The notes below the pieces were generated by a model. That model did no database searches. It saw only the letters and a list, made by a program, of their open reading frames with translations, and had not been told where the DNA came from. The translations under genes were made by a program, and so were the position numbers. This document shows positions 1 through 64,000 of a stretch of 64,000 bases of DNA, piece by piece. Source of the DNA: Phycisphaeraceae bacterium (GTDB lineage Bacteria > Planctomycetota > Phycisphaerae > Phycisphaerales > UBA1924); the NCBI GenBank assembly GCA_026128865.1, contig JAHCJE010000004.1:1-64000 (forward strand), written 5' to 3'. The first letter of the stretch is position 1. Every line of letters begins with the position of its first letter.

Positions 1-1339
1 CCAGTTCCTCCTCCTCGCGCTGCACGGCGTGCTGTGCGTCGCCTTCGACGCCGCGCATGCTCGGCAGTTCCGCCGGACGCACCGCGAACGGGTCCGCGGC
101 GGCGGCGACGAACCGGATGTCCTCGAGCATCGCCAGCGCGGTCGGGTAGCGCTTGTCGTAGTCCGCCATCGCGCGGCGCACGATCCACCGCACCGCCTCG
201 GGGCAGCGGCGCGAGATCTGGCTCAGCGCGCCGTGGGCCGGGAACGAGTTCTCGACCACGGCGTACAGCACCGCGCCGGCGGCGTAGACGTCGAACTTCG
301 CCCCGTCCACCTGGTGCACCTTCACCCCCCGCAGGGCCATGCGCACCATCTCGGGGTCGCGGAAGTACTCGGTCCCGTGCGTCGTCAGCGTCATCGCCGA
401 GCGGATCGGCGTGAGCAGGCCGAAGTCGACGAGGTGGGCCTCGCGCCCGTGGACGATGATGTTGTCGGGCTTGACGTCCTTGTGCCACAGCCCGCCGCGG
501 TGGTAGCGGTCCAGCGTGGCGAGCAGCGAGCCGAGGTACCCGAGCGCCTCGTGCAACTGCGGGTTCGTCAGGCCCTCGGCGGGGGCGCGGCCGTGGAGTT
601 TCTGCGTGACGAGGCTGAGCGGCTCGCCGGGCACGAAGCGCATCACGTAGTAGAAGCGCTCGGGCGTGAGTTCGTGGTCCAGCACGAGGCCGAGTTTCTT
701 GGCCGCGTCCAGCGAGCGGCTCTCGCGCACGATCTGCGGCAGGCTCGACCCGTCCTGGAGGCTGAACGACTTGATGACGACCTGGTCGATGTCGTCGATG
801 CCCTGTCGCGCGAAGGCTGCGCGGCGGATCTCGTCCGGCTCGGCGACGTACAACTTGCCCCCCGAGCCGCCCCCCGGCAGCGAGCCGACGATCACGTAGC
901 CCTCGAACTTGCCGGTGCGCCGCGAGGGCGTGTCGGCGGTCGGCGCGGCGGCGACAACTTCGGGGAGCCTGCGCTCAAGCCCATCCACCAGTGAGTTCAG
1001 GCAGAGGAACCGCGCCGGGTGCCCGACGAGGACGCGGTAGATGCACGAGCCGCCCGCACCCATCTCGCTCTGGATGGCGCGCCCGAAATGGGCCGCCGCC
1101 GACCACCGCCCGACCAGGACGTTGGCGACGACGAGGAAGGCGAAGACCACCGCCGTCACCAGCGCGCCGATGAGACGCAGCACGTCGCGGATCTCGCCCC
1201 CGATGAACGCGAAGACGTGGCCGATCAGCCAGCCGATGCCCTTGAAGAGCGGCACGACGACGTACATCACGAGCAGCACGAGGAGCACGATGCCCACGAC
1301 CGCCCCCAGCAGCACCAGCAGCACCCCAGGCCCGGCCAT
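1..1339 (-). CDS. Membrane-anchored Ser/Thr protein kinase (C-terminus cut by window edge)
   Basis: Open for 446 codons from an ATG at 1339 and still open at the left edge. Two hydrophobic segments lie at about residues 4-30 and 52-76, followed by a eukaryotic-type kinase domain: glycine-rich loop GGGSGG near 156-161, VVIK with Lys190, catalytic loop HKDVKPDN at 286-293, DFG at 305-307, and GTEYFRDPE at 322-330 as the P+1/APE region. All key catalytic residues are present, but the usual HRD is HKD. Kinases of this class phosphorylate Ser/Thr on cytoplasmic partners. Having the membrane segments before the kinase domain is the reverse of the common PknB layout. The start lies 38 bp after the sigma factor gene on the same strand, so the two probably form a regulatory operon. 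Confidence 0.87.
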   Translation of the reverse strand, partial: MAGPGVLLVLLGAVVGIVLLVLLVMYVVVPLFKGIGWLIGHVFAFIGGEIRDVLRLIGALVTAVVFAFLVVANVLVGRWSAAAHFGRAIQSEMGAGGSCIYRVLVGHPARFLCLNSLVDGLERRLPEVVAAAPTADTPSRRTGKFEGYVIVGSLPGGGSGGKLYVAEPDEIRRAAFARQGIDDIDQVVIKSFSLQDGSSLPQIVRESRSLDAAKKLGLVLDHELTPERFYYVMRFVPGEPLSLVTQKLHGRAPAEGLTNPQLHEALGYLGSLLATLDRYHRGGLWHKDVKPDNIIVHGREAHLVDFGLLTPIRSAMTLTTHGTEYFRDPEMVRMALRGVKVHQVDGAKFDVYAAGAVLYAVVENSFPAHGALSQISRRCPEAVRWIVRRAMADYDKRYPTALAMLEDIRFVAAAADPFAVRPAELPSMRGVEGDAQHAVQREEEEL

Positions 1340-1377
1340 ACCTTCGCTCCTGCCCCGGCGGGCGTCTCGTCGTCGTC

Positions 1378-2115
1378 CTATCGAGCGGCCTGCTCGTCCA
1401 TCCGCCGAAGGTCCATCTGGCGGTGGTAAATCTCCGCGACCGCCTCGTCGAAGAGGGCGTCGTCCGCCTTGTTCGGATCGAGGTCCAGCCCGTTTCGGCG
1501 CGGCTCGGAGCGCTCGGCCTCCGTGAACGAGTACGTCTCCACCGCCTCCGTGATCCGACGGCGCAGGGCGTCGCGCACCTTCGCCAGCCGCCGGCTCACC
1601 GTCGGCTCGCTCACCCCGATCGCCGCGGCCACGTCTTTGCCGCTCGTCCCGTCCAGCACCCGCATCCGGTAGATGGAGAAGTCGGTGAAGTCGCACTCCT
1701 TCTGAACCTGCCGGATCGCGGCTTCCACCTTCGCCCCGAAGACCGCGGCCTCGTAGGCGTCGTCCGCGCCGATCGCCGAAGAGCCGGCCATCCACGCCTC
1801 GTCGAGCGACGCCGCCGTTCGCCCGCCCCCGCGCTTCATGGCCATGCGCCGGTCCATCTCGTCGCCGAGGACGTGCTTGGCGATGGCGAGCAGCCAGGTG
1901 CTGAACCGCGCCCCGCGGGCCGGGTCGTAGCGATCGATCGAGTCCGAAAGTGCAGCGAGCGTTTCCTGCGAGAGGTCGCGGACGGTCTCGTGCCCGATGC
2001 GGCCTCCGCCCCAGCGCGTCAGTTGGGCGCGGACGACCGGGCCGAAGGTCTCCCACAACTCGAACCAGGCGGCCTGGTCGTTGGCGCGCAGCCGGGCGAT
2101 GAAACTCGTCGTCAT
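1378..2115 (-). CDS. ECF-type sigma-70 family RNA polymerase sigma factor
   Basis: A 245-residue protein with sigma region 2 at about residues 25-100 (LSQETLAALSDSIDRYDP, then FSTWLLAIAKHVLGDEM) and a region 4 helix-turn-helix at about 140-195 (GKDVAAAIGVSEPTVSRRL). The frame stays open further upstream, but family homology begins at MTTSFIARLRANDQ, so the ATG at 2115 is preferred; no strong Shine-Dalgarno is visible there. The start MTTS..RLR..D..AW is typical of planctomycete ECF factors that sit beside Ser/Thr kinases. The membrane kinase gene follows directly downstream, so kinase signalling may control this sigma factor, although no zinc-type anti-sigma domain is visible in this pair. 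The C-terminal 45 residues are charged and not recognised. Confidence 0.87.
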   Translation of the reverse strand: MTTSFIARLRANDQAAWFELWETFGPVVRAQLTRWGGGRIGHETVRDLSQETLAALSDSIDRYDPARGARFSTWLLAIAKHVLGDEMDRRMAMKRGGGRTAASLDEAWMAGSSAIGADDAYEAAVFGAKVEAAIRQVQKECDFTDFSIYRMRVLDGTSGKDVAAAIGVSEPTVSRRLAKVRDALRRRITEAVETYSFTEAERSEPRRNGLDLDPNKADDALFDEAVAEIYHRQMDLRRMDEQAAR

Positions 2116-2467
2116 CGAAGAGAGCACCGTGCGACTCCTTGCGCCGGCCCACCTTGGGCTGCGCCGAACCCCCCCGGGGCACGGCGGGACGCCCGATCGT
2201 TCCGGGTTTCGTACGCCGCGTTTCGGGCGGAAGGGACTTCTCCCCAAGGATACCGCCGGACATGGTCCGAACGAAGCCGTTCGCCCGCGCACAAACCGAC
2301 AGACCGCCGCGACCAACCGCTATCGGGCCTGCATTTCCTGTTTCGGCGTGTGAAAGCGGGCGGGTCAGGCTCCCAATGAGACCCGGACAGGCCCGAGTTC
2401 GGGCGGCCGGACACGACGGGGCGGCACGATCGGCCCGTGACGGACGGCTCATCCAAGGAGGTTCGCC
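2116..2467. other. Divergent intergenic region, no gene seen
   Basis: A 352-bp GC-rich stretch between the sigma factor (minus) and the coiled-coil gene (plus). It must hold both promoters. I see no convincing -35/-10 pair. A good ribosome binding site AAGGAGG lies at 2455-2461 for the plus-strand gene. Reading frames across it are arginine- and proline-rich shadows. Confidence 0.6.
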
Positions 2468-3448
2468 ATGCCGTGCATCGTCAAGTCTCTGGTTCGTATG
2501 GGCGTGATCGGGACGGTCGTGGGCGGCGCGGTGCTGGTGCCGGCGGTGGTGATCGCCGGGCCGGATCGCGTGGCCGCGCTCTTCACCCAGGCCCGCCACT
2601 CGATCAACACGAAGATCGACGCGACGATCGACGACCCGATCGCGCTGCGTCAGCAGTTGCGGGCGTTGGAGGCCGAGCTGCCCAAGAAGATCGCCGCGGT
2701 GCAGGGCGACCTGGCCGAGGTGACGCACAACGTCCAGCAGTTGGAGCGTGAGTTGATGGTGAGCCACAAGGTCATCTCGCTCGCCGACGCCGACCTGGGG
2801 CAGATGCAGGACCTGCTCGCCCGGGCCGAGAGCGCGAGGTCGGAGAACGGGTTCAGCGTCGTTCGGGTGCGCCTCGACGACCGGTCCTTCAGCCTCGACG
2901 AGGCCTACGGCAAGGCGAACCAGATCAGCCAACTCCGCTCCGCGTACGCCGACCGGGCCGCGGACATCGAGCGCGACCTCTCGCTGCTCCGTTCGCAGCA
3001 GCAGCGGCTGGGCGAGTTGCTGAGCCAGTTCGAGTCCGAGCGTGTGAAGTTCCAGAACGAACTCTGGCAACTGGACCGGCAGGTGGACGCCATCGCCCGC
3101 AACACCCGCATGGAGCAGATGCTGAGCCAGCGTCAGGCGACGATGGACAAGTACGACCGCTACAGCGCGGGGAGCCTCGACCAGGTGCAGGGGCGGATCG
3201 CCAAGATCCTCGCCGAACAGGAAGCCCGCCTGACCTCGCTGGCCGGCCGCTCCACTGTGGACGATTACAAGGCCCGCGCCCAACTGGAACTGGACACGAC
3301 CATCCGCGCCGGGCAGGCCCTGCGAGGCACCGGCGGCGGCCTCCCGGGCGCCAAGGCGATCGAGATCGCCCCGCCCGTGATCGAGGTCGGCCCCGAGAGC
3401 GACAGGCCCGCCGAGCCGGCGCGCCCCCTCGCCTCCCGCGACCGCTGA
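2468..3448 (+). CDS. Membrane-anchored coiled-coil protein of unknown function
   Basis: A 326-residue protein with ATG at 2468, 6 nt after AAGGAGG. Residues 10-31 form one hydrophobic helix (GVIGTVVGGAVLVPAVVIAG), either a signal anchor or an uncleaved signal. From about residue 58 to 270 the sequence is almost wholly heptad-rich coiled coil (for example LRQQLRALEAELPKKIAAV and LSQFESERVKFQNELWQLD). The C-terminal 50 residues are Pro/Gly-rich and probably disordered. The layout resembles periplasmic or cell-envelope coiled-coil spacers, but I recognise no family. It lies just upstream of mreBCD and is separated from it by a terminator, so a link to cell shape is possible only by position. Confidence 0.75.
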   Translation: MPCIVKSLVRMGVIGTVVGGAVLVPAVVIAGPDRVAALFTQARHSINTKIDATIDDPIALRQQLRALEAELPKKIAAVQGDLAEVTHNVQQLERELMVSHKVISLADADLGQMQDLLARAESARSENGFSVVRVRLDDRSFSLDEAYGKANQISQLRSAYADRAADIERDLSLLRSQQQRLGELLSQFESERVKFQNELWQLDRQVDAIARNTRMEQMLSQRQATMDKYDRYSAGSLDQVQGRIAKILAEQEARLTSLAGRSTVDDYKARAQLELDTTIRAGQALRGTGGGLPGAKAIEIAPPVIEVGPESDRPAEPARPLASRDR

Positions 3449-3535
3449 CGGCAGGTTTCCGCGGCGTCCCGGCTAGGCGAGCCGGGGTGCCGCCCTCGGA
3501 CGACCCCCCTTTCGCGGCCTTCTGAGTCCGCGAGA

Positions 3536-3571
3536 CCGCCCCGGTTCCTCACCGAGCCGGGGCGGCTTTTT
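3536..3571 (+). terminator. Rho-independent terminator
   Basis: A perfect 9-bp stem CCGCCCCGG / CCGGGGCGG with a 12-nt loop, followed by CTTTTT. It ends the transcript of the coiled-coil gene and isolates mreB. Confidence 0.85.
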
Positions 3572-3741
3572 CGCGCAGGGCGGGCGGCCCCCGCTGGCGG
3601 TTTGGGCGGATTGGCGGTACTGTCTCGGCTCGCGGGGCGAATGGTGTGCGCGCCCCGGCGCGGCGGACGCGCCCCACGGTGGGGCCGGCCGGATCGCGCC
3701 AGCCACGGAAGGCCGCGCGCAGCGGCGGGCAAGGAAGAAGC

Positions 3742-4797
3742 GTGCTCTTCGATCGGTTCCTGGGCCTGTTCGCGGTTGACATGGGCATCGACCTCGGCAC
3801 CTGCAACACGCTCGTTGCGGTCCGCGGGCAGGGCATCGTGCTCAACGAGCCGAGCGTCGTCGCCGTGCGCAAGGGCACCAACCAGGTGCTGCGCTCGGGC
3901 AACGAACTCGCCGTCGGGTGGGTCGCGAAGGAGATGCTCGGCAAGACGCCAGGCTCGATCTCCGCGATCCGCCCGCTGAAGGACGGCGTGATCAGCGACT
4001 TCGAGATCACCGAGGCGATGCTGGGCTACTTCATCCGCAAGGTGAACGGCAGCCCGCGCTTCATCGGCCCGCGCGTCGTCATCTCCATCCCGTCGGGCAT
4101 CACGGCGGTCGAGAAGCGGGCCGTCTTCGATTCGTCCGAGCGCGCCGGCGCGAGGCGGACCTACCTGATCGAGGAGCCTGTCGCGGCGGCGATCGGCGCG
4201 GGCCTGCCCTTCGCCGAGCCGACAGCGAGCATGATCGTTGACATCGGCGGCGGGACGACGGAGGTCGCCATCATGTCGCTCGCCGACATCGCGGTCTGCG
4301 AGAGCGTTCGCGTCGCGGGCGACGACATGGACGAGGCGATCATCAACCACATGAAACGGACCTACAACCTCATGGTGGGCGAGCAGACCGCCGAGCGCAT
4401 CAAGATCGAGATCGGGTCCGCCGCGCCTGTCGGCGAGGAAACGACCATGGACGTGCGCGGGCGCGACATGATTTCGGGCCTGCCGCGCAAGGCCCCGATC
4501 AGCAGCGAGGAGATCCGCGAGGCCCTGCAGGAGCCTGTGAACGCCATCATCGAGACGGTGACGCGCACGCTCGAACGGGCCGAGCCGGAACTCGCCGCGG
4601 ACCTGGTGGACAACGGCATCACGCTCGCGGGCGGCGGTTCGCTGCTGCGTGGGCTGCCGCAGGTCGTGCAGAAGGCGACCGGCCTGGACTGCCGACTCGC
4701 CGAGGACCCGCTGACCTGCGTGGCGCGTGGCACGGCGATCTATCTCGAGAACATCGAGGTGTGGGGGCCGAACCTCGAAACGGACATGGACCTCTAG
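3742..4797 (+). CDS. mreB: Rod shape-determining actin homologue MreB
   Basis: A 351-residue actin-fold ATPase. It polymerises on the inner face of the cytoplasmic membrane and positions the lateral-wall synthesis complex. The N-terminus LFDRFLGLF is the membrane-binding start typical of MreB. The phosphate 1 loop DMGIDLGTCNT follows at about residues 13-23 and phosphate 2 is IVDIGGGTTEVA. The frame is open further upstream, but the GTG at 3742 with AAGGAAG at 3731-3737 gives the family start. The C-terminal adenosine motif LAGGGSLLRGLP is intact. It begins the mreB-mreC-mreD run, with 29 bp before mreC. Peptidoglycan-linked shape control in Phycisphaerae fits this finding. Confidence 0.95.
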   Translation: MLFDRFLGLFAVDMGIDLGTCNTLVAVRGQGIVLNEPSVVAVRKGTNQVLRSGNELAVGWVAKEMLGKTPGSISAIRPLKDGVISDFEITEAMLGYFIRKVNGSPRFIGPRVVISIPSGITAVEKRAVFDSSERAGARRTYLIEEPVAAAIGAGLPFAEPTASMIVDIGGGTTEVAIMSLADIAVCESVRVAGDDMDEAIINHMKRTYNLMVGEQTAERIKIEIGSAAPVGEETTMDVRGRDMISGLPRKAPISSEEIREALQEPVNAIIETVTRTLERAEPELAADLVDNGITLAGGGSLLRGLPQVVQKATGLDCRLAEDPLTCVARGTAIYLENIEVWGPNLETDMDL

Positions 4798-4826
4798 CCC
4801 GCCCCCTTCGTCGGGCGGCTGACGCG

Positions 4827-5708
4827 ATGGGACGACGCCCGGGCCAGACCGCTGTCTCGCGCCGGCTCCTGCCGATCACGATCGCCGCGCTCGTCGTGCT
4901 CGCGCTCGTGCCGGTGCGGTTCATGGCATTCGCGGGCTGGTTCGCGGATCTCACGGCCGTTGTCGCCGCGCCGGTGAGCCAGCCGCTGCGCGCACTGGCG
5001 GCCTGGGTCGCGCCGGCGCGGGCGGGCGGCTCGCCGCCGGAGCATGTCGCCGAACTCGAGCAGCAGCGCGACCATTACGCCACGCTCTACCACCGCGTGC
5101 GCGACGAGAACTCGCGGCTGCGCGAACTCGTGCGTCAACTCCAGGGCGGCATCGCGCTGAACCCAGAACTCCCGCTCCGTCTCTACACGGCGTCCGTCGT
5201 CGGCGCGTCGAGCGACCTCTCCAGCCCGCTGCTCACCGTGCGTGCCGGCCGCCGCCACGGCGTCGAGCGCAATACCGTCGCGACCGTCGCGGGCGTGCAA
5301 CTGCTCGGGCGCGTGGACCGCGCCGCCGAGCGCCTCTGCTACGTTCGACCCATCACCGCCCCGGAGGCCGGCTCGATCATCGGCACGGTGATGGTGTCCG
5401 ACGAGGGCGGGTTGCTCTGCCGGCTCGCGCCGGTCGGCGACGGCACGCTCCGCGGCGACGCCGAGTACCCCGCCTCGCCCGAGGGCAGGCCCGCGCCGGA
5501 GGTCGCTCCCGGGCAACTCGTCCGACTTTCCGACCCCGTCTGGCCGCCGAGCGCGCAGATGCTCATCATCGGCCAGGTCGAGCGAGTCGAGCCTGCGCCG
5601 GATGCGCCGCTGCGGCGTGTCATCACCGTCCGCCCGACTGTCCGGCTCGAGCGCGTCAGCGAGGTCGTCCTTCGCATCCTGCAGGAGACCGATGAGGGGG
5701 GGGGCTGA
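4827..5708 (+). CDS. mreC: Rod shape-determining protein MreC
   Basis: A 293-residue bitopic protein. A short basic cytoplasmic tail is followed by one transmembrane helix (about residues 14-34, LLPITIAALVVLALVPV), a coiled coil at about 70-105 (HVAELEQQRDHYATLYHRV), and the double beta-barrel domain typical of MreC. It links MreB on the cytoplasmic side to periplasmic wall enzymes. The frame continues back into mreB, but the ATG at 4827 gives the usual short N-terminus. It ends 2 bp before the GTG of mreD, and its last codons contain the G-rich run that may act as the mreD ribosome binding site. Confidence 0.92.
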   Translation: MGRRPGQTAVSRRLLPITIAALVVLALVPVRFMAFAGWFADLTAVVAAPVSQPLRALAAWVAPARAGGSPPEHVAELEQQRDHYATLYHRVRDENSRLRELVRQLQGGIALNPELPLRLYTASVVGASSDLSSPLLTVRAGRRHGVERNTVATVAGVQLLGRVDRAAERLCYVRPITAPEAGSIIGTVMVSDEGGLLCRLAPVGDGTLRGDAEYPASPEGRPAPEVAPGQLVRLSDPVWPPSAQMLIIGQVERVEPAPDAPLRRVITVRPTVRLERVSEVVLRILQETDEGGG

Positions 5709-5710
5709 CC

Positions 5711-6280
5711 GTGAACTGGCTCACCTTCGCCATCGCCGCGTGGTTCGCTCTCGGCCTCGAGCTCGGCCTGCGTCCGGCGCTGCGCCTCGGGCCCGAGGCC
5801 CTTGCGCCGAGTTTCGTGCTTCCGCTCGCCGTCTTTGTGTGCCTCTGGGCACCGCACCGCGTCGCGCTCTGGGCGTGTCTCGCCTGCGGCCTGCTGGTCG
5901 ATCTCACCTGGCGACACCCGATCTCGGGGGGCGGCGCGGCCACGATCCTCGGGCCGTACGCCCTGGGCTACCTCCTCGGCGGCCAACTCGTCCTCACCCT
6001 TCGCGGCGTGCTCATCCGCGGCAACCCGCTGACGATGGCGGTCATGTCGATGCTCGCCGCGGCTGTTGCGCACGTCGTCGTGGTCGCCGCCATGACGGTG
6101 CGCACGCTCTACGGCGATCCGATCGATTTCGCCCCCGCCTCGGAACTGCTCGTCCGGCTCGGGGCGTCCGCGTACACGGGCGTGGCGGGGCTGGCCCTCT
6201 CCCTGCTGCTCATCCCGCTGACGCCAGCCTTCGGTTTCCAACAGCAGGCGACGCACCGGAAGATCGCCCGGCGTGCCTAG
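5711..6280 (+). CDS. mreD: Rod shape-determining protein MreD
   Basis: A 189-residue protein that is hydrophobic through most of its length, with about five to six predicted membrane helices. This matches the MreD family in size and topology. The sequence CGLLVDLTWRHPISGG resembles the conserved G-x-x-x-D region of MreD. It starts with GTG at 5711 just after mreC and should be translated with it. MreD is an integral membrane partner of MreC in the elongation complex. The assignment relies on position and hydropathy as much as on motifs. Confidence 0.88.
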   Translation: MNWLTFAIAAWFALGLELGLRPALRLGPEALAPSFVLPLAVFVCLWAPHRVALWACLACGLLVDLTWRHPISGGGAATILGPYALGYLLGGQLVLTLRGVLIRGNPLTMAVMSMLAAAVAHVVVVAAMTVRTLYGDPIDFAPASELLVRLGASAYTGVAGLALSLLLIPLTPAFGFQQQATHRKIARRA

Positions 6281-6314
6281 CGACCCGACCCCGCGTGTTC
6301 GGTACACTCGCCTC

Positions 6315-7529
6315 ATGCTTTCTGCCGTTTTCTTCGACGACTCCCGCGCGCGGCTCGAACCCCTCACGGGTCTACGCCCTGTCTTCGACGTGCGTCTCGG
6401 CCCGCTCAGCACACTGCACCGTGTCTCGGCTGCGCTGAACCTGCGCGTCGTCGCTCTCTTCGTGCCGCCGGAACTCGAAGCCATCACCGGCGAACGCCAC
6501 GACCTGCCCATCAACCGCCTGCCCGATCGAGCCGGCGGCCCGCTCCTGCTCGTCAACGGCCGGTGCCCCATGCCTCCGGAGCAACTGGCGTCGTTGCGCG
6601 AGGGGCAGGCGCTGGTCGAGGCCGCGAGCGGGGATACGGTGGCTGCGCTGCTCGCGCCGGACGCGGCCCGCGCCCTGCTCGATGGCGAAGGCGCGGGCGG
6701 GGAGCGCGTCGAACTGGAGGAGTCGGTGCTGCTCAGCCGACCGTGGCACTTCCGGGCGGTGCGCGACCAGGCCGTGGAGTTTGATCTGGACCTGCTCGCC
6801 CGCGAGGCGCGCCGGCGCGAGGTGCCCGCGGGCGTGACGGTGCTGGGCGATCCCTCGCTCGTGCAGATCGACCCGGACGCGGAGGTTCTGCCCGGGGCGG
6901 TGCTGGATGCCGAGGGCGGACGGATCACCATCGGCGCTGGGGCGATCGTGCGGCCCGGCGCGGTGATCGTCGGCCCGTGCTACGTCGGTCCCGAGTCGCG
7001 CGTCGTCGAGCACGCGGTGCTGCGGGCGCACACGTGCGTCGGGCGTTGCTGCCGCGTCGGCGGCGAGGTCGCGGGGGTCGTCTTCCAGGGCTACGCCAAC
7101 AAGGTGCACGAGGGCTTCCTGGGCGATTCGTGGGTCGGCGAGTGGGTGAACCTCGGCGCTGGCACCACGAACTCGAACCTGCTGAACACCTACGCCGAGG
7201 TCATCGCCCGCGCCGACCCCGCCGGCCCGAACGAGCGCACGGGGGAGACCTTCCTCGGCGCGATGATCGGCGACCACGTGAAAACGGCGATCGGGACGCG
7301 CATCATGACCGGCGCGGTCATCCACCTCGGCACGATGTGGGCGGCGAGCAGGCCGGTGACCGGGTGCGTTGGTTCGTTCGCCTGGGCGACGGACGACGGC
7401 GAACGCCTCTACCGCCTGCCGAAGTTCCTCGAGGTCGTGCAGGCCGTCATGGCGAGGCGCAACATCGAGCCGACCGACGCCTACATGGCTCGGTTGCGAT
7501 CTCTGCACGCGGAGGCGAGCGGTGAGTAG
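6315..7529 (+). CDS. GlmU-like sugar nucleotidyltransferase / left-handed beta-helix protein
   Basis: A 404-residue protein. The N-terminus MLSAVFFDDSRARLEPLTG and the following RPVFDVRLGPLS match the GlmU-like family seen in Bacteroidetes and Planctomycetes, whose N-terminal half is a divergent nucleotidyltransferase. The C-terminal half, from about residue 190, carries hexapeptide repeats of a left-handed beta-helix acyltransferase (IGAGAIVRPGAVIVGPCYVG, then WVNLGAGTTNSNL). A GTG at 6273 is also in frame, but homology begins at 6315. There, TACACT at 6303-6308 sits 6 nt before the ATG with no Shine-Dalgarno, which suggests a leaderless transcript. Activity on UDP-sugars is probable and the substrate is not known. 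It lies between mreD and polA. Confidence 0.8.
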   Translation: MLSAVFFDDSRARLEPLTGLRPVFDVRLGPLSTLHRVSAALNLRVVALFVPPELEAITGERHDLPINRLPDRAGGPLLLVNGRCPMPPEQLASLREGQALVEAASGDTVAALLAPDAARALLDGEGAGGERVELEESVLLSRPWHFRAVRDQAVEFDLDLLAREARRREVPAGVTVLGDPSLVQIDPDAEVLPGAVLDAEGGRITIGAGAIVRPGAVIVGPCYVGPESRVVEHAVLRAHTCVGRCCRVGGEVAGVVFQGYANKVHEGFLGDSWVGEWVNLGAGTTNSNLLNTYAEVIARADPAGPNERTGETFLGAMIGDHVKTAIGTRIMTGAVIHLGTMWAASRPVTGCVGSFAWATDDGERLYRLPKFLEVVQAVMARRNIEPTDAYMARLRSLHAEASGE

Positions 7530-7601
7530 CGTGCGGTCAAGCACGTCGTGCGCGCGAGCCTCTGCCGTCGCGCTCGGGAGCCACACCGGAGCACGCCGGC
7601 C

Positions 7602-10505
7602 GTGAAGACGCTGTACGTCATCGACGGATATGCCCAGTTCTTCCGCGCGTACCACGCGATCCGCACGCCCATGAGCAGCCCGGTTACGGGCGAGCCGACC
7701 AACCTCACCTTCGGCTTTGTCGGCATGCTCCTGAAACTGCTGCGAGGCGAGGGCGCGGTCGGGGGCACGCCGGACTACGTCGCCGTCGCGCTGGACGTCT
7801 CCGGCGACCGCGGCACGTTCCGCAGCGGCCTCTACCCCGAGTACAAGGCGACGCGGCCGCCCCCCCCCGAGGACCTGCCCCTGCAGGTCGATCGCTGCCT
7901 GGCCATCCTGCGCGAGATCGGCGTGCCCATCGTCGGCGCGGAAGGGTTCGAGGCCGACGACGTGATCGCCACGATCGTGGACCGCCTGCGGGACGAACGG
8001 CCGGATCTGCGCGTGCGGATCGTCAGCAAGGACAAGGACCTCAAGCAACTGCTCCGCGACAACGTGGTCGAGTTGTACGACGTCCACCACGACGCCGTCA
8101 TCGACGAGGCGAAACTGCGCGAGGAGACCGGTCTGACGCCCGGGCAGGTCGTCGACATGCTCGCGCTCATGGGCGACACCGTCGACAACGTGCCCGGCGT
8201 CGAGGGCGTGGGGCCGAAGACCGCGGCCCAACTCATCGCCGAGTACGGCTCGCTGGACACGCTGCTCGCCCGGGCGGGCGAGGTGAAGGGCAAGCGGGGC
8301 GAGAAACTCCGCGAGGCTGCCCCTCGGCTGGGGCTGTCGAAGCAGTTGGTCACGCTACGCCACGACGCCCCGGCCGCGCTGGACCTCGAAGACGCGGACG
8401 TGCGGCGGCTGCGCCTGGAACGCCTGCTGCCGATCCTCAAGGAACTCGGCTTCAACCGCTATCAGGACGAGGTGCGCGAACTGCTGGCCGGCCCCGGGGC
8501 GCGCAAGCCGGACGAGCCGGGGAAGGGCGCGAAGTCGGGCCTGTTCGCGGACTCGTTCTTCGCGCAGCCGTCGGACGCCCCGACGCGCACCAGGGCCGAG
8601 GGCGACTACCGCTGCGTGCGCACACGCGCGGAACTGGACGCGCTGGTGGAGGAGTTGCGGCGTGCCCCGGCCGTCTCGGTGGACACGGAGACGACGTCCG
8701 TCAGCCCGATGCGCGCTTCGTTGTGCGGGCTGAGTTTCGCTGTCGGGCCGGGCGCGGGGTGGTACGTCCCCGTGCGCTCGCCCGAGCGGGCGACGCACCT
8801 CGACGAGCGGACGGTGCTCGACGCCCTGCGGCCGGTGCTCGAAGACCCCGACAGGCCGAAACTGGGCCACAACCTGAAGTACGACATGCTCGTGCTGCGC
8901 CGCCACGGCGTGGAACTGCGGGGACTTTCTCGCGCGGGTGAGGGCGCGGAGGACTTCCCGTCCTGCGACTCGATGGTCGCGAGTTACCTGATCGACTCGT
9001 CGCGTTCGAGCCACGGGCTGGATGCGCTCGCCCTCGCGCTCCTCGGGCGGTCGAACATCGCGATCAAGGAACTGATCGGCACGGGCAAGGCGCAGCGCAC
9101 GTTCGACACGGTGCCGCTGGAGCAGGCGACGCCGTACGCCGCGGAGGACGCTGACGTCGCGCTGCAACTGGCCCGCTCGATGGCGCCGAAACTGCGGGCG
9201 ATGGGGCTGATGCCGCTCTTCGCGGGCCTGGAGATGCCGCTGGTCGAGGCGCTCGCCGAACTCGAGTGGAACGGCATCCTGGTGGACCCCGACGAACTCG
9301 ACCGCCAGCGCTCGCGGCTGGAATCTCAAATCTCAGATCTGAAATCAAAGATCTCCGACGCCGCCTTCGACGCCCTGGGCCGGACCTTCGACCCCGACTC
9401 CCCGAAGCAACTCGCAGCGGTGCTCTTCAACCGCAAGGATGCCCCCGAGCCGGGCCTCGGCCTGCGCGCGACCAAGCGCGGCAAGACCGGCCCGAGCACC
9501 GACGCGGAAGTGCTCGAGAAACTCGCCGAGGACCCAGGTGTCGAATCGCCCATCCCGCGCCTCGTGCTCGACTACCGCCAACTCACGAAACTCGTCAACA
9601 CGTACCTCGTCAGTCTGCGCGACGAGATCAACCCCGAGACGAAGCGCATCCACGCCAGTTTCAACCAGACCGTCGCGGCCACCGGGCGGCTCAGTTCCAG
9701 CGACCCGAACCTCCAGAACATCCCCATCCGCACCGACATCGGCCGCGAGATCCGCAGGGCGTTCGTCGCGCCGCCCGGCCGTGTGCTCATCACCGCCGAC
9801 TACTCGCAGATCGAACTGCGGCTGCTCGCGCACCTGTCGCGCGACCCCGCCCTCATCGCGGCGTTCCGCGAGGGGCAGGACATCCACGCGGCCGTCGCGG
9901 CGCAGATCCACGGCGTGCCGGTGGAGAAGGTGACGCGCGAGCAGCGCAACGGCGCGAAGATGGTGAACTTCGGCATCGTCTACGGCATCACGCCCTACGG
10001 CCTGGCCCGCCGCCTCGGCGTCTCGAACGCCGAAGCGACCGAGATCATCGACGGCTACAAGCGCCGCTTCGCCGGCATCACGACCTTCCTGCAGGAATGC
10101 GTCGATCAGGCCACGCGACGCGGCTACGTCGAGACCATGATGAAGCGCCGCCGCCCGATCCCGGACATCGAGTCCACCAACCCGCAGCGGCGCGCCCTCG
10201 CCGAGCGCACGGCGATCAACAGCGTGGTGCAGGGGTCCGCCGCCGACCTCATCAAGATCGCCATGGTGGACCTGCACCGGAGACTCAGCCCCCACGCGGC
10301 CCACCACCGCGCGGGCAGGCCGCCCGAGATCGACGGCGTGCTCATGCTCCTCCAGATCCACGACGAACTGGTCTTCGAAGCGCCGGAAGAACGCGCCGAG
10401 GAGGCGCGGCGGCTGATCGTCGACCGCATGGAGCGCGCGATGACGCTCGACGTGCCGCTGGTGGCGGACTCGGCCGTGAGCCGGGACTGGCACGAGGCGA
10501 AGTGA
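7602..10505 (+). CDS. polA: DNA polymerase I
   Basis: A 967-residue three-domain enzyme. The 5'-3' exonuclease occupies about residues 1-290 (VSKDKDLKQLL, MGDTVDNVPGVEGVGPKTA). The 3'-5' proofreading domain looks active: DTETTS, NLKYD and the EDADV aspartate are present. The polymerase domain has motif A (ADYSQIELRLLAHLSRD), motif B (RNGAKMVNFGIVYGITPYG) and motif C (QIHDELVFE). It fills Okazaki gaps and repair patches. The GTG at 7602, giving VKTLYVIDGYAQFFR, is the family start; the open frame further back is not conserved. Oddities are an AT-rich repeat that encodes part of the thumb (see 9322-9354) and a short extra segment before motif C. Confidence 0.96.
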   Translation: MKTLYVIDGYAQFFRAYHAIRTPMSSPVTGEPTNLTFGFVGMLLKLLRGEGAVGGTPDYVAVALDVSGDRGTFRSGLYPEYKATRPPPPEDLPLQVDRCLAILREIGVPIVGAEGFEADDVIATIVDRLRDERPDLRVRIVSKDKDLKQLLRDNVVELYDVHHDAVIDEAKLREETGLTPGQVVDMLALMGDTVDNVPGVEGVGPKTAAQLIAEYGSLDTLLARAGEVKGKRGEKLREAAPRLGLSKQLVTLRHDAPAALDLEDADVRRLRLERLLPILKELGFNRYQDEVRELLAGPGARKPDEPGKGAKSGLFADSFFAQPSDAPTRTRAEGDYRCVRTRAELDALVEELRRAPAVSVDTETTSVSPMRASLCGLSFAVGPGAGWYVPVRSPERATHLDERTVLDALRPVLEDPDRPKLGHNLKYDMLVLRRHGVELRGLSRAGEGAEDFPSCDSMVASYLIDSSRSSHGLDALALALLGRSNIAIKELIGTGKAQRTFDTVPLEQATPYAAEDADVALQLARSMAPKLRAMGLMPLFAGLEMPLVEALAELEWNGILVDPDELDRQRSRLESQISDLKSKISDAAFDALGRTFDPDSPKQLAAVLFNRKDAPEPGLGLRATKRGKTGPSTDAEVLEKLAEDPGVESPIPRLVLDYRQLTKLVNTYLVSLRDEINPETKRIHASFNQTVAATGRLSSSDPNLQNIPIRTDIGREIRRAFVAPPGRVLITADYSQIELRLLAHLSRDPALIAAFREGQDIHAAVAAQIHGVPVEKVTREQRNGAKMVNFGIVYGITPYGLARRLGVSNAEATEIIDGYKRRFAGITTFLQECVDQATRRGYVETMMKRRRPIPDIESTNPQRRALAERTAINSVVQGSAADLIKIAMVDLHRRLSPHAAHHRAGRPPEIDGVLMLLQIHDELVFEAPEERAEEARRLIVDRMERAMTLDVPLVADSAVSRDWHEAK
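9322..9354 (+). repeat. AT-rich repeat segment embedded in polA
   Basis: About 33 bp of roughly one-third GC inside a gene of about 70% GC. It is built from the words AATCTCAAATCTCAGATC and TGAAATCAAAGATC and contains the palindrome CAGATCTG at 9334-9341. In frame it reads SQISDLKSKISD. From memory, similar IS(D/N)L(R/K)S repeats occur in many planctomycete and verrucomicrobial genomes; that is not tested here. Confidence 0.55.
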
Positions 10506-10595
10506 GCCTCGCTCCCCGATGAAGGCCGAACGCGGAGGCCGCGGAGTCGGCGCTGAGAGCGCGAAGGAGATCGGGATTGGGAGTCGTGCCGGCGA

Positions 10596-11378
10596 TCAAG
10601 CGCCGCGTTGGAGCCGAAGCAGAATCTCAGAGGCCGAATCCGGCATCGCCCGCCTGTCCCAAGGGCCAAGCATCGACGCGCACAGTGTGCGCCATTCGGT
10701 GGCGAACATGGATACGGTGAGATCAAGCGGCCAGTTGATGTTGCCGATCTCGAGTTTGTCGATGGCCTCAAGAATCTCCCGATCTGCTACTTCAAGAACT
10801 CGCTTGCATTGTGCGTCAAGTGCATCGCGGTACCGCTGCCCGGGTTGAGCGCGAAACAGCGCGGCGTGCAGGCAGGCCGCCGCCAACTCGTGGTACACCG
10901 TCGGGCCGGGTTCATTCCTGGCTTCGGCGTGCCATCGCAGAAAGGCGATGGCTGAAGCGCATGCCTCTGGTCCAGCGCGCATCGCTGAGGATGCGAGAGC
11001 GTAGATCGTCTCGTCCCCTGCGGTAGTCACGTTGTCATCTGCGGGGTCGGCGACCCATGTCAGGATAGCCCATGCGGCAAAGCACTGCCACGGCGCGAAG
11101 TCATCCCACCATCTGGCGAGTTCGAGAACCTCGCGGGGCCAACTGCTGCCTGCTTCGCGCGTCCTGCCGCTCATGACTTCTGACGGAGGCATGATGCCCG
11201 TATCACGGATCGCCCTGCACACCTTCTCGCTGTACGGCCCGCCTTCAAGACCGAGCGCTGTCTTGGCGAAAAGCACCTCATCGCTCAGACAGGATCGCAG
11301 GACCAGCCGAAGCCCGTCCCTGCTCGGCTGCGCAGCGATGCGGAGCAGCGTGTCAGGACTTGTTTCGGGATGCGACAT
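10596..11378 (-). CDS. Hypothetical protein, family not recognised
   Basis: A 260-residue soluble protein with no signal peptide or membrane helix. It is Trp- and Ala-rich with many likely helices (LELARWWDDFAPWQCFAAWAIL). The composition is that of a real protein, unlike the antisense frames. The frame is open upstream to 11519, but the ATG at 11378 follows GGGAGG at a workable distance and avoids overlap with the arsR promoter. The segment ALGLEGGPYSEKVCRAIRDT is conserved-looking. Function cannot be stated. It is transcribed away from arsR and shares the 164-bp spacer, so metalloid-linked control is possible but unsupported. Confidence 0.7.
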   Translation of the reverse strand: MSHPETSPDTLLRIAAQPSRDGLRLVLRSCLSDEVLFAKTALGLEGGPYSEKVCRAIRDTGIMPPSEVMSGRTREAGSSWPREVLELARWWDDFAPWQCFAAWAILTWVADPADDNVTTAGDETIYALASSAMRAGPEACASAIAFLRWHAEARNEPGPTVYHELAAACLHAALFRAQPGQRYRDALDAQCKRVLEVADREILEAIDKLEIGNINWPLDLTVSMFATEWRTLCASMLGPWDRRAMPDSASEILLRLQRGA

Positions 11379-11484
11379 CTCGCCGCCGAGCCTCCCAGAC
11401 ATTTTCTCGTGCCCTGGACCACCGCGATCCACCGCCATCCAACAGCCTATCCGGCAGCCAGCAGACGAAACCGCGTCCCTGCCC

Positions 11485-11512
11485 TTGACCCGCCCCGCCC
11501 GCGGGGTATAAT
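11485..11512 (+). promoter_or_regulatory. Sigma-70-type promoter of the ars operon
   Basis: The -35 box TTGACC at 11485-11490 and a perfect -10 box TATAAT at 11507-11512 are separated by 16 bp. Transcription should start at about 11519-11520, inside the palindrome that overlaps the end of the -10 box. Confidence 0.8.
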
Positions 11513-11527
11513 TCGTCAATTGACGAA
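11512..11527. promoter_or_regulatory. Palindromic operator, probable ArsR binding site
   Basis: TTCGTCAATTGACGAA is a perfect 16-bp palindrome. It starts at the last base of the -10 box and covers the expected transcription start, so bound ArsR would block RNA polymerase. It lies 15 bp upstream of the arsR start codon, which has GGAG at 11533-11536. Confidence 0.75.
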
Positions 11528-11542
11528 ATGACGGAGTGACCC

Positions 11543-11974
11543 GTGCCCGCCGAACTCCTCAAAGCCCTGGGCGACGAAACCCGGCTCCGGCTGGCCCTGG
11601 CCTGCCGCGGCCGGGAACTGTGCGTCTGCCAGTTGCTCGCCCTGGTGCGGCTGGCCCCATCGACCGTCTCCCAGCACCTGAAGTTGCTCGCCCACGCGGG
11701 CGTGCTGGCGAGCCGCAAGGAGGGCCGGTGGATGCACTACCGGGTGGCGGAGCCGCCCGAGCCGGAGGCGGCGATCGTGCGTGCCGCGCTGGACGCGTTC
11801 GCCCGCACGCCGAAGGGGCGCGAGGACGCGCGGTCGCTCCGTGAGATTCTGCGGCTGGACCTGGAGGCGCTATGTCTGATCCTGCGCGAAGGCGGGTGCT
11901 GTTCGTCTGCACCGGGAACTCCTGCCGCAGCCAAATGGCCGAGGGCTGGGCGCGCTCGCTCCACGCGGGCGTGA
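11543..11974 (+). CDS. arsR: ArsR-family arsenite-responsive repressor
   Basis: A 143-residue winged-helix regulator with GTG start and GGAG 6 nt upstream. The helix-turn-helix STVSQHLKLLAHAGVL lies at about residues 40-55 and the wing RKEGRWMHYR at 58-67. The sequence ELCVCQL at residues 25-31 holds Cys27 and Cys29 in the alpha-3 helix, the As(III)/Sb(III) site type of E. coli ArsR. It should repress its own operon through the palindrome at 11512-11527 and release it when arsenite binds. The last 34 codons run out of frame through the start of arsC and add Cys111, Cys119 and Cys120; this tail is unusual for the family. Confidence 0.9.
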   Translation: MPAELLKALGDETRLRLALACRGRELCVCQLLALVRLAPSTVSQHLKLLAHAGVLASRKEGRWMHYRVAEPPEPEAAIVRAALDAFARTPKGREDARSLREILRLDLEALCLILREGGCCSSAPGTPAAAKWPRAGRARSTRA

Positions 11975-12312
11975 TCGAGGCGCAGTCCGCCGGGACGCGT
12001 CCGAAGGAGATCGACCCGATGGCGGTGCGCGTGATGCGAGAGGCGGGCGTGGACATCGCGGGCCACGGCTCGACGCGGCTGGCGGACCTCACCGGCGAGC
12101 GGTTCGATCTCGCGGTGACCGTCTGCGACGACGCCCGCGAGGCCTGCCCGGTCGTCCCCGGCGCGGCGAGGACCGTGCACGCGCCGTTCGACGACCCGCC
12201 CCGTCTGGCGGCCGAGGCGCGGACCGAGGAGGAGGCGCTCGGGCATTACCGGCGAGTTCGCGACAAGATCCGGCGGTTCGTGGAAGAGCTGCCGGGGTTG
12301 TTCGAGGGTTGA
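11872..12312 (+). CDS. arsC: Thioredoxin-coupled arsenate reductase
   Basis: A 146-residue protein of the low-molecular-weight tyrosine phosphatase fold that reduces As(V) to As(III) in the cytoplasm. The phosphatase loop CTGNSCR begins at Cys13. Cys85 and Cys92 (VCDDAREACP) complete the triple-cysteine relay. The spacings of 72 and 7 residues equal those of the S. aureus-type enzyme, in which thioredoxin recycles the final disulfide. The gene starts inside arsR in another frame, an overlap of 103 bp, so translational coupling is likely. The As(III) produced would be the substrate of arsM downstream. Confidence 0.93.
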   Translation: MSDPARRRVLFVCTGNSCRSQMAEGWARSLHAGVIEAQSAGTRPKEIDPMAVRVMREAGVDIAGHGSTRLADLTGERFDLAVTVCDDAREACPVVPGAARTVHAPFDDPPRLAAEARTEEEALGHYRRVRDKIRRFVEELPGLFEG

Positions 12313-12364
12313 TGGAATCGCACGGCTCGGTGAGCCGCGGAGCAAGCGACGAAAGGAAGCGACG

Positions 12365-13213
12365 ATGACACGGACACAGGGATCGACGGACGTGCGGGAC
12401 GTGGTGCGCGAGGGCTACGGCGCCATCGCCGAGAGCGGCGGCGGATGCTGCGGCGGCGGCCGGAGCGTCGGCGGCTGCTGCGGGCCGGCGACCGACGCGG
12501 CGACGATCGCCGAGCGCATCGGCTACTCGGCGGAGGAGGTGGCCGCGCTGCCGAAGGGGGCGAACATGGGCCTCTCCTGCGGCAACCCGGGGGCGATCGC
12601 CGGGCTCCGGCCCGGCGAGGTCGTCCTCGACCTCGGCTCGGGGGGGGGCTTCGACGTCTTCCTCTGCGGGCCGAAGGTCGGCGCTGCCGGACGCGTCATC
12701 GGCGTGGACATGACCCCGGCGATGCTGTCGAAAGCGCGGAAGAACCTGGAGCACTACCGCCGGACCACCGGCCTCGACAACGTCGAGTTCCGCCTGGGCG
12801 AGATCGAAAGCCTGCCGGTGGCGGACGCGAGCGTGGACGTCGTGACCTCGAACTGCGTGCTGAACCTCTCGCCCGACAAGCCCCGCGTCTGGCGCGAGAT
12901 CGCCCGCGTGCTCAGGCCCGGCGGGCGCGTGGCCGTGTCGGACCTTGCCCTGCTGCGCCCGCTCCCCGAGAGCGTGGTGGCGATGGTCGAGGCGCTCATC
13001 GGCTGCGTGTCCGGGGCTGCCCTCGTAAGCGACGTCGAGCGCATGGCCCGCGAGGCCGGCCTGAAGGACGTTCGCGTCACGCCCAAGCCCGGTTACGTCG
13101 CCGCCCTCACCGGCTTCAAGGATCCGCTCTACGCGAAGATCGCCGAGTCGCTGCCGCCGGGGACGACCGTCGCCGACTTCGTCACGAGCGTGGATATCGA
13201 GGCGAGGAAGTGA
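12365..13213 (+). CDS. arsM: Arsenite S-adenosylmethionine methyltransferase
   Basis: A 282-residue class I methyltransferase that turns arsenite into methylated arsenicals. The SAM-binding motif [11 protein letters not shown] lies at about residues 87-97. Three cysteines required for As(III) binding in the family appear as Cys72 (LSCGNP), Cys164 ([10 protein letters not shown]) and Cys214 (IGCVSG). The N-terminal [12 protein letters not shown] at 28-39 is also common in ArsM. The ATG follows GAAAGGAAG. It is the third gene of arsR-arsC-arsM, 52 bp after arsC. No arsenite efflux gene (acr3, arsB) follows, so detoxification here appears to be reduce-and-methylate. Confidence 0.94.
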
Positions 13214-13247
13214 CGCTTCTCGATACACACCACGGAGCGGAGAACTT

Positions 13248-13333
13248 GCCACAGATGGACACGGATGAACACGGATGGAGAGCCGGACTCCGGTGATCTG
13301 AACGATCCGTGTGCATCCGTGTTCATCTGTGGC
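13248..13333. repeat. Long inverted repeat (29-bp arms)
   Basis: The left arm 13248-13276 starts GCCACAGATGGACACGGA. The right arm 13305-13333 ends TCCGTGTTCATCTGTGGC. They are complementary at 27 of 29 positions around a 28-bp loop. The arms are built from the words ACAGATG and ACACGGATG. It lies between arsM and the convergent prmC and covers the prmC stop codon, so it may act as a two-way terminator. From memory, similar elements occur in other planctomycetes and verrucomicrobia. Confidence 0.85.
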
Positions 13334-14261
13334 CGATTCCGCTTCGCGCGATGACGACTCGCGGGCGCCCTTCGAAATCGTCAACGACGCGAGCCTCCTC
13401 CAGTTCCGGCACGCCGCGCGCAATCGCCAGCGCGGCTTCCGCCCGCGATTCCGCGATCTCGACGGCGATCAGCCCGCCCGGCCGCAGGTGTGCCCCCCCC
13501 CGCTCGAGGATCGGCCGCACGAACCGCAGCCCGTCCTCGCCGCCGCGCAGGGCGATCTCCGGCTCGTAGTCCTTCACGTTCGCCGGCACCTCCCCCCACT
13601 CATCGTCCGGGATGTACGGCGGGTTCGCCACGAGGTAGTGCGCCCGCCCCTTCGTGCGCGCGACGGGGTGCTCCGCCAGCGGCGCGAACAGGTCGCCGAC
13701 AAGGAAGTCGATGCGGTCCGCCACGCCGTGGCGCACAGCGTTCTCGCGCGCAACTGCGACCGCCTCGCCCGACACGTCCGTCGCCACCACCCGCGCGAGC
13801 GGAAGGCGCAGCGCGAGCGCGACCGCCACGCACCCCGAACCCGTGCACAGGTCGATGACGAGCGTCCCATCGCCCTCCGCGCCGCCGAAGCCGGGCGTGG
13901 CGCGGGCGTGCTGCAGCACGTGCTCGACGATCGTCTCCGTCGCCGGGCGTGGCACGAGCACGCGCCGATCCACCCTGAACGGCAGGCCGAAGAACCACGC
14001 CTCGCCGGTGAGGTACTGCACCGGCTCGTGCCGCAGCGCCCGGGCAACGAGGTCGCGCAGCGTATGCCGCTCCAATGGCGAGGCGGGCCGATCCGGGTCG
14101 GTGTAAAGCCGAAGCCGGTCGCACCCGATCACGTGCAGCACCAGCATCTCGGCGCACAAACGCGGCGACTCGATCCCCGCCTTCGTGAAGGCGTCGCCCA
14201 TCCACGCGAGGAGCCGCCGTGTGGTCCATACCTCGGCGAGATGGTTCGATGCTCCGGTCAC
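13323..14261 (-). CDS. prmC: Peptide chain release factor N5-glutamine methyltransferase
   Basis: A 312-residue enzyme that methylates the Gln of the GGQ motif in release factors. The N-terminal helical domain contains AGIESPRLCAEMLVLHVIGC and HEPVQYLTGEAWFFG. The SAM motif VIDLCTGSGCVAVALAL and the catalytic NPPYIPDDEW follow. The GTG start at 14261 gives the usual N-terminal length; TAGGCT sits 5 nt upstream and no Shine-Dalgarno is seen. The last three codons and the stop (GHR, TGA) lie within the right arm of the inverted repeat at 13248-13333, so the element has supplied the C-terminal end. It is transcribed in the same direction as the sugar-isomerase gene 50 bp upstream. Confidence 0.94.
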   Translation of the reverse strand: MTGASNHLAEVWTTRRLLAWMGDAFTKAGIESPRLCAEMLVLHVIGCDRLRLYTDPDRPASPLERHTLRDLVARALRHEPVQYLTGEAWFFGLPFRVDRRVLVPRPATETIVEHVLQHARATPGFGGAEGDGTLVIDLCTGSGCVAVALALRLPLARVVATDVSGEAVAVARENAVRHGVADRIDFLVGDLFAPLAEHPVARTKGRAHYLVANPPYIPDDEWGEVPANVKDYEPEIALRGGEDGLRFVRPILERGGAHLRPGGLIAVEIAESRAEAALAIARGVPELEEARVVDDFEGRPRVVIARSGIGHR

Positions 14262-14311
14262 GGGCAAGCCTAGCGACCGAACCCACTCAGAAACGGCGAT
14301 CCGCCGTCCGA

Positions 14312-15289
14312 CTACCCGGCCTGCATCTCGTCGCGAACGCGGATGAGCAGGTCGCGCGTGGCGACGATGCCCGCCGGCTCGGGCAGGCGCGTGCCCTCGT
14401 ACTCGACGCCGATGTACCCGTCGTACCCCGCGTCCACGACGATCCGCAACATGCGGCGGTAGTCGGTGCCGGTCTCGTTGCCCTGCTCGTCGAAGTCGTT
14501 GCTCTTGGCGCTCACGGCCTTGGCGAAGGGCATCATCTCGGCCACGCCCTTGTAGCGGTCGTACTGCTCGTCGCGGCTGATGTTGAAGTTGCCGAAGTCC
14601 GGCAGCGTGCCGCAGTTCGGATGGTCCACCAGGCGGATGACGCCCGCGAGCCACTCGCCGTTGGAGGAGAGGCCGCCGTGGTTCTCGACGATCACGTTCA
14701 GGCCGCGCTGCGCGCCGAGTTCGGTCAGTTTGCGCAGGCCGTCCGCGGCCAGTCGCTGCTGCTCCTCGTACGTCCCCTGGCTGGCGGCGTTCACGCGGAT
14801 CGAGTGGCACCCGAGGAACGCGGCCGCCTCCATCCACGGGACGTGGTTGCGGACGGCCTCGGTGCGCTTGCTGGTGTCCGGGTGCCCGACCTCGCCCAGC
14901 CGGTCGCACATGATGAGCAGGCTGCGCACGCCCGCGTCGTCGGCGCGGCGTTTCATCTCGGCCAGGTAGTCCGCGTCGCGCGCGCGATCGAAGAAGAACG
15001 TGTTGACGTACTCGACCGCGTCCAGCCCGAACTCCTCGCGGGTGCGCCGGGCGAAGTCGAGGTTGTCCATCTGCTTGGCGAAGAGCGTGCGGTGCAGCGA
15101 CCACTGCGCGAGCGAGATGCTGAAGAGTTGCTTCGGTGCCACGGGTCGCTCCTCCTGCGCCGCGGGCTGCTCCGGCGGCGCGGCGGCCTGCTGCCGGTCG
15201 CTCCGGCGCGCGCACGCGGACAGCGCGCTCCCCGCGACGGCCGCGGTGCACGCGGCCAGAAACCGGCGACGCTCGATGCTCTGACTCAT
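14312..15289 (-). CDS. TAT-exported sugar phosphate isomerase/epimerase-like TIM-barrel protein
   Basis: A 325-residue protein with a twin-arginine signal at the N-terminus ([16 protein letters not shown]) followed by SACARR, where a cysteine could also serve as a lipobox. The mature part is an AP-endonuclease-2-type TIM barrel: QWSLHRTL, then VIVENHGG (metal-site Glu/His), DFGNFNI and the C-terminal VEYEG glutamate. This family contains sugar isomerases, epimerases and inosose-type enzymes; many planctomycetes carry exported paralogues of unknown substrate. GAGGAGG lies 5 nt upstream of the ATG at 15289. The open frame further back is ruled out by that site and the signal peptide. Confidence 0.87.
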
Positions 15290-15327
15290 GCCGCCTCCTC
15301 GGGTCGGACGCCAGCATACACGCCGCG

Positions 15328-15792
15328 TCAGCCCACGCCGTCCCCGGCAAGCCACGCCGGCAGGGCCGCGGGCCGTCCGTCGCGGTCGATGCACGCCAGG
15401 GTCGTCGAGGCCGTCGCCAGCAGTTCGCCCGGCGCGTGCGCCGTGCCGTCGGTGCGCTCCAGTAGACGCAACTCGTACTCGTGCTCGATCTTCACCCGGC
15501 TCAACCCCACGACACGCGTCGTCAGTTCGAGCAGGTCGTCGTACCGCGCCGGCCGCTTGTAGCGCGCGTCCAGCCGCACGATCGCCAGCAGCACGCCCGC
15601 CCGCTCCAGCGCGGCGTACGAAAGCCCGCTCGCCCGCAGCAGTTCCGTCCGCCCCATCTCGAACCACGGCACGTACGCGGCGTGGTGGGCCACACCCATC
15701 GGGTCGCACTCGCAGTAGCGCACGCGAACGGCGATCGTGCCCAGGGTCGGCACGGGACGGTCGGGCGACGGCGCGGGCGATCGGCGGGACAC
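15328..15792 (-). CDS. YbgC-like hotdog-fold acyl-CoA thioesterase
   Basis: A 154-residue protein of the 4-hydroxybenzoyl-CoA thioesterase / YbgC family. [23 protein letters not shown] at about residues 24-46 contains the catalytic Asp-Pro-x-Gly-x-x-x-His arrangement. [19 protein letters not shown] follows as the second conserved strand region. It hydrolyses acyl-CoA thioesters in the cytoplasm; the substrate is not deducible. The GTG at 15792 is chosen because TAGAGT stands 5 nt upstream and it gives the family length. The open frame beyond that is arginine/proline-rich. It is 38 bp upstream of the exported isomerase gene and may be cotranscribed. Confidence 0.85.
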
Positions 15793-16257
15793 GCCGGACT
15801 CTATCGGCAGCCCCGGCGCAAAGCCGCCGCGGCGGGTGGACGACCCGCTGCACCGGGTGGCGGTCTGTGCTTGGGGGTGTGCCCGCCGCGGCGGAAGACG
15901 GGGGAGCAGGCGGCGGGCGCGTTCCCCTCCGAACGCACCACGCCGCCGATCCCCCGGGAATGGCGGGAGCGGGGCCCACTCACGACCCCCGCCCCGCCCG
16001 ATGGCCGGCCGCCGGAACGGGTCGTCGGGGGCGAGGACTCGCGTCTCCGGTAGGCCGACTCGACAGCCGGACGATGGGGGGCGGTCTCGCCCCTCCGTGT
16101 CAAGGTGCGTAATCCACGGGAGCGGGGGGACAGCGTTCGCGCAAAAAAGTGGAACCCTGCGCGGCACAGGCGGGACGCCTGTGCCACCCAACCTTGCACC
16201 GCCCCGCCGTGTTTCCCAAGCACCCGTCCGGTGAACGCCCCCCTACAGTCTCCGCTT
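15793..16257. other. Intergenic region with no convincing gene
   Basis: 465 bp of high-GC sequence between two divergent genes. Frames through it are low-complexity in arginine and proline and have no ribosome binding site. It contains the hairpin repeat at 16163-16185 and ends with TACAGT at 16244-16249, the probable -10 box of the GNAT gene. Confidence 0.55.
16163..16185. repeat. Short perfect hairpin repeat
   Basis: GGCACAGGCG and CGCCTGTGCC form a perfect 10-bp stem with the loop GGA. From memory, GGCACAGGC-type palindromes are a common dispersed element in planctomycetes. Only one copy was seen in this window. Confidence 0.6.
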
Positions 16258-16830
16258 ATGCCGCAGACCGGCGCGATGCCCGGCCGCCAGAGCGAACAAC
16301 CCGCGACAGAGCCGGGGCGGGTGACGGTCCGCCGGTTCATGACCGGCGACCCGGTCGGCGAGATCACCGCCCTGCTGCACCGCGCCTACGCCGGACAGAC
16401 CGCGATGGGCCTGCGCCCGCTCGCCGGTCGGCAGGACGACAAGACCACCCTCGACCGCGTCCTCAACAGCGAGTGCTACCTGGCCCTCCTGCCGCACGAC
16501 GACGGCACGGAGCGCATCGTCGGCGTCATCCTCTTCAAGGAGCACGAGCGGGTCGCGTTCCCCGACTTCTTCCTGCGCCCGGACGTGGCCCACTTCGCGA
16601 TGTTCGGCGTCGAGCCGGAGTTGCAGGGGCTGGGCATCGGGCGGCTGCTGCTGGAGAAGTGCGAGGAGCGCGCGCGCGAGGTCGGCGCATCGGAACTCGC
16701 CCTGAGCATGGCCGAGCCGGACGAGGCGCTGCGGGCGTACTACGAACGCCGCGGGTACCGCTTCGTGTGCCACTGGCAGTGGCCGTACACGAACTACCGG
16801 AGTTGCATCCTGAGCAAGCGGGTGGTGTAG
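16258..16830 (+). CDS. GNAT-family N-acetyltransferase
   Basis: A 190-residue acetyl-CoA-dependent acyltransferase. The pyrophosphate-binding motif A, FGVEPELQGLGIGRLLLEKC, lies at about residues 118-137. Motif B, LRAYYERRGYRFVCHWQWP, follows at about 160-178. The substrate cannot be inferred, since the fold serves amino acids, proteins and small amines. The ATG at 16258 is chosen because TACAGT is 8 nt upstream and the longer frame runs through the hairpin repeat. It is a single gene; the next one is convergent. Confidence 0.85.
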   Translation: MPQTGAMPGRQSEQPATEPGRVTVRRFMTGDPVGEITALLHRAYAGQTAMGLRPLAGRQDDKTTLDRVLNSECYLALLPHDDGTERIVGVILFKEHERVAFPDFFLRPDVAHFAMFGVEPELQGLGIGRLLLEKCEERAREVGASELALSMAEPDEALRAYYERRGYRFVCHWQWPYTNYRSCILSKRVV

Positions 16831-17059
16831 GCCCGGGGTGGCGGGGGGGTCAGGGCAGGGTCCGCCGTCCGCCGTAGAGGGCAGGAGGCCCACCCATGAA
16901 CCAGAAGAGGAGCTCGTTGACACCAGCGCGGGCTGCGCAGTGGCGTTCTACGCCGTCGCCGCGCTGGGCATGGTGGAGCCCGCGCTCGATCTGTGCGCTC
17001 TCGCGGTGACGCGCGGCCGAGGCTGTGTCGGGCGAAGAAGGCGTCCGATCCGGATCGGC

Positions 17060-19120
17060 CTACGCCCCCGGCGTCTCGGCGGACAGCCCGCGGACGCTCG
17101 CGGCGCGGCGCTGCCAGGCGGGGGCGGTCTGCTTGGACTCCTCAGCCTCCGTGAAGTTCTCGCCGAAGCGGAAGAGGCGGAACGAGTTCGCCAGCACGAA
17201 GATCTCGCCCGCGAAGTGGTAGAGGCCGGCGAGCCAGACCTCGAGCTTGCCGGTGGCGGCCAGGGCGAGGCCGATGAGCACGATCACGATCGACGCGGCG
17301 ATGTTCTGCGCGATGATGACGCGCGTCTTGCGGGCGAGTTCGATGAGGAAGGGGACTCGGTTGAGTTCGTCGGTCATCAGGGCGACGCCGGCCGAGTTCG
17401 TCGCGATGTCGGAGCCGGAGAGGCCCATGGCGACACCGACGTCCGCGGCGGCGAGCGACGGGCCGTCGTTGATGCCGTCGCCCACCATCATGGTGCGCAT
17501 CCCGGCGGCGACCATCTGGCGGATCTGCTCGTGCTTCTCCTCGGGGTGACACTCGGCCTCGATGGCATCGACGCCGACTGCCTGGCCGACGCGCTTGGCG
17601 ACCGAGAGCCGGTCGCCCGTGAAGATGGCGACGGTGCGCACGCCGAGTTCGCGGAGTTTGCTGACGACGCCGGCCGTGCCGGGCTTGATCTTGTCCTCGA
17701 GGCCGACCGCGCCGAGGTACCTGCCGTCGCGCATGACGTGGACGCCGGTCATGCCCTCGATGCGCTGCTCGACGGCCTCGACCTGCGGGGCGATGGCGGG
17801 GTTGAGTTCGCGCAGCCAACTGGCGCGGCCGACGCAGAGTTCGCCGAGGGTGGTGCGCGCCCGCACGCCGCGGCCGTGGATTTCTTCGTAGTCCTGCGAG
17901 CCGTCGGGCGTGATCTTGGCGGCGCGGGCGGTGCGCAGGATGGACTGGGCGAGGGGGTGGTTCGAGTGCTGCTCGCCGTTTGCGGCGGCGGCGAGCAGGT
18001 CCGCGCCCTCGACGCCCTGGGCGGGGGCGAGTCGCGCGACCTCGAAGCGGCCGGTGGTGATCGTGCCGGTCTTGTCCATGACGACGGCGTCGACGCTCGA
18101 CGACGCTTCGAGGAACGAGGGCTGCTTGATCATGACGCCGAGGCGTGCGGCGGCCGCGAACGCCGCCACCATCGCGCTGGGGCTGGAGAGCAGGAGGGCG
18201 GCGGGGCAGCAGACGATGAGGACGGTGATCGCGGTGCGCGTCGCGTCCGGGCGCAGGTCCGCGTTCTGGCTCATGACGAACCAGACGACGAAGGCGACCG
18301 AGATGGCGACGGGGACGAAGAAGCGGGCGACCTGCTCGATGAGCGCCTGGCGCGGCGAGCGTGTCTCCTCGGCGGCACGGATCAACTGGCTCACCTTGCC
18401 GATGGCCGTCTCCTCGCCGACCTGCGTGACGCGAAGGTCGATGATGCCGGTGAGGTTGGTGGTGCCGGCGTAGACCGGCTCACCCGACTGCACTTCGACT
18501 GGGACAGCCTCGCCGGTGAGCGAGGCCTGGTTGATCGTGGACCGCCCGCTGATGACCATGCCGTCCACCGGCAGGTTTTCGCCGGGGCGGACGCGGACCA
18601 CGTCGCCGACCTTCACCTGACCGAGCGAGACCTCGCGCTCCGCGCCGGCTTCAACGATGCGGGCGACGTCCGGCGTCAGGGCGACGAGTTCGGCGATGGC
18701 GCGCTGCGCGCCGAAGGCCGTGCGCCGCAGGATGGCGTCCGCGACGAGCAGGATGAACGCCAGCCCGCCTGCGGTCACAAAGTCGCCGACGGCGATAGCC
18801 GCGAGGATCGCGATGGCCGCGAGCGTGGAGGATGAGGCCCGTCGCTCGCTGATCTCGCGCCAGCCCTCGCGGCAGAGCGGGATGGCGAGCATGATCGAGG
18901 CGATGACGGCCGGGATCTGGGCCACGGCCGGGTCGGTCACTTCCATCCACTTGGCGAGCAGGGTGGCGACGAGCAGCATCCCGCCGACGAGGTAGAGGAG
19001 GATGTGCCGTTCGCTCGTCTCTTCGCCGTGCGAGCAGGCGACCATCCGGCCGCGCTTGTCGTCGTCGTGGTGGTGATGGTGCCCGTGGTCGTGCGAGTGC
19101 GTGTGAGCGGTCGAGGCCAT
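17060..19120 (-). CDS. Heavy-metal translocating P1B-type ATPase with His-rich N-terminus
   Basis: A 686-residue membrane pump. The N-terminus is a histidine stretch (HTHSHDHGHHHHHDDD) with no CxxC HMA domain. Membrane helices follow, then the actuator loop with LTGEAVP, the phosphorylation motif DKTGTITTG at Asp349, the nucleotide domain with SNHPLA (usually SEHPLA), and the hinge VGDGINDGPSLAAADVGVAMG. The metal-site helix reads VCCPAALLLSSPSA at about 303-316, so the usual CPC is CCPA. The His-rich tail suggests Zn, Cd, Co or Ni; the ion is uncertain. It probably exports divalent metal from the cytoplasm. The start ATG at 19120 is divergent from gpsA. Confidence 0.88.
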   Translation of the reverse strand: MASTAHTHSHDHGHHHHHDDDKRGRMVACSHGEETSERHILLYLVGGMLLVATLLAKWMEVTDPAVAQIPAVIASIMLAIPLCREGWREISERRASSSTLAAIAILAAIAVGDFVTAGGLAFILLVADAILRRTAFGAQRAIAELVALTPDVARIVEAGAEREVSLGQVKVGDVVRVRPGENLPVDGMVISGRSTINQASLTGEAVPVEVQSGEPVYAGTTNLTGIIDLRVTQVGEETAIGKVSQLIRAAEETRSPRQALIEQVARFFVPVAISVAFVVWFVMSQNADLRPDATRTAITVLIVCCPAALLLSSPSAMVAAFAAAARLGVMIKQPSFLEASSSVDAVVMDKTGTITTGRFEVARLAPAQGVEGADLLAAAANGEQHSNHPLAQSILRTARAAKITPDGSQDYEEIHGRGVRARTTLGELCVGRASWLRELNPAIAPQVEAVEQRIEGMTGVHVMRDGRYLGAVGLEDKIKPGTAGVVSKLRELGVRTVAIFTGDRLSVAKRVGQAVGVDAIEAECHPEEKHEQIRQMVAAGMRTMMVGDGINDGPSLAAADVGVAMGLSGSDIATNSAGVALMTDELNRVPFLIELARKTRVIIAQNIAASIVIVLIGLALAATGKLEVWLAGLYHFAGEIFVLANSFRLFRFGENFTEAEESKQTAPAWQRRAASVRGLSAETPGA

Positions 19121-19284
19121 GCGCCGTGCTCCCGGATGGTCGGGTCGTGAACGGGTGGTCGGCTGCCGCCAGAATCGGCGGTCAGCCCCGCGAAGGGGCC
19201 AATCCTACCCCGCCCCCCCGTGCGCGGTCGGATAGGGTACGGGCACCACGCCCCGAGAGTTCAATCCCGGCGACGGAGACCCGC

Positions 19285-20328
19285 GTGCCCAGCCCCGCCC
19301 GAGTTACGGTCCTCGGCCTCGGACAGATGGGGCTGGTGTGCGCGGGCATCCTCTCGACACCGGACGCCGCATCGCGTTCGCCGCGTGCGGAAGTGCGGCT
19401 CTGGGGCCACAGCACGGACGAGGCGGGCGCGCTGACGCAGACCCGGCGTTCGTACCGGCTGCCGGGCTTCACGCTGCCGGACTCGGTGCGCGTCTGCCTG
19501 CGCGACGATGAGGCCCTGGAGGGCGCGGACCTGATCGTCTCGGCGATCCCGGTGCAGTTCACGAGATCGGTGTGGGAGCGGCTGCGCCGGCACGTGCCCC
19601 GCGGCGCAGCGGCGGTGTCGGTCGCCAAGGGCATCGAGAACGAGACTCTGCTGCGCCCGACGCAGATTCTGGCCGATGCGCTGCGCGACGATCCGGACTC
19701 GCGCCCGCGCCGGCTTGCCGTGCTGAGCGGGCCGACGATCGCGCCGGAACTGGCCCGCTGCCTGCCGGCGACGATGATCGCGGCGAGCGACGACGCCGAC
19801 TTTGCCGCGGAGGTTCAGCGAACGTTCTCCACGAGTTGGCTGCGCGTGTACACGAACCCGGACGTGCTGGGGGTCGAACTCGCGGGCGCGACGAAGAACG
19901 TGATCGCGATCGCGGCGGGCATCCTCGACGGCCTTCAAGCGGGCTACAACGCCAAGAGCGCGCTCCTTGCGCGGGGCCTGGCCGAGATCGCCCGGCTCGG
20001 CGCGGCGATGGGCGCGTCGCCCGACACCTTCTTCGGCATCGCGGGCGTTGGCGACCTGGCCACCAGTTGCTTCAGCCCGGAGGGCCGCAACCGCTCCTGC
20101 GGGGAAGCCCTTGGGCGTGGCCAGAGGCTTGAGGCGTACCTCGCGTCGCAGCCGTTCGTCGTCGAGGGTGTGGCGACGACACGGTCCGTGATGGACCTTG
20201 CCCGCAAGTACCGCGTGGACATGCCGATCACCGCGAGCGTACACGCGGTCCTCTTTGAGGGGATGGACCCGATCGAGGCGATCGGCCGACTCATGAGCCG
20301 GGAACTGAAAAGCGAACGGATCGCGTAG
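19285..20328 (+). CDS. gpsA: NAD(P)-dependent glycerol-3-phosphate dehydrogenase
   Basis: A 347-residue enzyme that makes sn-glycerol 3-phosphate from dihydroxyacetone phosphate for phospholipids. The Rossmann motif GLGQMG lies near residue 11. SVAKGIE, LSGPTIAPELA, the catalytic-lysine region ELAGATKNVIAIAAGILDGL, and FGIAGVGDLATSCFSPEGRN are all present and in family order. The GTG at 19285 has GGAG at 19274-19277 and starts one strand before the Rossmann fold; the longer frame upstream is not family-like. It is a monocistronic neighbour of the divergent metal ATPase. Confidence 0.94.
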   Translation: MPSPARVTVLGLGQMGLVCAGILSTPDAASRSPRAEVRLWGHSTDEAGALTQTRRSYRLPGFTLPDSVRVCLRDDEALEGADLIVSAIPVQFTRSVWERLRRHVPRGAAAVSVAKGIENETLLRPTQILADALRDDPDSRPRRLAVLSGPTIAPELARCLPATMIAASDDADFAAEVQRTFSTSWLRVYTNPDVLGVELAGATKNVIAIAAGILDGLQAGYNAKSALLARGLAEIARLGAAMGASPDTFFGIAGVGDLATSCFSPEGRNRSCGEALGRGQRLEAYLASQPFVVEGVATTRSVMDLARKYRVDMPITASVHAVLFEGMDPIEAIGRLMSRELKSERIA

Positions 20329-20396
20329 ATCGGCCGCATCCGTCGGGGCGGCCGGCGCATATCTTGCTGCGTACCCCCCGTTGAGGAGAGGCGCCC

Positions 20397-21968
20397 ATGT
20401 TCTCATCTCTCGCGGTCGCTCTGTTGTGCATGCCGACCGCCGTCGCCGACGACGCATTCCTGCCGCGCGTGCCGCTGGCGAAGGAGCCGGTGCTCGCGCT
20501 GCCGGCGGAGCCTTCGCGGCTGGTGGTGAAGTTCCGCGACGATCTGATGGTGCGGGCCACGCCGGCGGGGCTGGCGAGTCTGTCGGGCGCGGACCCGGCG
20601 GCTGCGCTGCCGCTCGCCCGCGCCGCCGCGTCGTTCTCGCAACTGATCGACCTGCCCGACGAAACGATCGCCTTCCTTGAACAGCGTGCCGCGCTCGCGA
20701 GCGGGCGGGCGCAGCCGGACCTCGCGGGGATGATCGTCGTCGATGCGCCGGATGCGCTGCTGCTGCCGATCGCGTTGGAACTCAACGCCAGCCCGCTCGT
20801 CGAGTGGGTGCAGTTCCAGGAACTGCTGCCCCCCCCTCCGTGCGACGACCTGCTCCCGATCACGCCGCAGTACTACCCGAACCTGCAGGGTTACCACGGC
20901 CCGAACCCGGGCATGAACATGGCCGCGGCGTGGGCGCTCGGGGGGCGCGGGGCGGGCATCCGCGTCGCCGACTGCGAGTACGGCGTGGTCTGGAACCACG
21001 AGGACCTGTGCAACATCTGGCTCGAGCCCGGCCAGACCCCGCACCCAAACGTGATTGCCAACGGCTGGGACGAGCACGGGACGGCGGTCTTCGGCGAACT
21101 GATGGGCCTCGACAACGGCTATGGCTGCACGGGCCTTGTCCCCGACGCGGCCGGGCTGTTCTTCCCGGAGTGGACGGTCGAGGGCGGGTCGCGCCGCGTC
21201 ACGTGCATCGCCAACGCCATCGCCACGGTCGATGCGGGCGACGTCGTGCTGCTCGAGATGCAGACCAACGGCGCGGGCGGCGGGTACGGGCCTGCCGAAC
21301 TCGACCTTGCCGTCTGGACCGTTGTGAAGAACGGCGCTGACGCCGGGGTCATCGTCGTCGGCGCGGCCGGGAACGGCAACCAGAACCTCGACTCCTCGCC
21401 CTATGTCCCCTACATGAACCGCGGCGACAGCGGCGCGATCATCGTCGGCGCCGGCTCCTCCACCGCCTCGCACAACAAACTCTCCTTCAGCACCTACGGC
21501 TCGCGCGTCAACGTGCAGGGCTGGGGCGAGAACGTTTTCACCCTCGGCTACGGCTCCTACGCCCAGCACGGCGGGGACAAGAAGCAGCGCTACACCGCGG
21601 GCTTCAGCGGCACGAGTTCCGCCTCGCCGTTCATCGCCGCCGCTGCCGCCTCGCTCCAGAGCGTCGCCGAACTCCATCGCAACCGCCGGCTTGCGCCGCT
21701 CGAGGTGCGCTCGGTCCTTGTCGCCACCGGCCTTCCGCAAGGCTCGGGCGGGCACATCGGCCCGTTCCCGAACATGGCCGCCGCGGCCCAGCGCGTCGCC
21801 TGCTTCGCCGACTTCAACCTCGACGGCGCGATCAACTCGACCGACTTTCTCCTCTTCCTGAACGCGTGGAGCGCGGCGGAGCCGGAGGCCGACATCGATC
21901 GCGACGGCGCGCACTCGTCCATCGACATCCTCGCCTTCCTGAACGCCTACGTCGCCGGATGCCCGTGA
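20397..21968 (+). CDS. Secreted subtilisin-like (S8) peptidase with C-terminal dockerin-like module
   Basis: A 523-residue protein with a signal peptide (FSSLAVALLCMPTAVA) and a ribosome binding site GAGGAGAGG. A propeptide-like region (about 20-145) precedes the subtilase domain. The catalytic residues appear as Asp192 (RVADCEYGV, where D-C-E replaces the usual D-T-G), His227 (DEHGTAVFG), Asn326 (GAAGNGN) and Ser407 (SGTSSASP). The last 55 residues form two EF-hand-like dockerin repeats (ADFNLDGAINSTDFLLF; then IDRDGAHSSIDILAF), bracketed by Cys and ending A-G-C-P. It probably digests protein outside the cytoplasm, tethered through the tag. The altered Asp motif makes the activity less certain. 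Confidence 0.85.
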   Translation: MFSSLAVALLCMPTAVADDAFLPRVPLAKEPVLALPAEPSRLVVKFRDDLMVRATPAGLASLSGADPAAALPLARAAASFSQLIDLPDETIAFLEQRAALASGRAQPDLAGMIVVDAPDALLLPIALELNASPLVEWVQFQELLPPPPCDDLLPITPQYYPNLQGYHGPNPGMNMAAAWALGGRGAGIRVADCEYGVVWNHEDLCNIWLEPGQTPHPNVIANGWDEHGTAVFGELMGLDNGYGCTGLVPDAAGLFFPEWTVEGGSRRVTCIANAIATVDAGDVVLLEMQTNGAGGGYGPAELDLAVWTVVKNGADAGVIVVGAAGNGNQNLDSSPYVPYMNRGDSGAIIVGAGSSTASHNKLSFSTYGSRVNVQGWGENVFTLGYGSYAQHGGDKKQRYTAGFSGTSSASPFIAAAAASLQSVAELHRNRRLAPLEVRSVLVATGLPQGSGGHIGPFPNMAAAAQRVACFADFNLDGAINSTDFLLFLNAWSAAEPEADIDRDGAHSSIDILAFLNAYVAGCP

Positions 21969-21999
21969 TCACGCCCCGGCCCGACACGTATACTCGGGC

Positions 22000-22683
22000 A
22001 TGGCCATCACCATCACCTATCTCGGGCATTCCGCGTTCGTTCTCGACGACGGCACGCACCGCGTCGCCATCGACCCGTTCATTTCGGGCAACCCGCTCGC
22101 GCCGAACAAGCCGGGGCTGCGGGCCGACGACCTGAAGGTCGACGCGATCTGCCTCACCCACGGCCACGCCGACCACCTCGGCGACACCGCGGCCATCGCC
22201 AAGCGCACCGGCGCGACCGTCTACTGCTCCTGGGAGATCAACGAACTCCTGGCCGAGCACGGCGTCGCGCACATCGAGCCGGGCAACACCGGCGGGAAGA
22301 TCGACGCGAAGTGGGGTTGGGTCGCGTTCACGCAGGCATTCCACTCCTCGTCCGTCAACGGCCGCTACCTCGGCCAGCCGATGGGCGTCGTCGTCCGGCT
22401 CGGCGGCATGACCGTCTACCACTGCGGCGACACGGGCCTCTTCTCCGACATGAAACTCCTCGGCGAGATCTACAGGCCCGACGCCGCCATGATCCCCGTC
22501 GGCGACCGATTCACCATGGGTCCGGAACTCGCCACGCGGGCCGCCGAGTTCATCGGCGCGCCGGTCGTCATCCCAATCCACTACAAGACGTTCGGCCTGC
22601 TGCGCCAGGACTGCACGGGCTTCGCGCCCAAGGGCATCACCGTGCGCGAACTCACGCCGGGCGAGCCGTGGCGACTCGATTAG
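22000..22683 (+). CDS. UPF0173-type metal-dependent hydrolase (metallo-beta-lactamase fold)
   Basis: A 227-residue MBL-fold protein. It begins ITITYLGHSAFVLDDG and has the metal motif THGHADHLGD at about residues 53-62, a later FHSSS histidine, HCGDTGLFSDM and the terminal IPIHYKTFGLL. This is the pattern of the UPF0173 (YtkL-like) family, whose natural substrate is unknown. Length is normal. TATACT at 21989-21994 stands 5 nt before the ATG and there is no Shine-Dalgarno. It follows a dockerin subtilase by 31 bp but appears to have its own promoter. Confidence 0.93.
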   Translation: MAITITYLGHSAFVLDDGTHRVAIDPFISGNPLAPNKPGLRADDLKVDAICLTHGHADHLGDTAAIAKRTGATVYCSWEINELLAEHGVAHIEPGNTGGKIDAKWGWVAFTQAFHSSSVNGRYLGQPMGVVVRLGGMTVYHCGDTGLFSDMKLLGEIYRPDAAMIPVGDRFTMGPELATRAAEFIGAPVVIPIHYKTFGLLRQDCTGFAPKGITVRELTPGEPWRLD

Positions 22684-22808
22684 CCCGTGTTTTCTCCCGT
22701 TGATTTCTGTCGCTTTGCACTGGACCGCAGCCCTCGGATCCGGTACCAGTAATCCCTGTCGGGGGCACTCTGTGTCCCGATCCCAGATTTGCCCGAGGGA
22801 GAACCCCC

Positions 22809-24335
22809 ATGCTCACCCGTCACTCCGTTCGTATCGGCCTGTTCGCAGCGCTAGCGGCTGCTGCCACTGCGGCTGCGCAGTCCATCTGGCCTGACCCCGT
22901 CGTGCCCTACCGCGGCCCTGTCGACGCGCCCGGGGTCATGGGCGGCTGGCACGAGTCCGAGGTCATCCTCCGGCTCGCCCCCGGCGCGACCACGGACGAT
23001 GCCCTTGCCCGACTTGCCGCGTTCGTTCCCGGCCTCGCCGCCGAGAGCCTGCGTCCGCTCTTTGCGCTACCGCCCGCGAACGCCGACCTCGCGGCCCGGT
23101 TCGAACTCGACCGGGGCTGGATTCTGACCCTTCCCGCGGGCCACGATCCCGCGGATCTGGTTGCGCGGCTCAACGCCGACGCGGCCCGCGCCGGAGCCAT
23201 CGAGCGTGCTGAACTCAACGGCCTCGGCGGCATCCTCTCCACCTTCCCCAACGATCCCTCCTTCAACCTCCAGTACGGCCTGCACAACACGGGCCAGACG
23301 ATCAACGGCCAGGCCGGCATCGCTGGCGCGGACATCAGCGCGCCCGCGGCATGGGATTACACCACCGGCAGCGCGAGCGTCATCGTCGCCGTCATCGACA
23401 CCGGCGTCTCGTTCAGCCACCCGGACATCACGCCGAACCGGGTGCCGGGCTGGAACGTGCTGAACAACTCGCCCAACGCCGATGACAGCTGGCTCATCTC
23501 GCACGGCACGCACTGCGCCGGCATCGTCGGCGCGCGTGGCAACAACGGGATCGGCGTCACGGGCGTCAACTGGGTCGTCAGCATCATGCCCGTCCGCGTC
23601 CTCAACGACTTCGGCGGCGGCACAGAGGCGCAGGTCGCCGCGGGCATCATCTGGGCTGCGGATAACGGCGCTCGTGTTGCTTCGCTCAGCCTCGGCTTCC
23701 CGGGCCGGAGCGCGGTCGTGGACAACGCCGTTGCCTACGCCCACAACGCCGGGGTACTCGTTGTCGCTGCCAGCGGGAACACCGCCGGGGGGACGATCGG
23801 CTCGCCCGCCGCAGCCCCCGAGGCCATGGCCGTCGGCGCGACCAACAACCGCGATCAGATCGCATCGTTCACGACGACCGGCCCCGAGATGTCCGTGACT
23901 GCGCCGGGCGTGGATGTCTACTCCACGTGGGACACGCTCTTCAGCCCGAACACCTACTCGTACCAGTCCGGCACGTCGATGGCTTGCCCGCACGTCTCGG
24001 GGCTTGCCGCGCTGGTGCTGAGCGTGAACCCTGCCCTCACGAACGTCGAGGTTCGCGCGATCATCGAATCCACCGCGGACGACAAGGGCGCGCCGGGGTG
24101 GGACGAGACGTTCGGGCACGGGCGCATCAACGCCCACGCCGCCGTGCTCGCCGCGCTGGACCAGCCCTGCCCGGCGGATTTCAACGGCGACACGGTGGTG
24201 AACACGCTGGACGTGCTGGCGTTCCTGAACGCGTACACGGCGGGTGAACCCGAAGCCGACTTCAACGGCGACACGGTCATCAACACGCTCGACGTGCTGG
24301 CGTTCCTGAACGCATACACGGCGGGCTGCGACTAA
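22809..24335 (+). CDS. Secreted subtilisin-like (S8) peptidase with C-terminal dockerin-like module
   Basis: A 508-residue protein preceded by GAGGGAGAA. Signal peptide residues 1-24 end in ATAAAQ. A propeptide region (about 45-140) is followed by a canonical subtilase with Asp197 (AVIDTGVSFSHPD), His232 (SHGTHCAGI), Asn324 (ASGNTAGG) and Ser390 (SGTSMACPHVSG), so it should be active. The C-terminal 55 residues are two nearly identical dockerin repeats (DFNGDTVVNTLDVLAFLNAY and a second with VIN), opened by C-P-A-D and closed by A-G-C-D. It is an extracellular or surface protease. The tag is almost the same at DNA level as that of the next gene. Confidence 0.93.
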   Translation: MLTRHSVRIGLFAALAAAATAAAQSIWPDPVVPYRGPVDAPGVMGGWHESEVILRLAPGATTDDALARLAAFVPGLAAESLRPLFALPPANADLAARFELDRGWILTLPAGHDPADLVARLNADAARAGAIERAELNGLGGILSTFPNDPSFNLQYGLHNTGQTINGQAGIAGADISAPAAWDYTTGSASVIVAVIDTGVSFSHPDITPNRVPGWNVLNNSPNADDSWLISHGTHCAGIVGARGNNGIGVTGVNWVVSIMPVRVLNDFGGGTEAQVAAGIIWAADNGARVASLSLGFPGRSAVVDNAVAYAHNAGVLVVAASGNTAGGTIGSPAAAPEAMAVGATNNRDQIASFTTTGPEMSVTAPGVDVYSTWDTLFSPNTYSYQSGTSMACPHVSGLAALVLSVNPALTNVEVRAIIESTADDKGAPGWDETFGHGRINAHAAVLAALDQPCPADFNGDTVVNTLDVLAFLNAYTAGEPEADFNGDTVINTLDVLAFLNAYTAGCD

Positions 24336-24506
24336 CCGGCCGCAGGGCGGGACGAGATTCCTCCGGATTTGCGTGAGCGGCGCGGAGCGCCGTCGCTGCG
24401 CAGGCGTCACACGCCACGCCGGGCCGAGCCTGCCGGGGCGTTCCCGAACGTCGGCCCGCGCATCGCCGGGCCGGAGCCTCCCTCCGCGCCCGGAGGGAGT
24501 CTCGCC

Positions 24507-25904
24507 ATGCTCGCTCACGCACGCACTCGGTATCGCCGCGCTCGTGCCACATCCGCGCTGCTGTCGCTCAGTGCCGGTCTGGCGCTCGCACCCGCCGCGA
24601 TCGCGGACAACACGGGCGGCTCAGCCGTCGTGATCACGGTCGACAAGAAAGACCAGTTCACCGCGAAGGGCCTGTTCCGCTCCACCGACACCGACGATCC
24701 GAAGGACGGGATCAACAAGGACGGGGGCGGGGGTGTCTCGCTCGCCGTGGTCGGCGTGAACTGGTCGTTCAACATCCATCACGTGGTGCAGGGGTGGGAC
24801 CTGGACAAGGACGGTGATGACACGGAAGCCGACGACGGCGCGGAGGCCGCGCAGATCGGCATTGCGGGCAGGCACCTCGACGGCCCGCACGACGACGACG
24901 TCGATCCGAACACCCTCCCGCTCATCAACTCGACGCTCTCGCGCAACATCAAGTACGGCGTGGCAAAGAAACTGGCCGTCTGGGGCGCCACCGAGCACGA
25001 GACGGCCAAGGGCCCGCACTACGACGGCTACGGCGTCGTGTCGATGGTGACGGCGACGCAGGCCCCTCGGCGCGTGAGCGGCGAGGCCATCGTTCGCGCC
25101 AAGCACTCCGGCCGCGCCGCGGACGCCGAGCCGCCCAGCGGCTGGCTCACGGCGGGCGCGTCATCCGGGGCGGGGACCGTCGTCGAGTTCGACCCGTTCA
25201 CGAACGTGCTGACGGTGTTCGCCCCGCGCTTCGACGTGCTCGACCGCGAAGGCGGGCGCACGCTCGGGGTCGATCCGATGTACGCCGACGACCCGATCCT
25301 GAACGTCCCGATCGAGATCATCCAGATGCAACTGGTCGGACACCAGCCCGAGATCGGCTGGGTGTTCGTGCCGATCCGCCCGTTCTGTCTGCTGGGCGGG
25401 CACGACGGGATGGGCATGGAGGGCGTGCTCGGCCGGCTCGTGATCAGCGATCACCGGGCCGCGGGCGGCACGGCGTACGCGCCGTTCCTGCACCTCTCGG
25501 CGGCCGACGGCGCGCCGGGCGAGCCTGAGTCCTCGCGGTTCATGTCCGACTTCATGGGCGTCAATCTCGCCGGCGAGGGCCTGTCCGAGGAGCAGTGGAT
25601 GGAGACCGTCGGCCCCGGCCTGGCGATCCGACCCGAGGGCGACCTCGTGGCGCAGACGGGCGGGTTCACGGCGCACGCCATGCTCCCCGCGACGCTGCTG
25701 CTGACGGTTGTTCCCGCCGAGCCCGACGACCACGGGTGCTCCGCCGACTTCAACGGCGACACGGTGGTGAACACGCTGGACGTGCTCGCATTCCTCAACG
25801 CCTACACCAGCGGGCACTCGTCCGCCGACTTCAACGGCGACACGGTCATCAACACGCTGGACGTGCTGGCCTTCCTGAACGCCTACACGGCTGGCTGCGA
25901 CTGA
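24507..25904 (+). CDS. Secreted dockerin-tagged protein of unknown function
   Basis: A 465-residue protein. The ATG at 24507 follows GGAGGGAG; the frame is open upstream, but the signal peptide SALLSLSAGLALAPAAIAD begins here. The body (about 40-405) is acidic (for example DLDKDGDDTEADDGAEA) with many Asp/Gly turns, which suggests calcium binding. No catalytic motif or known family is recognised. The C-terminal 55 residues are two dockerin repeats opened by C-S-A-D and closed by A-G-C-D, the same tag as on the upstream subtilase. A structural or substrate role in the same extracellular system is possible by shared tag and position. Confidence 0.85.
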   Translation: MLAHARTRYRRARATSALLSLSAGLALAPAAIADNTGGSAVVITVDKKDQFTAKGLFRSTDTDDPKDGINKDGGGGVSLAVVGVNWSFNIHHVVQGWDLDKDGDDTEADDGAEAAQIGIAGRHLDGPHDDDVDPNTLPLINSTLSRNIKYGVAKKLAVWGATEHETAKGPHYDGYGVVSMVTATQAPRRVSGEAIVRAKHSGRAADAEPPSGWLTAGASSGAGTVVEFDPFTNVLTVFAPRFDVLDREGGRTLGVDPMYADDPILNVPIEIIQMQLVGHQPEIGWVFVPIRPFCLLGGHDGMGMEGVLGRLVISDHRAAGGTAYAPFLHLSAADGAPGEPESSRFMSDFMGVNLAGEGLSEEQWMETVGPGLAIRPEGDLVAQTGGFTAHAMLPATLLLTVVPAEPDDHGCSADFNGDTVVNTLDVLAFLNAYTSGHSSADFNGDTVINTLDVLAFLNAYTAGCD

Positions 25905-25928
25905 GGCCGGTGAACAACCACAGCGGGG

Positions 25929-25957
25929 CGGGGCCATGCCAGGCCCCGTCTCGTTTT
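25929..25957 (+). terminator. Hairpin terminator after the dockerin gene
   Basis: The stem CGGGGCC / GGCCCCG with loop ATGCCA is followed 5 nt later by TTTT at 25954-25957. It ends the plus-strand dockerin gene; the opposite strand may use it too, as the tautomerase gene ends nearby. Confidence 0.6.
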
Positions 25958-26012
25958 CAACTTCCTTCCGGTCCTCGTGGCAGGACAGTGCAGCCCCCGA
26001 CTCCGTCGCCCG

Positions 26013-26219
26013 TCAGCCCGAGGCCCGCGCCTTCCACTCCGCTGTCAGCAGGCCCGCGAAGCCCCAGTTCTCCAGGTCCACCTCGTCGATGACAACGTGG
26101 GTGTGCTCGGGCTTCTTGCCGAGCACGCGGCCGAGCGTCGATGTGATCTCGGACACGATCTGGGCCTTCTGCTCGCGGGTCACGCCGTCTCGGGTGATCC
26201 GCACGTTCACGTAGGGCAT
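26013..26219 (-). CDS. 4-oxalocrotonate tautomerase family enzyme
   Basis: A 68-residue protein of the normal size for the family. It begins M-P-Y-V-N-V-R-I, so removal of Met exposes the catalytic Pro1. HTHVVIDEVDLENWGFAG at about 40-57 is the conserved C-terminal strand region. The fold is a small beta-alpha-beta unit that assembles into hexamers and moves protons in keto-enol tautomerisations. The substrate is unknown; there are no catabolic neighbours. The ATG at 26219 has GAGGAGG upstream, which settles it against the longer open frame. Confidence 0.92.
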   Translation of the reverse strand: MPYVNVRITRDGVTREQKAQIVSEITSTLGRVLGKKPEHTHVVIDEVDLENWGFAGLLTAEWKARASG

Positions 26220-26299
26220 GGGTGGCCTCCTCGCGTTTGTGTCGTCAGGGGCGGAGGCCGCGCCGGCCCTCACGCCACGCCGAACGCTACGCTCCCCGC

Positions 26300-27115
26300 G
26301 TGCGATTTACCTTCCTCGGCACCGGCACCTCGGCGGGCGTGCCCGCGATCGGGTGCGCGTGCGCGGTGTGCTCCTCCGCCGACCCGCGCGACCGGCGGCT
26401 GCGCACCAGCGCGTGCCTGCGCTGGACCGACCCCGGCGGCCGCCCGCGCACGCTCCTGCTCGACGCCGGCCCGGACCTCCGACAGCAGGCCCTGCGCGAG
26501 CGCCTCGACCGTCTCGACTCGATCCTCATCACGCACAACCACGTGGACCACGTCTTCGGCCTCGACGAGGTGCGCCGGTTCAACGCGGTGATGAACGCAC
26601 CGATCGACGTGCACGCCGAGCCGCGCGTGCTCGACGACCTGCGCCGCGTGTACCGCCACATCTTCGAGCCGGAGCGCAATGTGCAGCGGTCGTTCGTGGC
26701 CTCGCTCATCCCGCACGCCGTCGGCCCCGCCGAGCCGTTCGACCTGCACGGCCTGCGCGTCATGCCGCTGCGGCTGCTGCACGGTCGGCTGCCGATCCTC
26801 GGCTACCGGATCGAAGCGATCGCTCCGCTCGACGCCCCGTTCCTGCCGCTCGCCTGGTGCACGGACGTCTCGGCGATCCCGCCCGAGACCTGGCCCGCGC
26901 TGCGCGGGCTGCGGACGCTTGTGCTCGATGCGCTGCGGCACCGCCACCACCCGACCCACTTCACGCTGGGCCAGGCCGTCTCCGTGGCGCACGAACTGGC
27001 CGCCGAGCGGACGTACTTCGTGCACATGAGCCACGACCTCGGCCACGCGGACACCGACGCCGACCTGCCGGAGGGCATGGCGCTCGCGCACGACAGATTG
27101 ACGCTCGGACCCTGA
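26300..27115 (+). CDS. PhnP-like metallo-beta-lactamase-fold phosphodiesterase
   Basis: A 271-residue MBL-fold protein of the PhnP / phosphoribosyl cyclic phosphodiesterase group. It starts RFTFLGTGTSAGVPAIGC and has CACAVCSSADPRDRRLRTSA (the Cys pair typical of PhnP), LLLDAGPDLRQQ, the metal motif THNHVDHVFGLDE, and a terminal HMSHDLGHAD. It probably cleaves a cyclic or linear phosphodiester. No phn genes are nearby, so the substrate is open. The GTG at 26300 is chosen from homology and from TACGCT at 26288-26293, 6 nt upstream, with no Shine-Dalgarno. It converges with the serine hydrolase gene 9 bp away. Confidence 0.9.
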   Translation: MRFTFLGTGTSAGVPAIGCACAVCSSADPRDRRLRTSACLRWTDPGGRPRTLLLDAGPDLRQQALRERLDRLDSILITHNHVDHVFGLDEVRRFNAVMNAPIDVHAEPRVLDDLRRVYRHIFEPERNVQRSFVASLIPHAVGPAEPFDLHGLRVMPLRLLHGRLPILGYRIEAIAPLDAPFLPLAWCTDVSAIPPETWPALRGLRTLVLDALRHRHHPTHFTLGQAVSVAHELAAERTYFVHMSHDLGHADTDADLPEGMALAHDRLTLGP

Positions 27116-27124
27116 AAGACGCGA

Positions 27125-29518
27125 TCAATCTCGGGCCGGCGGCTCAAAGATTGAGTCCTCCACTGCCACATTCGGCACCACGCGGTCGTAGATGCCCTCG
27201 AGGCGTCCGACCATGGGGAGATCCATCCACACCCGATGCGGGAACTGAACGCCGTTCACGCTGCGCCAGTCATCGAAGCGGAAGGTGACCGGGTACGGAG
27301 CGCCCATTGCGTTGAAAAGCCGCGTGTCCATCGCGACGGGCAGGCCGGACTTGGCATCAACCTTCATGAGCGTGGGGGATGCACCGTTGCGCTCGAGCCG
27401 GACGACGATCACGGACCGACTGTCGATCTCGCCGCGCGAATCGACCGAGACGCGGTCGAAGGTCCTTGTCCAGTCGCTGACCCAGATCAGTGGGCTTTGG
27501 ACCCGCACCGCTTCGAGCATTTCTTCGGTCAACTCGACGTTGGGCACCGCGGTTGAATCCGACCAGCCGCCGTCGCGACCGACGATGGTATCGCTGCGAC
27601 CAAACCGGCCGAAGTCGAGGGTCGTGCGCATGCGTCCGTCCGAGGTCGCGGTGGTGGTCTCGCGGCCCTCGATCCCGACGTGAACCAGCCGCAGCGAGCC
27701 TTCGGCACGGATCGAGCGGAGTGTCCCGTCGGCATCGGTCGCCCCGGCTCCGCGCACCAATGCGAGCACGCTCTCGACGGTGGGCAACCGATCGCTCTCT
27801 CGCAGGCGCGAGGTCTGCCGGAACTGCGTTTCGTTGCCGTCCTGCACATGCGACATGGCAACGACGCGCCCGCTCTCGTCCCGATCGAACCGGACCTTGA
27901 TCGTGTCCTTCATGCGGAACGCACGCCAGCCGTCTTCATCGGGGGGAGTCAGGTCGTAGATCGCCTCTCCGGGAACCTCGATCCCGAGGCGTCCGTTGTG
28001 GTAGCGCACGCGAACCGTGACGTTCAGCTCGTCGTAGCGATACACGCCAGCGTACTCCTCCGCTTCGGCCTCGGTGATGTCCGCTGGGATCTTGGCGCCC
28101 TCGCGGGGAACCTCGAAGACCATGCCGGCCTGGAAGACCGTCAGGCTGATGACGTGACCGTCCTGCTCGTCGAATCGTACCTTGATCTGGTCGGTGAGGG
28201 CAAACTTGCGCACGCCATGCTCGTCTGGAGGGGCAAGTTCGTAATCAGCTTGTCCGGGCACGTCGAGGAAGAGCCTCCCGCCGCGTTGAGTGACGGTAAA
28301 CCAGGTGTCCTTGAAGGTGCCGAAGTTCGCGAGGTACCTGCCCACGAAGCGTTCCAGGTCTTCCTCGAAGTCCACAGAGTCGGAGATGTCGCCGAACAGC
28401 CCTCGGAACACGACCTGCCTGGAGGACTCCTGCAGTGCGCTCCCGAACTGGTTGACGAGCAGGACGTAGCCCGCGTTCCTGGCGGGGATCATCGCCACCT
28501 GTGCCGTGAACCCGTCGATCCCCCCGGCGTGCTCGACGACATTCTCGCCGTCCCAGGTGCGCAGCATCCAGCCCAGGCCGTAGCCGATGCCGGGCTGCAT
28601 CATCGAATGCTCGCGCCACGTCTCTGCGTGCCGCTCCTCGCTCAGAAGCCGCTTGCCATCGATCGCGCCGCGGCCGAGTTGGAAGAGCACCCACCGGCTC
28701 ATGTCACGCACGCTCGCGTTCACGGAGCCGGCCGGCGCGACGGCGTCGACGCTTCGCATCGGCTGACGAACGAGTTCTCCCTTGCGGCTATCCCACGTGT
28801 ACCCCTTGGCCATCTCAGGGTCGGACTGCGCCTCGGCGGCTGTCGTGTTCGCCGTCGTCATTCCGAGGGGCGCGAAGAGCCTTTGTGAGATCAGCGCGTT
28901 CCATGTCATTCCAGCGGCGTGCGCGGCGGCCTCCCCCGCAGCAAGATACCCGATGTTGTTGTATACGAACTTCGCACCGAGCGGGTGCAGCGGCTCAGCC
29001 CGCGACACGGCCCGGAGGATCTCGTCGCTCGTAACGCTCAGCCCGTACCAGAGCGGCTCCATCGCCGCCAGACCAGAGCGGTGACTCAGCAGATCTCGGA
29101 TTGTCGCTCGAGCGTTCAGGTCTTCGTTCGAGAATCGGAACCCGGGGACGCGCTCGCTCACCAGGTCGTCGAAGCCGAGTTTGCCGTCGTCCGCGAGCAT
29201 TGCGACAAGCGTCGCGGTCATGGCCTTTGTCGTCGAGCCGACCGCGAACCGGGTGTCGGGCGACACGGGAAGCCCGGCTTCCACGTCGGCCTGGCCGAAC
29301 CCGCGCAGCAGCACGACTCGGCCATCGGCGACGACCGCCAGTGCCATCCCGGGTGCGTGCTGCTCGGCACGCTGCTCATCCAGGCGAGTGGCGATCCACT
29401 CCAGCCGCTCTTCGAGCGTCGGCTCGCCTGACCCTGCCGCCACCGCCCCGGAGGCGTCCGCCATCCCGCCGACAGCCACCGCTGCCGCCAGACCGAGAAC
29501 TCCACGAAACCACGCCAT
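27125..29518 (-). CDS. Exported class C beta-lactamase-like serine hydrolase with two repeats and a lipoprotein-sorting-like C-terminal domain
   Basis: A 797-residue secreted protein. The signal peptide ends near residue 28. The serine hydrolase domain (about 34-370) has S-T-T-K at Ser95-Lys98, Y-N-N at 186-188 and H-A-G-G in place of KTG, the set of penicillin-binding-protein/esterase family VIII enzymes. Two homologous modules of about 85 residues follow (about 385-470 and 475-565), each with Y-x-L/D-x-x-PPDE and a later IKVRFD. They resemble the C-terminal DUF3471-type beta module. The last 200 residues look like a LolA/outer-membrane lipoprotein-sorting fold. It may act on peptides, esters or wall fragments; the substrate is unknown. 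Confidence 0.85.
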   Translation of the reverse strand: MAWFRGVLGLAAAVAVGGMADASGAVAAGSGEPTLEERLEWIATRLDEQRAEQHAPGMALAVVADGRVVLLRGFGQADVEAGLPVSPDTRFAVGSTTKAMTATLVAMLADDGKLGFDDLVSERVPGFRFSNEDLNARATIRDLLSHRSGLAAMEPLWYGLSVTSDEILRAVSRAEPLHPLGAKFVYNNIGYLAAGEAAAHAAGMTWNALISQRLFAPLGMTTANTTAAEAQSDPEMAKGYTWDSRKGELVRQPMRSVDAVAPAGSVNASVRDMSRWVLFQLGRGAIDGKRLLSEERHAETWREHSMMQPGIGYGLGWMLRTWDGENVVEHAGGIDGFTAQVAMIPARNAGYVLLVNQFGSALQESSRQVVFRGLFGDISDSVDFEEDLERFVGRYLANFGTFKDTWFTVTQRGGRLFLDVPGQADYELAPPDEHGVRKFALTDQIKVRFDEQDGHVISLTVFQAGMVFEVPREGAKIPADITEAEAEEYAGVYRYDELNVTVRVRYHNGRLGIEVPGEAIYDLTPPDEDGWRAFRMKDTIKVRFDRDESGRVVAMSHVQDGNETQFRQTSRLRESDRLPTVESVLALVRGAGATDADGTLRSIRAEGSLRLVHVGIEGRETTTATSDGRMRTTLDFGRFGRSDTIVGRDGGWSDSTAVPNVELTEEMLEAVRVQSPLIWVSDWTRTFDRVSVDSRGEIDSRSVIVVRLERNGASPTLMKVDAKSGLPVAMDTRLFNAMGAPYPVTFRFDDWRSVNGVQFPHRVWMDLPMVGRLEGIYDRVVPNVAVEDSIFEPPARD

Positions 29519-29671
29519 GACTCACTCCTTGTGCCCCTGGACGCTGCCACGAGGGGCGACTTCAGACTGTATTACCGACTAGAGGTCGAACAGTAGCGGC
29601 CTGCGACTCCAAACTCGCGGTTGAATTCTGTCTCTTCACCGGGAGGCCCCCACGGTCTACCATCCCGCCCC

Positions 29672-30538
29672 ATGGCCAAGACCCGCGAGATCAAGAAGCG
29701 CATTCGGGCGGTCGGCAACATCAAGCGGATCACCCGCACGATGCAGATGATCGCGACGGCGAAGTTCAGCGCGTCCCAGAGCCGCGCTCTGGCCGGCAAG
29801 CCCTACACGAAGGCCGTCTTCGACATCGTCGGCGAACTCGCCCAGTCTGAGGACGCCCGCGCCCACCCCCTTTTCAACGCCGACCGCCCCGGGCAGGAGC
29901 TCACCCTCGTGCTCACCAGCGACCGCGGCCTCTGCGGCCCGTACAACGGCTCGGTCCTCCGGACGGCTCTTAGCCACCTCCGCGCCGACCCCGGGAACAT
30001 GGCAGGCCAGATCGAACTCGTCGGCAAGAAGGGCGTCGCCTTCTTCAAGTTCAACGGCATCCCCGTCGCCAAGCACCACACCGAGTTCGGCGACAAGCCA
30101 GATTTCGAGCAGGTCGCCCGCCTCGCCTCCGATTACGTCTCGCGCTTCCTCGCGGGCGAGGTGCGACGCGTTCGAGTCGTTTACATGCGCTATGTCTCCG
30201 CCGGGCGTCAGGCCCCGGAAGTCATGCAACTCCTCCCCCTGCGTCCGCCCGAAAGCGCGGGCGAGACCTCCGGTCCGCGCATCAACTACGAGTTCAGTCC
30301 CGACGGCGCCGAACTGCTTGATGCTCTTCTCCCGGCAGCCGTCAATGCGCTGCTCTTCCAGGCTTTCAACGATGCCATCGTGAGCGAACACGTCGCGCGG
30401 ATGGTCGCCATGAAGGCCGCGACCGACAACGCCGGCAAGATGGGCAAGGCGCTCACCCGCCGCTTCAACCGCGCCAGGCAGGCCCAGATCACGACGGAAC
30501 TCACCGAGATCATCTCCGGGGCGGCCGCGCTCGAATGA
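29672..30538 (+). CDS. atpG: F-type ATP synthase gamma subunit
   Basis: A 288-residue central-stalk subunit that couples rotation to catalysis in F1. The N-terminal helix TREIKKRIRAVGNIKRITRT and MQMIATAKF are typical, as are LTSDRGLCGPYN and the C-terminal helix with MVAMKAATDNAGKM. Length is normal. The ATG at 29672 begins the family sequence; TACCAT is 8 nt upstream and no Shine-Dalgarno is seen. No other atp gene lies on either side, although gamma normally sits between alpha and beta, so this is either a split operon or an extra copy. It converges with the M16 gene 17 bp away. Confidence 0.94.
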   Translation: MAKTREIKKRIRAVGNIKRITRTMQMIATAKFSASQSRALAGKPYTKAVFDIVGELAQSEDARAHPLFNADRPGQELTLVLTSDRGLCGPYNGSVLRTALSHLRADPGNMAGQIELVGKKGVAFFKFNGIPVAKHHTEFGDKPDFEQVARLASDYVSRFLAGEVRRVRVVYMRYVSAGRQAPEVMQLLPLRPPESAGETSGPRINYEFSPDGAELLDALLPAAVNALLFQAFNDAIVSEHVARMVAMKAATDNAGKMGKALTRRFNRARQAQITTELTEIISGAAALE

Positions 30539-30555
30539 TGCGCTGAGACTCGCGT

Positions 30556-31896
30556 TCACGGCTCCGCCCGCACTACAACTCGTACTGCCGCCTCCGGCAC
30601 CTCGTGCCGAGCAAAGGCTTCTCGTACCCGTGCCGCGGTGATGGTCGCGTACCCCTCTCTCACCCCCGCCACCTGCTCCGGCGTGTGCCCTCTGTAGGTC
30701 ATCTGCGCCAGCCGAGCCGACCAGGCCGACGGGTCCGCCAACTGCCGATCGATCATCTCGAGCAGCCTCGCTCGCGCGGTCTCCAACTCCTGCGCCGTAG
30801 GTCCAGCCCGCGCGAACTCGTCAAGTTCCCGATCGATCCGCTCCAGCACGCGCCCCTCCGACCCCGGCGTGCACGACACCGCCACCCAGACCAGCCCGAA
30901 TCCCGGATGTTCGACGCCCGGTGCGGCCCCCACGCGCACCCCCGCCTCATCCGCGCCCGCTTCCTTGAGTACGTTCGGCAGTCGCTGCGAGAGCGCCTCC
31001 GCGCCAATGTGCAGCGCACGCACGTCGTCCAGACATTCGAGGTCCGCGCCGAAGAATCCTCGCATCGCCATCGACTCTTTCGTCCCCGATGGCGCGCGCG
31101 CCATCCCTTTCAGCGGGCCGCGCGGCCGTTCGATCTGCCGCAGCCCGTCGAGGGTCTCTTGCCCGATCCGCTCCCGTGCCGCCAGCCGACCGATCGTCTC
31201 GACGATCCCCTCGAAGGCCACTTCGCGCGTCACCCCGCCCGCCACGGCCATCTCCACGGGCGAATCCGTCAGGCGCAACCTCAGCCAGGTGAGCGCGCTC
31301 TCGGCAACGATCGCGCGCACACGTTCCTCGCTCACCGGGAGCGTGCGTGGATCGCGCTCCGGGTGCAGTGTCTCGCTCACGAGTCGCCGGAAGACCGCCT
31401 GCGCGTCCGTGGCACGCTCCCCGTGGATCACAAGCTCCGCCGAACGCCACGACGCCAGCGCGCCCGCGTCGATCCGGGCATCCGTCAGCATCGCTCGCAG
31501 GGCGTCGAACGCCAATCCCGCGCGTCCGGACTCACCCGTCAGCGTGAGGACGATCGCATCACCCGTCGCCCGTGCCTCGACGATCACGCCCTCGCGTTCC
31601 GCCGCTGCACGCGCACCTGTCCCGTCGCTCCACGCCGCCGCTGCCGCCGCGCTCAGCCCGCGGGTCTCTTCCGTCTCGTGCAGCTCCCCGCCCGCGAGCG
31701 TCACGGTGATCGCGAACCGCGCGCCATCCCGGTGTACGTAGTGCGCCCTTGCCCCGTTCTCAAGCCACGCCGACCACACCCCGCTCGCCACGTGCCGACT
31801 GATCTCGGCGACCCGCGCGGGCTCCTGCGCCATCGCTCCAGCTCCGGCGCACGCCAGCACTCCACACACGCAACTCAGCAGCAACCACGCACGCAT
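30556..31896 (-). CDS. Exported M16-like peptidase homologue without zinc motif
   Basis: A 446-residue protein with a signal peptide (LLLSCVCGVLACAGAGAMAQ). The order of elements follows M16 (insulinase/pitrilysin) domains: LENGARAHYVHRDGARFAIT, AGGELHETEETRGLSAAAA, then a second half ending TAARVREAFARH. The catalytic HxxEH, which should follow the first strands as in H-F-L-E-H, is absent. It therefore resembles the inactive partner subunits of M16 heterodimers or bc1 core proteins. A catalytic partner is not adjacent. It probably works in the periplasm. Its gene precedes nothing cotranscribed downstream. Confidence 0.78.
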   Translation of the reverse strand: MRAWLLLSCVCGVLACAGAGAMAQEPARVAEISRHVASGVWSAWLENGARAHYVHRDGARFAITVTLAGGELHETEETRGLSAAAAAAWSDGTGARAAAEREGVIVEARATGDAIVLTLTGESGRAGLAFDALRAMLTDARIDAGALASWRSAELVIHGERATDAQAVFRRLVSETLHPERDPRTLPVSEERVRAIVAESALTWLRLRLTDSPVEMAVAGGVTREVAFEGIVETIGRLAARERIGQETLDGLRQIERPRGPLKGMARAPSGTKESMAMRGFFGADLECLDDVRALHIGAEALSQRLPNVLKEAGADEAGVRVGAAPGVEHPGFGLVWVAVSCTPGSEGRVLERIDRELDEFARAGPTAQELETARARLLEMIDRQLADPSAWSARLAQMTYRGHTPEQVAGVREGYATITAARVREAFARHEVPEAAVRVVVRAEP

Positions 31897-32029
31897 CGAC
31901 GACCCTCGTACTCCCTACCGTCGCACCGGCGGCCCGTTGCACGCCGCGGGCATCAGGGTACCTCACCACGCCGTGGAGGTTTCTCCTTCCGTGCTGCCTC
32001 CAACGCTCGCGACCCGCGCTCGATCGAGA

Positions 32030-35000
32030 TCACCCCTCTCCCAGAATCTCGCACGCCCCCCCGCACTTCTTCCCGGGCGGATACTGCCCCGCGAGCACGG
32101 CCCGCACCACCTCGTCGATCGCTGCTCGTACTGCTGCAACGTCCAGGTCCGCCAGGGCGATCGTTCCTCGCTCCCCCGTCCGCAGCATCCAGTACTCGGC
32201 CGTTCCCGACGCCCCGGGATACAACTGCTCCGCCGCCATGGCGTAGATGCCCAGCTGCAGATCATCCGCCTCCGGCTCCGTGTACCTTGCTGTCGCCTGC
32301 CCCGACTTGTAGTCCACGATCCGCACGCCTCCCTCGACACGATCGATCCTGTCGATCTTCGCCGTCAGCCTGTGCTCCGCGCCAGCGGCGGCATAGGGCA
32401 TTGTCACGAACCGCTCGACCTCGAGCACTTCGACTGTCGGCTCGTGCAGGCGCTCGTAGGCGGTGCGCAGCATGGCAAGCGTTTCGTCCAGCGCGCCCGG
32501 ATCGGCGCGCTCGCCAGGCGCGAGCGAGCCGAAGTACGCTCGCCGTCCCATCTCCAGCAGGTCTGCAAGCCCAGGTCGGGTCCTGCCTTCCGCTTCGGCA
32601 TCGCGCCACTGCGTGTAGAACCGTTCCAAGGCGCCGTGCACGCACTGCCCCGCCGTGACCCCAGACCCCTCCTCCTCCGCGAGCTTCAGCACGTGCTTCA
32701 CGAAGAAGCATCGGGGGCACCGTTGATAGTCGTTCACGAAGGTGAAACTCAGCGACAGAGAGGAGCGCATCGGTCGCAACTCGACGCGACCATCCGGCCT
32801 CTGCGCCGCTCCCGCACCGCGTGTCAGCCGTTCCACCGTGCGACGCACCCGCTCCGACTCACCTTCGGCCCACGTCGGTGCGCGGCCCGTCCGCTGCGCG
32901 TGCGCCGCCGTCGCCACCAGCATGGCCGCCTCGCGGAGCCGTGCGGCCGACTCCGCGAACTCCTCAGCCGTCACCCTGGGTCGGTCTATGGAGTCCAGCG
33001 CGCCCGCCGCTTCGAGCCGTGCGGCACGCCTCGCCGCAGCGGCTTCGTCGCGCCGACGCGCCGCTTCCGCGAACTCAGGGGCCTCGCGATCCAAGGGCGT
33101 CCGTCCGAGCATTCCGACGCCGTGCTCGGCGGCGCGCGCCAGCACGTCGGCGGCGTCGTGGATCACGATCAGCCCGGGCGAGTCGAACTGCAACTCCTGG
33201 AAGTAATGGGTGCTTTTGCTTCGTGTCTTCGTCCGCTTCGAGAGCAGCACGAGCCGCCGACGCGCCCGCGTGCAGGCCACATAGAACAGCCGCCGCTCTT
33301 CCGCCCTGGCGCGCTCTTTCGCCGACCGCCTCTCGCCATCGTCGTCGAGCAGACCTGCCGGTAGATCAAGCCATTCGTCGCCGCCGAGTTTGGGGAACCC
33401 GTGCTGCGGGTTGACCCTCGCGATGAACACCTCATCGAACTCCAGCCCCTTGGCCGAGTGCGCTGTCAGCACCTGCACGGCGTCCTCCGTCTCCTCCTCG
33501 TCCTCGCTCTGATCGACCCTGTCCCATCCTGTCGTCACGAACCCCTGCTCTCGCTCGCTCAGATCCTGGTAGTACGACAGGAACGAAGCGAGGTCGCCCG
33601 GCGCATCCAACCTCCCCTGGACGGATCGCGCAAACCGCACGGCCGCGACGAGGCATGACACACGCCTCGCCCGTTCGCGTGCCGGCAGCAGGTCAGCGTG
33701 CGCCAGGTCGCATCGAGTCACGATCCGATAGATCGCTGAGGCAGCAGACGCCGTCGCCGCGAACGAGGCAAGCTCACGCGCTGTCTCCACGAATCTCGAC
33801 ACGCCCGGATTATCCGGCTCGTTCGCCGCGAGCCATTCGACGTAGCCGGGCGGCGCGTCACCGTCCCCCATCTCCGCCCGGGTCGCGCGCCCACTGTAAA
33901 GCGCCTCTGCTGCGATCGCGACCTCCCTCCCCACGCTGAAGGGCGGCCGGACGAGCAGCCGTCTCGCCGCCCATGTCGCTGTCGGATTCACCAACAGCTC
34001 CACCCACGCCAGCAGATCCTTCACGCCCTCGTCGTCGGCAGCTGTTCCCTCGCGCCGCAGCTGGAAGGGCACGCCCTCGATCCGCAGGGCGACCGCGATC
34101 CGGTCCAGGTCCAGTTTCGTCCGCGCGAGTATGGCGACCTCGCGCCACGCTCTCGAGGGGTCCGCCGCCTTCGCCGACGCGATCATCGCCGCGATCACGT
34201 CCGCCCCCTGCGCGTCGTCCTCAAGCAGCACGCCCTCCACCACCGACCCGGCCGGCGCGGCCGCGCCACGCTTCCCCTCCGGCAACTCGACTTCCTTGTC
34301 CGGCGCGAACCGCCCCTCAGCGAGCGAGATCACGGCGTTTGCGGCGACGATCACCGGCTGCTCCGACCGATAGTTGATGGTCAGCGCGATCGTGCGCGTC
34401 TGCCGCCACACCGACGCAAAACGCTGGAACGCACGGTCGTCAGCCCCTCGGAACCCGTAGATCGCCTGATCGTCGTCGCCGACGACCACGAGGTCCGGGT
34501 TGGCTTCCGGAGGGGCGAGAAGGCGCAGCAGATCGACCTGTGCGCGGTTCACGTCCTGGAACTCGTCTACGACGATGTGCCGGCACTCGTCGCGCAGCAG
34601 CGCAGCCGCCCGCCCCCCCCCTCGCAGCAGCTCCGCGGGCATCGCGACCAGGTCCGCGAAGGTCATCCAGCACCGCTCGCGGCACGCCGCCTCGAACAGC
34701 CCGAACAGGCGCGTGTGCCCGGCGAACAACGCCTGCGCCTCACGCTCCGCCGTCGCTTTGCGCTCGTCTTGCACCGGTGTCCCGTCGGCACGCACTCCGT
34801 TTGCGATCCGATCCGCCCACGCGCGGGCGAAGTCCTCGCACCGCCCCGGCGTCAACCCGGCGTTGCGGAACGCCTCGAAGTGCCGCTCCGCCTCCTCGAT
34901 CAGCGCCTCGTGCCCCCGCCCGATCGCCTGGCCGTACACCCGATGCTCGACGATCAGGGACCGCATCAGACGCCGCTGCTGCGCCGAGTCGATCAACTCC

Positions 35001-35320
35001 GGCTCGCGCCACAGCCCGAGCAGGTCGGGGAATCGCCGAACCACTCGGTGCCCGAACCCGTGGATCGTGTGCGCTCGCACGCGGTCCGCCACACCCGCTC
35101 CGATCAGGCCCGCGAGTCGCTCGCGCAACTCCTCGGCCGCTTTCACGGTGTACGTTGCTGCCAGCACGGACTCCGGTTCGACCCCGCGCTCTGCGATCAG
35201 GTGCGCGACCCGATGAACGATTACGCGCGTCTTGCCCGTTCCGGGCCCCGCCAGCACGATCAGCGGTCCCCCCTCGTGCTCGACTGCCGCCCGTTGAGCC
35301 TCGTTCAGTCCTTCGTTCAT
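32030..35320 (-). CDS. UvrD/Rep-type DNA helicase fused to a C-terminal PD-(D/E)XK nuclease
   Basis: A 1096-residue superfamily 1A helicase-nuclease. Walker A AGPGTGKT lies at residues 24-31; VVDEFQDVNRAQ (motif II), GDDDQAIYGFRG (III), LTAHSAKGLEFDEVF (V) and VACTRARRRLVLL (VI) follow. From about residue 860 is a RecB-type nuclease: CVHGALERFY, the acidic KIDRIDRV, DYKSGQ, then QLGIYAMAAEQLY. Cysteines in C-P-R-C before the nuclease and C-G-G-A-C at the C-terminus could hold an Fe-S cluster as in AddB. The layout is like mycobacterial AdnB or AddA in one chain. It probably resects DNA ends; no partner subunit is adjacent. Confidence 0.92.
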   Translation of the reverse strand: MNEGLNEAQRAAVEHEGGPLIVLAGPGTGKTRVIVHRVAHLIAERGVEPESVLAATYTVKAAEELRERLAGLIGAGVADRVRAHTIHGFGHRVVRRFPDLLGLWREPELIDSAQQRRLMRSLIVEHRVYGQAIGRGHEALIEEAERHFEAFRNAGLTPGRCEDFARAWADRIANGVRADGTPVQDERKATAEREAQALFAGHTRLFGLFEAACRERCWMTFADLVAMPAELLRGGGRAAALLRDECRHIVVDEFQDVNRAQVDLLRLLAPPEANPDLVVVGDDDQAIYGFRGADDRAFQRFASVWRQTRTIALTINYRSEQPVIVAANAVISLAEGRFAPDKEVELPEGKRGAAAPAGSVVEGVLLEDDAQGADVIAAMIASAKAADPSRAWREVAILARTKLDLDRIAVALRIEGVPFQLRREGTAADDEGVKDLLAWVELLVNPTATWAARRLLVRPPFSVGREVAIAAEALYSGRATRAEMGDGDAPPGYVEWLAANEPDNPGVSRFVETARELASFAATASAASAIYRIVTRCDLAHADLLPARERARRVSCLVAAVRFARSVQGRLDAPGDLASFLSYYQDLSEREQGFVTTGWDRVDQSEDEEETEDAVQVLTAHSAKGLEFDEVFIARVNPQHGFPKLGGDEWLDLPAGLLDDDGERRSAKERARAEERRLFYVACTRARRRLVLLSKRTKTRSKSTHYFQELQFDSPGLIVIHDAADVLARAAEHGVGMLGRTPLDREAPEFAEAARRRDEAAAARRAARLEAAGALDSIDRPRVTAEEFAESAARLREAAMLVATAAHAQRTGRAPTWAEGESERVRRTVERLTRGAGAAQRPDGRVELRPMRSSLSLSFTFVNDYQRCPRCFFVKHVLKLAEEEGSGVTAGQCVHGALERFYTQWRDAEAEGRTRPGLADLLEMGRRAYFGSLAPGERADPGALDETLAMLRTAYERLHEPTVEVLEVERFVTMPYAAAGAEHRLTAKIDRIDRVEGGVRIVDYKSGQATARYTEPEADDLQLGIYAMAAEQLYPGASGTAEYWMLRTGERGTIALADLDVAAVRAAIDEVVRAVLAGQYPPGKKCGGACEILGEG

Positions 35321-35372
35321 CGCACTCCGAGTCTAGAGCATCGCCAGACCGTGAGTGGGGAAGACCGAACGC

Positions 35373-37562
35373 TCAGATTGCCGCCGAGGCAGCGAGCGTG
35401 TCATTCATCAGCGTGCGGAAGGTGCCGAGAGCGGAGGGCGAGTCGGGCGGGGCATCCGGAGGAGGGACGAGTTGCGTGTACGAGCCGTCGGGGTTGAGCG
35501 ACCAGGCGCGCCGGCGGTCGGCGAGCATGACCTCGCGGATGCGGTTCAGGCGCCGCCGGGCGTCGGCGTCGCGCACCGGGATGACCGCTTCGACCCGGTT
35601 GTTGAGGTTGCGGTACATCCAGTCGGCCGAGCCGATGTACCAGTCTCCGTCGAGGGGGTTCTCGCGGGCGTTGGCGAAGTGGAAGACGCGCGAGTGCTCG
35701 AGGAATCGCCCGACCACGGAGAAGACGCGGACGTTCTCGGAGAGTCCGGGCACGCCGGGACGGAGGCAGCAGAACCCGCGCACCACGAGATCGACCCGGA
35801 CGCCGGCCCGCGACGCCTCGTAGATGAGTTCGGTCATCTTGCGGTCTTCGAGGGAGTTGACCTTGACGAAGATGCGCGCGGGCAGGCCGCGCCGGGCGTT
35901 CTCGGTCTCGCGCCGGATGAGTTCGGAGAACTGGCGGCGGAGGTTGGCCGGCGCGATGAGAAGTTCGTTGTAGTCGGTCTGCTGGCTGCGTCCGGTGAGG
36001 AGGTTGAAGAGCGCGACGACGTCGTCGGTGATGCGCGGGTTGGACGTGAGCAGGCCGATGTCGGTGTAGAGTTGCGCGGTGTGGGGGTTGTAGTTGCCGG
36101 TGCCGAGGTGGGCGTAGGCGCGCAGCCCCCCGCTCTCGCGCCGCACGACGAGCGAGCACTTGCAGTGGGTCTTCAGCCCGACCACGCCGTAGGCGACGTG
36201 GACGCCGTGCTTCTCGAGTTGCCGCGCGAAGCGGAGGTTCTTCTGCTCGTCGAACCGCGCGCGCAGTTCCACGAGACAGGCGACCTGCTTGCCGCTCTCG
36301 GCGGCACGGATGAGCGAGGCGACGAACGGCGAGTCGCGGCTCGTGCGGTAGATCGTCTGCTTGATGGCGAGCACGTCCGGGTCGCGTGCGGCGGCGGCGA
36401 TGAACCGCTCGACCGACGCCTTGAATGACTCGTAGGGGTGATGCAGCAGCACGTCGCGCTCGCGCACAATGGCGAAGAGGTCCGAGTCCGAGGACGAGGC
36501 GTGCGCGATCGCCGGCGGGATCATCGGAATCCACGGCTCGAACCTGAGGTGCGGCAGGGCGAGGTCCGCGATCTGGAACAGATCGGCGTACTCGAGCGGG
36601 CCGGGCCGCTGGTAGACGTCCTCGTCGGCCAGACCCAGTTCGTCGGTCACGAACGCGAGCACGCCGTGTGAAGGGTTCGGGCCGGTCTCGATGCGCACCG
36701 CGCTGGCGAAACGGCGCATGTGCAGTTCGGCCTCGACGTGCTCGAGCAGGTCCTCGACCTCGTCGTCCTCGCGTTCGACCGCCGCGTTGCGCGTCAGGCG
36801 GAAGGGCGTGACGTCGTGCGTCTCCATGCCGGGGAAGAGGTCGTCGAGGTTGTTGATGATCAACTCCTCCAGGGGGAGCAGTCGCAGCGGGGCATCGGGA
36901 GAAACGTTGATCTTCGAGAGGTCGCCCGGCTGCATCGGCGCGTCCGCTCCGACCGGGATGAACCGCGGCAGCACGTCCGGCACCTTGATGCGCGCGAAGT
37001 GCCGCTCCGGGCTGCCGGGCGCGCACACGAGGATGCCCAGATTCTCCGACAGGTTCGAGATGAACGGGAAGCGGTGCCCCGGATCGACCGCCAGCGGCGT
37101 GAGCACCGGGAAGACGTTCGCCCGGTACCAGGCGTCGATCGACGTGCGCTCCGCGGCGTTCAGGTCGGCGTAGCGGAGGATGCGCACGCCCTCGGCCTCG
37201 AGCGCGGGGCGGAGCGTGCGCTCCCACAGGTCGGCCTGGGTACGCTGCAACTCGATCACGCGCTCGCGGAGGGCCGCGAGCACCTGCCGCCCGCGCAGGC
37301 CGTCCGGCCCCGGCGCGTCGATCCCGGCGAGAACCGAGCGCTTCATCTGGCCGATGCGCTTCATGAAGAACTCGTCGAGGTTGTTCGAGAAGATGGCGAG
37401 GAACTTCACCCGCTCCAGCAGCGGGAAGTCCGCGTCGGCGGCCTGCGCCAACACGCGCCGGTTGAACTCCAGCCACGAGAGGTCGCGGTTGAAGAAGTGC
37501 GAAGCCTCGGGCGGCGGCTCCGGCTCGCGGGTCACGGGGTTGGCTCGGTGGGTCTGCGTCAC
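35373..37562 (-). CDS. ppk1: Polyphosphate kinase 1
   Basis: A 729-residue enzyme that makes polyphosphate from ATP. FFNRDLSWLEFNRRVL opens the N-domain, followed by the head domain with PLAVDPGHRFPFISNLS. The first phospholipase-D-like domain contains VGLKTHCKCSLVVRRE, with the autophosphorylated His466 of the H-x-K motif. The second contains GSADWMYRNLNNRVE. Length is standard. The GTG start at 37562 overlaps the TGA of the pterin gene (GTGA), so translation is coupled to that gene; this is an unusual pairing of functions. Polyphosphate storage and stress survival are the usual roles. Confidence 0.95.
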   Translation of the reverse strand: MTQTHRANPVTREPEPPPEASHFFNRDLSWLEFNRRVLAQAADADFPLLERVKFLAIFSNNLDEFFMKRIGQMKRSVLAGIDAPGPDGLRGRQVLAALRERVIELQRTQADLWERTLRPALEAEGVRILRYADLNAAERTSIDAWYRANVFPVLTPLAVDPGHRFPFISNLSENLGILVCAPGSPERHFARIKVPDVLPRFIPVGADAPMQPGDLSKINVSPDAPLRLLPLEELIINNLDDLFPGMETHDVTPFRLTRNAAVEREDDEVEDLLEHVEAELHMRRFASAVRIETGPNPSHGVLAFVTDELGLADEDVYQRPGPLEYADLFQIADLALPHLRFEPWIPMIPPAIAHASSSDSDLFAIVRERDVLLHHPYESFKASVERFIAAAARDPDVLAIKQTIYRTSRDSPFVASLIRAAESGKQVACLVELRARFDEQKNLRFARQLEKHGVHVAYGVVGLKTHCKCSLVVRRESGGLRAYAHLGTGNYNPHTAQLYTDIGLLTSNPRITDDVVALFNLLTGRSQQTDYNELLIAPANLRRQFSELIRRETENARRGLPARIFVKVNSLEDRKMTELIYEASRAGVRVDLVVRGFCCLRPGVPGLSENVRVFSVVGRFLEHSRVFHFANARENPLDGDWYIGSADWMYRNLNNRVEAVIPVRDADARRRLNRIREVMLADRRRAWSLNPDGSYTQLVPPPDAPPDSPSALGTFRTLMNDTLAASAAI

Positions 37563-37939
37563 GGCTCAGGACGGTAGGTCGCGGCGCACCCGGGGGCTTC
37601 GGTGACGCGCACGGCCGAGACGCGGGCGCCCCGGCCGAGCGACGGCGCAAGACGCCGGGCCAGTTCGTCCGCGACGTGCCGGGCGACCAGTTCCGCCGTC
37701 GGGTTGCGCCGGTCGAACGGCGGGGCATCGTGCAGGTTCGCGTTGGCGAAGGGGGCGACGACCTCGCGCAGCGCGGCCTCGACGGCGTGGAAGTCGCACA
37801 GCAGGCCGTCGTCGTCGAGCGTGTCGCCCGAGATCGTCGCCGTCACCCGCCAGTTGTGACCGTGCAGCGGCTCGCGCACGCCGCCGATCACGATGGCGTG
37901 CGCGGCGCAGAACTCGGTCTCAACGGAGATGGAGTACAT
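37559..37939 (-). CDS. 6-pyruvoyltetrahydropterin synthase family protein, PTPS-III-like
   Basis: A 126-residue protein of the QueD/PTPS family. Zinc ligands are visible as His14 (FCAAH), His26 and His28 (LHGH). The family QueD enzyme has C-x3-H-G-H with a catalytic cysteine; here the text is R-E-P-L-H-G-H, so the cysteine is missing and Glu23 fits the E-x2-H-G-H motif of PTPS-III. That type makes 6-hydroxymethyl-dihydropterin for folate in place of FolB. The ATG at 37939 gives the family start; TATACT is 9 nt upstream and no good Shine-Dalgarno is seen. Its stop overlaps the start of ppk1. A queuosine role cannot be excluded. Confidence 0.85.
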   Translation of the reverse strand: MYSISVETEFCAAHAIVIGGVREPLHGHNWRVTATISGDTLDDDGLLCDFHAVEAALREVVAPFANANLHDAPPFDRRNPTAELVARHVADELARRLAPSLGRGARVSAVRVTEAPGCAATYRPEP

Positions 37940-37980
37940 GGAGACGAGAGTATAGAGCCTATCCCGGAGCCCGAGATTCA

Positions 37981-38051
37981 CCACAGAGACACAGAGGGCA
38001 CAGAGAGAAACTGCTTGTTGTCCCGTCTCTGATATCTCTGTGCCTCTGTGG
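37981..38051. repeat. Inverted repeat built from CACAGAG words
   Basis: The arms CCACAGAGACACAGAG (37981-37996) and CTCTGTGCCTCTGTGG (38036-38051) are complementary except for one position; extra CACAGAGAGA lies inside. It sits in the divergent spacer between the pterin gene and the phosphohexomutase. It is related to the element at 57535-57610. Confidence 0.8.
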
Positions 38052-38177
38052 CAAGAACCATGTGCTGGAGATATGGGATTGGCTCTCGAGTGAGCCGCCG
38101 TGCCACGGCTGTCGTGTCAGAGTGGGCACGGCGGCGCGCCGCGTGTACGCTGGTGCTACCGGGCGACGGGAGGCACG

Positions 38178-39641
38178 ATGGGCGACGGGCCGTTGATGGT
38201 CGGGGTGAGCGGGATGCGCGGGATCGTCGGCGCGAGCCTCACGCCCGAGGTGGCGGCACGGTTCGCCGGGGCGTTCGGGTCGTGGCTGCCGCGCGCCGAC
38301 GGCAGGCCGACGGTCGTGGTCGGACGCGACGGGCGCGCGGGGTGCGATCCCATCCACGCCGCGGCCGTGGCGGGCCTGACCGGCGCGGGCTGCGACGTGA
38401 TCGACCTCGGCGTCGAGATGACCCCCACCGTCGGCGTGATGGTGGACGAACTCGGAGCGGCGGGCGGAATCGTCGTCACCGCCAGCCACAACGGCCAGGA
38501 ATGGAACGGGATCAAGTGCCTCGTGCCGGAGGGCGAGGGCGTCGCCAAGGGCGTGCGCGCCTGCGCCCCCCCGCCGCGGGCCGCCGATGAGATCGCAGCG
38601 ATCTTCCACGGCGATGGCGTCGCGTGGCGGAACTGGGCCGAGGCCGGGCGTGTGCGGACGAAGCACGACGCCGGCTGGGACCACGCCGCGCTCGTCCTCC
38701 GCAGGCTCGGCGATGAACTCGTCGCCCTCATCCGCGAGCGGCGTTACTCCGTCGTGGTGGACTCGGTGAACGCGGCCGGGGTCGAGGGCGGGCGCCGGCT
38801 GCTCGAATCGCTCGGCTGCCGCGTAACGCACCTGGGCGACGACGAGTCGGGCGTCTTCCCCCACCCGCCCGAGCCGACACGCGAGAACCTCGGCGACCTC
38901 TGCGCCGCCGTGCGCGACGCCCGCGCGGATGTTGGCTTTGCGCAGGACCCCGACGGCGACCGCCTCGCGATCATCGACGCACAGGGACGCTACGTCGGCG
39001 AGGAGTGGACGCTCGTGCTCGCCGCCCGCAGCGTGCTGGAGGCGTGCGATGCGCTCGGCGCGCGCGCACACGAAGGCCACCGCGGCATCGTGCTGTGCGC
39101 GAACCTCTCGACCAGCCGCATGATCGACGACCTCGCCCGCGAGCACGGGGCAAGGGTCGTCCGCACGCGCGTCGGCGAGGCCCACGTCGCCGGGGCCATG
39201 AAGCGCGAAGGCTCCGAGATCGGCGGCGAGGGCAACGGCGGCGTCATCTGGCCGGGCGTCACCTGCGTGCGCGACTCGCTCGGCGCGATGGCTCTCGTGC
39301 TCGCGCTCATGGCCCGCCACGGACGCCCGCTCGCCGACCTCGTGGCCGATATGCCCGCCTACGCGATCGAGAAACGCAAGGTCGAGATTCCCTCGCACGA
39401 CGCGGCGTCGCCGGCCGTCGAACGCCTCGCCGCCTGGGCGGGCAAGGCCGGCGCACGCACCGACCGCCAGGACGGCGTCCGCGTGGATTGGGACGACTGC
39501 CCCCACGCCGGCGGCGGCCCCGCCTGGGTCCACGTGCGTGCGAGCAACACCGAGCCGATCATGCGCCTCATCGCCGAGGCGCGCACGAAGGATGGCGCCG
39601 ACCGACTGCTAGCCGAGGTGGAACGCGCCATCGGGCGGTGA
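38178..39641 (+). CDS. Phosphoglucosamine mutase / phosphomannomutase family enzyme
   Basis: A 487-residue alpha-D-phosphohexomutase. It starts with VGVSGMRGIVG. The phosphoserine loop TASHNGQEWNGIK contains Ser103. DPDGDR is the Mg2+ loop, GGEGNGG the sugar loop and RASNTEP the C-terminal phosphate-binding motif, all intact. It interconverts hexose 1- and 6-phosphates. The GlmM role (glucosamine for peptidoglycan) is likely in a genome with mreBCD, but phosphomannomutase activity fits equally. The ATG at 38178 has GGAGG upstream; the open frame before it overlaps nothing conserved. Length is slightly above the usual 445-460 residues. Confidence 0.9.
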   Translation: MGDGPLMVGVSGMRGIVGASLTPEVAARFAGAFGSWLPRADGRPTVVVGRDGRAGCDPIHAAAVAGLTGAGCDVIDLGVEMTPTVGVMVDELGAAGGIVVTASHNGQEWNGIKCLVPEGEGVAKGVRACAPPPRAADEIAAIFHGDGVAWRNWAEAGRVRTKHDAGWDHAALVLRRLGDELVALIRERRYSVVVDSVNAAGVEGGRRLLESLGCRVTHLGDDESGVFPHPPEPTRENLGDLCAAVRDARADVGFAQDPDGDRLAIIDAQGRYVGEEWTLVLAARSVLEACDALGARAHEGHRGIVLCANLSTSRMIDDLAREHGARVVRTRVGEAHVAGAMKREGSEIGGEGNGGVIWPGVTCVRDSLGAMALVLALMARHGRPLADLVADMPAYAIEKRKVEIPSHDAASPAVERLAAWAGKAGARTDRQDGVRVDWDDCPHAGGGPAWVHVRASNTEPIMRLIAEARTKDGADRLLAEVERAIGR

Positions 39642-39663
39642 GGCGGCGCGTATACTCTGCCCC

Positions 39664-39933
39664 ATGCCGCTGCAGACCAACATCTTCGAGCCTGGCGCCC
39701 GCGTCCGCGTGACGAAAGAGGTGCCCCGCCTCTCCGGCGCGATGACCACCACCTTCGAGGGGACGGTCGTCCGCTCCGGGCGCGAGAAGACCGGCTCGTG
39801 GTACGCCCACGGCGAGGACAAGAAACTCTGGCTCGACCGCCTCGTCATCCGCAAGGACGACGGCGAGGAGGTCGTCTGCAACCTCGACCGCACCACGCGC
39901 GTCGAAGTCCTCGGGCCGGAGGCGACCGCCTAG
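39664..39933 (+). CDS. Small hypothetical protein, possibly SH3-like
   Basis: An 89-residue soluble protein with strongly non-random composition. FEPGARVRVTKEVPRLSG, then TTTFEGTVVRSGREKTGSWY and WLDRLVIRKDDGEEVV look like successive short beta strands, as in small SH3-like barrels. No family is recognised. TATACT at 39651-39656 is 7 nt before the ATG and there is no Shine-Dalgarno. The stop overlaps that of glgP by 4 bp on the opposite strand. A nucleic-acid or protein binding role would be only a guess. Confidence 0.72.
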   Translation: MPLQTNIFEPGARVRVTKEVPRLSGAMTTTFEGTVVRSGREKTGSWYAHGEDKKLWLDRLVIRKDDGEEVVCNLDRTTRVEVLGPEATA

Positions 39934-41642
39934 CGCGCGTACGCCCGCACGGCGTACTCCGCCACCATCCGCTCAGCGGTGAAATACGACCCGTTCACGG
40001 CGATGCAGTTGAGCATCATCCGCGCCCAGGCCGGCTTGTCGCGGTGGAAGAGCGGCGCGACGGCACGCTCCAGTTTGTCGTACAGGTCGGCGGCGTGGCG
40101 CAGGTCCATGCTCTCGGGGCCTTCGCTCCGGCAGTCATCCGAGGCCGAGCCGATCGACCAGCCCGTGACGCCCTCGACGCACCCTTCGAGCCACCAGCCG
40201 TCGAGGGTGGAGAGGCTGGGGACGCCGTTGAGCGCGGCCTTCATGCCGCTGGTCCCCGATGCCTCCATCGGCGGCCGCGGGACGTTCAGCCAGAGGTCCG
40301 CGCCCGCGACGAGTTTGTGCGCCAGCGCCAGGTCGTAGCCGTTGACAAACACGATGGGCACCGAGCCTTCGAGCGACTTGGCGACGGCGTGGATGCGCCG
40401 GACGATCTCCTGCCCCGCGCCGTCGTGCGCGTGGGCCTTGCCCGCGAAGACGAGCTGGATCGGGCCGACGCGGTCCGCGATCGCGCGCAGGCGCGCGGGG
40501 TCCGCCAGCGCGAGCGTCGGGCGCTTGTAGTCCGTCATGCGCCGGGCGAAGACGATCGTGAGCGCGTCCGGGTCCAGCGAGCGCCCCGTCGCGGAGGCGA
40601 CCGTGGCGAGCATCTCGCCCTTGGCCTTCGTGTGCGCCGCGAGGATCGCGTCCGCCGGGATGCGGTGCGCGAGCCGCAGGTCCGCGTTGTGCCGACGCCA
40701 GTTCGGCACGTGCTCGTCGAGCAGGGCGGCCACGTGCCGGCTCGCCCACCGCCCGGCGTGCACGCCGTTGGTCACAGACTCGATGCGGTAGCCCGGGAAC
40801 ATCGCCCGCGAGACCTCCGCGTGCCGGCGCGAGACGGCGTTGGTGAACGCGCTCAGGTTCATCGCCAGGCGGGTCGTGTTCAACTCCCCCTCGCCGTGCA
40901 GGTCCGGGCGGTGCAGGGCGGGGTGGTCGCCCACGATTCGGCGCACGGTGTCGACGTCGAACCGGTCGTGCCCCGCGGGCAGCGGCGTGTGCGTGGTGAA
41001 GACGAAGCGATCGCGCACCCTGGCGATGGTCGCCGGCTCAAGGGCTTCGTGCGCTGAGCCGCCGTGCTCCGCTCGACGCGCGATGCACGCGCTCAGGGCT
41101 TCGAGCGTGGCGAACGAGGCGTGGCCCTCGTTCATGTGGAAGAGGCGCACGTCGTGGCCGATGGCGCGCAGCATGCGCGGGCCGCCGATGCCGAGGACCG
41201 TTTCCTGCCGGATGCGGTGCTGGTGGTCCCCGGCGTAGAGACGCCGCGTGATGATGCGCGCGTCGGGGTCGTTCTCGGGGAGTTCCGCGTCGAGGAAGTA
41301 GACGGGAACGACGTGCCCGCCGACGCCGACCGCGTCGTGACGCCACGCCCGCAACATCACAGGTCGCCCGTCGATGGGCACCACCACGCGCGGCAGCATC
41401 TGTCGCAGGACGCGCTCCGGCTCCCACGGCTGGGGGATGTCGCGCGGGTTGCCGCCCGCCGGCTCCTGCGTGAAGTACCCCTCGCGGTAGAGGAGGGTGA
41501 CGCCGACCATCGGGATGCCGAGATCGGCGGCGGCGAGCATGGTGTCGCCCGCCAGCACGCCCAGGCCGCCTGCGTAGGTCGGGATGCGCGGGTCAATCCC
41601 GATCTCCAGCGACAGGTAGGCGACGTCGAACTCGAGGCGCAT
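39930..41642 (-). CDS. glgP: Glycogen/alpha-glucan phosphorylase, short GT35 type
   Basis: A 570-residue enzyme of the short, maltodextrin/glycogen phosphorylase group (as in thermophiles and actinobacteria) rather than the 800-residue type. It releases glucose 1-phosphate from alpha-1,4-glucans. AYLSLEIGIDPRIPTYAGGLG is the N-terminal signature. FHMNEGHASF follows, then KRPTLAL, and EASGTSGMKAALNGVPSLST contains the pyridoxal phosphate lysine. The ATG at 41642 is chosen over the TTG at 41648 because GGAG is 6 nt upstream. The product glucose 1-phosphate would be used by the phosphohexomutase-type enzyme on the other side of the small gene. Confidence 0.93.
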   Translation of the reverse strand: MRLEFDVAYLSLEIGIDPRIPTYAGGLGVLAGDTMLAAADLGIPMVGVTLLYREGYFTQEPAGGNPRDIPQPWEPERVLRQMLPRVVVPIDGRPVMLRAWRHDAVGVGGHVVPVYFLDAELPENDPDARIITRRLYAGDHQHRIRQETVLGIGGPRMLRAIGHDVRLFHMNEGHASFATLEALSACIARRAEHGGSAHEALEPATIARVRDRFVFTTHTPLPAGHDRFDVDTVRRIVGDHPALHRPDLHGEGELNTTRLAMNLSAFTNAVSRRHAEVSRAMFPGYRIESVTNGVHAGRWASRHVAALLDEHVPNWRRHNADLRLAHRIPADAILAAHTKAKGEMLATVASATGRSLDPDALTIVFARRMTDYKRPTLALADPARLRAIADRVGPIQLVFAGKAHAHDGAGQEIVRRIHAVAKSLEGSVPIVFVNGYDLALAHKLVAGADLWLNVPRPPMEASGTSGMKAALNGVPSLSTLDGWWLEGCVEGVTGWSIGSASDDCRSEGPESMDLRHAADLYDKLERAVAPLFHRDKPAWARMMLNCIAVNGSYFTAERMVAEYAVRAYAR

Positions 41643-41755
41643 ATTCAACTCCGGAGGGTGGTGCGGTCGCGCGAGGCCCCGGCAAGCATCGACACGGTGT
41701 CTACCCGCCGTGAGCCGGCGCGGCGGGCACGCCCCGGGATCGTCCGAGAAGCAAG

Positions 41756-41842
41756 CGGTGGGGGCGGGATTCGAACCCGCGAGACCCTGACGGGTCTACC
41801 GGTTTTCAAGACCGGCGCCTTCGACCACTCGGCCACCCCACC
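41756..41842 (-). tRNA. tRNA-Ser (anticodon TGA)
   Basis: Reading the minus strand, the acceptor GGTGGGG pairs with CCCCACC. The anticodon stem is CCGGT/ACCGG with loop CTTGAAA (anticodon TGA). There is a long class II variable arm (TAGACCCGTCAGGGTCT) and a T-arm GCGGG-TTCGAAT-CCCGC. The 3' CCA is not encoded. The length with the discriminator is 87 nt. Confidence 0.95.
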
Positions 41843-41868
41843 GGCAGGGGATCGTAGGGGGTGGCGGG

Positions 41869-41948
41869 AGTCCTGAGTCTTGCGTCCTGAGTCTTGAGTC
41901 CTGAGTCTTGAGTCCTGAGTCTTGAGTCCTGAGTCTTGAGTCTTGAGG
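41869..41948. repeat. 14-bp tandem repeat array
   Basis: Five head-to-tail copies of AGTCCTGAGTCTTG (one with C for A at its first base), then a partial copy AGTCTTGAG. Each unit is two diverged 7-mers. It begins 26 bp past the 5' end of tRNA-Ser. From memory this sequence type (read as DSRLRTQDSGLKTQ) is widespread in planctomycetes and acidobacteria. Confidence 0.9.
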
Positions 41949-42033
41949 TGTCAACTTGACAGTCCTCCTGGCCCGCTTTGCCTCCGCGACAGACCCCCCG
42001 CTCGCCCCCGCTGAGCCGTGGACGCGGTGCGTG

Positions 42034-42050
42034 CTGGCACGCCGGTTGCC
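42034..42050 (+). promoter_or_regulatory. Sigma-54-type promoter upstream of the hsp20 pair
   Basis: CTGGCACG, four bases, then TTGC matches the full consensus YTGGCACG-N4-TTGCW except the last W. The -24 GG is at 42036-42037 and the -12 GC at 42048-42049. The first hsp20 start is 68 bp downstream. An enhancer-binding protein would be needed; none is encoded in this window. Confidence 0.65.
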
Positions 42051-42117
42051 CTCCCTCCCATGCCGCCGGCGTGTGGGAATCGGCGGCCGGAAAGCAACGA
42101 TCGAAAGGAGGCACCCC

Positions 42118-42612
42118 ATGCGTGGCACACTGATCCTGACCCCCAGAATCGACAGCCTTTCGAGGCAGTTCGGGCGGGTGTTCGACGCGATGACCCGCCA
42201 GATGGACGAGGCGTTCGGCGTCACGCCGTCGCAGCCCGCGGCGTGGCCCGCCGTCAACCTCTGGCACGACGAGGGCGCGTTCCACCTCGAGGCCGAACTC
42301 CCCGGCTTCTCGCTCGACGAGGTCGAGGTGACCGCGACGGAGAACCTCGTCACCGTGCGAGGCCGGCGCGAGCGAACCACGCCGGAGGGCGCGGAGACCC
42401 TGCGCGTCGAGCGCGAACTGACGCACTTCGAGCGCACCGTCGGCCTGCCGCTGCCGATCGACCCGTCGCGCGTCGAGGCGACGCTGACGAACGGCGTGCT
42501 CCGGGTGAACATGCCCAAGGCCGAGTCGGCCCGCCCGCGCAAGATCGAGGTGCGCGCCCTGAGCGCCCCGGAAACGATGCAGGCGAAGTCGCTCCCCGCG
42601 AACGCGTCGTGA
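42118..42612 (+). CDS. Small heat shock protein (Hsp20)
   Basis: A 164-residue alpha-crystallin-type chaperone that holds unfolding proteins. The alpha-crystallin domain spans about residues 45-135: WHDEGAFHLEAELPGFSLDEV, then VEATLTNGVLRVNMPKAE, containing the conserved A-x-x-x-N-G-V-L motif. The C-terminal tail lacks a clear I-x-I. AAAGGAGG at 42104-42111 precedes the ATG. It is the first gene behind the sigma-54-like promoter and is followed 40 bp on by a second Hsp20, so the two may form mixed oligomers. The family match is clear from the crystallin fold motifs. Confidence 0.93.
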   Translation: MRGTLILTPRIDSLSRQFGRVFDAMTRQMDEAFGVTPSQPAAWPAVNLWHDEGAFHLEAELPGFSLDEVEVTATENLVTVRGRRERTTPEGAETLRVERELTHFERTVGLPLPIDPSRVEATLTNGVLRVNMPKAESARPRKIEVRALSAPETMQAKSLPANAS

Positions 42613-42652
42613 TCGCGTGCGCACACACGAGCAGGAAACGGAGGACACGACC

Positions 42653-43042
42653 ATGAACGAGACAACCGTGATCGATCGCAACGGGTCGGCGCACGACGCC
42701 GCGGGCGAGCGCCGGTTCTACAGGCCGCCGAGCGACTTCTTCGCCTTCGATGACCGATTCGAGATCCACGCCGACGTCCCCGGCGCGACGCCCGAGGGCA
42801 TCTCGCTGACGATCGACGACGGCGTGCTGACCGTCGAGGCCCGCGTCGAGCAGCGATACCCCGAGAACGCCCGCTGGGTGCAGGGCGAGTTCGGCGTCGG
42901 CGACTACCGGCGCGCGTTCCGCATCGGCGAGGACGTAGAGCAGGAGTCCGTCACCGCCACTTGCCGCGACGGCGTGCTGACCATCGTCCTGCCCAAGCGC
43001 ACCGCCAGGCGCGCCCAGCGCGTCCAGGTCCGCGCCGGCTGA
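42653..43042 (+). CDS. Small heat shock protein (Hsp20), second copy
   Basis: A 129-residue alpha-crystallin-domain protein. DDRFEIHADVPGATPEGISLT and SVTATCRDGVLTIVLPKRTARR give the domain with the A-x-x-x-D-G-V-L motif. It is clearly a diverged paralogue of the gene 40 bp upstream, with a much shorter N-terminal arm. That arm sets substrate range and oligomer size in this family. GGAGG at 42640-42644 fixes the ATG at 42653 rather than the upstream in-frame start. It ends before a good terminator, so the two genes form a two-gene operon. Confidence 0.91.
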   Translation: MNETTVIDRNGSAHDAAGERRFYRPPSDFFAFDDRFEIHADVPGATPEGISLTIDDGVLTVEARVEQRYPENARWVQGEFGVGDYRRAFRIGEDVEQESVTATCRDGVLTIVLPKRTARRAQRVQVRAG

Positions 43043-43069
43043 CCAACCAACACAACCCGTCCCCCATCC

Positions 43070-43110
43070 GAGCCGCCCGTGCGCCGTGTGCCCACGGGCG
43101 GCTCCTCTTT
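43070..43110 (+). terminator. Terminator of the hsp20 operon
   Basis: A perfect 12-bp stem GAGCCGCCCGTG / CACGGGCGGCTC (43070-43081 and 43093-43104) followed by CTCTTT. Confidence 0.8.
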
Positions 43111-43140
43111 CCGCGCCTTGTCGTCGCCCAGTGATTCCCA

Positions 43141-43168
43141 TTGCGTTGTGCGGACGTTGCGGTATGAT
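43141..43168 (+). promoter_or_regulatory. Possible promoter of the sigma factor-kinase operon
   Basis: TTGCGT at 43141-43146 and TATGAT at 43163-43168 are spaced 16 bp apart. The sigma factor ATG is 29 bp beyond the -10 box. The -35 match is weak. Confidence 0.4.
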
Positions 43169-43197
43169 GGTGGCGTTGAACGCTACCGGGGCGCGCG

Positions 43198-43791
43198 ATG
43201 CTCACACGCACGACCACACGACTGATCGAGGGCCTGCGCGACCCCGCGAACGCCGAGGCGTGGTCGGGGTTCGACGCCCGTTACCGCCCCGTGCTGATCG
43301 CGTTCGCGGCGCGGCTCGGCTTCTCGCACGACGACGCGGCCGAGATCGCCCAGCAGTCGCTCGCCGAGTTCGCCCGGGCCTACCGCGAGGGGCGCTACGA
43401 GCGCGAGCGCGGGCGCCTCAGTTCGTGGCTCATCGGCATCGCGCGCAACGTCGCATCCGGGATGCGGCGCGGGCGCGGGGCGCACCGCGTCGGCGGCGAC
43501 ACCATGCTCGGCGAGATGCCGGACGAGCCTGAACTCACACGCATCTGGTCGCAGGAGCGCGAGCGCGCCATCTTCGCCGAGGCCATGACAATCCTGCACA
43601 CCACCAGCCAGGCGAACGAGTCCACGCTCCGCGCGTTCGAACTCTTCGCCATCCGCGGCGTGCCCGCGGAGGAGGCCGCAGCGGAGTGCGGCATCTCGGT
43701 CGATGCCGTCTACCTCGCCAAGAGCCGGCTGACCAAGCGACTGCGTGAGATCGTGCGCGAGTTGACGACCGCCTACGACGAGGGCGAGTGA
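43198..43791 (+). CDS. ECF-type sigma-70 family RNA polymerase sigma factor
   Basis: A 197-residue sigma factor. Region 2 spans about residues 15-95: EAWSGFDARYRPVLIAFAARLGF, then AAEIAQQSLAEFARAY and RLSSWLIGIARNVA. Region 4 at about 145-190 has IRGVPAEEAAAECGISVDAVYLAKSRL as its helix-turn-helix. The next gene starts directly after its stop (TGA then GTG) and encodes a protein with an anti-sigma zinc motif and a Ser/Thr kinase domain, so that protein is almost certainly its regulator. This is the second sigma-kinase pair in the window and has a different architecture from the first. Confidence 0.9.
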   Translation: MLTRTTTRLIEGLRDPANAEAWSGFDARYRPVLIAFAARLGFSHDDAAEIAQQSLAEFARAYREGRYERERGRLSSWLIGIARNVASGMRRGRGAHRVGGDTMLGEMPDEPELTRIWSQERERAIFAEAMTILHTTSQANESTLRAFELFAIRGVPAEEAAAECGISVDAVYLAKSRLTKRLREIVRELTTAYDEGE

Positions 43792-46700
43792 GTGCGCGAG
43801 CCGTGCCCACCCCCCGCGACGCTCGAACTGTTCGCGCTCCGCGGCGAAGGGGCGGCCGCCGTCGAGGACCACGTCGCGCGGTGCCCAGCCTGCCGAGAGT
43901 ACATCGATGATGCACGCGAGAACGAGGCCTTCCTCGGGCGTGCCGCGCCGGCGATCCTGGAGGCGAAGCCCGCGCCCCGCGAGCCGATCGACCCGCACGC
44001 GGTCGAGGGCTTTGAACTCGTCGAGGAGATCAGCCGCGGCGGGCAGGGCGTGGTCTACCGCGCCGTGCAGGCCGCGACCCATCGCCCCGCGGCCGTGAAG
44101 ATGCTCCTCGCGGGCGCGTTCGCCTCGGATCGCCAGCGGCGTCGTTTCGAGCGCGAGGTCGAGATCGCCGCGCGCCTGCGCCACCCCAACGTCGTCACCG
44201 TCTTCGAGTCGGGGCAGACGCCCGACGGGCGGCCGTTCGTTGCGATGGAGTTCGTCAACGGCGTGCCGATCGACCGTTACGTGCGCGATCGGCTGCCCGA
44301 ACCGGGGCGCGAGCGCACCGACGCTGTCCTGCGGCTCTTCCTGGCGATCGCGTCCGGCGTGGCGGCCGCGCACTCGGCGGGCGTGATCCACCGCGACCTG
44401 AAGCCCTCGAACATCCTCGTTGACGCGGACGGCGTGCCTCGCGTGCTGGACTTCGGCCTGGCCCGTCCCATCGCGAACCACCCGGAGGCCTCGCTGACGC
44501 ACGAGTTCGCCGGAACGCCCGCCTACGCCGCGCCGGAGCAGTTCGCCGGCGACGGGGCCGCCATCGGCACGGCGACGGACGTCTACGCCCTCGGCGTCAT
44601 GCTCTACAACGCGCTGACGGGCCGCCATCCGTACCCGCGTGACGGCTCACTCGCGGAACTCGCGCGGCACGCCGCCTCGACCGACCCGCCCCCGCCGTCG
44701 CGGTTCGTCCGCCGTCTGCCGAGCGATGTCGAGACGATCGTGCTCAAGTCGCTGGCGAAGGACCCGGCGAGGCGCTACCGCAGCGCAGGTTCGATGGCGG
44801 CGGATATCGGCGACTACCTGTCCGGGCTGCCCATCTCCGCGCGGCGCGACAGCCCCGCCTACGTGCTGCACCGGCTTGCGAAGCGGCACCGCGGGACGGC
44901 GGCGGCCGCGCTGGTCGTGCTGCTGACCATCGTCGGCGCGGTCGTCGGCCTCGCGCTGCTCGCCTCGGACCTCGACCACGAACGCCGCGCCGCGCTTGAT
45001 GCCCTGCGCGACAGCCGCATCCACCGCGCCCGCCTCATGGCCGCCGCGGGCGAACTCGACCAGGCGGAGGAACTCCTGTGGCGCGAGGCCCTGCTCGCGG
45101 GAGTGCGTGCGCACGACCCCGACTTCGGCGTCGAGCAGAACGCCCTGCAGCGGCGAGTGTCGTGGGGCCTGATCGAGTACTACAGCCGAGTGCCGCGCGC
45201 GATGCGCGTGCGGATGGGCGGGGCGATCGACTGGGTGACGATCGCCGAGGACGGGTCGGAGGTCGGCGCCGGCGACGTGACCGGCGCATCGGGCGTGTGG
45301 TCGCGCGACGGGCGCCTGCTGCGCTCGACGCCGCCGCTACGCGTGCTGCCGTTGAATAATCATCTCACGAGCCAGTACTCATCGGATTATGCCAGGCACG
45401 TGCGGTATGCCGATGGCTCGTTGCGGATCGTGGACCCGCGCTCCGGAGCGACGCTCGCGGGGCCGCTCGCGATCGAACGCCCGCCCCGCCAGTTCTGGAT
45501 GACGAGAGACGGAGGGTACGTTGTTGTCTGGGACAATGATCGCTCCGTGCGCGTGCTGGACGGGCGCACACTCGACGAGCGACGCGTGCTGCTCGGTCCG
45601 GAGGCGATGGCGTTCAACATGCGGCTGCTAGACGGGCAGGGAACGCTGGCGATCGTGTGCGTGGCCCCACCCGCGGCCTGCGTCAGGTCCTGGCGCCTCG
45701 ACACGCTGCTCGAGTTCCCGTTCCGGGCGACCTACCCGCCCGCTCCGATCGGCCTGGACGCCGCGGCGAACTCCATCAACTCGCTCACCATCCCCGCCGT
45801 CAGCGCCGACGGGCGGTGGTGCGCCGCCGGCTACGGCGGGAGCATCCTCGTGTGGGATGCCGCTCTCCCGAATGAGCCTTCTGTGCTCCTGGGGCACTCC
45901 GCGTCGGTCGTGCACCTGACTTTCAGCGCGGACGCGTCGCGCCTCATCTCGGTCGGCACCGACGGCTCCACCTGCGTCTGGGGCCTGCCCTCGCGCGACC
46001 TGCTGCACCGATGGTCGAACGGCTCACGCGGCCTCGCCGCCGACATCCGAACCGACCTGGGGCTGCTCGCGCTCGGCGACATCCGGGGCTTCGCAACGCT
46101 CTACGAGTTGGGCGACCGACCCTGGCTGCACGCCGCACCAGCGCCGCCGATGGGCATCATGGCGCTGGCCGTATCGCGCGACGGCCGGACCTACGCCTGG
46201 GGAGGACAGGCGGGATCGATCACCGTCTATGACGCCGACTCGAAGCGCGCCATGCACGAGATCGACGCCCACGACGCGCTCATCTCCGCGGTCTGCTTCT
46301 CGCCGGACGGCGGCACGCTCTACAGCGGCAGCGTGGACGGCGCGGTCCGCGCCTGGAACCCCGCCACGGGCACGCTCGAGCGGACGATTTTCGAGGGCCT
46401 CCCGGCAGTCTGGGCGCTCTCGGCAAGCCCCGACGGGCGTTCGCTCGCGGCGGGCGGCCTCGGCGGGTTCGTCTGCGCCTGGGACACGACCACCTGGGAA
46501 GCACGACCGTTCCTGGGCATCGAGTCCATCCGCGTGCCCAACCTCGCCTTCAGCCCGGACGGCGCGCTCCTCGCCGCGGTCTCCGCCCACCCCGACGTGC
46601 AGCCTTGCGTCTGGAACGCCCGAACGGGCGACCCGCTCTTCCGACTCCGGGGCCACACCCGCGAGGTCCGCGCCCTCGCCTTCAGCCCGGACGGCGCCAC

Positions 46701-47115
46701 CATCGCCACAGGTTCGGACGATCTGACCATCCGCATCTGGGACGCGCAGACCGGCTCGCTCCTGCGCACCATCACCGGCCTGGCGCGCGATCCCTTCGAA
46801 CTCGCCTTCGACCCTACAGGACGCATCCTCTACTGCGTCGGCCGCAGCCCGGGACTCGGCGTCTACGACCCCATCGCCGGCATCGAACTCGCCTCCATCG
46901 CCGTCCACGAGGGGCTGGTGTTCGGACTCGCCCTGTCGCCGGACGGGCGAACGCTCGTCACCGGCGGCGAGGACGACTTCATCGCGTTCTGGAGCCTCGA
47001 CCACCTCTTCTCCTACGTTCGCGGCAACGCGTCCCGATGGGAAGAGCAGCTCGCCGACGACCTCGCGCATGACGACCCCCGGGGCGTGGGCACACCCCGA
47101 GGGCCGAACGAGTAG
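43792..47115 (+). CDS. Anti-sigma zinc motif / Ser/Thr kinase / membrane / WD40 fusion protein
   Basis: An 1107-residue protein. Residues 1-45 contain H27-x3-C31-x2-C34, the zinc-binding anti-sigma signature. A kinase domain spans about 73-345: SRGGQGVVY loop, Lys103, HRDLKPSN at 200-207, DFG at 220-222, and GTPAYAAPEQ. One membrane helix is at about 369-391. The extracytoplasmic part, from about residue 500, has many WD40-type repeats (for example LAFSPDGATIATGSDDLTIRIWDAQTG, LALSPDGRTLVTGGEDDFIAFW). Kinase and anti-sigma parts face the cytoplasm; the propeller would sense a partner or ligand outside. GTG at 43792 follows the sigma stop without a gap, so the two are coupled. Confidence 0.93.
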   Translation: MREPCPPPATLELFALRGEGAAAVEDHVARCPACREYIDDARENEAFLGRAAPAILEAKPAPREPIDPHAVEGFELVEEISRGGQGVVYRAVQAATHRPAAVKMLLAGAFASDRQRRRFEREVEIAARLRHPNVVTVFESGQTPDGRPFVAMEFVNGVPIDRYVRDRLPEPGRERTDAVLRLFLAIASGVAAAHSAGVIHRDLKPSNILVDADGVPRVLDFGLARPIANHPEASLTHEFAGTPAYAAPEQFAGDGAAIGTATDVYALGVMLYNALTGRHPYPRDGSLAELARHAASTDPPPPSRFVRRLPSDVETIVLKSLAKDPARRYRSAGSMAADIGDYLSGLPISARRDSPAYVLHRLAKRHRGTAAAALVVLLTIVGAVVGLALLASDLDHERRAALDALRDSRIHRARLMAAAGELDQAEELLWREALLAGVRAHDPDFGVEQNALQRRVSWGLIEYYSRVPRAMRVRMGGAIDWVTIAEDGSEVGAGDVTGASGVWSRDGRLLRSTPPLRVLPLNNHLTSQYSSDYARHVRYADGSLRIVDPRSGATLAGPLAIERPPRQFWMTRDGGYVVVWDNDRSVRVLDGRTLDERRVLLGPEAMAFNMRLLDGQGTLAIVCVAPPAACVRSWRLDTLLEFPFRATYPPAPIGLDAAANSINSLTIPAVSADGRWCAAGYGGSILVWDAALPNEPSVLLGHSASVVHLTFSADASRLISVGTDGSTCVWGLPSRDLLHRWSNGSRGLAADIRTDLGLLALGDIRGFATLYELGDRPWLHAAPAPPMGIMALAVSRDGRTYAWGGQAGSITVYDADSKRAMHEIDAHDALISAVCFSPDGGTLYSGSVDGAVRAWNPATGTLERTIFEGLPAVWALSASPDGRSLAAGGLGGFVCAWDTTTWEARPFLGIESIRVPNLAFSPDGALLAAVSAHPDVQPCVWNARTGDPLFRLRGHTREVRALAFSPDGATIATGSDDLTIRIWDAQTGSLLRTITGLARDPFELAFDPTGRILYCVGRSPGLGVYDPIAGIELASIAVHEGLVFGLALSPDGRTLVTGGEDDFIAFWSLDHLFSYVRGNASRWEEQLADDLAHDDPRGVGTPRGPNE

Positions 47116-47142
47116 GCGCGGGTGCGCAAGCCCAGCGCCCGG

Positions 47143-47337
47143 TCATCGCGGTGCACGCCCGTGACACGTGGTCAGTTTCCACGCGATCACGAGGACCGCC
47201 GCCGTGTTGACCGCGAAGACACCGATCAGGATCGGGCTTGGCCTCCCGTTCGCCACGCCGATCATCACGCCGACCCCGATGCCGGCGAGCACGACGAGCG
47301 CGGCCGCGAGAAGCACGAATGTGAAGAGCGGTCGCAT
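47143..47337 (-). CDS. Small two-helix membrane protein
   Basis: A 64-residue reading frame with two hydrophobic helices: FTFVLLAAALVVLAGIGVGV at about 5-24 and PILIGVFAVNTAAVLVIAW at about 34-52. A short polar turn lies between them. No family is recognised, and GC-rich antisense frames can look hydrophobic. It is counted as real because its composition is balanced and it sits just after a PEP-CTERM gene on the same strand with a 6-bp gap. Function is unknown. Confidence 0.45.
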   Translation of the reverse strand: MRPLFTFVLLAAALVVLAGIGVGVMIGVANGRPSPILIGVFAVNTAAVLVIAWKLTTCHGRAPR

Positions 47338-47343
47338 CGGTGG

Positions 47344-48351
47344 TCAGTCCGTCGCAAGGGGACGCCGAACGCGGCGGAAGGCGATCAGCCCGGAGAGCGC
47401 GAGCAGCGCGACGGTGCCGGGCGCGGGCACGATTGCGGCAACGTCCAACATCTCCCCGAGCGTGCTGCCGCTACCGACAAACACGGTAGTCAACGACCCG
47501 CCCGTCGGGGGCAGCCACGAGACGGCCGCGCTCCCCCGCTCGACCACGTACAGACGGTTCGTGACCGGCTCGTACTCAAGGCCCGCCACGAACTGGCGGC
47601 CGCTGAGGATCGTGGTCGGCGTGCCGCCGGCGTAGGGAATCGCGGAGATCGTACCGGCGTAATAGTCCGACCAGAACACTGTCTGCGTGCCCGGGTCGAT
47701 CGTGAGTCCGAGGATGATGGTGCCGCCGGGGAACGTCGCGAGCGTGGTCTGGTTCGTACCGTTCAGGTTCGCGGAATAGATGTTCACCGCGGAGCCGCCC
47801 CAACTGTCGCTCCAGAAGACCTTGTTGGCCGCACCGTCCACCTCGACGTCCTCGGCGTTGAAGGAGGCAACCACGCTGGTCGCGCCGGTGCCGTCGTAGT
47901 TGGCTCGCTTCACGCCCGCCAGGTCGGTCCAGTAGACGTGCCGGTTGAGGCGATCGACCGCCACGCCGTAGTTGTTGCCCGCCCCGCTCCACGACGCGAT
48001 GACGGCGTGCGACCCGCCGGAGAAATCGCTCACGTGCAGGGAGTAACTCCCGTGCTGCCCGCCCGTGAGGCTGTTCTTCCAGAAGACGAGCCGCTGCCCG
48101 CCGTCCGCCGCGACGCCCGACACGACCATCGGGGAAGGGAGGATGTTCGACAGTCCGAGGCCGTCGAGGTCGGTAGTGTAGAGGGCATCCTGGCTGCCGT
48201 TGAAACCGGCCGAGCCGAAGAACAGGTTCTGGGCCGCGACCGGCTGGGATGCGAGGATCGAAGGCGCCAGGACGCACACCGCCATCCCGAGCCTCGGACC
48301 GCGGCGACGCTCGCCCGAACGCCCCGCCGCATCTCTCTGCTGCGTGTTCAT
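47344..48351 (-). CDS. PEP-CTERM surface protein with YWTD-type beta-propeller repeats
   Basis: A 335-residue exported protein. The signal sequence AVCVLAPSILASQPVAAQ ends near residue 45. The body shows repeats like VYWTDLAGVKRANYDGTG, VFWSDSWGGSAVNIYSANLNG and VFWSDYYAGTISAIPY, spaced about 42 residues apart, as in the YWTD (low-density lipoprotein receptor class B) propeller. The C-terminus VPAPGTVALLALSGLIAFRR is a PEP-CTERM signal: P-A-P, a membrane helix, then basic residues, processed by an exosortase. The start ATG at 48351 is preferred because AAGGAG is 6 nt upstream; the ATG 6 nt earlier would overlap the ribosome site. Confidence 0.85.
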   Translation of the reverse strand: MNTQQRDAAGRSGERRRGPRLGMAVCVLAPSILASQPVAAQNLFFGSAGFNGSQDALYTTDLDGLGLSNILPSPMVVSGVAADGGQRLVFWKNSLTGGQHGSYSLHVSDFSGGSHAVIASWSGAGNNYGVAVDRLNRHVYWTDLAGVKRANYDGTGATSVVASFNAEDVEVDGAANKVFWSDSWGGSAVNIYSANLNGTNQTTLATFPGGTIILGLTIDPGTQTVFWSDYYAGTISAIPYAGGTPTTILSGRQFVAGLEYEPVTNRLYVVERGSAAVSWLPPTGGSLTTVFVGSGSTLGEMLDVAAIVPAPGTVALLALSGLIAFRRVRRPLATD

Positions 48352-48470
48352 GCTCATCTCCTTGTGCCGGATCATGACAAGGCCCGGCTGCATACGGACT
48401 TGTCGCCGAGGCTCACGATCTTGCACGCCCGCCGCACATTTCCGGTCGCGCGGCCCGCGCCGCGCAACAA

Positions 48471-48500
48471 GCACCCCGTCGCAGTGCTGCAACGGGGTGC
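48471..48500 (-). terminator. Hairpin, probable terminator between PEP-CTERM genes
   Basis: GCACCCCGT and ACGGGGTGC form a 9-bp stem with an inner GCAGTGCTGC. It lies 55 bp after the upstream minus-strand gene. No clear U-run follows. Confidence 0.5.
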
Positions 48501-48555
48501 CCGGAGAGAAGGTCTGGAAAGGACCGTCGGGACGCCCAGACGCCCTCCGACGTGG

Positions 48556-49257
48556 TCAGCGTCTGCGCCGCATGGCGATGAGCGAACCGACGCCGAGCAG
48601 CCCGAGCGTGCCGGGCGCGGGCACGCCCTGCACACGGAAGATCAGGAACTCGTCGTGGTTCGCCCCGGGGCTGAACGGGTTGCCGGCGCCGGTGTTGTGC
48701 CAGATCCACTCGACCGAGGGATCGACGCCGGGCCGGTGTCCCCAGGTCGTCACGTTCCCGACGGCACGGTTGTCCCAGTTCGGGAACGTGGCCGGCGTCA
48801 CCCACACCGCGGGGTTGATGGCCGCGAAGGCGAGCGCGGCATCGACCTCCGCTTGCGTCGGCATCTGGAGTTTGGGCCACGTCGCCGGCCAGGACGGGTC
48901 GATCTGCTGCAGGTACGCGCCGACCGGGAAGACCTCCCAGGCCGGGGAGCCCGTGTTGAACTGGAGGCTCTGCGTCATGTTGCGGAACTCTCCGAGAAAG
49001 CCCTGCGCCCCACTGAAGTCCGAGGCCGTGGAGACGTAGAAGTAGTCGGTCGCCAGCATCCCCGGCTGCGTGAGCGAGTAGGTCACCTGCCAGTTGCTGC
49101 CTGTGAGCACCGCCGAGCCGACCGTCGCCGAAGCCGTCCCGACGTAGGCGTCGAACTGGTTGTCCACGTTCATGCGAATCTGCCATGTGTCCTGCGCCAA
49201 GGCAGGGGCCGCACCGGCCAGTGCGAGAAGAACGAGCGTGCGAGTCTTGCGTGCCAT
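48556..49257 (-). CDS. PEP-CTERM surface protein of unknown function
   Basis: A 233-residue exported protein. The signal peptide TLVLLALAGAAPALAQD ends near residue 21. The body is aromatic and Asn/Thr-rich (for example VEWIWHNTGAGNPFSPGANH) with no known domain. The C-terminus is VPAPGTLGLLGVGSLIAMRR plus two Arg, a classic PEP-CTERM tag. GGAGG lies just upstream of the ATG at 49257. The tag is like that of the next gene on the strand, so both are probably placed on the surface by the same exosortase, which is not in this window. Confidence 0.85.
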   Translation of the reverse strand: MARKTRTLVLLALAGAAPALAQDTWQIRMNVDNQFDAYVGTASATVGSAVLTGSNWQVTYSLTQPGMLATDYFYVSTASDFSGAQGFLGEFRNMTQSLQFNTGSPAWEVFPVGAYLQQIDPSWPATWPKLQMPTQAEVDAALAFAAINPAVWVTPATFPNWDNRAVGNVTTWGHRPGVDPSVEWIWHNTGAGNPFSPGANHDEFLIFRVQGVPAPGTLGLLGVGSLIAMRRRR

Positions 49258-49451
49258 GATCCGCCTCCTGATTCAGACCGTCGTGCGTTCCGGCCCGACT
49301 CTCGGACCGCTCAGGAGGACTCGGCGCGGCCCGTGGAAACCTGTCACCCTCGCGGGGTTCTTCTTCCGCCGTCAGTCGCTCAGCGAGCACGCCATCCGGT
49401 ACCCAAAAACGACAACGCCGCGGCCATCGGGTCGCGGCGTCGTGCGGGAAG

Positions 49452-49526
49452 TGGAGGCGAAGGGACTCGAACCCTCGACCTCTTCCATGCCATGGAAGCG
49501 CTCTACCAAAACTGAGCTACGCCCCC
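49452..49526 (-). tRNA. tRNA-Ala (anticodon GGC)
   Basis: On the minus strand, the acceptor GGGGGCG pairs with CGCCTCC (one G-T pair). The D-arm is GCTC...GAGC, the anticodon stem CTTCC/GGAAG with loop ATGGCAT (anticodon GGC), and the T-arm GAGGG-TTCGAGT-CCCTT. It is 75 nt with discriminator A. CCA is not encoded. Confidence 0.95.
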
Positions 49527-49903
49527 GCACACGGATTGTCGGCCGGCCTCGGCGGGGCCGGGGCGACATCCTAGGCCGATCTGAACCGGGCACGCCTGCG
49601 TGGCCGGTGCTCCCGACATAGCCCGGTTCGAGTCGGTCTGGAGCGATCGTACCGAGTGGCGGGGTTGTGTGGCCTGCAACACCTGTTCGGGTCGTGCGGC
49701 TTGGGCCGAGATTGCCGGAGCCGAGGTCTGCGCCGATCCCGCAGCCTGCGACACCTTTGCTACCCGCGGACCGCACGGATCGCGCAGACCTCGGGCACGG
49801 ACTGTCCCCCCCACTCCGCAATGTCGATGGAGAGTGACACGGCAGTGGCAGCCGGGCGACCGCGCACGCCGGCTGGGGACCCGTCACTCACGGAGGAGCA
49901 GCC
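49527..49903. other. Intergenic region, no convincing gene
   Basis: 377 bp between tRNA-Ala and a small gene. Open frames here are biased in Arg/Ser/Cys and have no ribosome binding site. GGAGGAG at 49892-49898 belongs to the gene at 49904. Confidence 0.5.
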
Positions 49904-50236
49904 ATGAACCCCCTGCGCTACACCGACATTGGGCACAGCACGGATGCCGGCCGGGTCGAGGCCTGGTGGATCGGCGAGCAGGGCCGACTCCGCACCCACG
50001 CCTGTCGGGTGGGTCAACTCCGCCGACGTGGCGAGGACCGCCCTTCCCGTGCCGCGGCGCGGCTGCAAGCGACGGCGCTCGGCAGGGTTGAACTCGACCG
50101 CGGGGTAGGCTCGGTCCACCTCCCATCGGAGGGCCAGCCCGAAGCGTTGCGAACGACACTGGACCGCCTCGAACGCCGTTATCCGGGCGTCCGTTGGTTC
50201 GTCTTCAACGGGCAAGCCGCGACGGTCCACGGCTGA
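49904..50236 (+). CDS. Small hypothetical protein
   Basis: A 110-residue soluble protein with GGAGGAG 5 nt upstream of the ATG. It is basic and Arg-rich in its middle third; the ends (NPLRYTDIGHSTDAGRVEAWW and RRYPGVRWFVFNGQAATVHG) look like folded-protein sequence. No family or motif is recognised. It converges with aspS, whose end is 74 bp away. Given the good ribosome binding site it is probably expressed, but its role is unknown. Confidence 0.6.
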   Translation: MNPLRYTDIGHSTDAGRVEAWWIGEQGRLRTHACRVGQLRRRGEDRPSRAAARLQATALGRVELDRGVGSVHLPSEGQPEALRTTLDRLERRYPGVRWFVFNGQAATVHG

Positions 50237-50310
50237 TCAGCATCGCCGCCGATCACGTGGTTCCATCGCCGCGTCGGACTGGCGACGACCGCGACCCGGC
50301 ATCGTGCCCG

Positions 50311-52107
50311 CTACTCACCCTCATAGGTCGAACGCACGCTCAGCTCGACGAGTTGCTCCGGCGAGACCGGCCCCGGCGCGCCCGTCATCAGGTCCGCCCC
50401 GATCTGCGTCTTCGGGAACGCGATCACGTCCCGGATGTTGTCCGTCCCCGCCAGGTGCATCACCAGCCGGTCAAGCCCGAACGCGATCCCGCCGTGCGGC
50501 GGTGCGCCGAAACGCAGCGCATCCAGCAGGAACGAGAACTTGATCTTCGCCTCCTCCGGCGAGATGCCCAGCAGCCCGAACACCTTCTCCTGCACCTCGC
50601 GCCGGTGGATACGGATCGACCCCCCCCCGATCTCCGACCCGTTCAGCACCAGGTCGTACCCCGCCGACACGATCCCCTCGATCGTGTCCCGGTCGTCGGC
50701 CCTCGCCGCCAGGAACGCCTCGACCTGGTCCGGGTTCGGCGCGGTGAACGGGTGGTGCATCGCGAAGAACCGCCCCTCCTTCTCGTCGAACTCGAACATC
50801 GGGAAGTCCACCACCCACAGGAAGTTCCACCTGTCTTCGGGGATCATCCCGAGATCGCGCGCCACCCGCAGCCTCAACTCGCCCATCGACTTCGTGCACA
50901 CCGAGTACGAGTCCGCCCCGAAGAGCGCGCTGTCGCCCGGCTGCAGCCCGAGCCGCGCGATCAACTCGTCCTTCACCGACTCGAGGAACCGCGCGATGCC
51001 CGTCTCCAGCCCCGCGCCCGTCAGTTTCACCACGGGCACGCCCCCGGCCCCGAACTGCTTGACGAACTCCGAGTACCCGTCCGTCAGTTTGCGCGTGAGC
51101 CTCTCCGCGCCCCCCGGCACGCGGATCGCCTTCACCACGCCCCGGCGCTTCGCCAGCGCATCGTGGAAGACCTTGAACTCCGTCCGCCGCGCCAGGTCCG
51201 ACACGTCCGCCAGTTCCAGCCCGAACCGCGTGTCCGGCCGGTCGATCCCGTACCGGTCCATCGCCTCGCGGTACGTCATCCGCTGCATCGGCGGCACGTC
51301 GATCCCCGCCACCTCGCCCCACAGCCGCCGCGCGAACCCCTCCATCACCGACATCACGTCCTCGCGCTCGACGAACGACATCTCCAGGTCGATCTGCGTG
51401 AACTCCGCCTGCCGGTCGGCGCGCGGGTCCTCGTCGCGGAAGCACCGGCACACCTGCAGGTACTTCTCGAACCCCGCCACCATCAGGATCTGCTTGAACA
51501 ACTGCGGGCTCTGCGGCAGCGCATACCACATCCCAGGCTGCAGCCGGCTCGGCACGATGAAGTCCCGCGCCCCCTCCGGCGTGCTCTTGCACAGGATCGG
51601 CGTCTCCACCTCCGTGAAGCCCTGCTCGTCGAAGTAGTCCCGCGTCACCTTCGCCACCCGGTGCCGCAGACGCAGGATCCGCTGCATCCGAGGGCGGCGC
51701 AGGTCCAGGTACCGATAACGCAGCCGCGTCTCCTCCGCCGGCAGGTTCTCCTCGTCGCTGGGCAGGAAGGGCGGGTTGTCCGTCTTCGCCAGCACCTCCA
51801 GGTCCTGCACGACCAGTTCCACCCGCCCTGTCGCCAGTTTCGGGTTTGGCCCGCCCTTGCGCAGCCGGACCTCGCCCCGCACCGCGATCACGTCCTCGTT
51901 GCGAGCCTTGTCCGCCGCCCGCACGACCTCGGCCGGGGCATCGTCGGTCTCGAAGACCAGTTGGGTGATGCCGTCGCGGTCCCGCAGGTCCACGAAGACC
52001 AGCCCTTGCCCGTGGGACCGGTAGGAGTTCACCCATCCGGCGAGTGTGGCGGTCTGTCCTACGTGCTCCTCGCGGAGTTGCCCGCAGGAGTGGGTTCGCT
52101 TCAGCAT
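50311..52107 (-). CDS. aspS: Aspartate-tRNA(Asp/Asn) ligase
   Basis: A 598-residue class IIb synthetase of bacterial size. The anticodon OB domain (TLAGWVNSYRSHGQGLVFVDL) is followed by class II motif 1, motif 2 (FRDEDPRADRQAEFTQID), the bacterial GAD insertion at about 300-420, and motif 3 (GIAFGLDRLVMHLAGT). In the OB loop a histidine (His32 in S-H-G-Q) stands where discriminating enzymes have Leu; this matches non-discriminating AspRS, which also charges tRNA-Asn and needs GatCAB. The ATG at 52107 starts the family sequence; the longer frame upstream is not conserved. Confidence 0.95.
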   Translation of the reverse strand: MLKRTHSCGQLREEHVGQTATLAGWVNSYRSHGQGLVFVDLRDRDGITQLVFETDDAPAEVVRAADKARNEDVIAVRGEVRLRKGGPNPKLATGRVELVVQDLEVLAKTDNPPFLPSDEENLPAEETRLRYRYLDLRRPRMQRILRLRHRVAKVTRDYFDEQGFTEVETPILCKSTPEGARDFIVPSRLQPGMWYALPQSPQLFKQILMVAGFEKYLQVCRCFRDEDPRADRQAEFTQIDLEMSFVEREDVMSVMEGFARRLWGEVAGIDVPPMQRMTYREAMDRYGIDRPDTRFGLELADVSDLARRTEFKVFHDALAKRRGVVKAIRVPGGAERLTRKLTDGYSEFVKQFGAGGVPVVKLTGAGLETGIARFLESVKDELIARLGLQPGDSALFGADSYSVCTKSMGELRLRVARDLGMIPEDRWNFLWVVDFPMFEFDEKEGRFFAMHHPFTAPNPDQVEAFLAARADDRDTIEGIVSAGYDLVLNGSEIGGGSIRIHRREVQEKVFGLLGISPEEAKIKFSFLLDALRFGAPPHGGIAFGLDRLVMHLAGTDNIRDVIAFPKTQIGADLMTGAPGPVSPEQLVELSVRSTYEGE

Positions 52108-52352
52108 GGCCGATCGGCTCCGGTGCCCGCAACGGGGCCGGGAGTATAGGGACGGGGATTTCCCTTGCCACGCACGCAAGTACCCTGGTTATTCTGCTCG
52201 CGGGGGTGGTGGGAAGCCAACCAAGCCTCAAGAGAAACTAGTGCTGGGATCGGTCGAGGTTTGGTTGTAGATTGAGGCAAGATCCTCGACAGGGTTCCCT
52301 CGGCGGTCGCTCTCGTGGACTTGCTCGAAGGCATGGGCAGATGGAGACTGGC

Positions 52353-53951
52353 ATGAGGCGTCTTGGAGGGATGATGGGTGCCGCGGCGGTGTACGCGCTG
52401 CTAGGCACGTCTGCCGTCGCGCAGGTCAACGCCGGCCGCGAGATCGATCCGGGCTTGATTCCGGTCGTTGTCGTGATGAAGGAGCAGGCACCGCCGTTCG
52501 ACGTGGTAGCGTTGCGATCGCTCTACCCGAAGCCGATACGTCGGGAGGTCGTCATCGCGACGCTCCGAGAGGTGGCAGGGCGAACTCAGCGCGGCGTACT
52601 CGACGAACTGATCGCCGCCCAGTCCACGGGTCACGCGGACAACGTTCGGCCGCTCTGGATCACGAACGCTATCGCGGCGCGTGTCACGCCGGAGGTCGAG
52701 GCCGTGCTGGCTGCGCGCCCGGACGTCGCCTTCGTTCATCGTGAATCGGTCGTCGGGTTCGAGGTCTTTCCGACCATCGAGGGCAACGGGTCGCCCGTCA
52801 CTGCGGGAGTGACCTGCGGGATTACGGCGATGAAGGCGCCGCAAGTGTGGGCGGAGGGCAACACAGGCCAGGGCGTCGTGGTCGCTGTGATCGACACGGG
52901 GACGTGCATCACCCATCCCGACATTCTGAACCAGATCTGGCTCAACCCGGGCGAGATCCCGGACAACGGCATCGACGACGACGGCAACGGGTTTGTCGAT
53001 GACGTCTACGGCTGGAATTTCGAGAAGAACAACAACAACATCGACAGCACCAAATTCCACGGCCCGCACGTCGCCGGCACGGTCGCTGGTGACGGAACGC
53101 AGGGAACGGTCTGCGGCATCGCCCCGGGCGCCCGCATCATGACCCTCAAGTTCTGGGACAACGTCGGTGGGGGCGAGGCCAGCGTCTGGAACAGCATCGA
53201 GTACGCGCTGGCCAACGGCGCGGACGTCGTCAACGGAAGCTTTGGGTGGCTTCCCCACTGGAACCCCAAGCGAGACGTCTGGCGACAGGTCTGCGAGAAC
53301 GCGTTCGCATCCGGCGCCGTCCTCGTTTTCGCCGCGGGCAACGAGTGGGACTACTGGGGCATCGGGAGCGTTCGAACGCCTGCCGACGTGCCCGACATGA
53401 TCGCGGTCGGCGCGACCGACTGCTTGATGTACTACGCCGATTTCTCGAGCCAAGGGCCGGTCACCTGGATGGACGTTGCTCCGTTCTTCGACTGGCCCTA
53501 CCCACCCGGGAAACTCAAGCCGACGATCTCAGCGCCGGGCGTGGACACCATTTCGCACAAGACCTGCAACGGCTACAGCGGTTCGAGCGGCACATCGATG
53601 GCCACACCCCACGTCTCCGGCGGCATCGCCCTCATCCTCAGGGCCAACCCCAATCTCGACCACTACGAGGTCAAGCAGATCCTCAAGGACACCGCCATCG
53701 ACCGCGGCACGCCTGGGCCTGACAACAAGTACGGTCACGGCTTTGTGGACATCCTTGCCGCAGTCCAGATGGCCAAGTCGATGCTCTGCCCAGCTGACCT
53801 CAACGGTGATGGAATCGCGAACACACTCGACCTGCTCCAGTTCCTCAACTGGTTTGCCGCGAAGGATCCGAGGGCGGATTGGAACCAAGACGGGATGGTC
53901 AACACGATCGACGTGATCGCGTACATGAACGCTTGGGCCGGGTGCCAGTGA
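52353..53951 (+). CDS. Secreted subtilisin-like (S8) peptidase with dockerin-like tag, tandem copy 1
   Basis: A 532-residue protein. The ATG at 52353 has GGAG 6 nt upstream; an earlier in-frame ATG overlaps that site. The signal peptide MMGAAAVYALLGTSAVAQ ends near residue 24. The catalytic set is Asp181 (AVIDTGTCITHPD), His236 (FHGPHVAGT, where Pro replaces the usual Thr of HGTH), Asn330 (FAAGNEWD) and Ser415 (SGTSMATPHVSG). An acidic calcium-like loop DDDGNGFVDD precedes His236. The tail has dockerin repeats (ADLNGDGIANTLD, ADWNQDGMVNTID) between Cys479 and Cys531, closing A-G-C-Q. It is followed by a paralogue of the same length. Confidence 0.9.
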   Translation: MRRLGGMMGAAAVYALLGTSAVAQVNAGREIDPGLIPVVVVMKEQAPPFDVVALRSLYPKPIRREVVIATLREVAGRTQRGVLDELIAAQSTGHADNVRPLWITNAIAARVTPEVEAVLAARPDVAFVHRESVVGFEVFPTIEGNGSPVTAGVTCGITAMKAPQVWAEGNTGQGVVVAVIDTGTCITHPDILNQIWLNPGEIPDNGIDDDGNGFVDDVYGWNFEKNNNNIDSTKFHGPHVAGTVAGDGTQGTVCGIAPGARIMTLKFWDNVGGGEASVWNSIEYALANGADVVNGSFGWLPHWNPKRDVWRQVCENAFASGAVLVFAAGNEWDYWGIGSVRTPADVPDMIAVGATDCLMYYADFSSQGPVTWMDVAPFFDWPYPPGKLKPTISAPGVDTISHKTCNGYSGSSGTSMATPHVSGGIALILRANPNLDHYEVKQILKDTAIDRGTPGPDNKYGHGFVDILAAVQMAKSMLCPADLNGDGIANTLDLLQFLNWFAAKDPRADWNQDGMVNTIDVIAYMNAWAGCQ

Positions 53952-54267
53952 GCCTGTCGTGCTCCAGCGATCCGGCAGGTCCGGTGTCGGAGTGACACAG
54001 AGCATTCCCGCTTTCCCCGGGGGGATGCACGAAGGCTGGACGATTGGCCAGAGACGAGGGGATTCCCCCTCTCTTGTCCTCTCGCCCAATCTGCCGCTGC
54101 TGGAAATACTGGTGAGAGCGGACGGAATTCCAGTTCCGCAGGCCTGTCGCATCGTGTAGAGTGGTCGCAGCATAGGTCGGACGGCTCGCCTGGCTGGCCC
54201 CGGGGAAGGTGTGATCGTCCCCGCCGACGACGAGCCGACCAGAGACCTCAAGACACAGGAGTACGCC
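53952..54267. other. Spacer between tandem subtilases
   Basis: 316 bp with no credible gene. It lacks a terminator-like hairpin with a U-run. AGGAG at 54257-54261 serves the downstream gene. The sequence is not recognisably similar to the region upstream of the first copy. Confidence 0.5.
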
Positions 54268-55866
54268 ATGCGGAGGAAGACGTCTTTGGTGGGGGTAACG
54301 GGGTTGTGCGCTGTGCTCGGCGCGGCGGCGTCCGTGAACGGACAGATGCTCGATCGGCAGACAGAGGTGAACGGGCTGATCCCGGTGGTCGTGGTTCTCA
54401 AGGAACAGGTTCCCCCATTCGACGTCGAACTGCTCCGCGGATTGGACAAGCAGCTCCGCCGGCAGATTGTGGTCTCGACGCTTCAGCAGAAGGCCCAGAA
54501 CACCCAGGGCGGCATCCTCGCCGAACTGCAGGCCGCTCGGGACGTCGGGAACGCCGACAATATCTGGTCGCTTTGGCTCACGAACGCGGTCGCTGCGCAC
54601 GTGACTCCGGAGCTCGAGGCAGCCCTGGCCGCGCGTGACGATGTTGCCTTCATTCACCGCGAGGTGCTGGTCGGGCGTGAGGTCTTCCCGACGATCAAGG
54701 GCGACGATGTCGTCACCGCCGCGATCGAGTGCGGCGTCAGCGCCATGAACGCTCCGCAGGTCTGGGCGACGGGCAACACGGGTCAGGGCGTCGTGGTCGG
54801 CGTCATCGACACGGGCACATGCCTCACGCACCCCGACATCAAGAACCAACTCTGGATGAATCCGGGCGAGATTCCCGGGAACGGCATCGACGACGACGGG
54901 AACGGATTCATCGACGACGTCTACGGCTGGAACTTCGCGAACAACAACAACAACGTGAATGACAACGAGGCCCACGGCTCTCACGTCGCGGGCACCGTCG
55001 CCGGCGACGGCACGCAGGGCACCCAGTGCGGCATGGCGCCAGACGCACTGATCATGACCCTCAAGTTCTTCAACAACATCCAGGGCGGCGAGGTTACCGT
55101 CTGGAACGGCATGCAGTACGGCGTGGCCAACGGCGCGGACATCCTCACCGCCAGCCTCGGCTGGCTGCACGCCTGGAACCCCGCCCGCGCCACCTGGCGA
55201 CAGATCTGCGAGAACACTTTCGCCTCCGGCGTGGTCGTCGTATTCGCGGCGGGCAACGAAGGCTCATCCTTCGGCATCGACAGCGTCCGCACGCCCGGCG
55301 ACGTGCCCGACATGATCACCGTCGGCGCGACCAACTGCAGCATGAACATCGCCAGCTTCTCCAGCCGAGGCCCCACCACCTGGAGCAACGTGCCGCCATA
55401 CAACGACTGGCCCTACCCCCCCGGAAAGCTCAAGCCCACCATCTCCGCGCCGGGCGAGAACACCATCTCGCACAACTTCTGCAACAACTACACGCAGATG
55501 AGCGGCACGTCGATGGCGACTCCCCACGTCTCGGGCGGCATCGCCCTCATCCTCAAGGCGAACCCGAAGCTTGACCACTACGACGTCAAGCAGATTCTCA
55601 AGGACACCGCGATCGACCGCGGCACCGCCGGCCCCGACAACACCTATGGGTACGGGTTCGTGGACATCTTCGCCGCCGTCAAGCGGGCCGAGGAACTCGC
55701 CTGCACCGCCGACCTGAACGGGGACACCGTCGTCAACTCCCTCGACCTTCTCCAGTTCCTCAACTGGTACACGTCCGGCAACTCGAAGGCCGACTGGAAC
55801 AAGGACGGCACCATCAACTCCCTCGACGTGCTCGCCTTCCTCACCTCGTGGGTTGACTGCCAGTAA
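54268..55866 (+). CDS. Secreted subtilisin-like (S8) peptidase with dockerin-like tag, tandem copy 2
   Basis: A 532-residue paralogue of the preceding gene, alignable throughout without length change. Signal peptide residues 1-26 end in ASVNGQ. Catalytic residues stand at the same positions: Asp181 (GVIDTGTCLTHPD), His236 (AHGSHVAGT), Asn330 (FAAGNEGS) and Ser415 (SGTSMATPHVSG). The calcium-type loop DDDGNGFIDD is kept. The dockerin repeats (ADLNGDTVVNSLD, ADWNKDGTINSLD) are closed by V-D-C-Q instead of A-G-C-x. AGGAG lies 6 nt upstream of the ATG; the open frame further back is not conserved. A strong terminator follows at 55901. Confidence 0.92.
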   Translation: MRRKTSLVGVTGLCAVLGAAASVNGQMLDRQTEVNGLIPVVVVLKEQVPPFDVELLRGLDKQLRRQIVVSTLQQKAQNTQGGILAELQAARDVGNADNIWSLWLTNAVAAHVTPELEAALAARDDVAFIHREVLVGREVFPTIKGDDVVTAAIECGVSAMNAPQVWATGNTGQGVVVGVIDTGTCLTHPDIKNQLWMNPGEIPGNGIDDDGNGFIDDVYGWNFANNNNNVNDNEAHGSHVAGTVAGDGTQGTQCGMAPDALIMTLKFFNNIQGGEVTVWNGMQYGVANGADILTASLGWLHAWNPARATWRQICENTFASGVVVVFAAGNEGSSFGIDSVRTPGDVPDMITVGATNCSMNIASFSSRGPTTWSNVPPYNDWPYPPGKLKPTISAPGENTISHNFCNNYTQMSGTSMATPHVSGGIALILKANPKLDHYDVKQILKDTAIDRGTAGPDNTYGYGFVDIFAAVKRAEELACTADLNGDTVVNSLDLLQFLNWYTSGNSKADWNKDGTINSLDVLAFLTSWVDCQ

Positions 55867-55900
55867 GAGCAACGAAGAACGGTACGCTCTCCCCTTTTGC

Positions 55901-55926
55901 GCCCCGCTCCGGCGGGGCGTTTTTTT
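55901..55926 (+). terminator. Rho-independent terminator of the subtilase pair
   Basis: The stem GCCCCGC / GCGGGGC with loop TCCG is followed by G and seven T residues. Confidence 0.92.
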
Positions 55927-55936
55927 GCCGCCGTAT

Positions 55937-57487
55937 TCAAGCGTCGTAGCCGAGGAAGCCGCCCTCCGCCCCGACGCGGTGGAAGGCGATGGTGTTGGTG
56001 GCCTTGGCGTGGCCGAGCGGCTTGCCGGCGAGGAGGACGACGGGGGTGCCCTCGGCGGCCCAGCCGCGGGCGAGCAGGTCGCGGTCCACCTGGGCGTTCC
56101 AGTCGGCGAGGCGCCCGGAGGGGGGGGGCGGGGAGCAGATGGGGGTGACGCCGCGGAGGAGGGCCATGCGGCGTGTGGCGCGTGGGCTTGAGGAGTAGGC
56201 GACGATGGGGATGGAGAAGTCGTTCTGTGAGAGGTAGCGGGCGGTGCCGCCGGCCTGCGACCAGCAGACGATGAGTTCGGCGGCGCAGTCGTGGGCGACG
56301 TGCCACGCGCCGTGTGCGAGCGCGGCGGTGCGGTAGCGCTGCTGCACGAGGCGCTGGGGCGGGTCGGCGCGTTGCGGGAGCGAGGCGAGGTGTCGCTCGG
56401 CCTCGAGGGCGATGCGGCGCATGGTGTCCACGGCGAGGTCGGGTCGTTTGCCGACGGCGGTCTCGCCGGAGAGCATGAGGCAGCCCGCGCCGTCGAAAAT
56501 GGCGTTGGCGACGTCGGAGGCCTCGGCGCGGGTCGGCGTCGCGTGTTCGACCATGGTTTCGAGCATCTGGGTGGCGACGATGCAGGGCTTGCCCCACTCG
56601 GCGGCGGCGGCGACGATGCGCTTCTGGACGACGGGGACGCGGACGAGGTCCATCTCGACGCCGAGGTCCCCGCGAGCGACCATGATGGCGTCGGCGGCGT
56701 CGGCGATGGCGTCGATGTTGGCGACGGCCTGGGGCTTCTCGATCTTGGCGATGACGGGGATCGACGCGCCGTGCTCGTCGTCCGGCTCGGACTTGCAGGC
56801 CGGGCACATGCCGGCGAGGCGGCGCTTGAGGTCGAGGACGTCGTCGGCGCGGCGGACGAAGGAGAGGGCGAGGAAGTCGAGGGCGTGCTCGACGGCCCTC
56901 TCGACGCAGGCGAGGTCGCGGTCGGTGAGGGCGGGGGCGGAGAGGTCGGAGTCGGGGAGGTTGATGCCCTTGCCGGTGGTGACGAGGCCGCCGACGGTAA
57001 CGCGGCATCGGAGCCACGCGCCGCGGGGGTCGGCGTCGACGGCGAGCATCCGGATCGCGCCGTCGTTGATGAGGACGCGGTGTCCGGGCTTGACCTCGCG
57101 CGCGAGTGGTTGATAGGCGCAGGGGAGGAGGACGGTCCGTTGTCCGTCGCTCTCGGCTTCGTAGCGGGCCTCGTCGAGGTCGGTGCGGATGAGGGCGTCC
57201 GCGCCGGCGTGGAGAACGATGCCGGTGGCGGGGACGCGCCCGACGCGGATCTTGGGGCCGGGGAGGTCGCCGAAGACGGCGAGGGGGAGGCGGACGGACT
57301 CGGAGACGGCGCGGACGGCGCGGAGTCGTCTGAGGTGGTCGTCGAAGGAGCCGTGGGAGAAGTTGAGCCGGAAGACGCTCGCGCCGGAATCGACGAGTGC
57401 GCGGACCATCTCGGGGGACTCGGAGGCCGGGCCGAGCGTGGCGATGATCTTGGTGAGTGTGGGCCTGCTGTCGGCCTCGTGGGGCAT
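55937..57487 (-). CDS. pyk: Pyruvate kinase
   Basis: A 516-residue glycolytic enzyme that makes pyruvate and ATP from phosphoenolpyruvate. KIIATLGPASESPEMVRALV and FRLNFSHGS open the barrel. FGDLPGPKIRVG, VIAKIEKPQAVANIDAI (catalytic Lys/Glu) and MVARGDLGVE (metal loop) are intact, as are the Thr-containing VATQMLETM and MLSGETAVGKRP. The C-terminal allosteric-type domain is present, and the protein is somewhat longer than usual. The ATG at 57487 has GGAGG 9 nt upstream; the open frame beyond it runs into the inverted repeat. The gene converges with the subtilase pair. Confidence 0.95.
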   Translation of the reverse strand: MPHEADSRPTLTKIIATLGPASESPEMVRALVDSGASVFRLNFSHGSFDDHLRRLRAVRAVSESVRLPLAVFGDLPGPKIRVGRVPATGIVLHAGADALIRTDLDEARYEAESDGQRTVLLPCAYQPLAREVKPGHRVLINDGAIRMLAVDADPRGAWLRCRVTVGGLVTTGKGINLPDSDLSAPALTDRDLACVERAVEHALDFLALSFVRRADDVLDLKRRLAGMCPACKSEPDDEHGASIPVIAKIEKPQAVANIDAIADAADAIMVARGDLGVEMDLVRVPVVQKRIVAAAAEWGKPCIVATQMLETMVEHATPTRAEASDVANAIFDGAGCLMLSGETAVGKRPDLAVDTMRRIALEAERHLASLPQRADPPQRLVQQRYRTAALAHGAWHVAHDCAAELIVCWSQAGGTARYLSQNDFSIPIVAYSSSPRATRRMALLRGVTPICSPPPPSGRLADWNAQVDRDLLARGWAAEGTPVVLLAGKPLGHAKATNTIAFHRVGAEGGFLGYDA

Positions 57488-57534
57488 GGCGGCTTCCTCC
57501 CGCTCGCGGTGGAACCTACCCCGGAACACCTGAT

Positions 57535-57610
57535 TCACCACAGAGGCACAGAGTGCACAGAGAGAGCACTCGTGATTCAACTCGATCCGATCTCTGTGCC
57601 TTTGTGGTGA
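57535..57610. repeat. Inverted repeat built from CACAGAG words, second copy
   Basis: TCACCACAGAGGCACAGAG (57535-57553) and CTCTGTGCCTTTGTGGTGA (57592-57610) are complementary except for one position. It stands 47 bp upstream of the pyruvate kinase start and shares its words with the element at 37981-38051. Confidence 0.82.
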
Positions 57611-57644
57611 GAACGATTCTCCGGGATGTCGGGGTGCGGCGTCG

Positions 57645-59264
57645 TCAGTGTTGTTCTTCGGCGATGCGGAGGATGGCGCGGTAGTTCTCGCGGAACGCGC
57701 TGGTGTAAACGATGCGCAGGCGCGCGAGGACGGCGGGGTCGCGCCATGCGCCGCGGAGGACGCGGTAGTTCTCGGGCGTGAAGGGGAGGAGGGCGTCGTC
57801 GGGGCAGCGCGGCTCGGCGTCGCCGAAGAGGGACCGCCAGAGGCCGGCGACCTGGTCCGGCTCGGGGAAGGCGTAGAAGAGGCGCTCCATCTCGGCGAGG
57901 GATTCGGGGGGTGCGCCGCGGTCGCGCGCGCGGTGCATGGCGAGCCATGCGGCGCGGATGTCGTTGAGGTTGTCGACGGCGAACGCGCCCATCATGAGGC
58001 CGATCGCGCTGCGCCAGCCCGCGCTGGGCGTCGTCGAGGCGATGTCGAAGGGGTTGACCTTGTCGATGAGGAGTTCGGCGTAGCGGTCGTAGAAGTCGCG
58101 GCGGACGGGCATGCGCCGGAGTTCGTGGGTGGTGGGGCCGAGGGGACGCGCGTCGGGGCCGGGCGGGTTGGATGCGCCGGCGGGGGTGGTGACGGCGTGG
58201 AAGTTCCAGAGGGCCTGGCCCTCGTCGGTGAGGCAGAACTCGACGAATCGGCGGGCGAGATCGGGGCTGGGCGCGCCGTTGAGAATCGAGACGGGGTCGG
58301 CGTCGACGAAGACCGCGCCGGGGGGATCGGCGTAGCCGACGCGCGAGGTCTCGGGCGTCTCGTCCGGGCGCGTGACGACCTGGGCCTGGGTGCGGCCGTA
58401 GAAGTCGATGGCGAGTCCCGCGGCGGCCTCGCCCTGGCTGACGTCGATGGGGGGCTTGGTGGAGGAGTTGGTGAAGTAGCGGGTGTTTGCGCACATGGCG
58501 CGGAGGAGCCGCCAGCCGTCGTCCCAGCCGTAGCGGGAGAGGATGGCGTCGAAGGTGGTGGTGATGGAGCCGGACTGTCGTGGGTCGGCGAGCGCGATCC
58601 AGCCGGCGAGTCGAGGGTCGGCGAGTTCGTCGAAGGTTTCGAGGTCGTGGCGGCCGAGGAGACGGTGAACGGTGTCGCGGTTGTAGACGATGCCGAAGGA
58701 GGAGAGGGCGGTGCCGAGCCAGTATTGATCCGGGTCGTAGAGGAGGCCCGAGCCGATGGCGTTGTCGCCGTACCACTCGTCGAGGGTGCGCTGGTCGACG
58801 CCCGCGGGGTTGGACATCGGGACGGGGACTGGGGCGGCTGCGCTCGGGAGGGTGACGGAGACGCCGTCGCCGGTCTTGAGGCGGGTGTGGTCGTAGGAGC
58901 CGCCGCCGAACATGACGTCGAAGGTGATCGCGCCCGGGTGGAGGACGACGCGGCCGTCGGGCGTGGTGTCGTAGCGGCCGGAGGCGAGGGCGGCGTTGAA
59001 CTGGGCCTGGAGTTGCTTGAGGATTTCGGAGGTACCGCCGGGGCGTCGGTAGTCGATGCGGACGGCGCGGCCGTGCTCGCGTCGGTGCCAGCGGTCGAAG
59101 GCCTCGGCGAACTCCTGCTGAATCTGGCGGACGTGGGGTGTGATGACGATGAGGGTGAGGGCGTCGTCGCCCGGGGGGGGGGTGTCGCGGCGCGAGCCGA
59201 GGACGAGGGGTATGCCGAGGATGGCCGCGAGAGCGAGGACGACGATCGCGCGTCCGAGCGTCAT
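57645..59264 (-). CDS. ABC-type Fe3+-like solute-binding protein
   Basis: A 539-residue exported protein of the periplasmic binding class 2 (iron/thiosulfate) family. One N-terminal hydrophobic segment (about 6-23, IVVLALAAILGIPLVLG) is a signal or anchor. The two lobes contain VITPHVRQIQQEF, DVMFGGGSYDHTRLKTG, GSGLLYDPDQYWLGTALSSF, IALADPRQSGSITTTF and GAVFVDADPVSILNGAPSPD, in the order of such proteins. It is longer than usual (330-400 residues) because of a C-terminal helical extension. No ABC permease or ATPase is nearby, so the transport link is unproven. TAGACT is 6 nt upstream of the ATG. Confidence 0.85.
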   Translation of the reverse strand: MTLGRAIVVLALAAILGIPLVLGSRRDTPPPGDDALTLIVITPHVRQIQQEFAEAFDRWHRREHGRAVRIDYRRPGGTSEILKQLQAQFNAALASGRYDTTPDGRVVLHPGAITFDVMFGGGSYDHTRLKTGDGVSVTLPSAAAPVPVPMSNPAGVDQRTLDEWYGDNAIGSGLLYDPDQYWLGTALSSFGIVYNRDTVHRLLGRHDLETFDELADPRLAGWIALADPRQSGSITTTFDAILSRYGWDDGWRLLRAMCANTRYFTNSSTKPPIDVSQGEAAAGLAIDFYGRTQAQVVTRPDETPETSRVGYADPPGAVFVDADPVSILNGAPSPDLARRFVEFCLTDEGQALWNFHAVTTPAGASNPPGPDARPLGPTTHELRRMPVRRDFYDRYAELLIDKVNPFDIASTTPSAGWRSAIGLMMGAFAVDNLNDIRAAWLAMHRARDRGAPPESLAEMERLFYAFPEPDQVAGLWRSLFGDAEPRCPDDALLPFTPENYRVLRGAWRDPAVLARLRIVYTSAFRENYRAILRIAEEQH

Positions 59265-59289
59265 GGCGGCAGTCTAGGAGCCGCACAGT

Positions 59290-60390
59290 TCATGACTCTT
59301 CCAGGCTCCCGAACTCCGGCTCACCCACGGGCAGACCTGTACCTGTCACGGCCCGAACGATGCGGTCCGCGTGGACGTGTGTGTTCTCGATGAAATACCG
59401 CGCCCGCTCCTGCGAACCACCGCACGCCGTTCCCGCGACGAACACGCCGGGTACGTTCGTTTCCATGGTGCGTGGGTTGTGGGCAGGGCGCCGCTCCGGT
59501 CCTTCGAGCGCGACACCGAACGCCTCGAGGATGGTCGGATCCTGCACATAGCCGGTCATCAGCAGCACGAAGTCGGTCTCGACTACAGTCGGTGCGCTGC
59601 GCCCGCTGGCGTCATTGAGTACGACCGATCCATCGCGGATTTCTCGCACGACGGTGTGCGGCAGCCAGCCGATCTCGCCCTGTTCGATCAGCCACTCGAT
59701 TTCGGGTCGCAACCAGTGCTTCACCCGTTGCTCGTCGAGCCGCTCTCCGCGATAGGAGATGGTCACGCGCGCCCCCGCACGCCTGCAACGCAGCGCGGCC
59801 TCCACCGCGGAGTTCTTGCCGCCGACGATCAGAAGCCGCGTGCCGAAGTACTTGTGCGGGCCTTCGAAGAAGTGGCTCACGTGCGGCAGTCGCTCGCCGG
59901 GGACGCCGATCATTCGAGGCCTGTGCATGTTGCCGATCGCCAGCACGACACGTCGCGCACGATACTCCTCCCCTCCCTTGCCCTCGGCGGGATCGTGCAT
60001 CGCCTGTGCCCGCTCCAACTCCTTCTCCCCACCCACTCCATGCAGGCTTCTCGCGGTCCGAACGACGAACGCATCTCCGTCGCGTTCCACGCGCACGACG
60101 CGCCGGTACGATCGCACTTCAAGCCCGAACTGGCGAACGATCTCTCGCAGGTACGCCTGGTATTCCTCCCCGGTGATCTTGCCCTGATCGACGCTGGGGA
60201 TCGGAACGCCGCACAGGTTGAGCCGCTCCGGGCTGGAGAAGAACCTCGTCCGCGGCGCCCACCATCCGAACGTCGCGCCGATCTGTCCGGCCTCGACGTG
60301 CGAGTACGACACGCCGACGCCCTTCAGCCCCGCAGCGACCTCCAGCCCGATCGGCCCTGCACCCACAACGAGAACGTCGGATTCGTGCAT
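59290..60390 (-). CDS. YpdA/Bdr-like FAD-dependent disulfide reductase family protein
   Basis: A 366-residue flavoprotein. The FAD site is DVLVVGAGPIGLEVAAGLKG, the NAD(P)H site LLIVGGKNSAVEAALRC, and the C-terminal GVFVAGTACGG completes the FAD fold. The text ATFGWWAPRTRFFSSPERLNL matches YpdA (bacillithiol disulfide reductase) and its relatives. Firmicute YpdA has an active Cys in GGGPCG; here the same place is GAGPIG, as in a wider subfamily, so the thiol substrate is uncertain. TAGGCT is 6 nt upstream of the ATG and no Shine-Dalgarno is seen. It lies 26 bp downstream of the solute-binding gene on the same strand. Confidence 0.85.
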   Translation of the reverse strand: MHESDVLVVGAGPIGLEVAAGLKGVGVSYSHVEAGQIGATFGWWAPRTRFFSSPERLNLCGVPIPSVDQGKITGEEYQAYLREIVRQFGLEVRSYRRVVRVERDGDAFVVRTARSLHGVGGEKELERAQAMHDPAEGKGGEEYRARRVVLAIGNMHRPRMIGVPGERLPHVSHFFEGPHKYFGTRLLIVGGKNSAVEAALRCRRAGARVTISYRGERLDEQRVKHWLRPEIEWLIEQGEIGWLPHTVVREIRDGSVVLNDASGRSAPTVVETDFVLLMTGYVQDPTILEAFGVALEGPERRPAHNPRTMETNVPGVFVAGTACGGSQERARYFIENTHVHADRIVRAVTGTGLPVGEPEFGSLEES

Positions 60391-60434
60391 CGGGAAAGCC
60401 TACGCGAGGCTGCCCGATGAAACCCGCTCGTACC

Positions 60435-61277
60435 CTACTCGTCGTCGTCGGGCTCATCCTTCGGCTTGCGCTTCTTCTTCCTGGGCGGCTCGCCGGGGCC
60501 TGAGGCGAAGAAGCGGTCGGCGGCGAGCGTGCCGGAGCCGGTGCAGAAGAGCGACATCGCGCCGGCGAAGAGCGCGAACTGGAAGAACAGGTCTTTCCAC
60601 GCCGGGCCGTCGTGCCAAGCGTGGTCGGGGAGGAACCCGAGGAAAGTTTCGCCGGACTGGATGGCGGGTCCGAACTGCGTGAGCCACATCGCGCCGAGCA
60701 TGACGCCAGCGATGCTCAGCGCGCCGAGGCGCGTGAGCAGACCGAGGAGCACGAGCACGCCGCCGATGAGTTCGGTGAAGGCAACGGCGCGGGCGGCGTA
60801 GACCGGCCACGGGTCGAAGTCGCGCGAGCGGTCGAAGTCCGGCCAGAGCGGCATCTGCGGCTCGCTCGTCTCCGGGTGCAGCGGCGGATGCACCGCCGAG
60901 TGCAGGAAGAGGACGAGGCCGTTCATGCTGCGGACCCGCACCGGGTCTGGAAAGTCCGCGGCCGTGTACCGCGGCGGCTGCCACGCGGAGGCGAGTGCGT
61001 AGTTCGGCTGGGAGGCGAGCGTCGCGCCCGCGCCGGGGGCGCGCACAGTGCCGTCCTCTTCCGGCGGGGGAAGTTCCGGGACCGTCGGCGTGGTCGGCTG
61101 CGGGGCCGCGCCGGCGGGCTTGATGATGCCGTAGTTCGCCAGCAGAGCGGCCGACTCGCCCGAGACCTCCATGTCGTGGAAGACCTTCACCGCGCCGGCC
61201 ATCAGGAAGACGATGCCCAGGGCGGCCCGGAGGAACAGGGGGGCGAAGTTCAGGGCGACGGAGTCTCGGAATCGCAT
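60435..61277 (-). CDS. DoxX-family membrane protein with large insertion
   Basis: A 280-residue membrane protein with about four helices: FLRAALGIVFLMAGAVKVF at about 16-34, then LIGGVLVLLGLLTRLGALSIAGVML and a C-terminal FFQFALFAGAMSLF. This is the DoxX/DoxD pattern of quinone or thiol-linked oxidoreductase partners. Between helices 1 and 2 lies a Pro-rich insert of about 110 residues that doubles the usual length. The tail is a charged KKKRKPKDEPDDDE. The ATG at 61277 has GAGGTG upstream. Its function in planctomycetes is unknown; it ends 44 bp before the flavoprotein gene starts, so it could be the first gene of that operon. Confidence 0.82.
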   Translation of the reverse strand: MRFRDSVALNFAPLFLRAALGIVFLMAGAVKVFHDMEVSGESAALLANYGIIKPAGAAPQPTTPTVPELPPPEEDGTVRAPGAGATLASQPNYALASAWQPPRYTAADFPDPVRVRSMNGLVLFLHSAVHPPLHPETSEPQMPLWPDFDRSRDFDPWPVYAARAVAFTELIGGVLVLLGLLTRLGALSIAGVMLGAMWLTQFGPAIQSGETFLGFLPDHAWHDGPAWKDLFFQFALFAGAMSLFCTGSGTLAADRFFASGPGEPPRKKKRKPKDEPDDDE

Positions 61278-61380
61278 GGGCGCACCTCGAGCGTCGTTCG
61301 GAGCCGGCCGGGACCGTGCGGGCGCAGGATCGGCCCGTCTGTCTGTCGGGATCGGCCGATCGGGGTTTCGGGCATGATTG

Positions 61381-61495
61381 GAGGGGGTGGGGATGAGAGA
61401 GGAGAGGGGTGGGGATGAGAGAGGAGAGGGGTGGGAAGAGAGAGGAGAGGGGTGGGAAGGGAGAGGAGAGGGGTGGGAAGAGCGAGGAGAGCGGG
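61381..61495. repeat. Polypurine minisatellite
   Basis: Five imperfect copies of a 21-22 bp purine-rich unit; the GGGGT mark ends at 61388, 61410, 61432, 61453 and 61474. The strand is almost free of C over 100 bp. It lies between the DoxX gene and tRNA-Leu. Confidence 0.9.
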
Positions 61496-61611
61496 AGAGG
61501 GAGACGGGGCCTGCAAGACCCCGCCCCGGGATGGGGCAGGCCTCCGCCCCACAATCAAGCAGGCAGCGCCTGGGTGGCTGTCTGGTGTCGGGTCGTAGGA
61601 TTCGCAGAGAC

Positions 61612-61695
61612 GCGGGCGTGGCGGAACTGGCAGACGCGCGGGGTTTAGGTCCCCGTGGCCGCGAGGCCGTGCAGGTTCGACCCCTGTCGCCCGCA
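61612..61695 (+). tRNA. tRNA-Leu (anticodon TAG)
   Basis: The acceptor GCGGGCG pairs with CGCCCGC. The anticodon stem is CGGGG/CCCCG with loop TTTAGGT (anticodon TAG). A class II variable arm (TGGCCGCGAGGCCGT) is present. The T-arm is GCAGG-TTCGACC-CCTGT, with discriminator A. It is 84 nt; CCA is not encoded. Confidence 0.95.
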
Positions 61696-61745
61696 TTGCG
61701 ACGCTGCGCACCCGGCGAGGCAAGACGGCACCGGCTTGGTGCCCC

Positions 61746-62069
61746 TCATCTCCGATCCCGGCCGTCCCACCCGCGGATGGTGTGCATCCCGTAGATGCCG
61801 AAGGGAAGCCACGTGCCATCCCACGAGCCTTCCCCGTTTGGGTACGGCTCGATGAGGTCGGCCTTGGCAAACCGGCCCTCGCTCCCGTCCACGAACGCGA
61901 GGCCGATCCCGTCCTCGACGGTGCGAATCGGGAACCATCGCACCGGATGGACCTCCGTGATCAGCGCCTTCTGTGCTGGGAACGATGCACTGCTGAGCCA
62001 GCTGTGGCCCCGCTGGCTCGGGCCTGTGCGCGTCTCGGGTTCCCAGCGGGCTGCGGGGGATATGGTCAC
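61746..62069 (-). CDS. Small hypothetical protein at the end of a secreted-protein operon
   Basis: A 107-residue reading frame. GTG at 62069 follows directly after the TGA of the gene upstream, with no spacer. From about residue 25 the text looks like a folded protein (ALITEVHPVRWFPIRTVEDG, then GEGSWDGTWLPFGIYGMHTI). There is no signal peptide or recognised family. Composition and position support it; an antisense shadow cannot be excluded. It ends 50 bp before the convergent tRNA-Leu. Confidence 0.5.
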   Translation of the reverse strand: MTISPAARWEPETRTGPSQRGHSWLSSASFPAQKALITEVHPVRWFPIRTVEDGIGLAFVDGSEGRFAKADLIEPYPNGEGSWDGTWLPFGIYGMHTIRGWDGRDRR

Positions 62070-63374
62070 TCAACGCGGAGTTGTCAAATCGCTGAGGTAC
62101 AGCAATACGTCCAACGAATCGGTCGCGCCATCGTTGTTGTAATCCGCGTCGCCTGCGGCCCACCTCTGCATAAAGAGAACAAAGCCTTTGATCGGATCAT
62201 CCTCAAGAAATCCGAACTCTTCGAAGAGGCGGTCCTCAAGGCGCGCACGCTGCATCCGAACGTTCTCTCGCTCCAGATCGTTCGGCGCCAGATTCTCGAG
62301 TCTCTCGAGTGCAACGAGAGCCAAATCCGCACGGCCGAACCCCGCGGCACTCTGCAGAACCGAAAGCAGCGTTAGCTCAACGGACAGAATCTGACGATCG
62401 ATACGCCGACGGTCATCCCCGCCGTCGTCCGAAGCCGCTCGCTGTCGGATCGCGTCGAGCCGATCGAGCGCTTCCGCGGCCAGACTGAGCGACTCATATA
62501 CCCTTCCCTGAGCCTTGAGCGCTGAACCGAGCCTTTGAGCCACTGTCTCGACCGTCCAGACCTCCCCTGCCAGTCGTGGATCATCCCACAGGCCACGGAG
62601 TTCCGCCGCATACGCCTCCGTGGATCTGGTTGGATCACTGAGATCGGCGCGCACGAGCCGCAACCGAGCGACAGAGACCGCACCACCAACCACGTCCCAA
62701 GCATAGTCGCGGAGAATCTCGTCGATCGCGGCGATCCGCGACATCCTGTCGCCTCGACGCCCGTGCAAAGCCGCGGTTGCTTCGAGCGCTGACGCGACTG
62801 TATCGCGCCTGAAGAGGTTGCGGTTCGCAAGGATTCTTGCGTTCACACTCAGCGCCCCTTCCACATCACCGCGAGCCGAGAGCAACGACTGAAGCTGGGA
62901 GATGCCGCTGAGATAGCTGTCCGTAAAACGCCGCTTGAGGGATGGGTCGGCATCGTAGATCGCCAACTGCCGCTCGAACGCCCCTTGCGCCTGACGCGAC
63001 TGCCCGAGCACAAGCCAGTACTGCCCCTGCATCCTGAGTGCCGAGGCGAGATCGAAGCCGCTCTCCGGAGCCTCCACCACCAGATCCAACACGCGGATCG
63101 CCTCCACGTGCGCTCCCACTCGCGCAAGCGCAGCAGCGGCGCGGCGGAACAGATTGCTGTGCCCCGGCTGGCCCGATTCGCGCAACCGCAGCGCCTCATT
63201 CAGGTCTTCCGCGATCAGGGCGAGGTGCGCTTCCGGGCCGACAACCGCCATCCATTCGCCCTCCCCGACAGGAAGAGAGACTTCCTGCGGCTTCTCCGCC
63301 GCGGGTTGCAGACCGGAGTCGCCTTGTGCGTATGCACCGAGCGCGATCATCATCGCAAGAATCAACTTCGTCAT
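62070..63374 (-). CDS. Exported helical-repeat protein with half a dockerin-like module
   Basis: A 434-residue protein. The signal peptide TKLILAMMIALGAYAQ is followed by about 330 residues of amphipathic helices arranged like TPR units (ALRMQGQYWLVLGQSRQAQGAF, LEATAALHGRRGDRMSRIAAID). The C-terminus ends in one dockerin-type repeat, ADYNNDGATDSLDVLLYLSDL, without the closing cysteine seen in the window's other dockerin proteins. GGAG stands 9 nt upstream of the ATG at 63374 and 3 nt before the in-frame ATG at 63380; the former spacing is better. It follows the Cys-rich gene by 46 bp. Confidence 0.78.
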   Translation of the reverse strand: MTKLILAMMIALGAYAQGDSGLQPAAEKPQEVSLPVGEGEWMAVVGPEAHLALIAEDLNEALRLRESGQPGHSNLFRRAAAALARVGAHVEAIRVLDLVVEAPESGFDLASALRMQGQYWLVLGQSRQAQGAFERQLAIYDADPSLKRRFTDSYLSGISQLQSLLSARGDVEGALSVNARILANRNLFRRDTVASALEATAALHGRRGDRMSRIAAIDEILRDYAWDVVGGAVSVARLRLVRADLSDPTRSTEAYAAELRGLWDDPRLAGEVWTVETVAQRLGSALKAQGRVYESLSLAAEALDRLDAIRQRAASDDGGDDRRRIDRQILSVELTLLSVLQSAAGFGRADLALVALERLENLAPNDLERENVRMQRARLEDRLFEEFGFLEDDPIKGFVLFMQRWAAGDADYNNDGATDSLDVLLYLSDLTTPR

Positions 63375-63420
63375 GACCATCGTCTCCTGCTCGCGGGGGG
63401 GGCTTCTCGTTGTTGTAGGG

Positions 63421-64000
63421 TCAAGGGTCTGAATAGCAGCCGCAACACGGGGGATCGGGCAGCGGATCGCCGCAGAGTGGCTGACAGCACGCCTCACGGA
63501 ACATCCCGTCGTATTGTTCATCTGGAGGATCTGGTCCCCCACATTCAGGACGATGCGGGGCGTTCTGTGCAATCTGGAGACTGATCGCGTCCGCGTGTCC
63601 TTGTGCAACGCGCTCCCCGCACTTGGCTTCCAGCACCACAATGTAGCCCGGATGCACCGTGCATTCATAGTAGGCCACGGTTTCGGCTTCTACGACATAG
63701 CCGGCGACGTCCAATACCTCCCACGCCTCGCGCACTGCGACATTAGAGCAGTGGGAAACCCCGACGGCGAACTTCCGCGTCTCCGTGTACGTCTTACATG
63801 CGTTAAAATTGCCGCCTATATTAACACTCACATTAAGTTTCGCGAAGAGCGACGACAGCAGCCCGGTCTGTGCATCCACACTGACCGATGCGCTTACTCC
63901 CCAGCATACCTGCTCCTGGCGACTGTACTCGAACTCCAACTCCGTGCACGTGGCTCGCCACTCGCATGGACCGTAAAAGCAGTTGCACGCCTGATTGATT
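63421..64000 (-). CDS. Cys-rich, probably exported protein (N-terminus beyond window)
   Basis: The frame is open to the right edge and no start is visible within the window apart from an unlikely internal TTG. The visible 193 residues contain many cysteines, some in C-C, C-G-C and C-x-C patterns (CNCFYGPCEW, ACCQPLC, PCCGCYSDP), which suggests disulfide bonds outside the cytoplasm. The middle (VSASVSVDAQTGLLSSLFAK) is beta-strand-like. The local GC content falls below that of neighbouring genes. No family is recognised. It is first of three genes on this strand, followed by the TPR-like dockerin protein. Confidence 0.7.
   Translation of the reverse strand, partial: INQACNCFYGPCEWRATCTELEFEYSRQEQVCWGVSASVSVDAQTGLLSSLFAKLNVSVNIGGNFNACKTYTETRKFAVGVSHCSNVAVREAWEVLDVAGYVVEAETVAYYECTVHPGYIVVLEAKCGERVAQGHADAISLQIAQNAPHRPECGGPDPPDEQYDGMFREACCQPLCGDPLPDPPCCGCYSDP

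Follow-up and report, generated by a model that had tools for sequence, protein, structure and literature searches.

A short AT-rich helix segment in the DNA polymerase I gene of a Phycisphaeraceae bacterium as a probable worn copy of a dispersed 7-bp repeat

How did an AT-rich, repeat-like segment come to encode part of a helix in DNA polymerase I, a housekeeping enzyme whose gene is otherwise GC-rich? The question is raised by polA, which lies at 7602–10505 on the forward strand of a stretch of 64,000 nt, referred to here as the window (contig C185 of an assembly of 3.34 Mb in 250 contigs, 89% complete). The reading frame is open from 7548 and stops at 10505, and translation from the inferred start codon, GTG at 7602, yields 967 aa. 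By sequence alignment, residues 338–966 of the product match the Klenow fragment (1dpi; E 4.4e-145), and the polymerase motif DYSQIELR is aligned between the two, which places the product in family A.

At 9322–9354 the gene reads AATCTCAAATCTCAGATCTGAAATCAAAGATCT, with a GC content of 10/33 (0.30) inside a gene of 0.696, in agreement with the initial annotation, which had described about 33 bp of one-third GC in a gene of about 70% GC. In the frame set by GTG 7602, GAA occupies 9321–9323 and is followed by SQISDLKSKISD at 9324–9359. The putatively repeat-derived helix codons, ESQISDLKSKISD (9321–9359, forward strand), coincide with the lowest-GC 36-nt window of the gene. The segment had been assigned to the thumb helices, which is approximately right: by the Klenow alignment it lies in the helix directly preceding the thumb subdomain. 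In an AlphaFold2 model built from a two-sequence alignment, which is poor overall (mean pLDDT 45.8), the segment (model residues 251–263) falls in a predicted helix with a local pLDDT of about 67–69.

The segment is built on a period of 7 bp with the degenerate consensus RATYTSA. Its five units on the forward strand are AATCTCA (9322–9328), AATCTCA (9329–9335) and GATCTGA (9336–9342), all without mismatch, followed by AATCAAA (9343–9349, two mismatches) and GATCTCC (9350–9356, one mismatch); the TGA within the third unit is out of frame, and TRF calls a period of 14 for the tract. The three perfect tandem units at 9322–9342 place the segment in the RATYTSA array family, defined here by at least three such units. 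As a degenerate pattern (RATY + TSA), RATYTSA is its own reverse complement, and the other strand reads GAGATYT. The match is confined to about 35 nt.

The first explanation to be weighed is coincidence, in which a helix with Ile/Leu heptads came to spell the pattern through a small number of point substitutions towards rare AT-rich codons for Ser, Lys and Gln, with no repeat DNA involved. With 3 mismatches in 35 nt, the segment is the best RATYTSA match in the 64-kb window; at distances beyond 45 nt from it the lowest count is 9, and the lowest in 100 block-shuffled windows is also 9. When the codons were redrawn synonymously with the peptide fixed and the gene's own codon usage, 0 of 20,000 redraws were as good as the segment, and the same procedure reached the observed match in fractions of 0.00015 and 0.003 for the corresponding segments of two same-genus species, G001 and G002. 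The Ser codon TCA occurs twice in the segment and in none of the gene's other 44 Ser codons. The heptamer match in polA is therefore more than chance, and coincidence is considered unlikely, although several observations given below lean towards it.

The age of the segment can be read from the relatives. A polA match was found in 39 of 41 genomes and 30 loci were returned; codons were analyzed in the window gene and 20 of the 29 relatives. Identity to the window polA is 62–72% among family-level relatives and 65–69% in two named Phycisphaerales genomes (L102 and L121), values that by themselves would place the host probably within Phycisphaerales (Planctomycetota). The 12 residues of the segment align without gap to an amphipathic helix of these relatives, and since its hydrophobic register is common to other genera, the helix itself is native; this shared heptad register is one of the points in favor of coincidence. 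The helix peptides of G001 and G002, ESQIADLKSKIAD and ESRIADLKSKISD, are likewise gap-free against the window polA, and over the best 35 nt their helix DNA departs from RATYTSA at 5 positions in G001 (6 when only the helix proper is counted) and at 7 in G002, compared with 3 in the window. The match is thus common, in worn form, to two other species, which speaks against coincidence, and the repeat is probably older than the divergence of the genus. An event unique to the window's species, or a recent one, is ruled out by the worn versions in both sisters. In 18 other genera, the same helix shows 12–19 mismatches, so that the relatives do not all share the window's sequence.

Within the genus, the helix differs by 6, 9 and 6 of 39 nt among the three species, and 34%, 8% and 34% of the 13-codon windows of polA diverge as much or more, which is an ordinary rate; this counts against overwriting and in favor of coincidence. 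Probably, as judged from these three genes, a heptamer-like state was present in the genus ancestor and has since aged at the ordinary rate. Both sisters carry Ala where the window has Ser, and part of the window's match may thus be a later point change. The window's helix has 4 unique changes, all from GC to AT, beside 127 unique changes elsewhere in the gene, too few to claim that the repeat is still being perfected.

A second explanation is that an AT-rich cluster of rare codons, or AT-rich DNA as such, was selected for a role in polA, such as a translation pause ahead of the polymerase domain, or a site at the protein or DNA level, with the repeat only as its source or a look-alike. In its favor, the lowest-GC 36-nt codon window of polA sits at the helix in all three genus members (0.36 in the window, 0.42 in G001 and 0.47 in G002, with gene means of about 0.70). 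However, both sisters are less AT-rich there than the window's genome, and in the 18 other genera, which lack the repeat match, the helix is mostly not AT-rich, save for L011 and nearly so L033. In L011, a member of another genus, the gene's lowest-GC window is likewise at the helix with 14 mismatches to the heptamer; this shows that the helix can be AT-rich without a repeat, which again favors coincidence. Selection for an AT-rich role is regarded as very improbable.

The length of the protein has also been brought into the argument. The roughly four residues by which it exceeds E. coli PolI had been taken to argue for replacement of native sequence. These residues map to where the segment ends, opposite SDAA when aligned with Klenow and at FDAL when aligned with relatives, and ten of the aligned relatives have them without the repeat; they are no trace of the repeat and are not evidence for replacement. 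An insertion in polA is ruled out by the same residues and by the gap-free alignment inside the segment. A variant of this idea, in which an insertion of the type of the Rickettsia palindromic elements was later trimmed to native length, would be compatible with the residues that the same heptamer adds elsewhere (+6 aa at a second polA site in L215 and about +14 aa in valyl-tRNA synthetase relative to most relatives). Against it, no longer element and no added residues are seen here, and the segment is gap-free against relatives; of the readings considered, trimming is the least probable. Because the segment adds no length, replacement of native codons, as the initial annotation had proposed, is the best reading. 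No repeat-free polA allele was found in the three genomes scanned from the genus, so replacement in the window's genus is not seen directly; the block replacement that can be observed as such, described below, comes from other bacteria.

A search of the genome for similar words found further copies, which makes the polA segment kin of a real dispersed repeat, as had been suspected. In the window's genome, a 21-bp pattern allowing up to 3 mismatches detects polA, two sites on contig C22 and one array on contig C90, with 7 forward and 9 reverse overlapping matches, whereas the reversed-pattern control gives 1 and 1, and 0 at 0–1 mismatches. The copies at C22:8562 and C22:8688 are exact over three units and lie in one putative ORF of 218 aa, which reads SQISNLKS twice, while the C90 variant, which is richer in GC, matches at 3 mismatches. 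At the same setting, G001 gives 4 and 2 matches (its polA and one other site) and G002 0 and 0 genome-wide, its polA being too worn for this search; controls in the three genomes are 0–1. In the window itself, TRF detects an intergenic array of a GC-richer heptamer, (GAGTCYT)n, at 41868–41947 on the forward strand (11.4 copies; pattern GAGWYYT), adjoining a tRNA-Ser gene at 41755–41842. Its kinship to the polA repeat is suggested by the C90 array, which mixes GAGTCYT with GAGACYT forms (GAGACCT, GAGTCTT, GAGTCCT and GAGACTT). These arrays would then form one family of the type GAGWYYT, of which polA appears to carry the AT-rich form.

The heptamer is dispersed in this genome, in its family and beyond, and its spread in genome and family is a further point against coincidence. 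RATYTSA arrays at no more than 1 mismatch are present in 10 of the 41 genomes, the window's own included, with controls at 0 in all; one genome of the same family has 183 and 189 matches, again with controls at 0. An exact array match occurs in 13 of 294 genomes of the phylum. Two of the phylum's genomes, G144 and G266, are instead rich in the reversed control pattern (42–63 matches per strand), which is apparently another heptamer, and in G276 the 8/11 array matches per strand pair stand beside 3/2 control matches. A search of GTDB contigs with the window's 18-mer returned at least 119 stretches, for 80 of which names were given, and the organisms among the matches listed belong to Planctomycetota, Verrucomicrobiota, Hydrogenedentota, Bacteroidota, Deltaproteobacteria and others. 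Since these loci were chosen by the window's 18-mer, the likeness of their peptides to that of the window carries no independent weight. All 12 host genomes tested hold 2–494 matches per strand, and the control is 0 save for one match in G049. The 20-mer of the repeat is also contained in 28 stretches of viral contigs.

The matches listed comprise 128 18-mer hits, of which 53 (from 52 stretches) fall within ORFs of at least 250 aa, compared with 882 of 1,170 positions drawn at random from this DNA, which indicates that the arrays are depleted in genes, not excluded from them. A broader array scan found 59 arrays in 56 distinct ORFs of at least 250 aa, two of which come from relatives of the window. 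Of these ORFs, 39 were scanned against Pfam and 35 match known families, including PolI, UvrA, MutS, adenylosuccinate lyase, four tRNA synthetases and others; the first set, picked partly for coding-like composition, gave 30/30 and a further set 5/9, with no Pfam match for L079, L093, L098 and L109. According to Pfam, two arrays lie within the domain envelope of a DNA polymerase I (L157), and others fall in the anticodon domain of a valyl-tRNA synthetase (ValRS; L116), the editing domain of a LeuRS (L189) and domain III of a MutS (L182). Similarly, arrays lie within the domain envelopes of a Mur ligase (L124), a DNA ligase (L131), an aconitase (L210), a histidine-kinase ATPase (L167) and an adenylosuccinate lyase (L097), while others, such as those of an acyltransferase (L212) and a B12/radical-SAM protein (L173), are in linkers or outside domains. 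The suggestion that in-frame repeats are tolerated in housekeeping genes is borne out by such arrays in many genomes.

Alleles with and without the array can be compared in other bacteria. For relatives of an Akkermansiaceae genome, polA was matched in 23 of 25 genomes, 20 loci were read, and 19 were placed in a tree (L234 was left out). At site 1, in the exonuclease domain, four loci have near-perfect arrays (L215, L217, L219 and L233; 0–1 mismatches of 28), five have partial arrays (L221, L222, L230, L223 and L224; 3–8), and five are native (L216, L218, L220, L225 and L229; 10–14), with 13–15 in five more distant loci. Fitch parsimony on the 19 sequences requires 4–6 switches, depending on the cut-off, and shuffled labels average 3.7–6.7; as the switches are no fewer than with shuffled labels, the array state is as patchy on the tree as chance. 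The polA genes of L217 and L218 differ by 8.9% of nucleotides gene-wide, yet about 45 nt at site 1 cannot be aligned, with a net change of +6 nt; the left edge of the swapped tract is sharp and the right edge less clean. This is a block replacement of a tract of about 45 nt between two otherwise similar genes. Site 2 is the loop that precedes motif A: here L215 is longer by 6 residues, L218 carries a different repeat, and L221 has a run resembling another heptamer, CCAATAT.

Planctomycete purB was matched in 24 of 25 genomes, and 20 loci were read. They include five near-perfect arrays, a single partial array and, in the same clade, five native alleles, with no change of length; Fitch parsimony requires 3 switches, compared with 4.6–6.8 for shuffled labels. 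The native alleles in this clade are only 6–9 of 28 from the repeat, which means that similarity to the repeat can be gradual, and this continuum is a further point on the side of coincidence. In ValRS, L284 and L288 bear arrays among 15 loci; these sit in a length-variable loop, and the array-bearing proteins are about 14 residues longer than most others, although L286 is equally long without an array. In UvrA, clear arrays are restricted to L269 among 15 loci, at two length-variable sites.

A possible reason for the tolerance of the repeat lies in its period. Three units of 7 bp make 21 bp, or seven codons, and hence every frame in the TCA orientation reads the same heptad: (AATCTCA)n gives NLKSQIS in any frame and (GATCTCA)n gives DLRSQIS, in both of which the spacing of Leu and Ile is 4 and 3, while the TGA orientation gives stops. 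Of 2,340 heptamer rotation classes, 1,608 are stop-free and only 34, AATCTCA and GATCTCA included, give the heptad pattern, defined as exactly two hydrophobic residues (I, L, V, M or F) at 3/4 spacing, with Pro, Gly and Cys all absent. By its predicted peptide, the array is a ready amphipathic helix, and we infer that the repeat is tolerated owing to this helix-forming heptad.

Taken together, the reading preferred here, with a probability of roughly three in four, is that the polA segment is a short, ageing copy of the dispersed (RATYTSA)n repeat that overwrote native helix codons in the genus ancestor and has been kept since by selection on the helix. Besides the points noted above, the scarcity of matches in the two sister genomes, the depletion of arrays in genes and the less clean right edge of the L217/L218 tract weigh against this reading. 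In the proposed course of events, the heptamer repeat would have overwritten about 35–39 nt of the helix code with length and frame unchanged, and the array-encoded amphipathic heptad would have stood in for the native helix. Purifying selection would then keep the helix pattern, while single changes, mostly from AT to GC, wear the repeat down. The placing itself may have used short homologies, for example of the CAGATC and GAYCTS types, which would be common to the helix codons and the array, with template switching or ectopic conversion as the proposed process.

A broader reading is offered tentatively: the heptamer repeat of several phyla may be an exchangeable helix cassette that can overwrite helices or enter loops of core enzymes whatever the frame, and that is repeatedly gained, worn and replaced at the same sites, as in DNA polymerase I, adenylosuccinate lyase, UvrA and ValRS. 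The cassette would be usable in any frame because the 7-bp period of the DNA matches the seven-codon heptad of the protein, and this agreement of periods is a simple, testable reason for tolerance. If the reading is true, repeat DNA is raw material for protein helices. The array alleles are natural swaps of one helix for another in otherwise matching enzymes.

Rickettsia and a few other organisms are the best-known cases of repeat DNA lying in frame in housekeeping genes. A 7-bp repeat is now found in frame in Planctomycetota, Verrucomicrobiota, Bacteroidota and other phyla, within conserved domains of enzymes that serve replication, repair and translation, and at sites that differ between close species. 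In the openly accessible main texts, searches with the RATYTSA DNA and peptide strings gave no relevant literature match (one unrelated plant paper), those with the strings of a second repeat gave none, and word searches on repeats led to four known systems and to nothing on RATYTSA. In the parts of the sources drawn on here, the Rickettsia palindromic elements (RPEs), with kin in Wolbachia and Methanocaldococcus, are described as repeat DNA tolerated in frame in unrelated housekeeping genes, of about 150 bp and adding residues to the host protein (PMC10969869; PMC2996958). The polA heptamer is likewise in frame in a housekeeping gene, but its match is about 35 nt, it adds no residues here, and it is a 7-bp tandem unit spread over several phyla; in certain other genes, heptamer arrays lengthen the protein. 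PARCEL, the palindromic amphipathic repeat coding elements, are reported in the accessible account as patchy over distant microbes, with a unit of 25 residues (75 nt) in membrane or unknown ORFs (PMC2996958). They share self-complementary DNA that encodes amphipathic repeats, whereas RATYTSA has a period of 7 bp, not a 75-nt unit, and lies in housekeeping enzymes. The GGGNATC heptamers of Xanthomonas and Nostoc are dispersed arrays as well, described as G-quadruplex formers under-represented in coding regions; unlike for RATYTSA, no amphipathic peptide is claimed in the part of that source used here (PMC4692102). As far as the consulted sections of MacGregor (2015, PMC4679880) state, TAACTGA direct repeats occur patchily over phyla (Beggiatoaceae, Cyanobacteria and Bacteroidetes), give stops in all frames in one orientation, lie within genes mostly at protein ends, and encode LSVISYQ, judged to be no coiled coil. 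RATYTSA is also a 7-bp direct tandem repeat with a patchy distribution and one stop-giving orientation, but it is another unit, its peptide is an amphipathic heptad, and it is often situated within conserved domains. RATYTSA is thus closest to the RPEs in its life inside genes and to TAACTGA in its heptamer unit, and it departs from each in a defining feature.

In polA of genome G053 (L218, an Akkermansiaceae-relative locus), the loop before DYSQIEL contains a distinct in-frame repeat, STGVPPVS(E/A)NGRPACS, which occupies the same loop as the heptamer in the polA of L215. The repeat is also carried by UvrA of G053 (L282), its DNA is GC-rich and, as judged by eye, self-complementary-looking, and its strings had no match in the literature searched. 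The same loop in the polA of L221 (G057) holds an in-frame CCAATAT run, which reads KSPISNIQYLL and looks like another heptamer repeat. For the polA helix, the lowest-GC window of the gene from a different genus (L011, G014) falls in the same helix as in the window polA, and the heptamer pattern is absent from that helix of L011.

Other tandem repeats are present in the window. An intergenic GAGTCYT heptamer array of 11.4 copies (41868–41947) adjoins tRNA-Ser(tga) on the minus strand (41755–41842), and GAGTCYT and GAGACYT units are intermixed within one array of C90, another contig of the same genome. A 21-bp unit, GGAGAGGGGTGGGAAGAGAGA, is repeated 5.3 times at 61380–61491, and an 81-bp unit 1.8 times at 25740–25888. 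The reversed control pattern, (ASTYTAR)x3, gave 42–63 matches per strand in G144 and G266, two genomes of family f40 from the same phylum as the window host; these apparently contain another abundant heptamer family.

An in-frame heptamer array was observed at 6174–6379 of L173, encoding about 70 residues (ten heptads). It is located C-terminal of the B12-binding domain in a B12-binding/radical-SAM protein and shows weak matches to eukaryotic coiled-coil families (Pfam).
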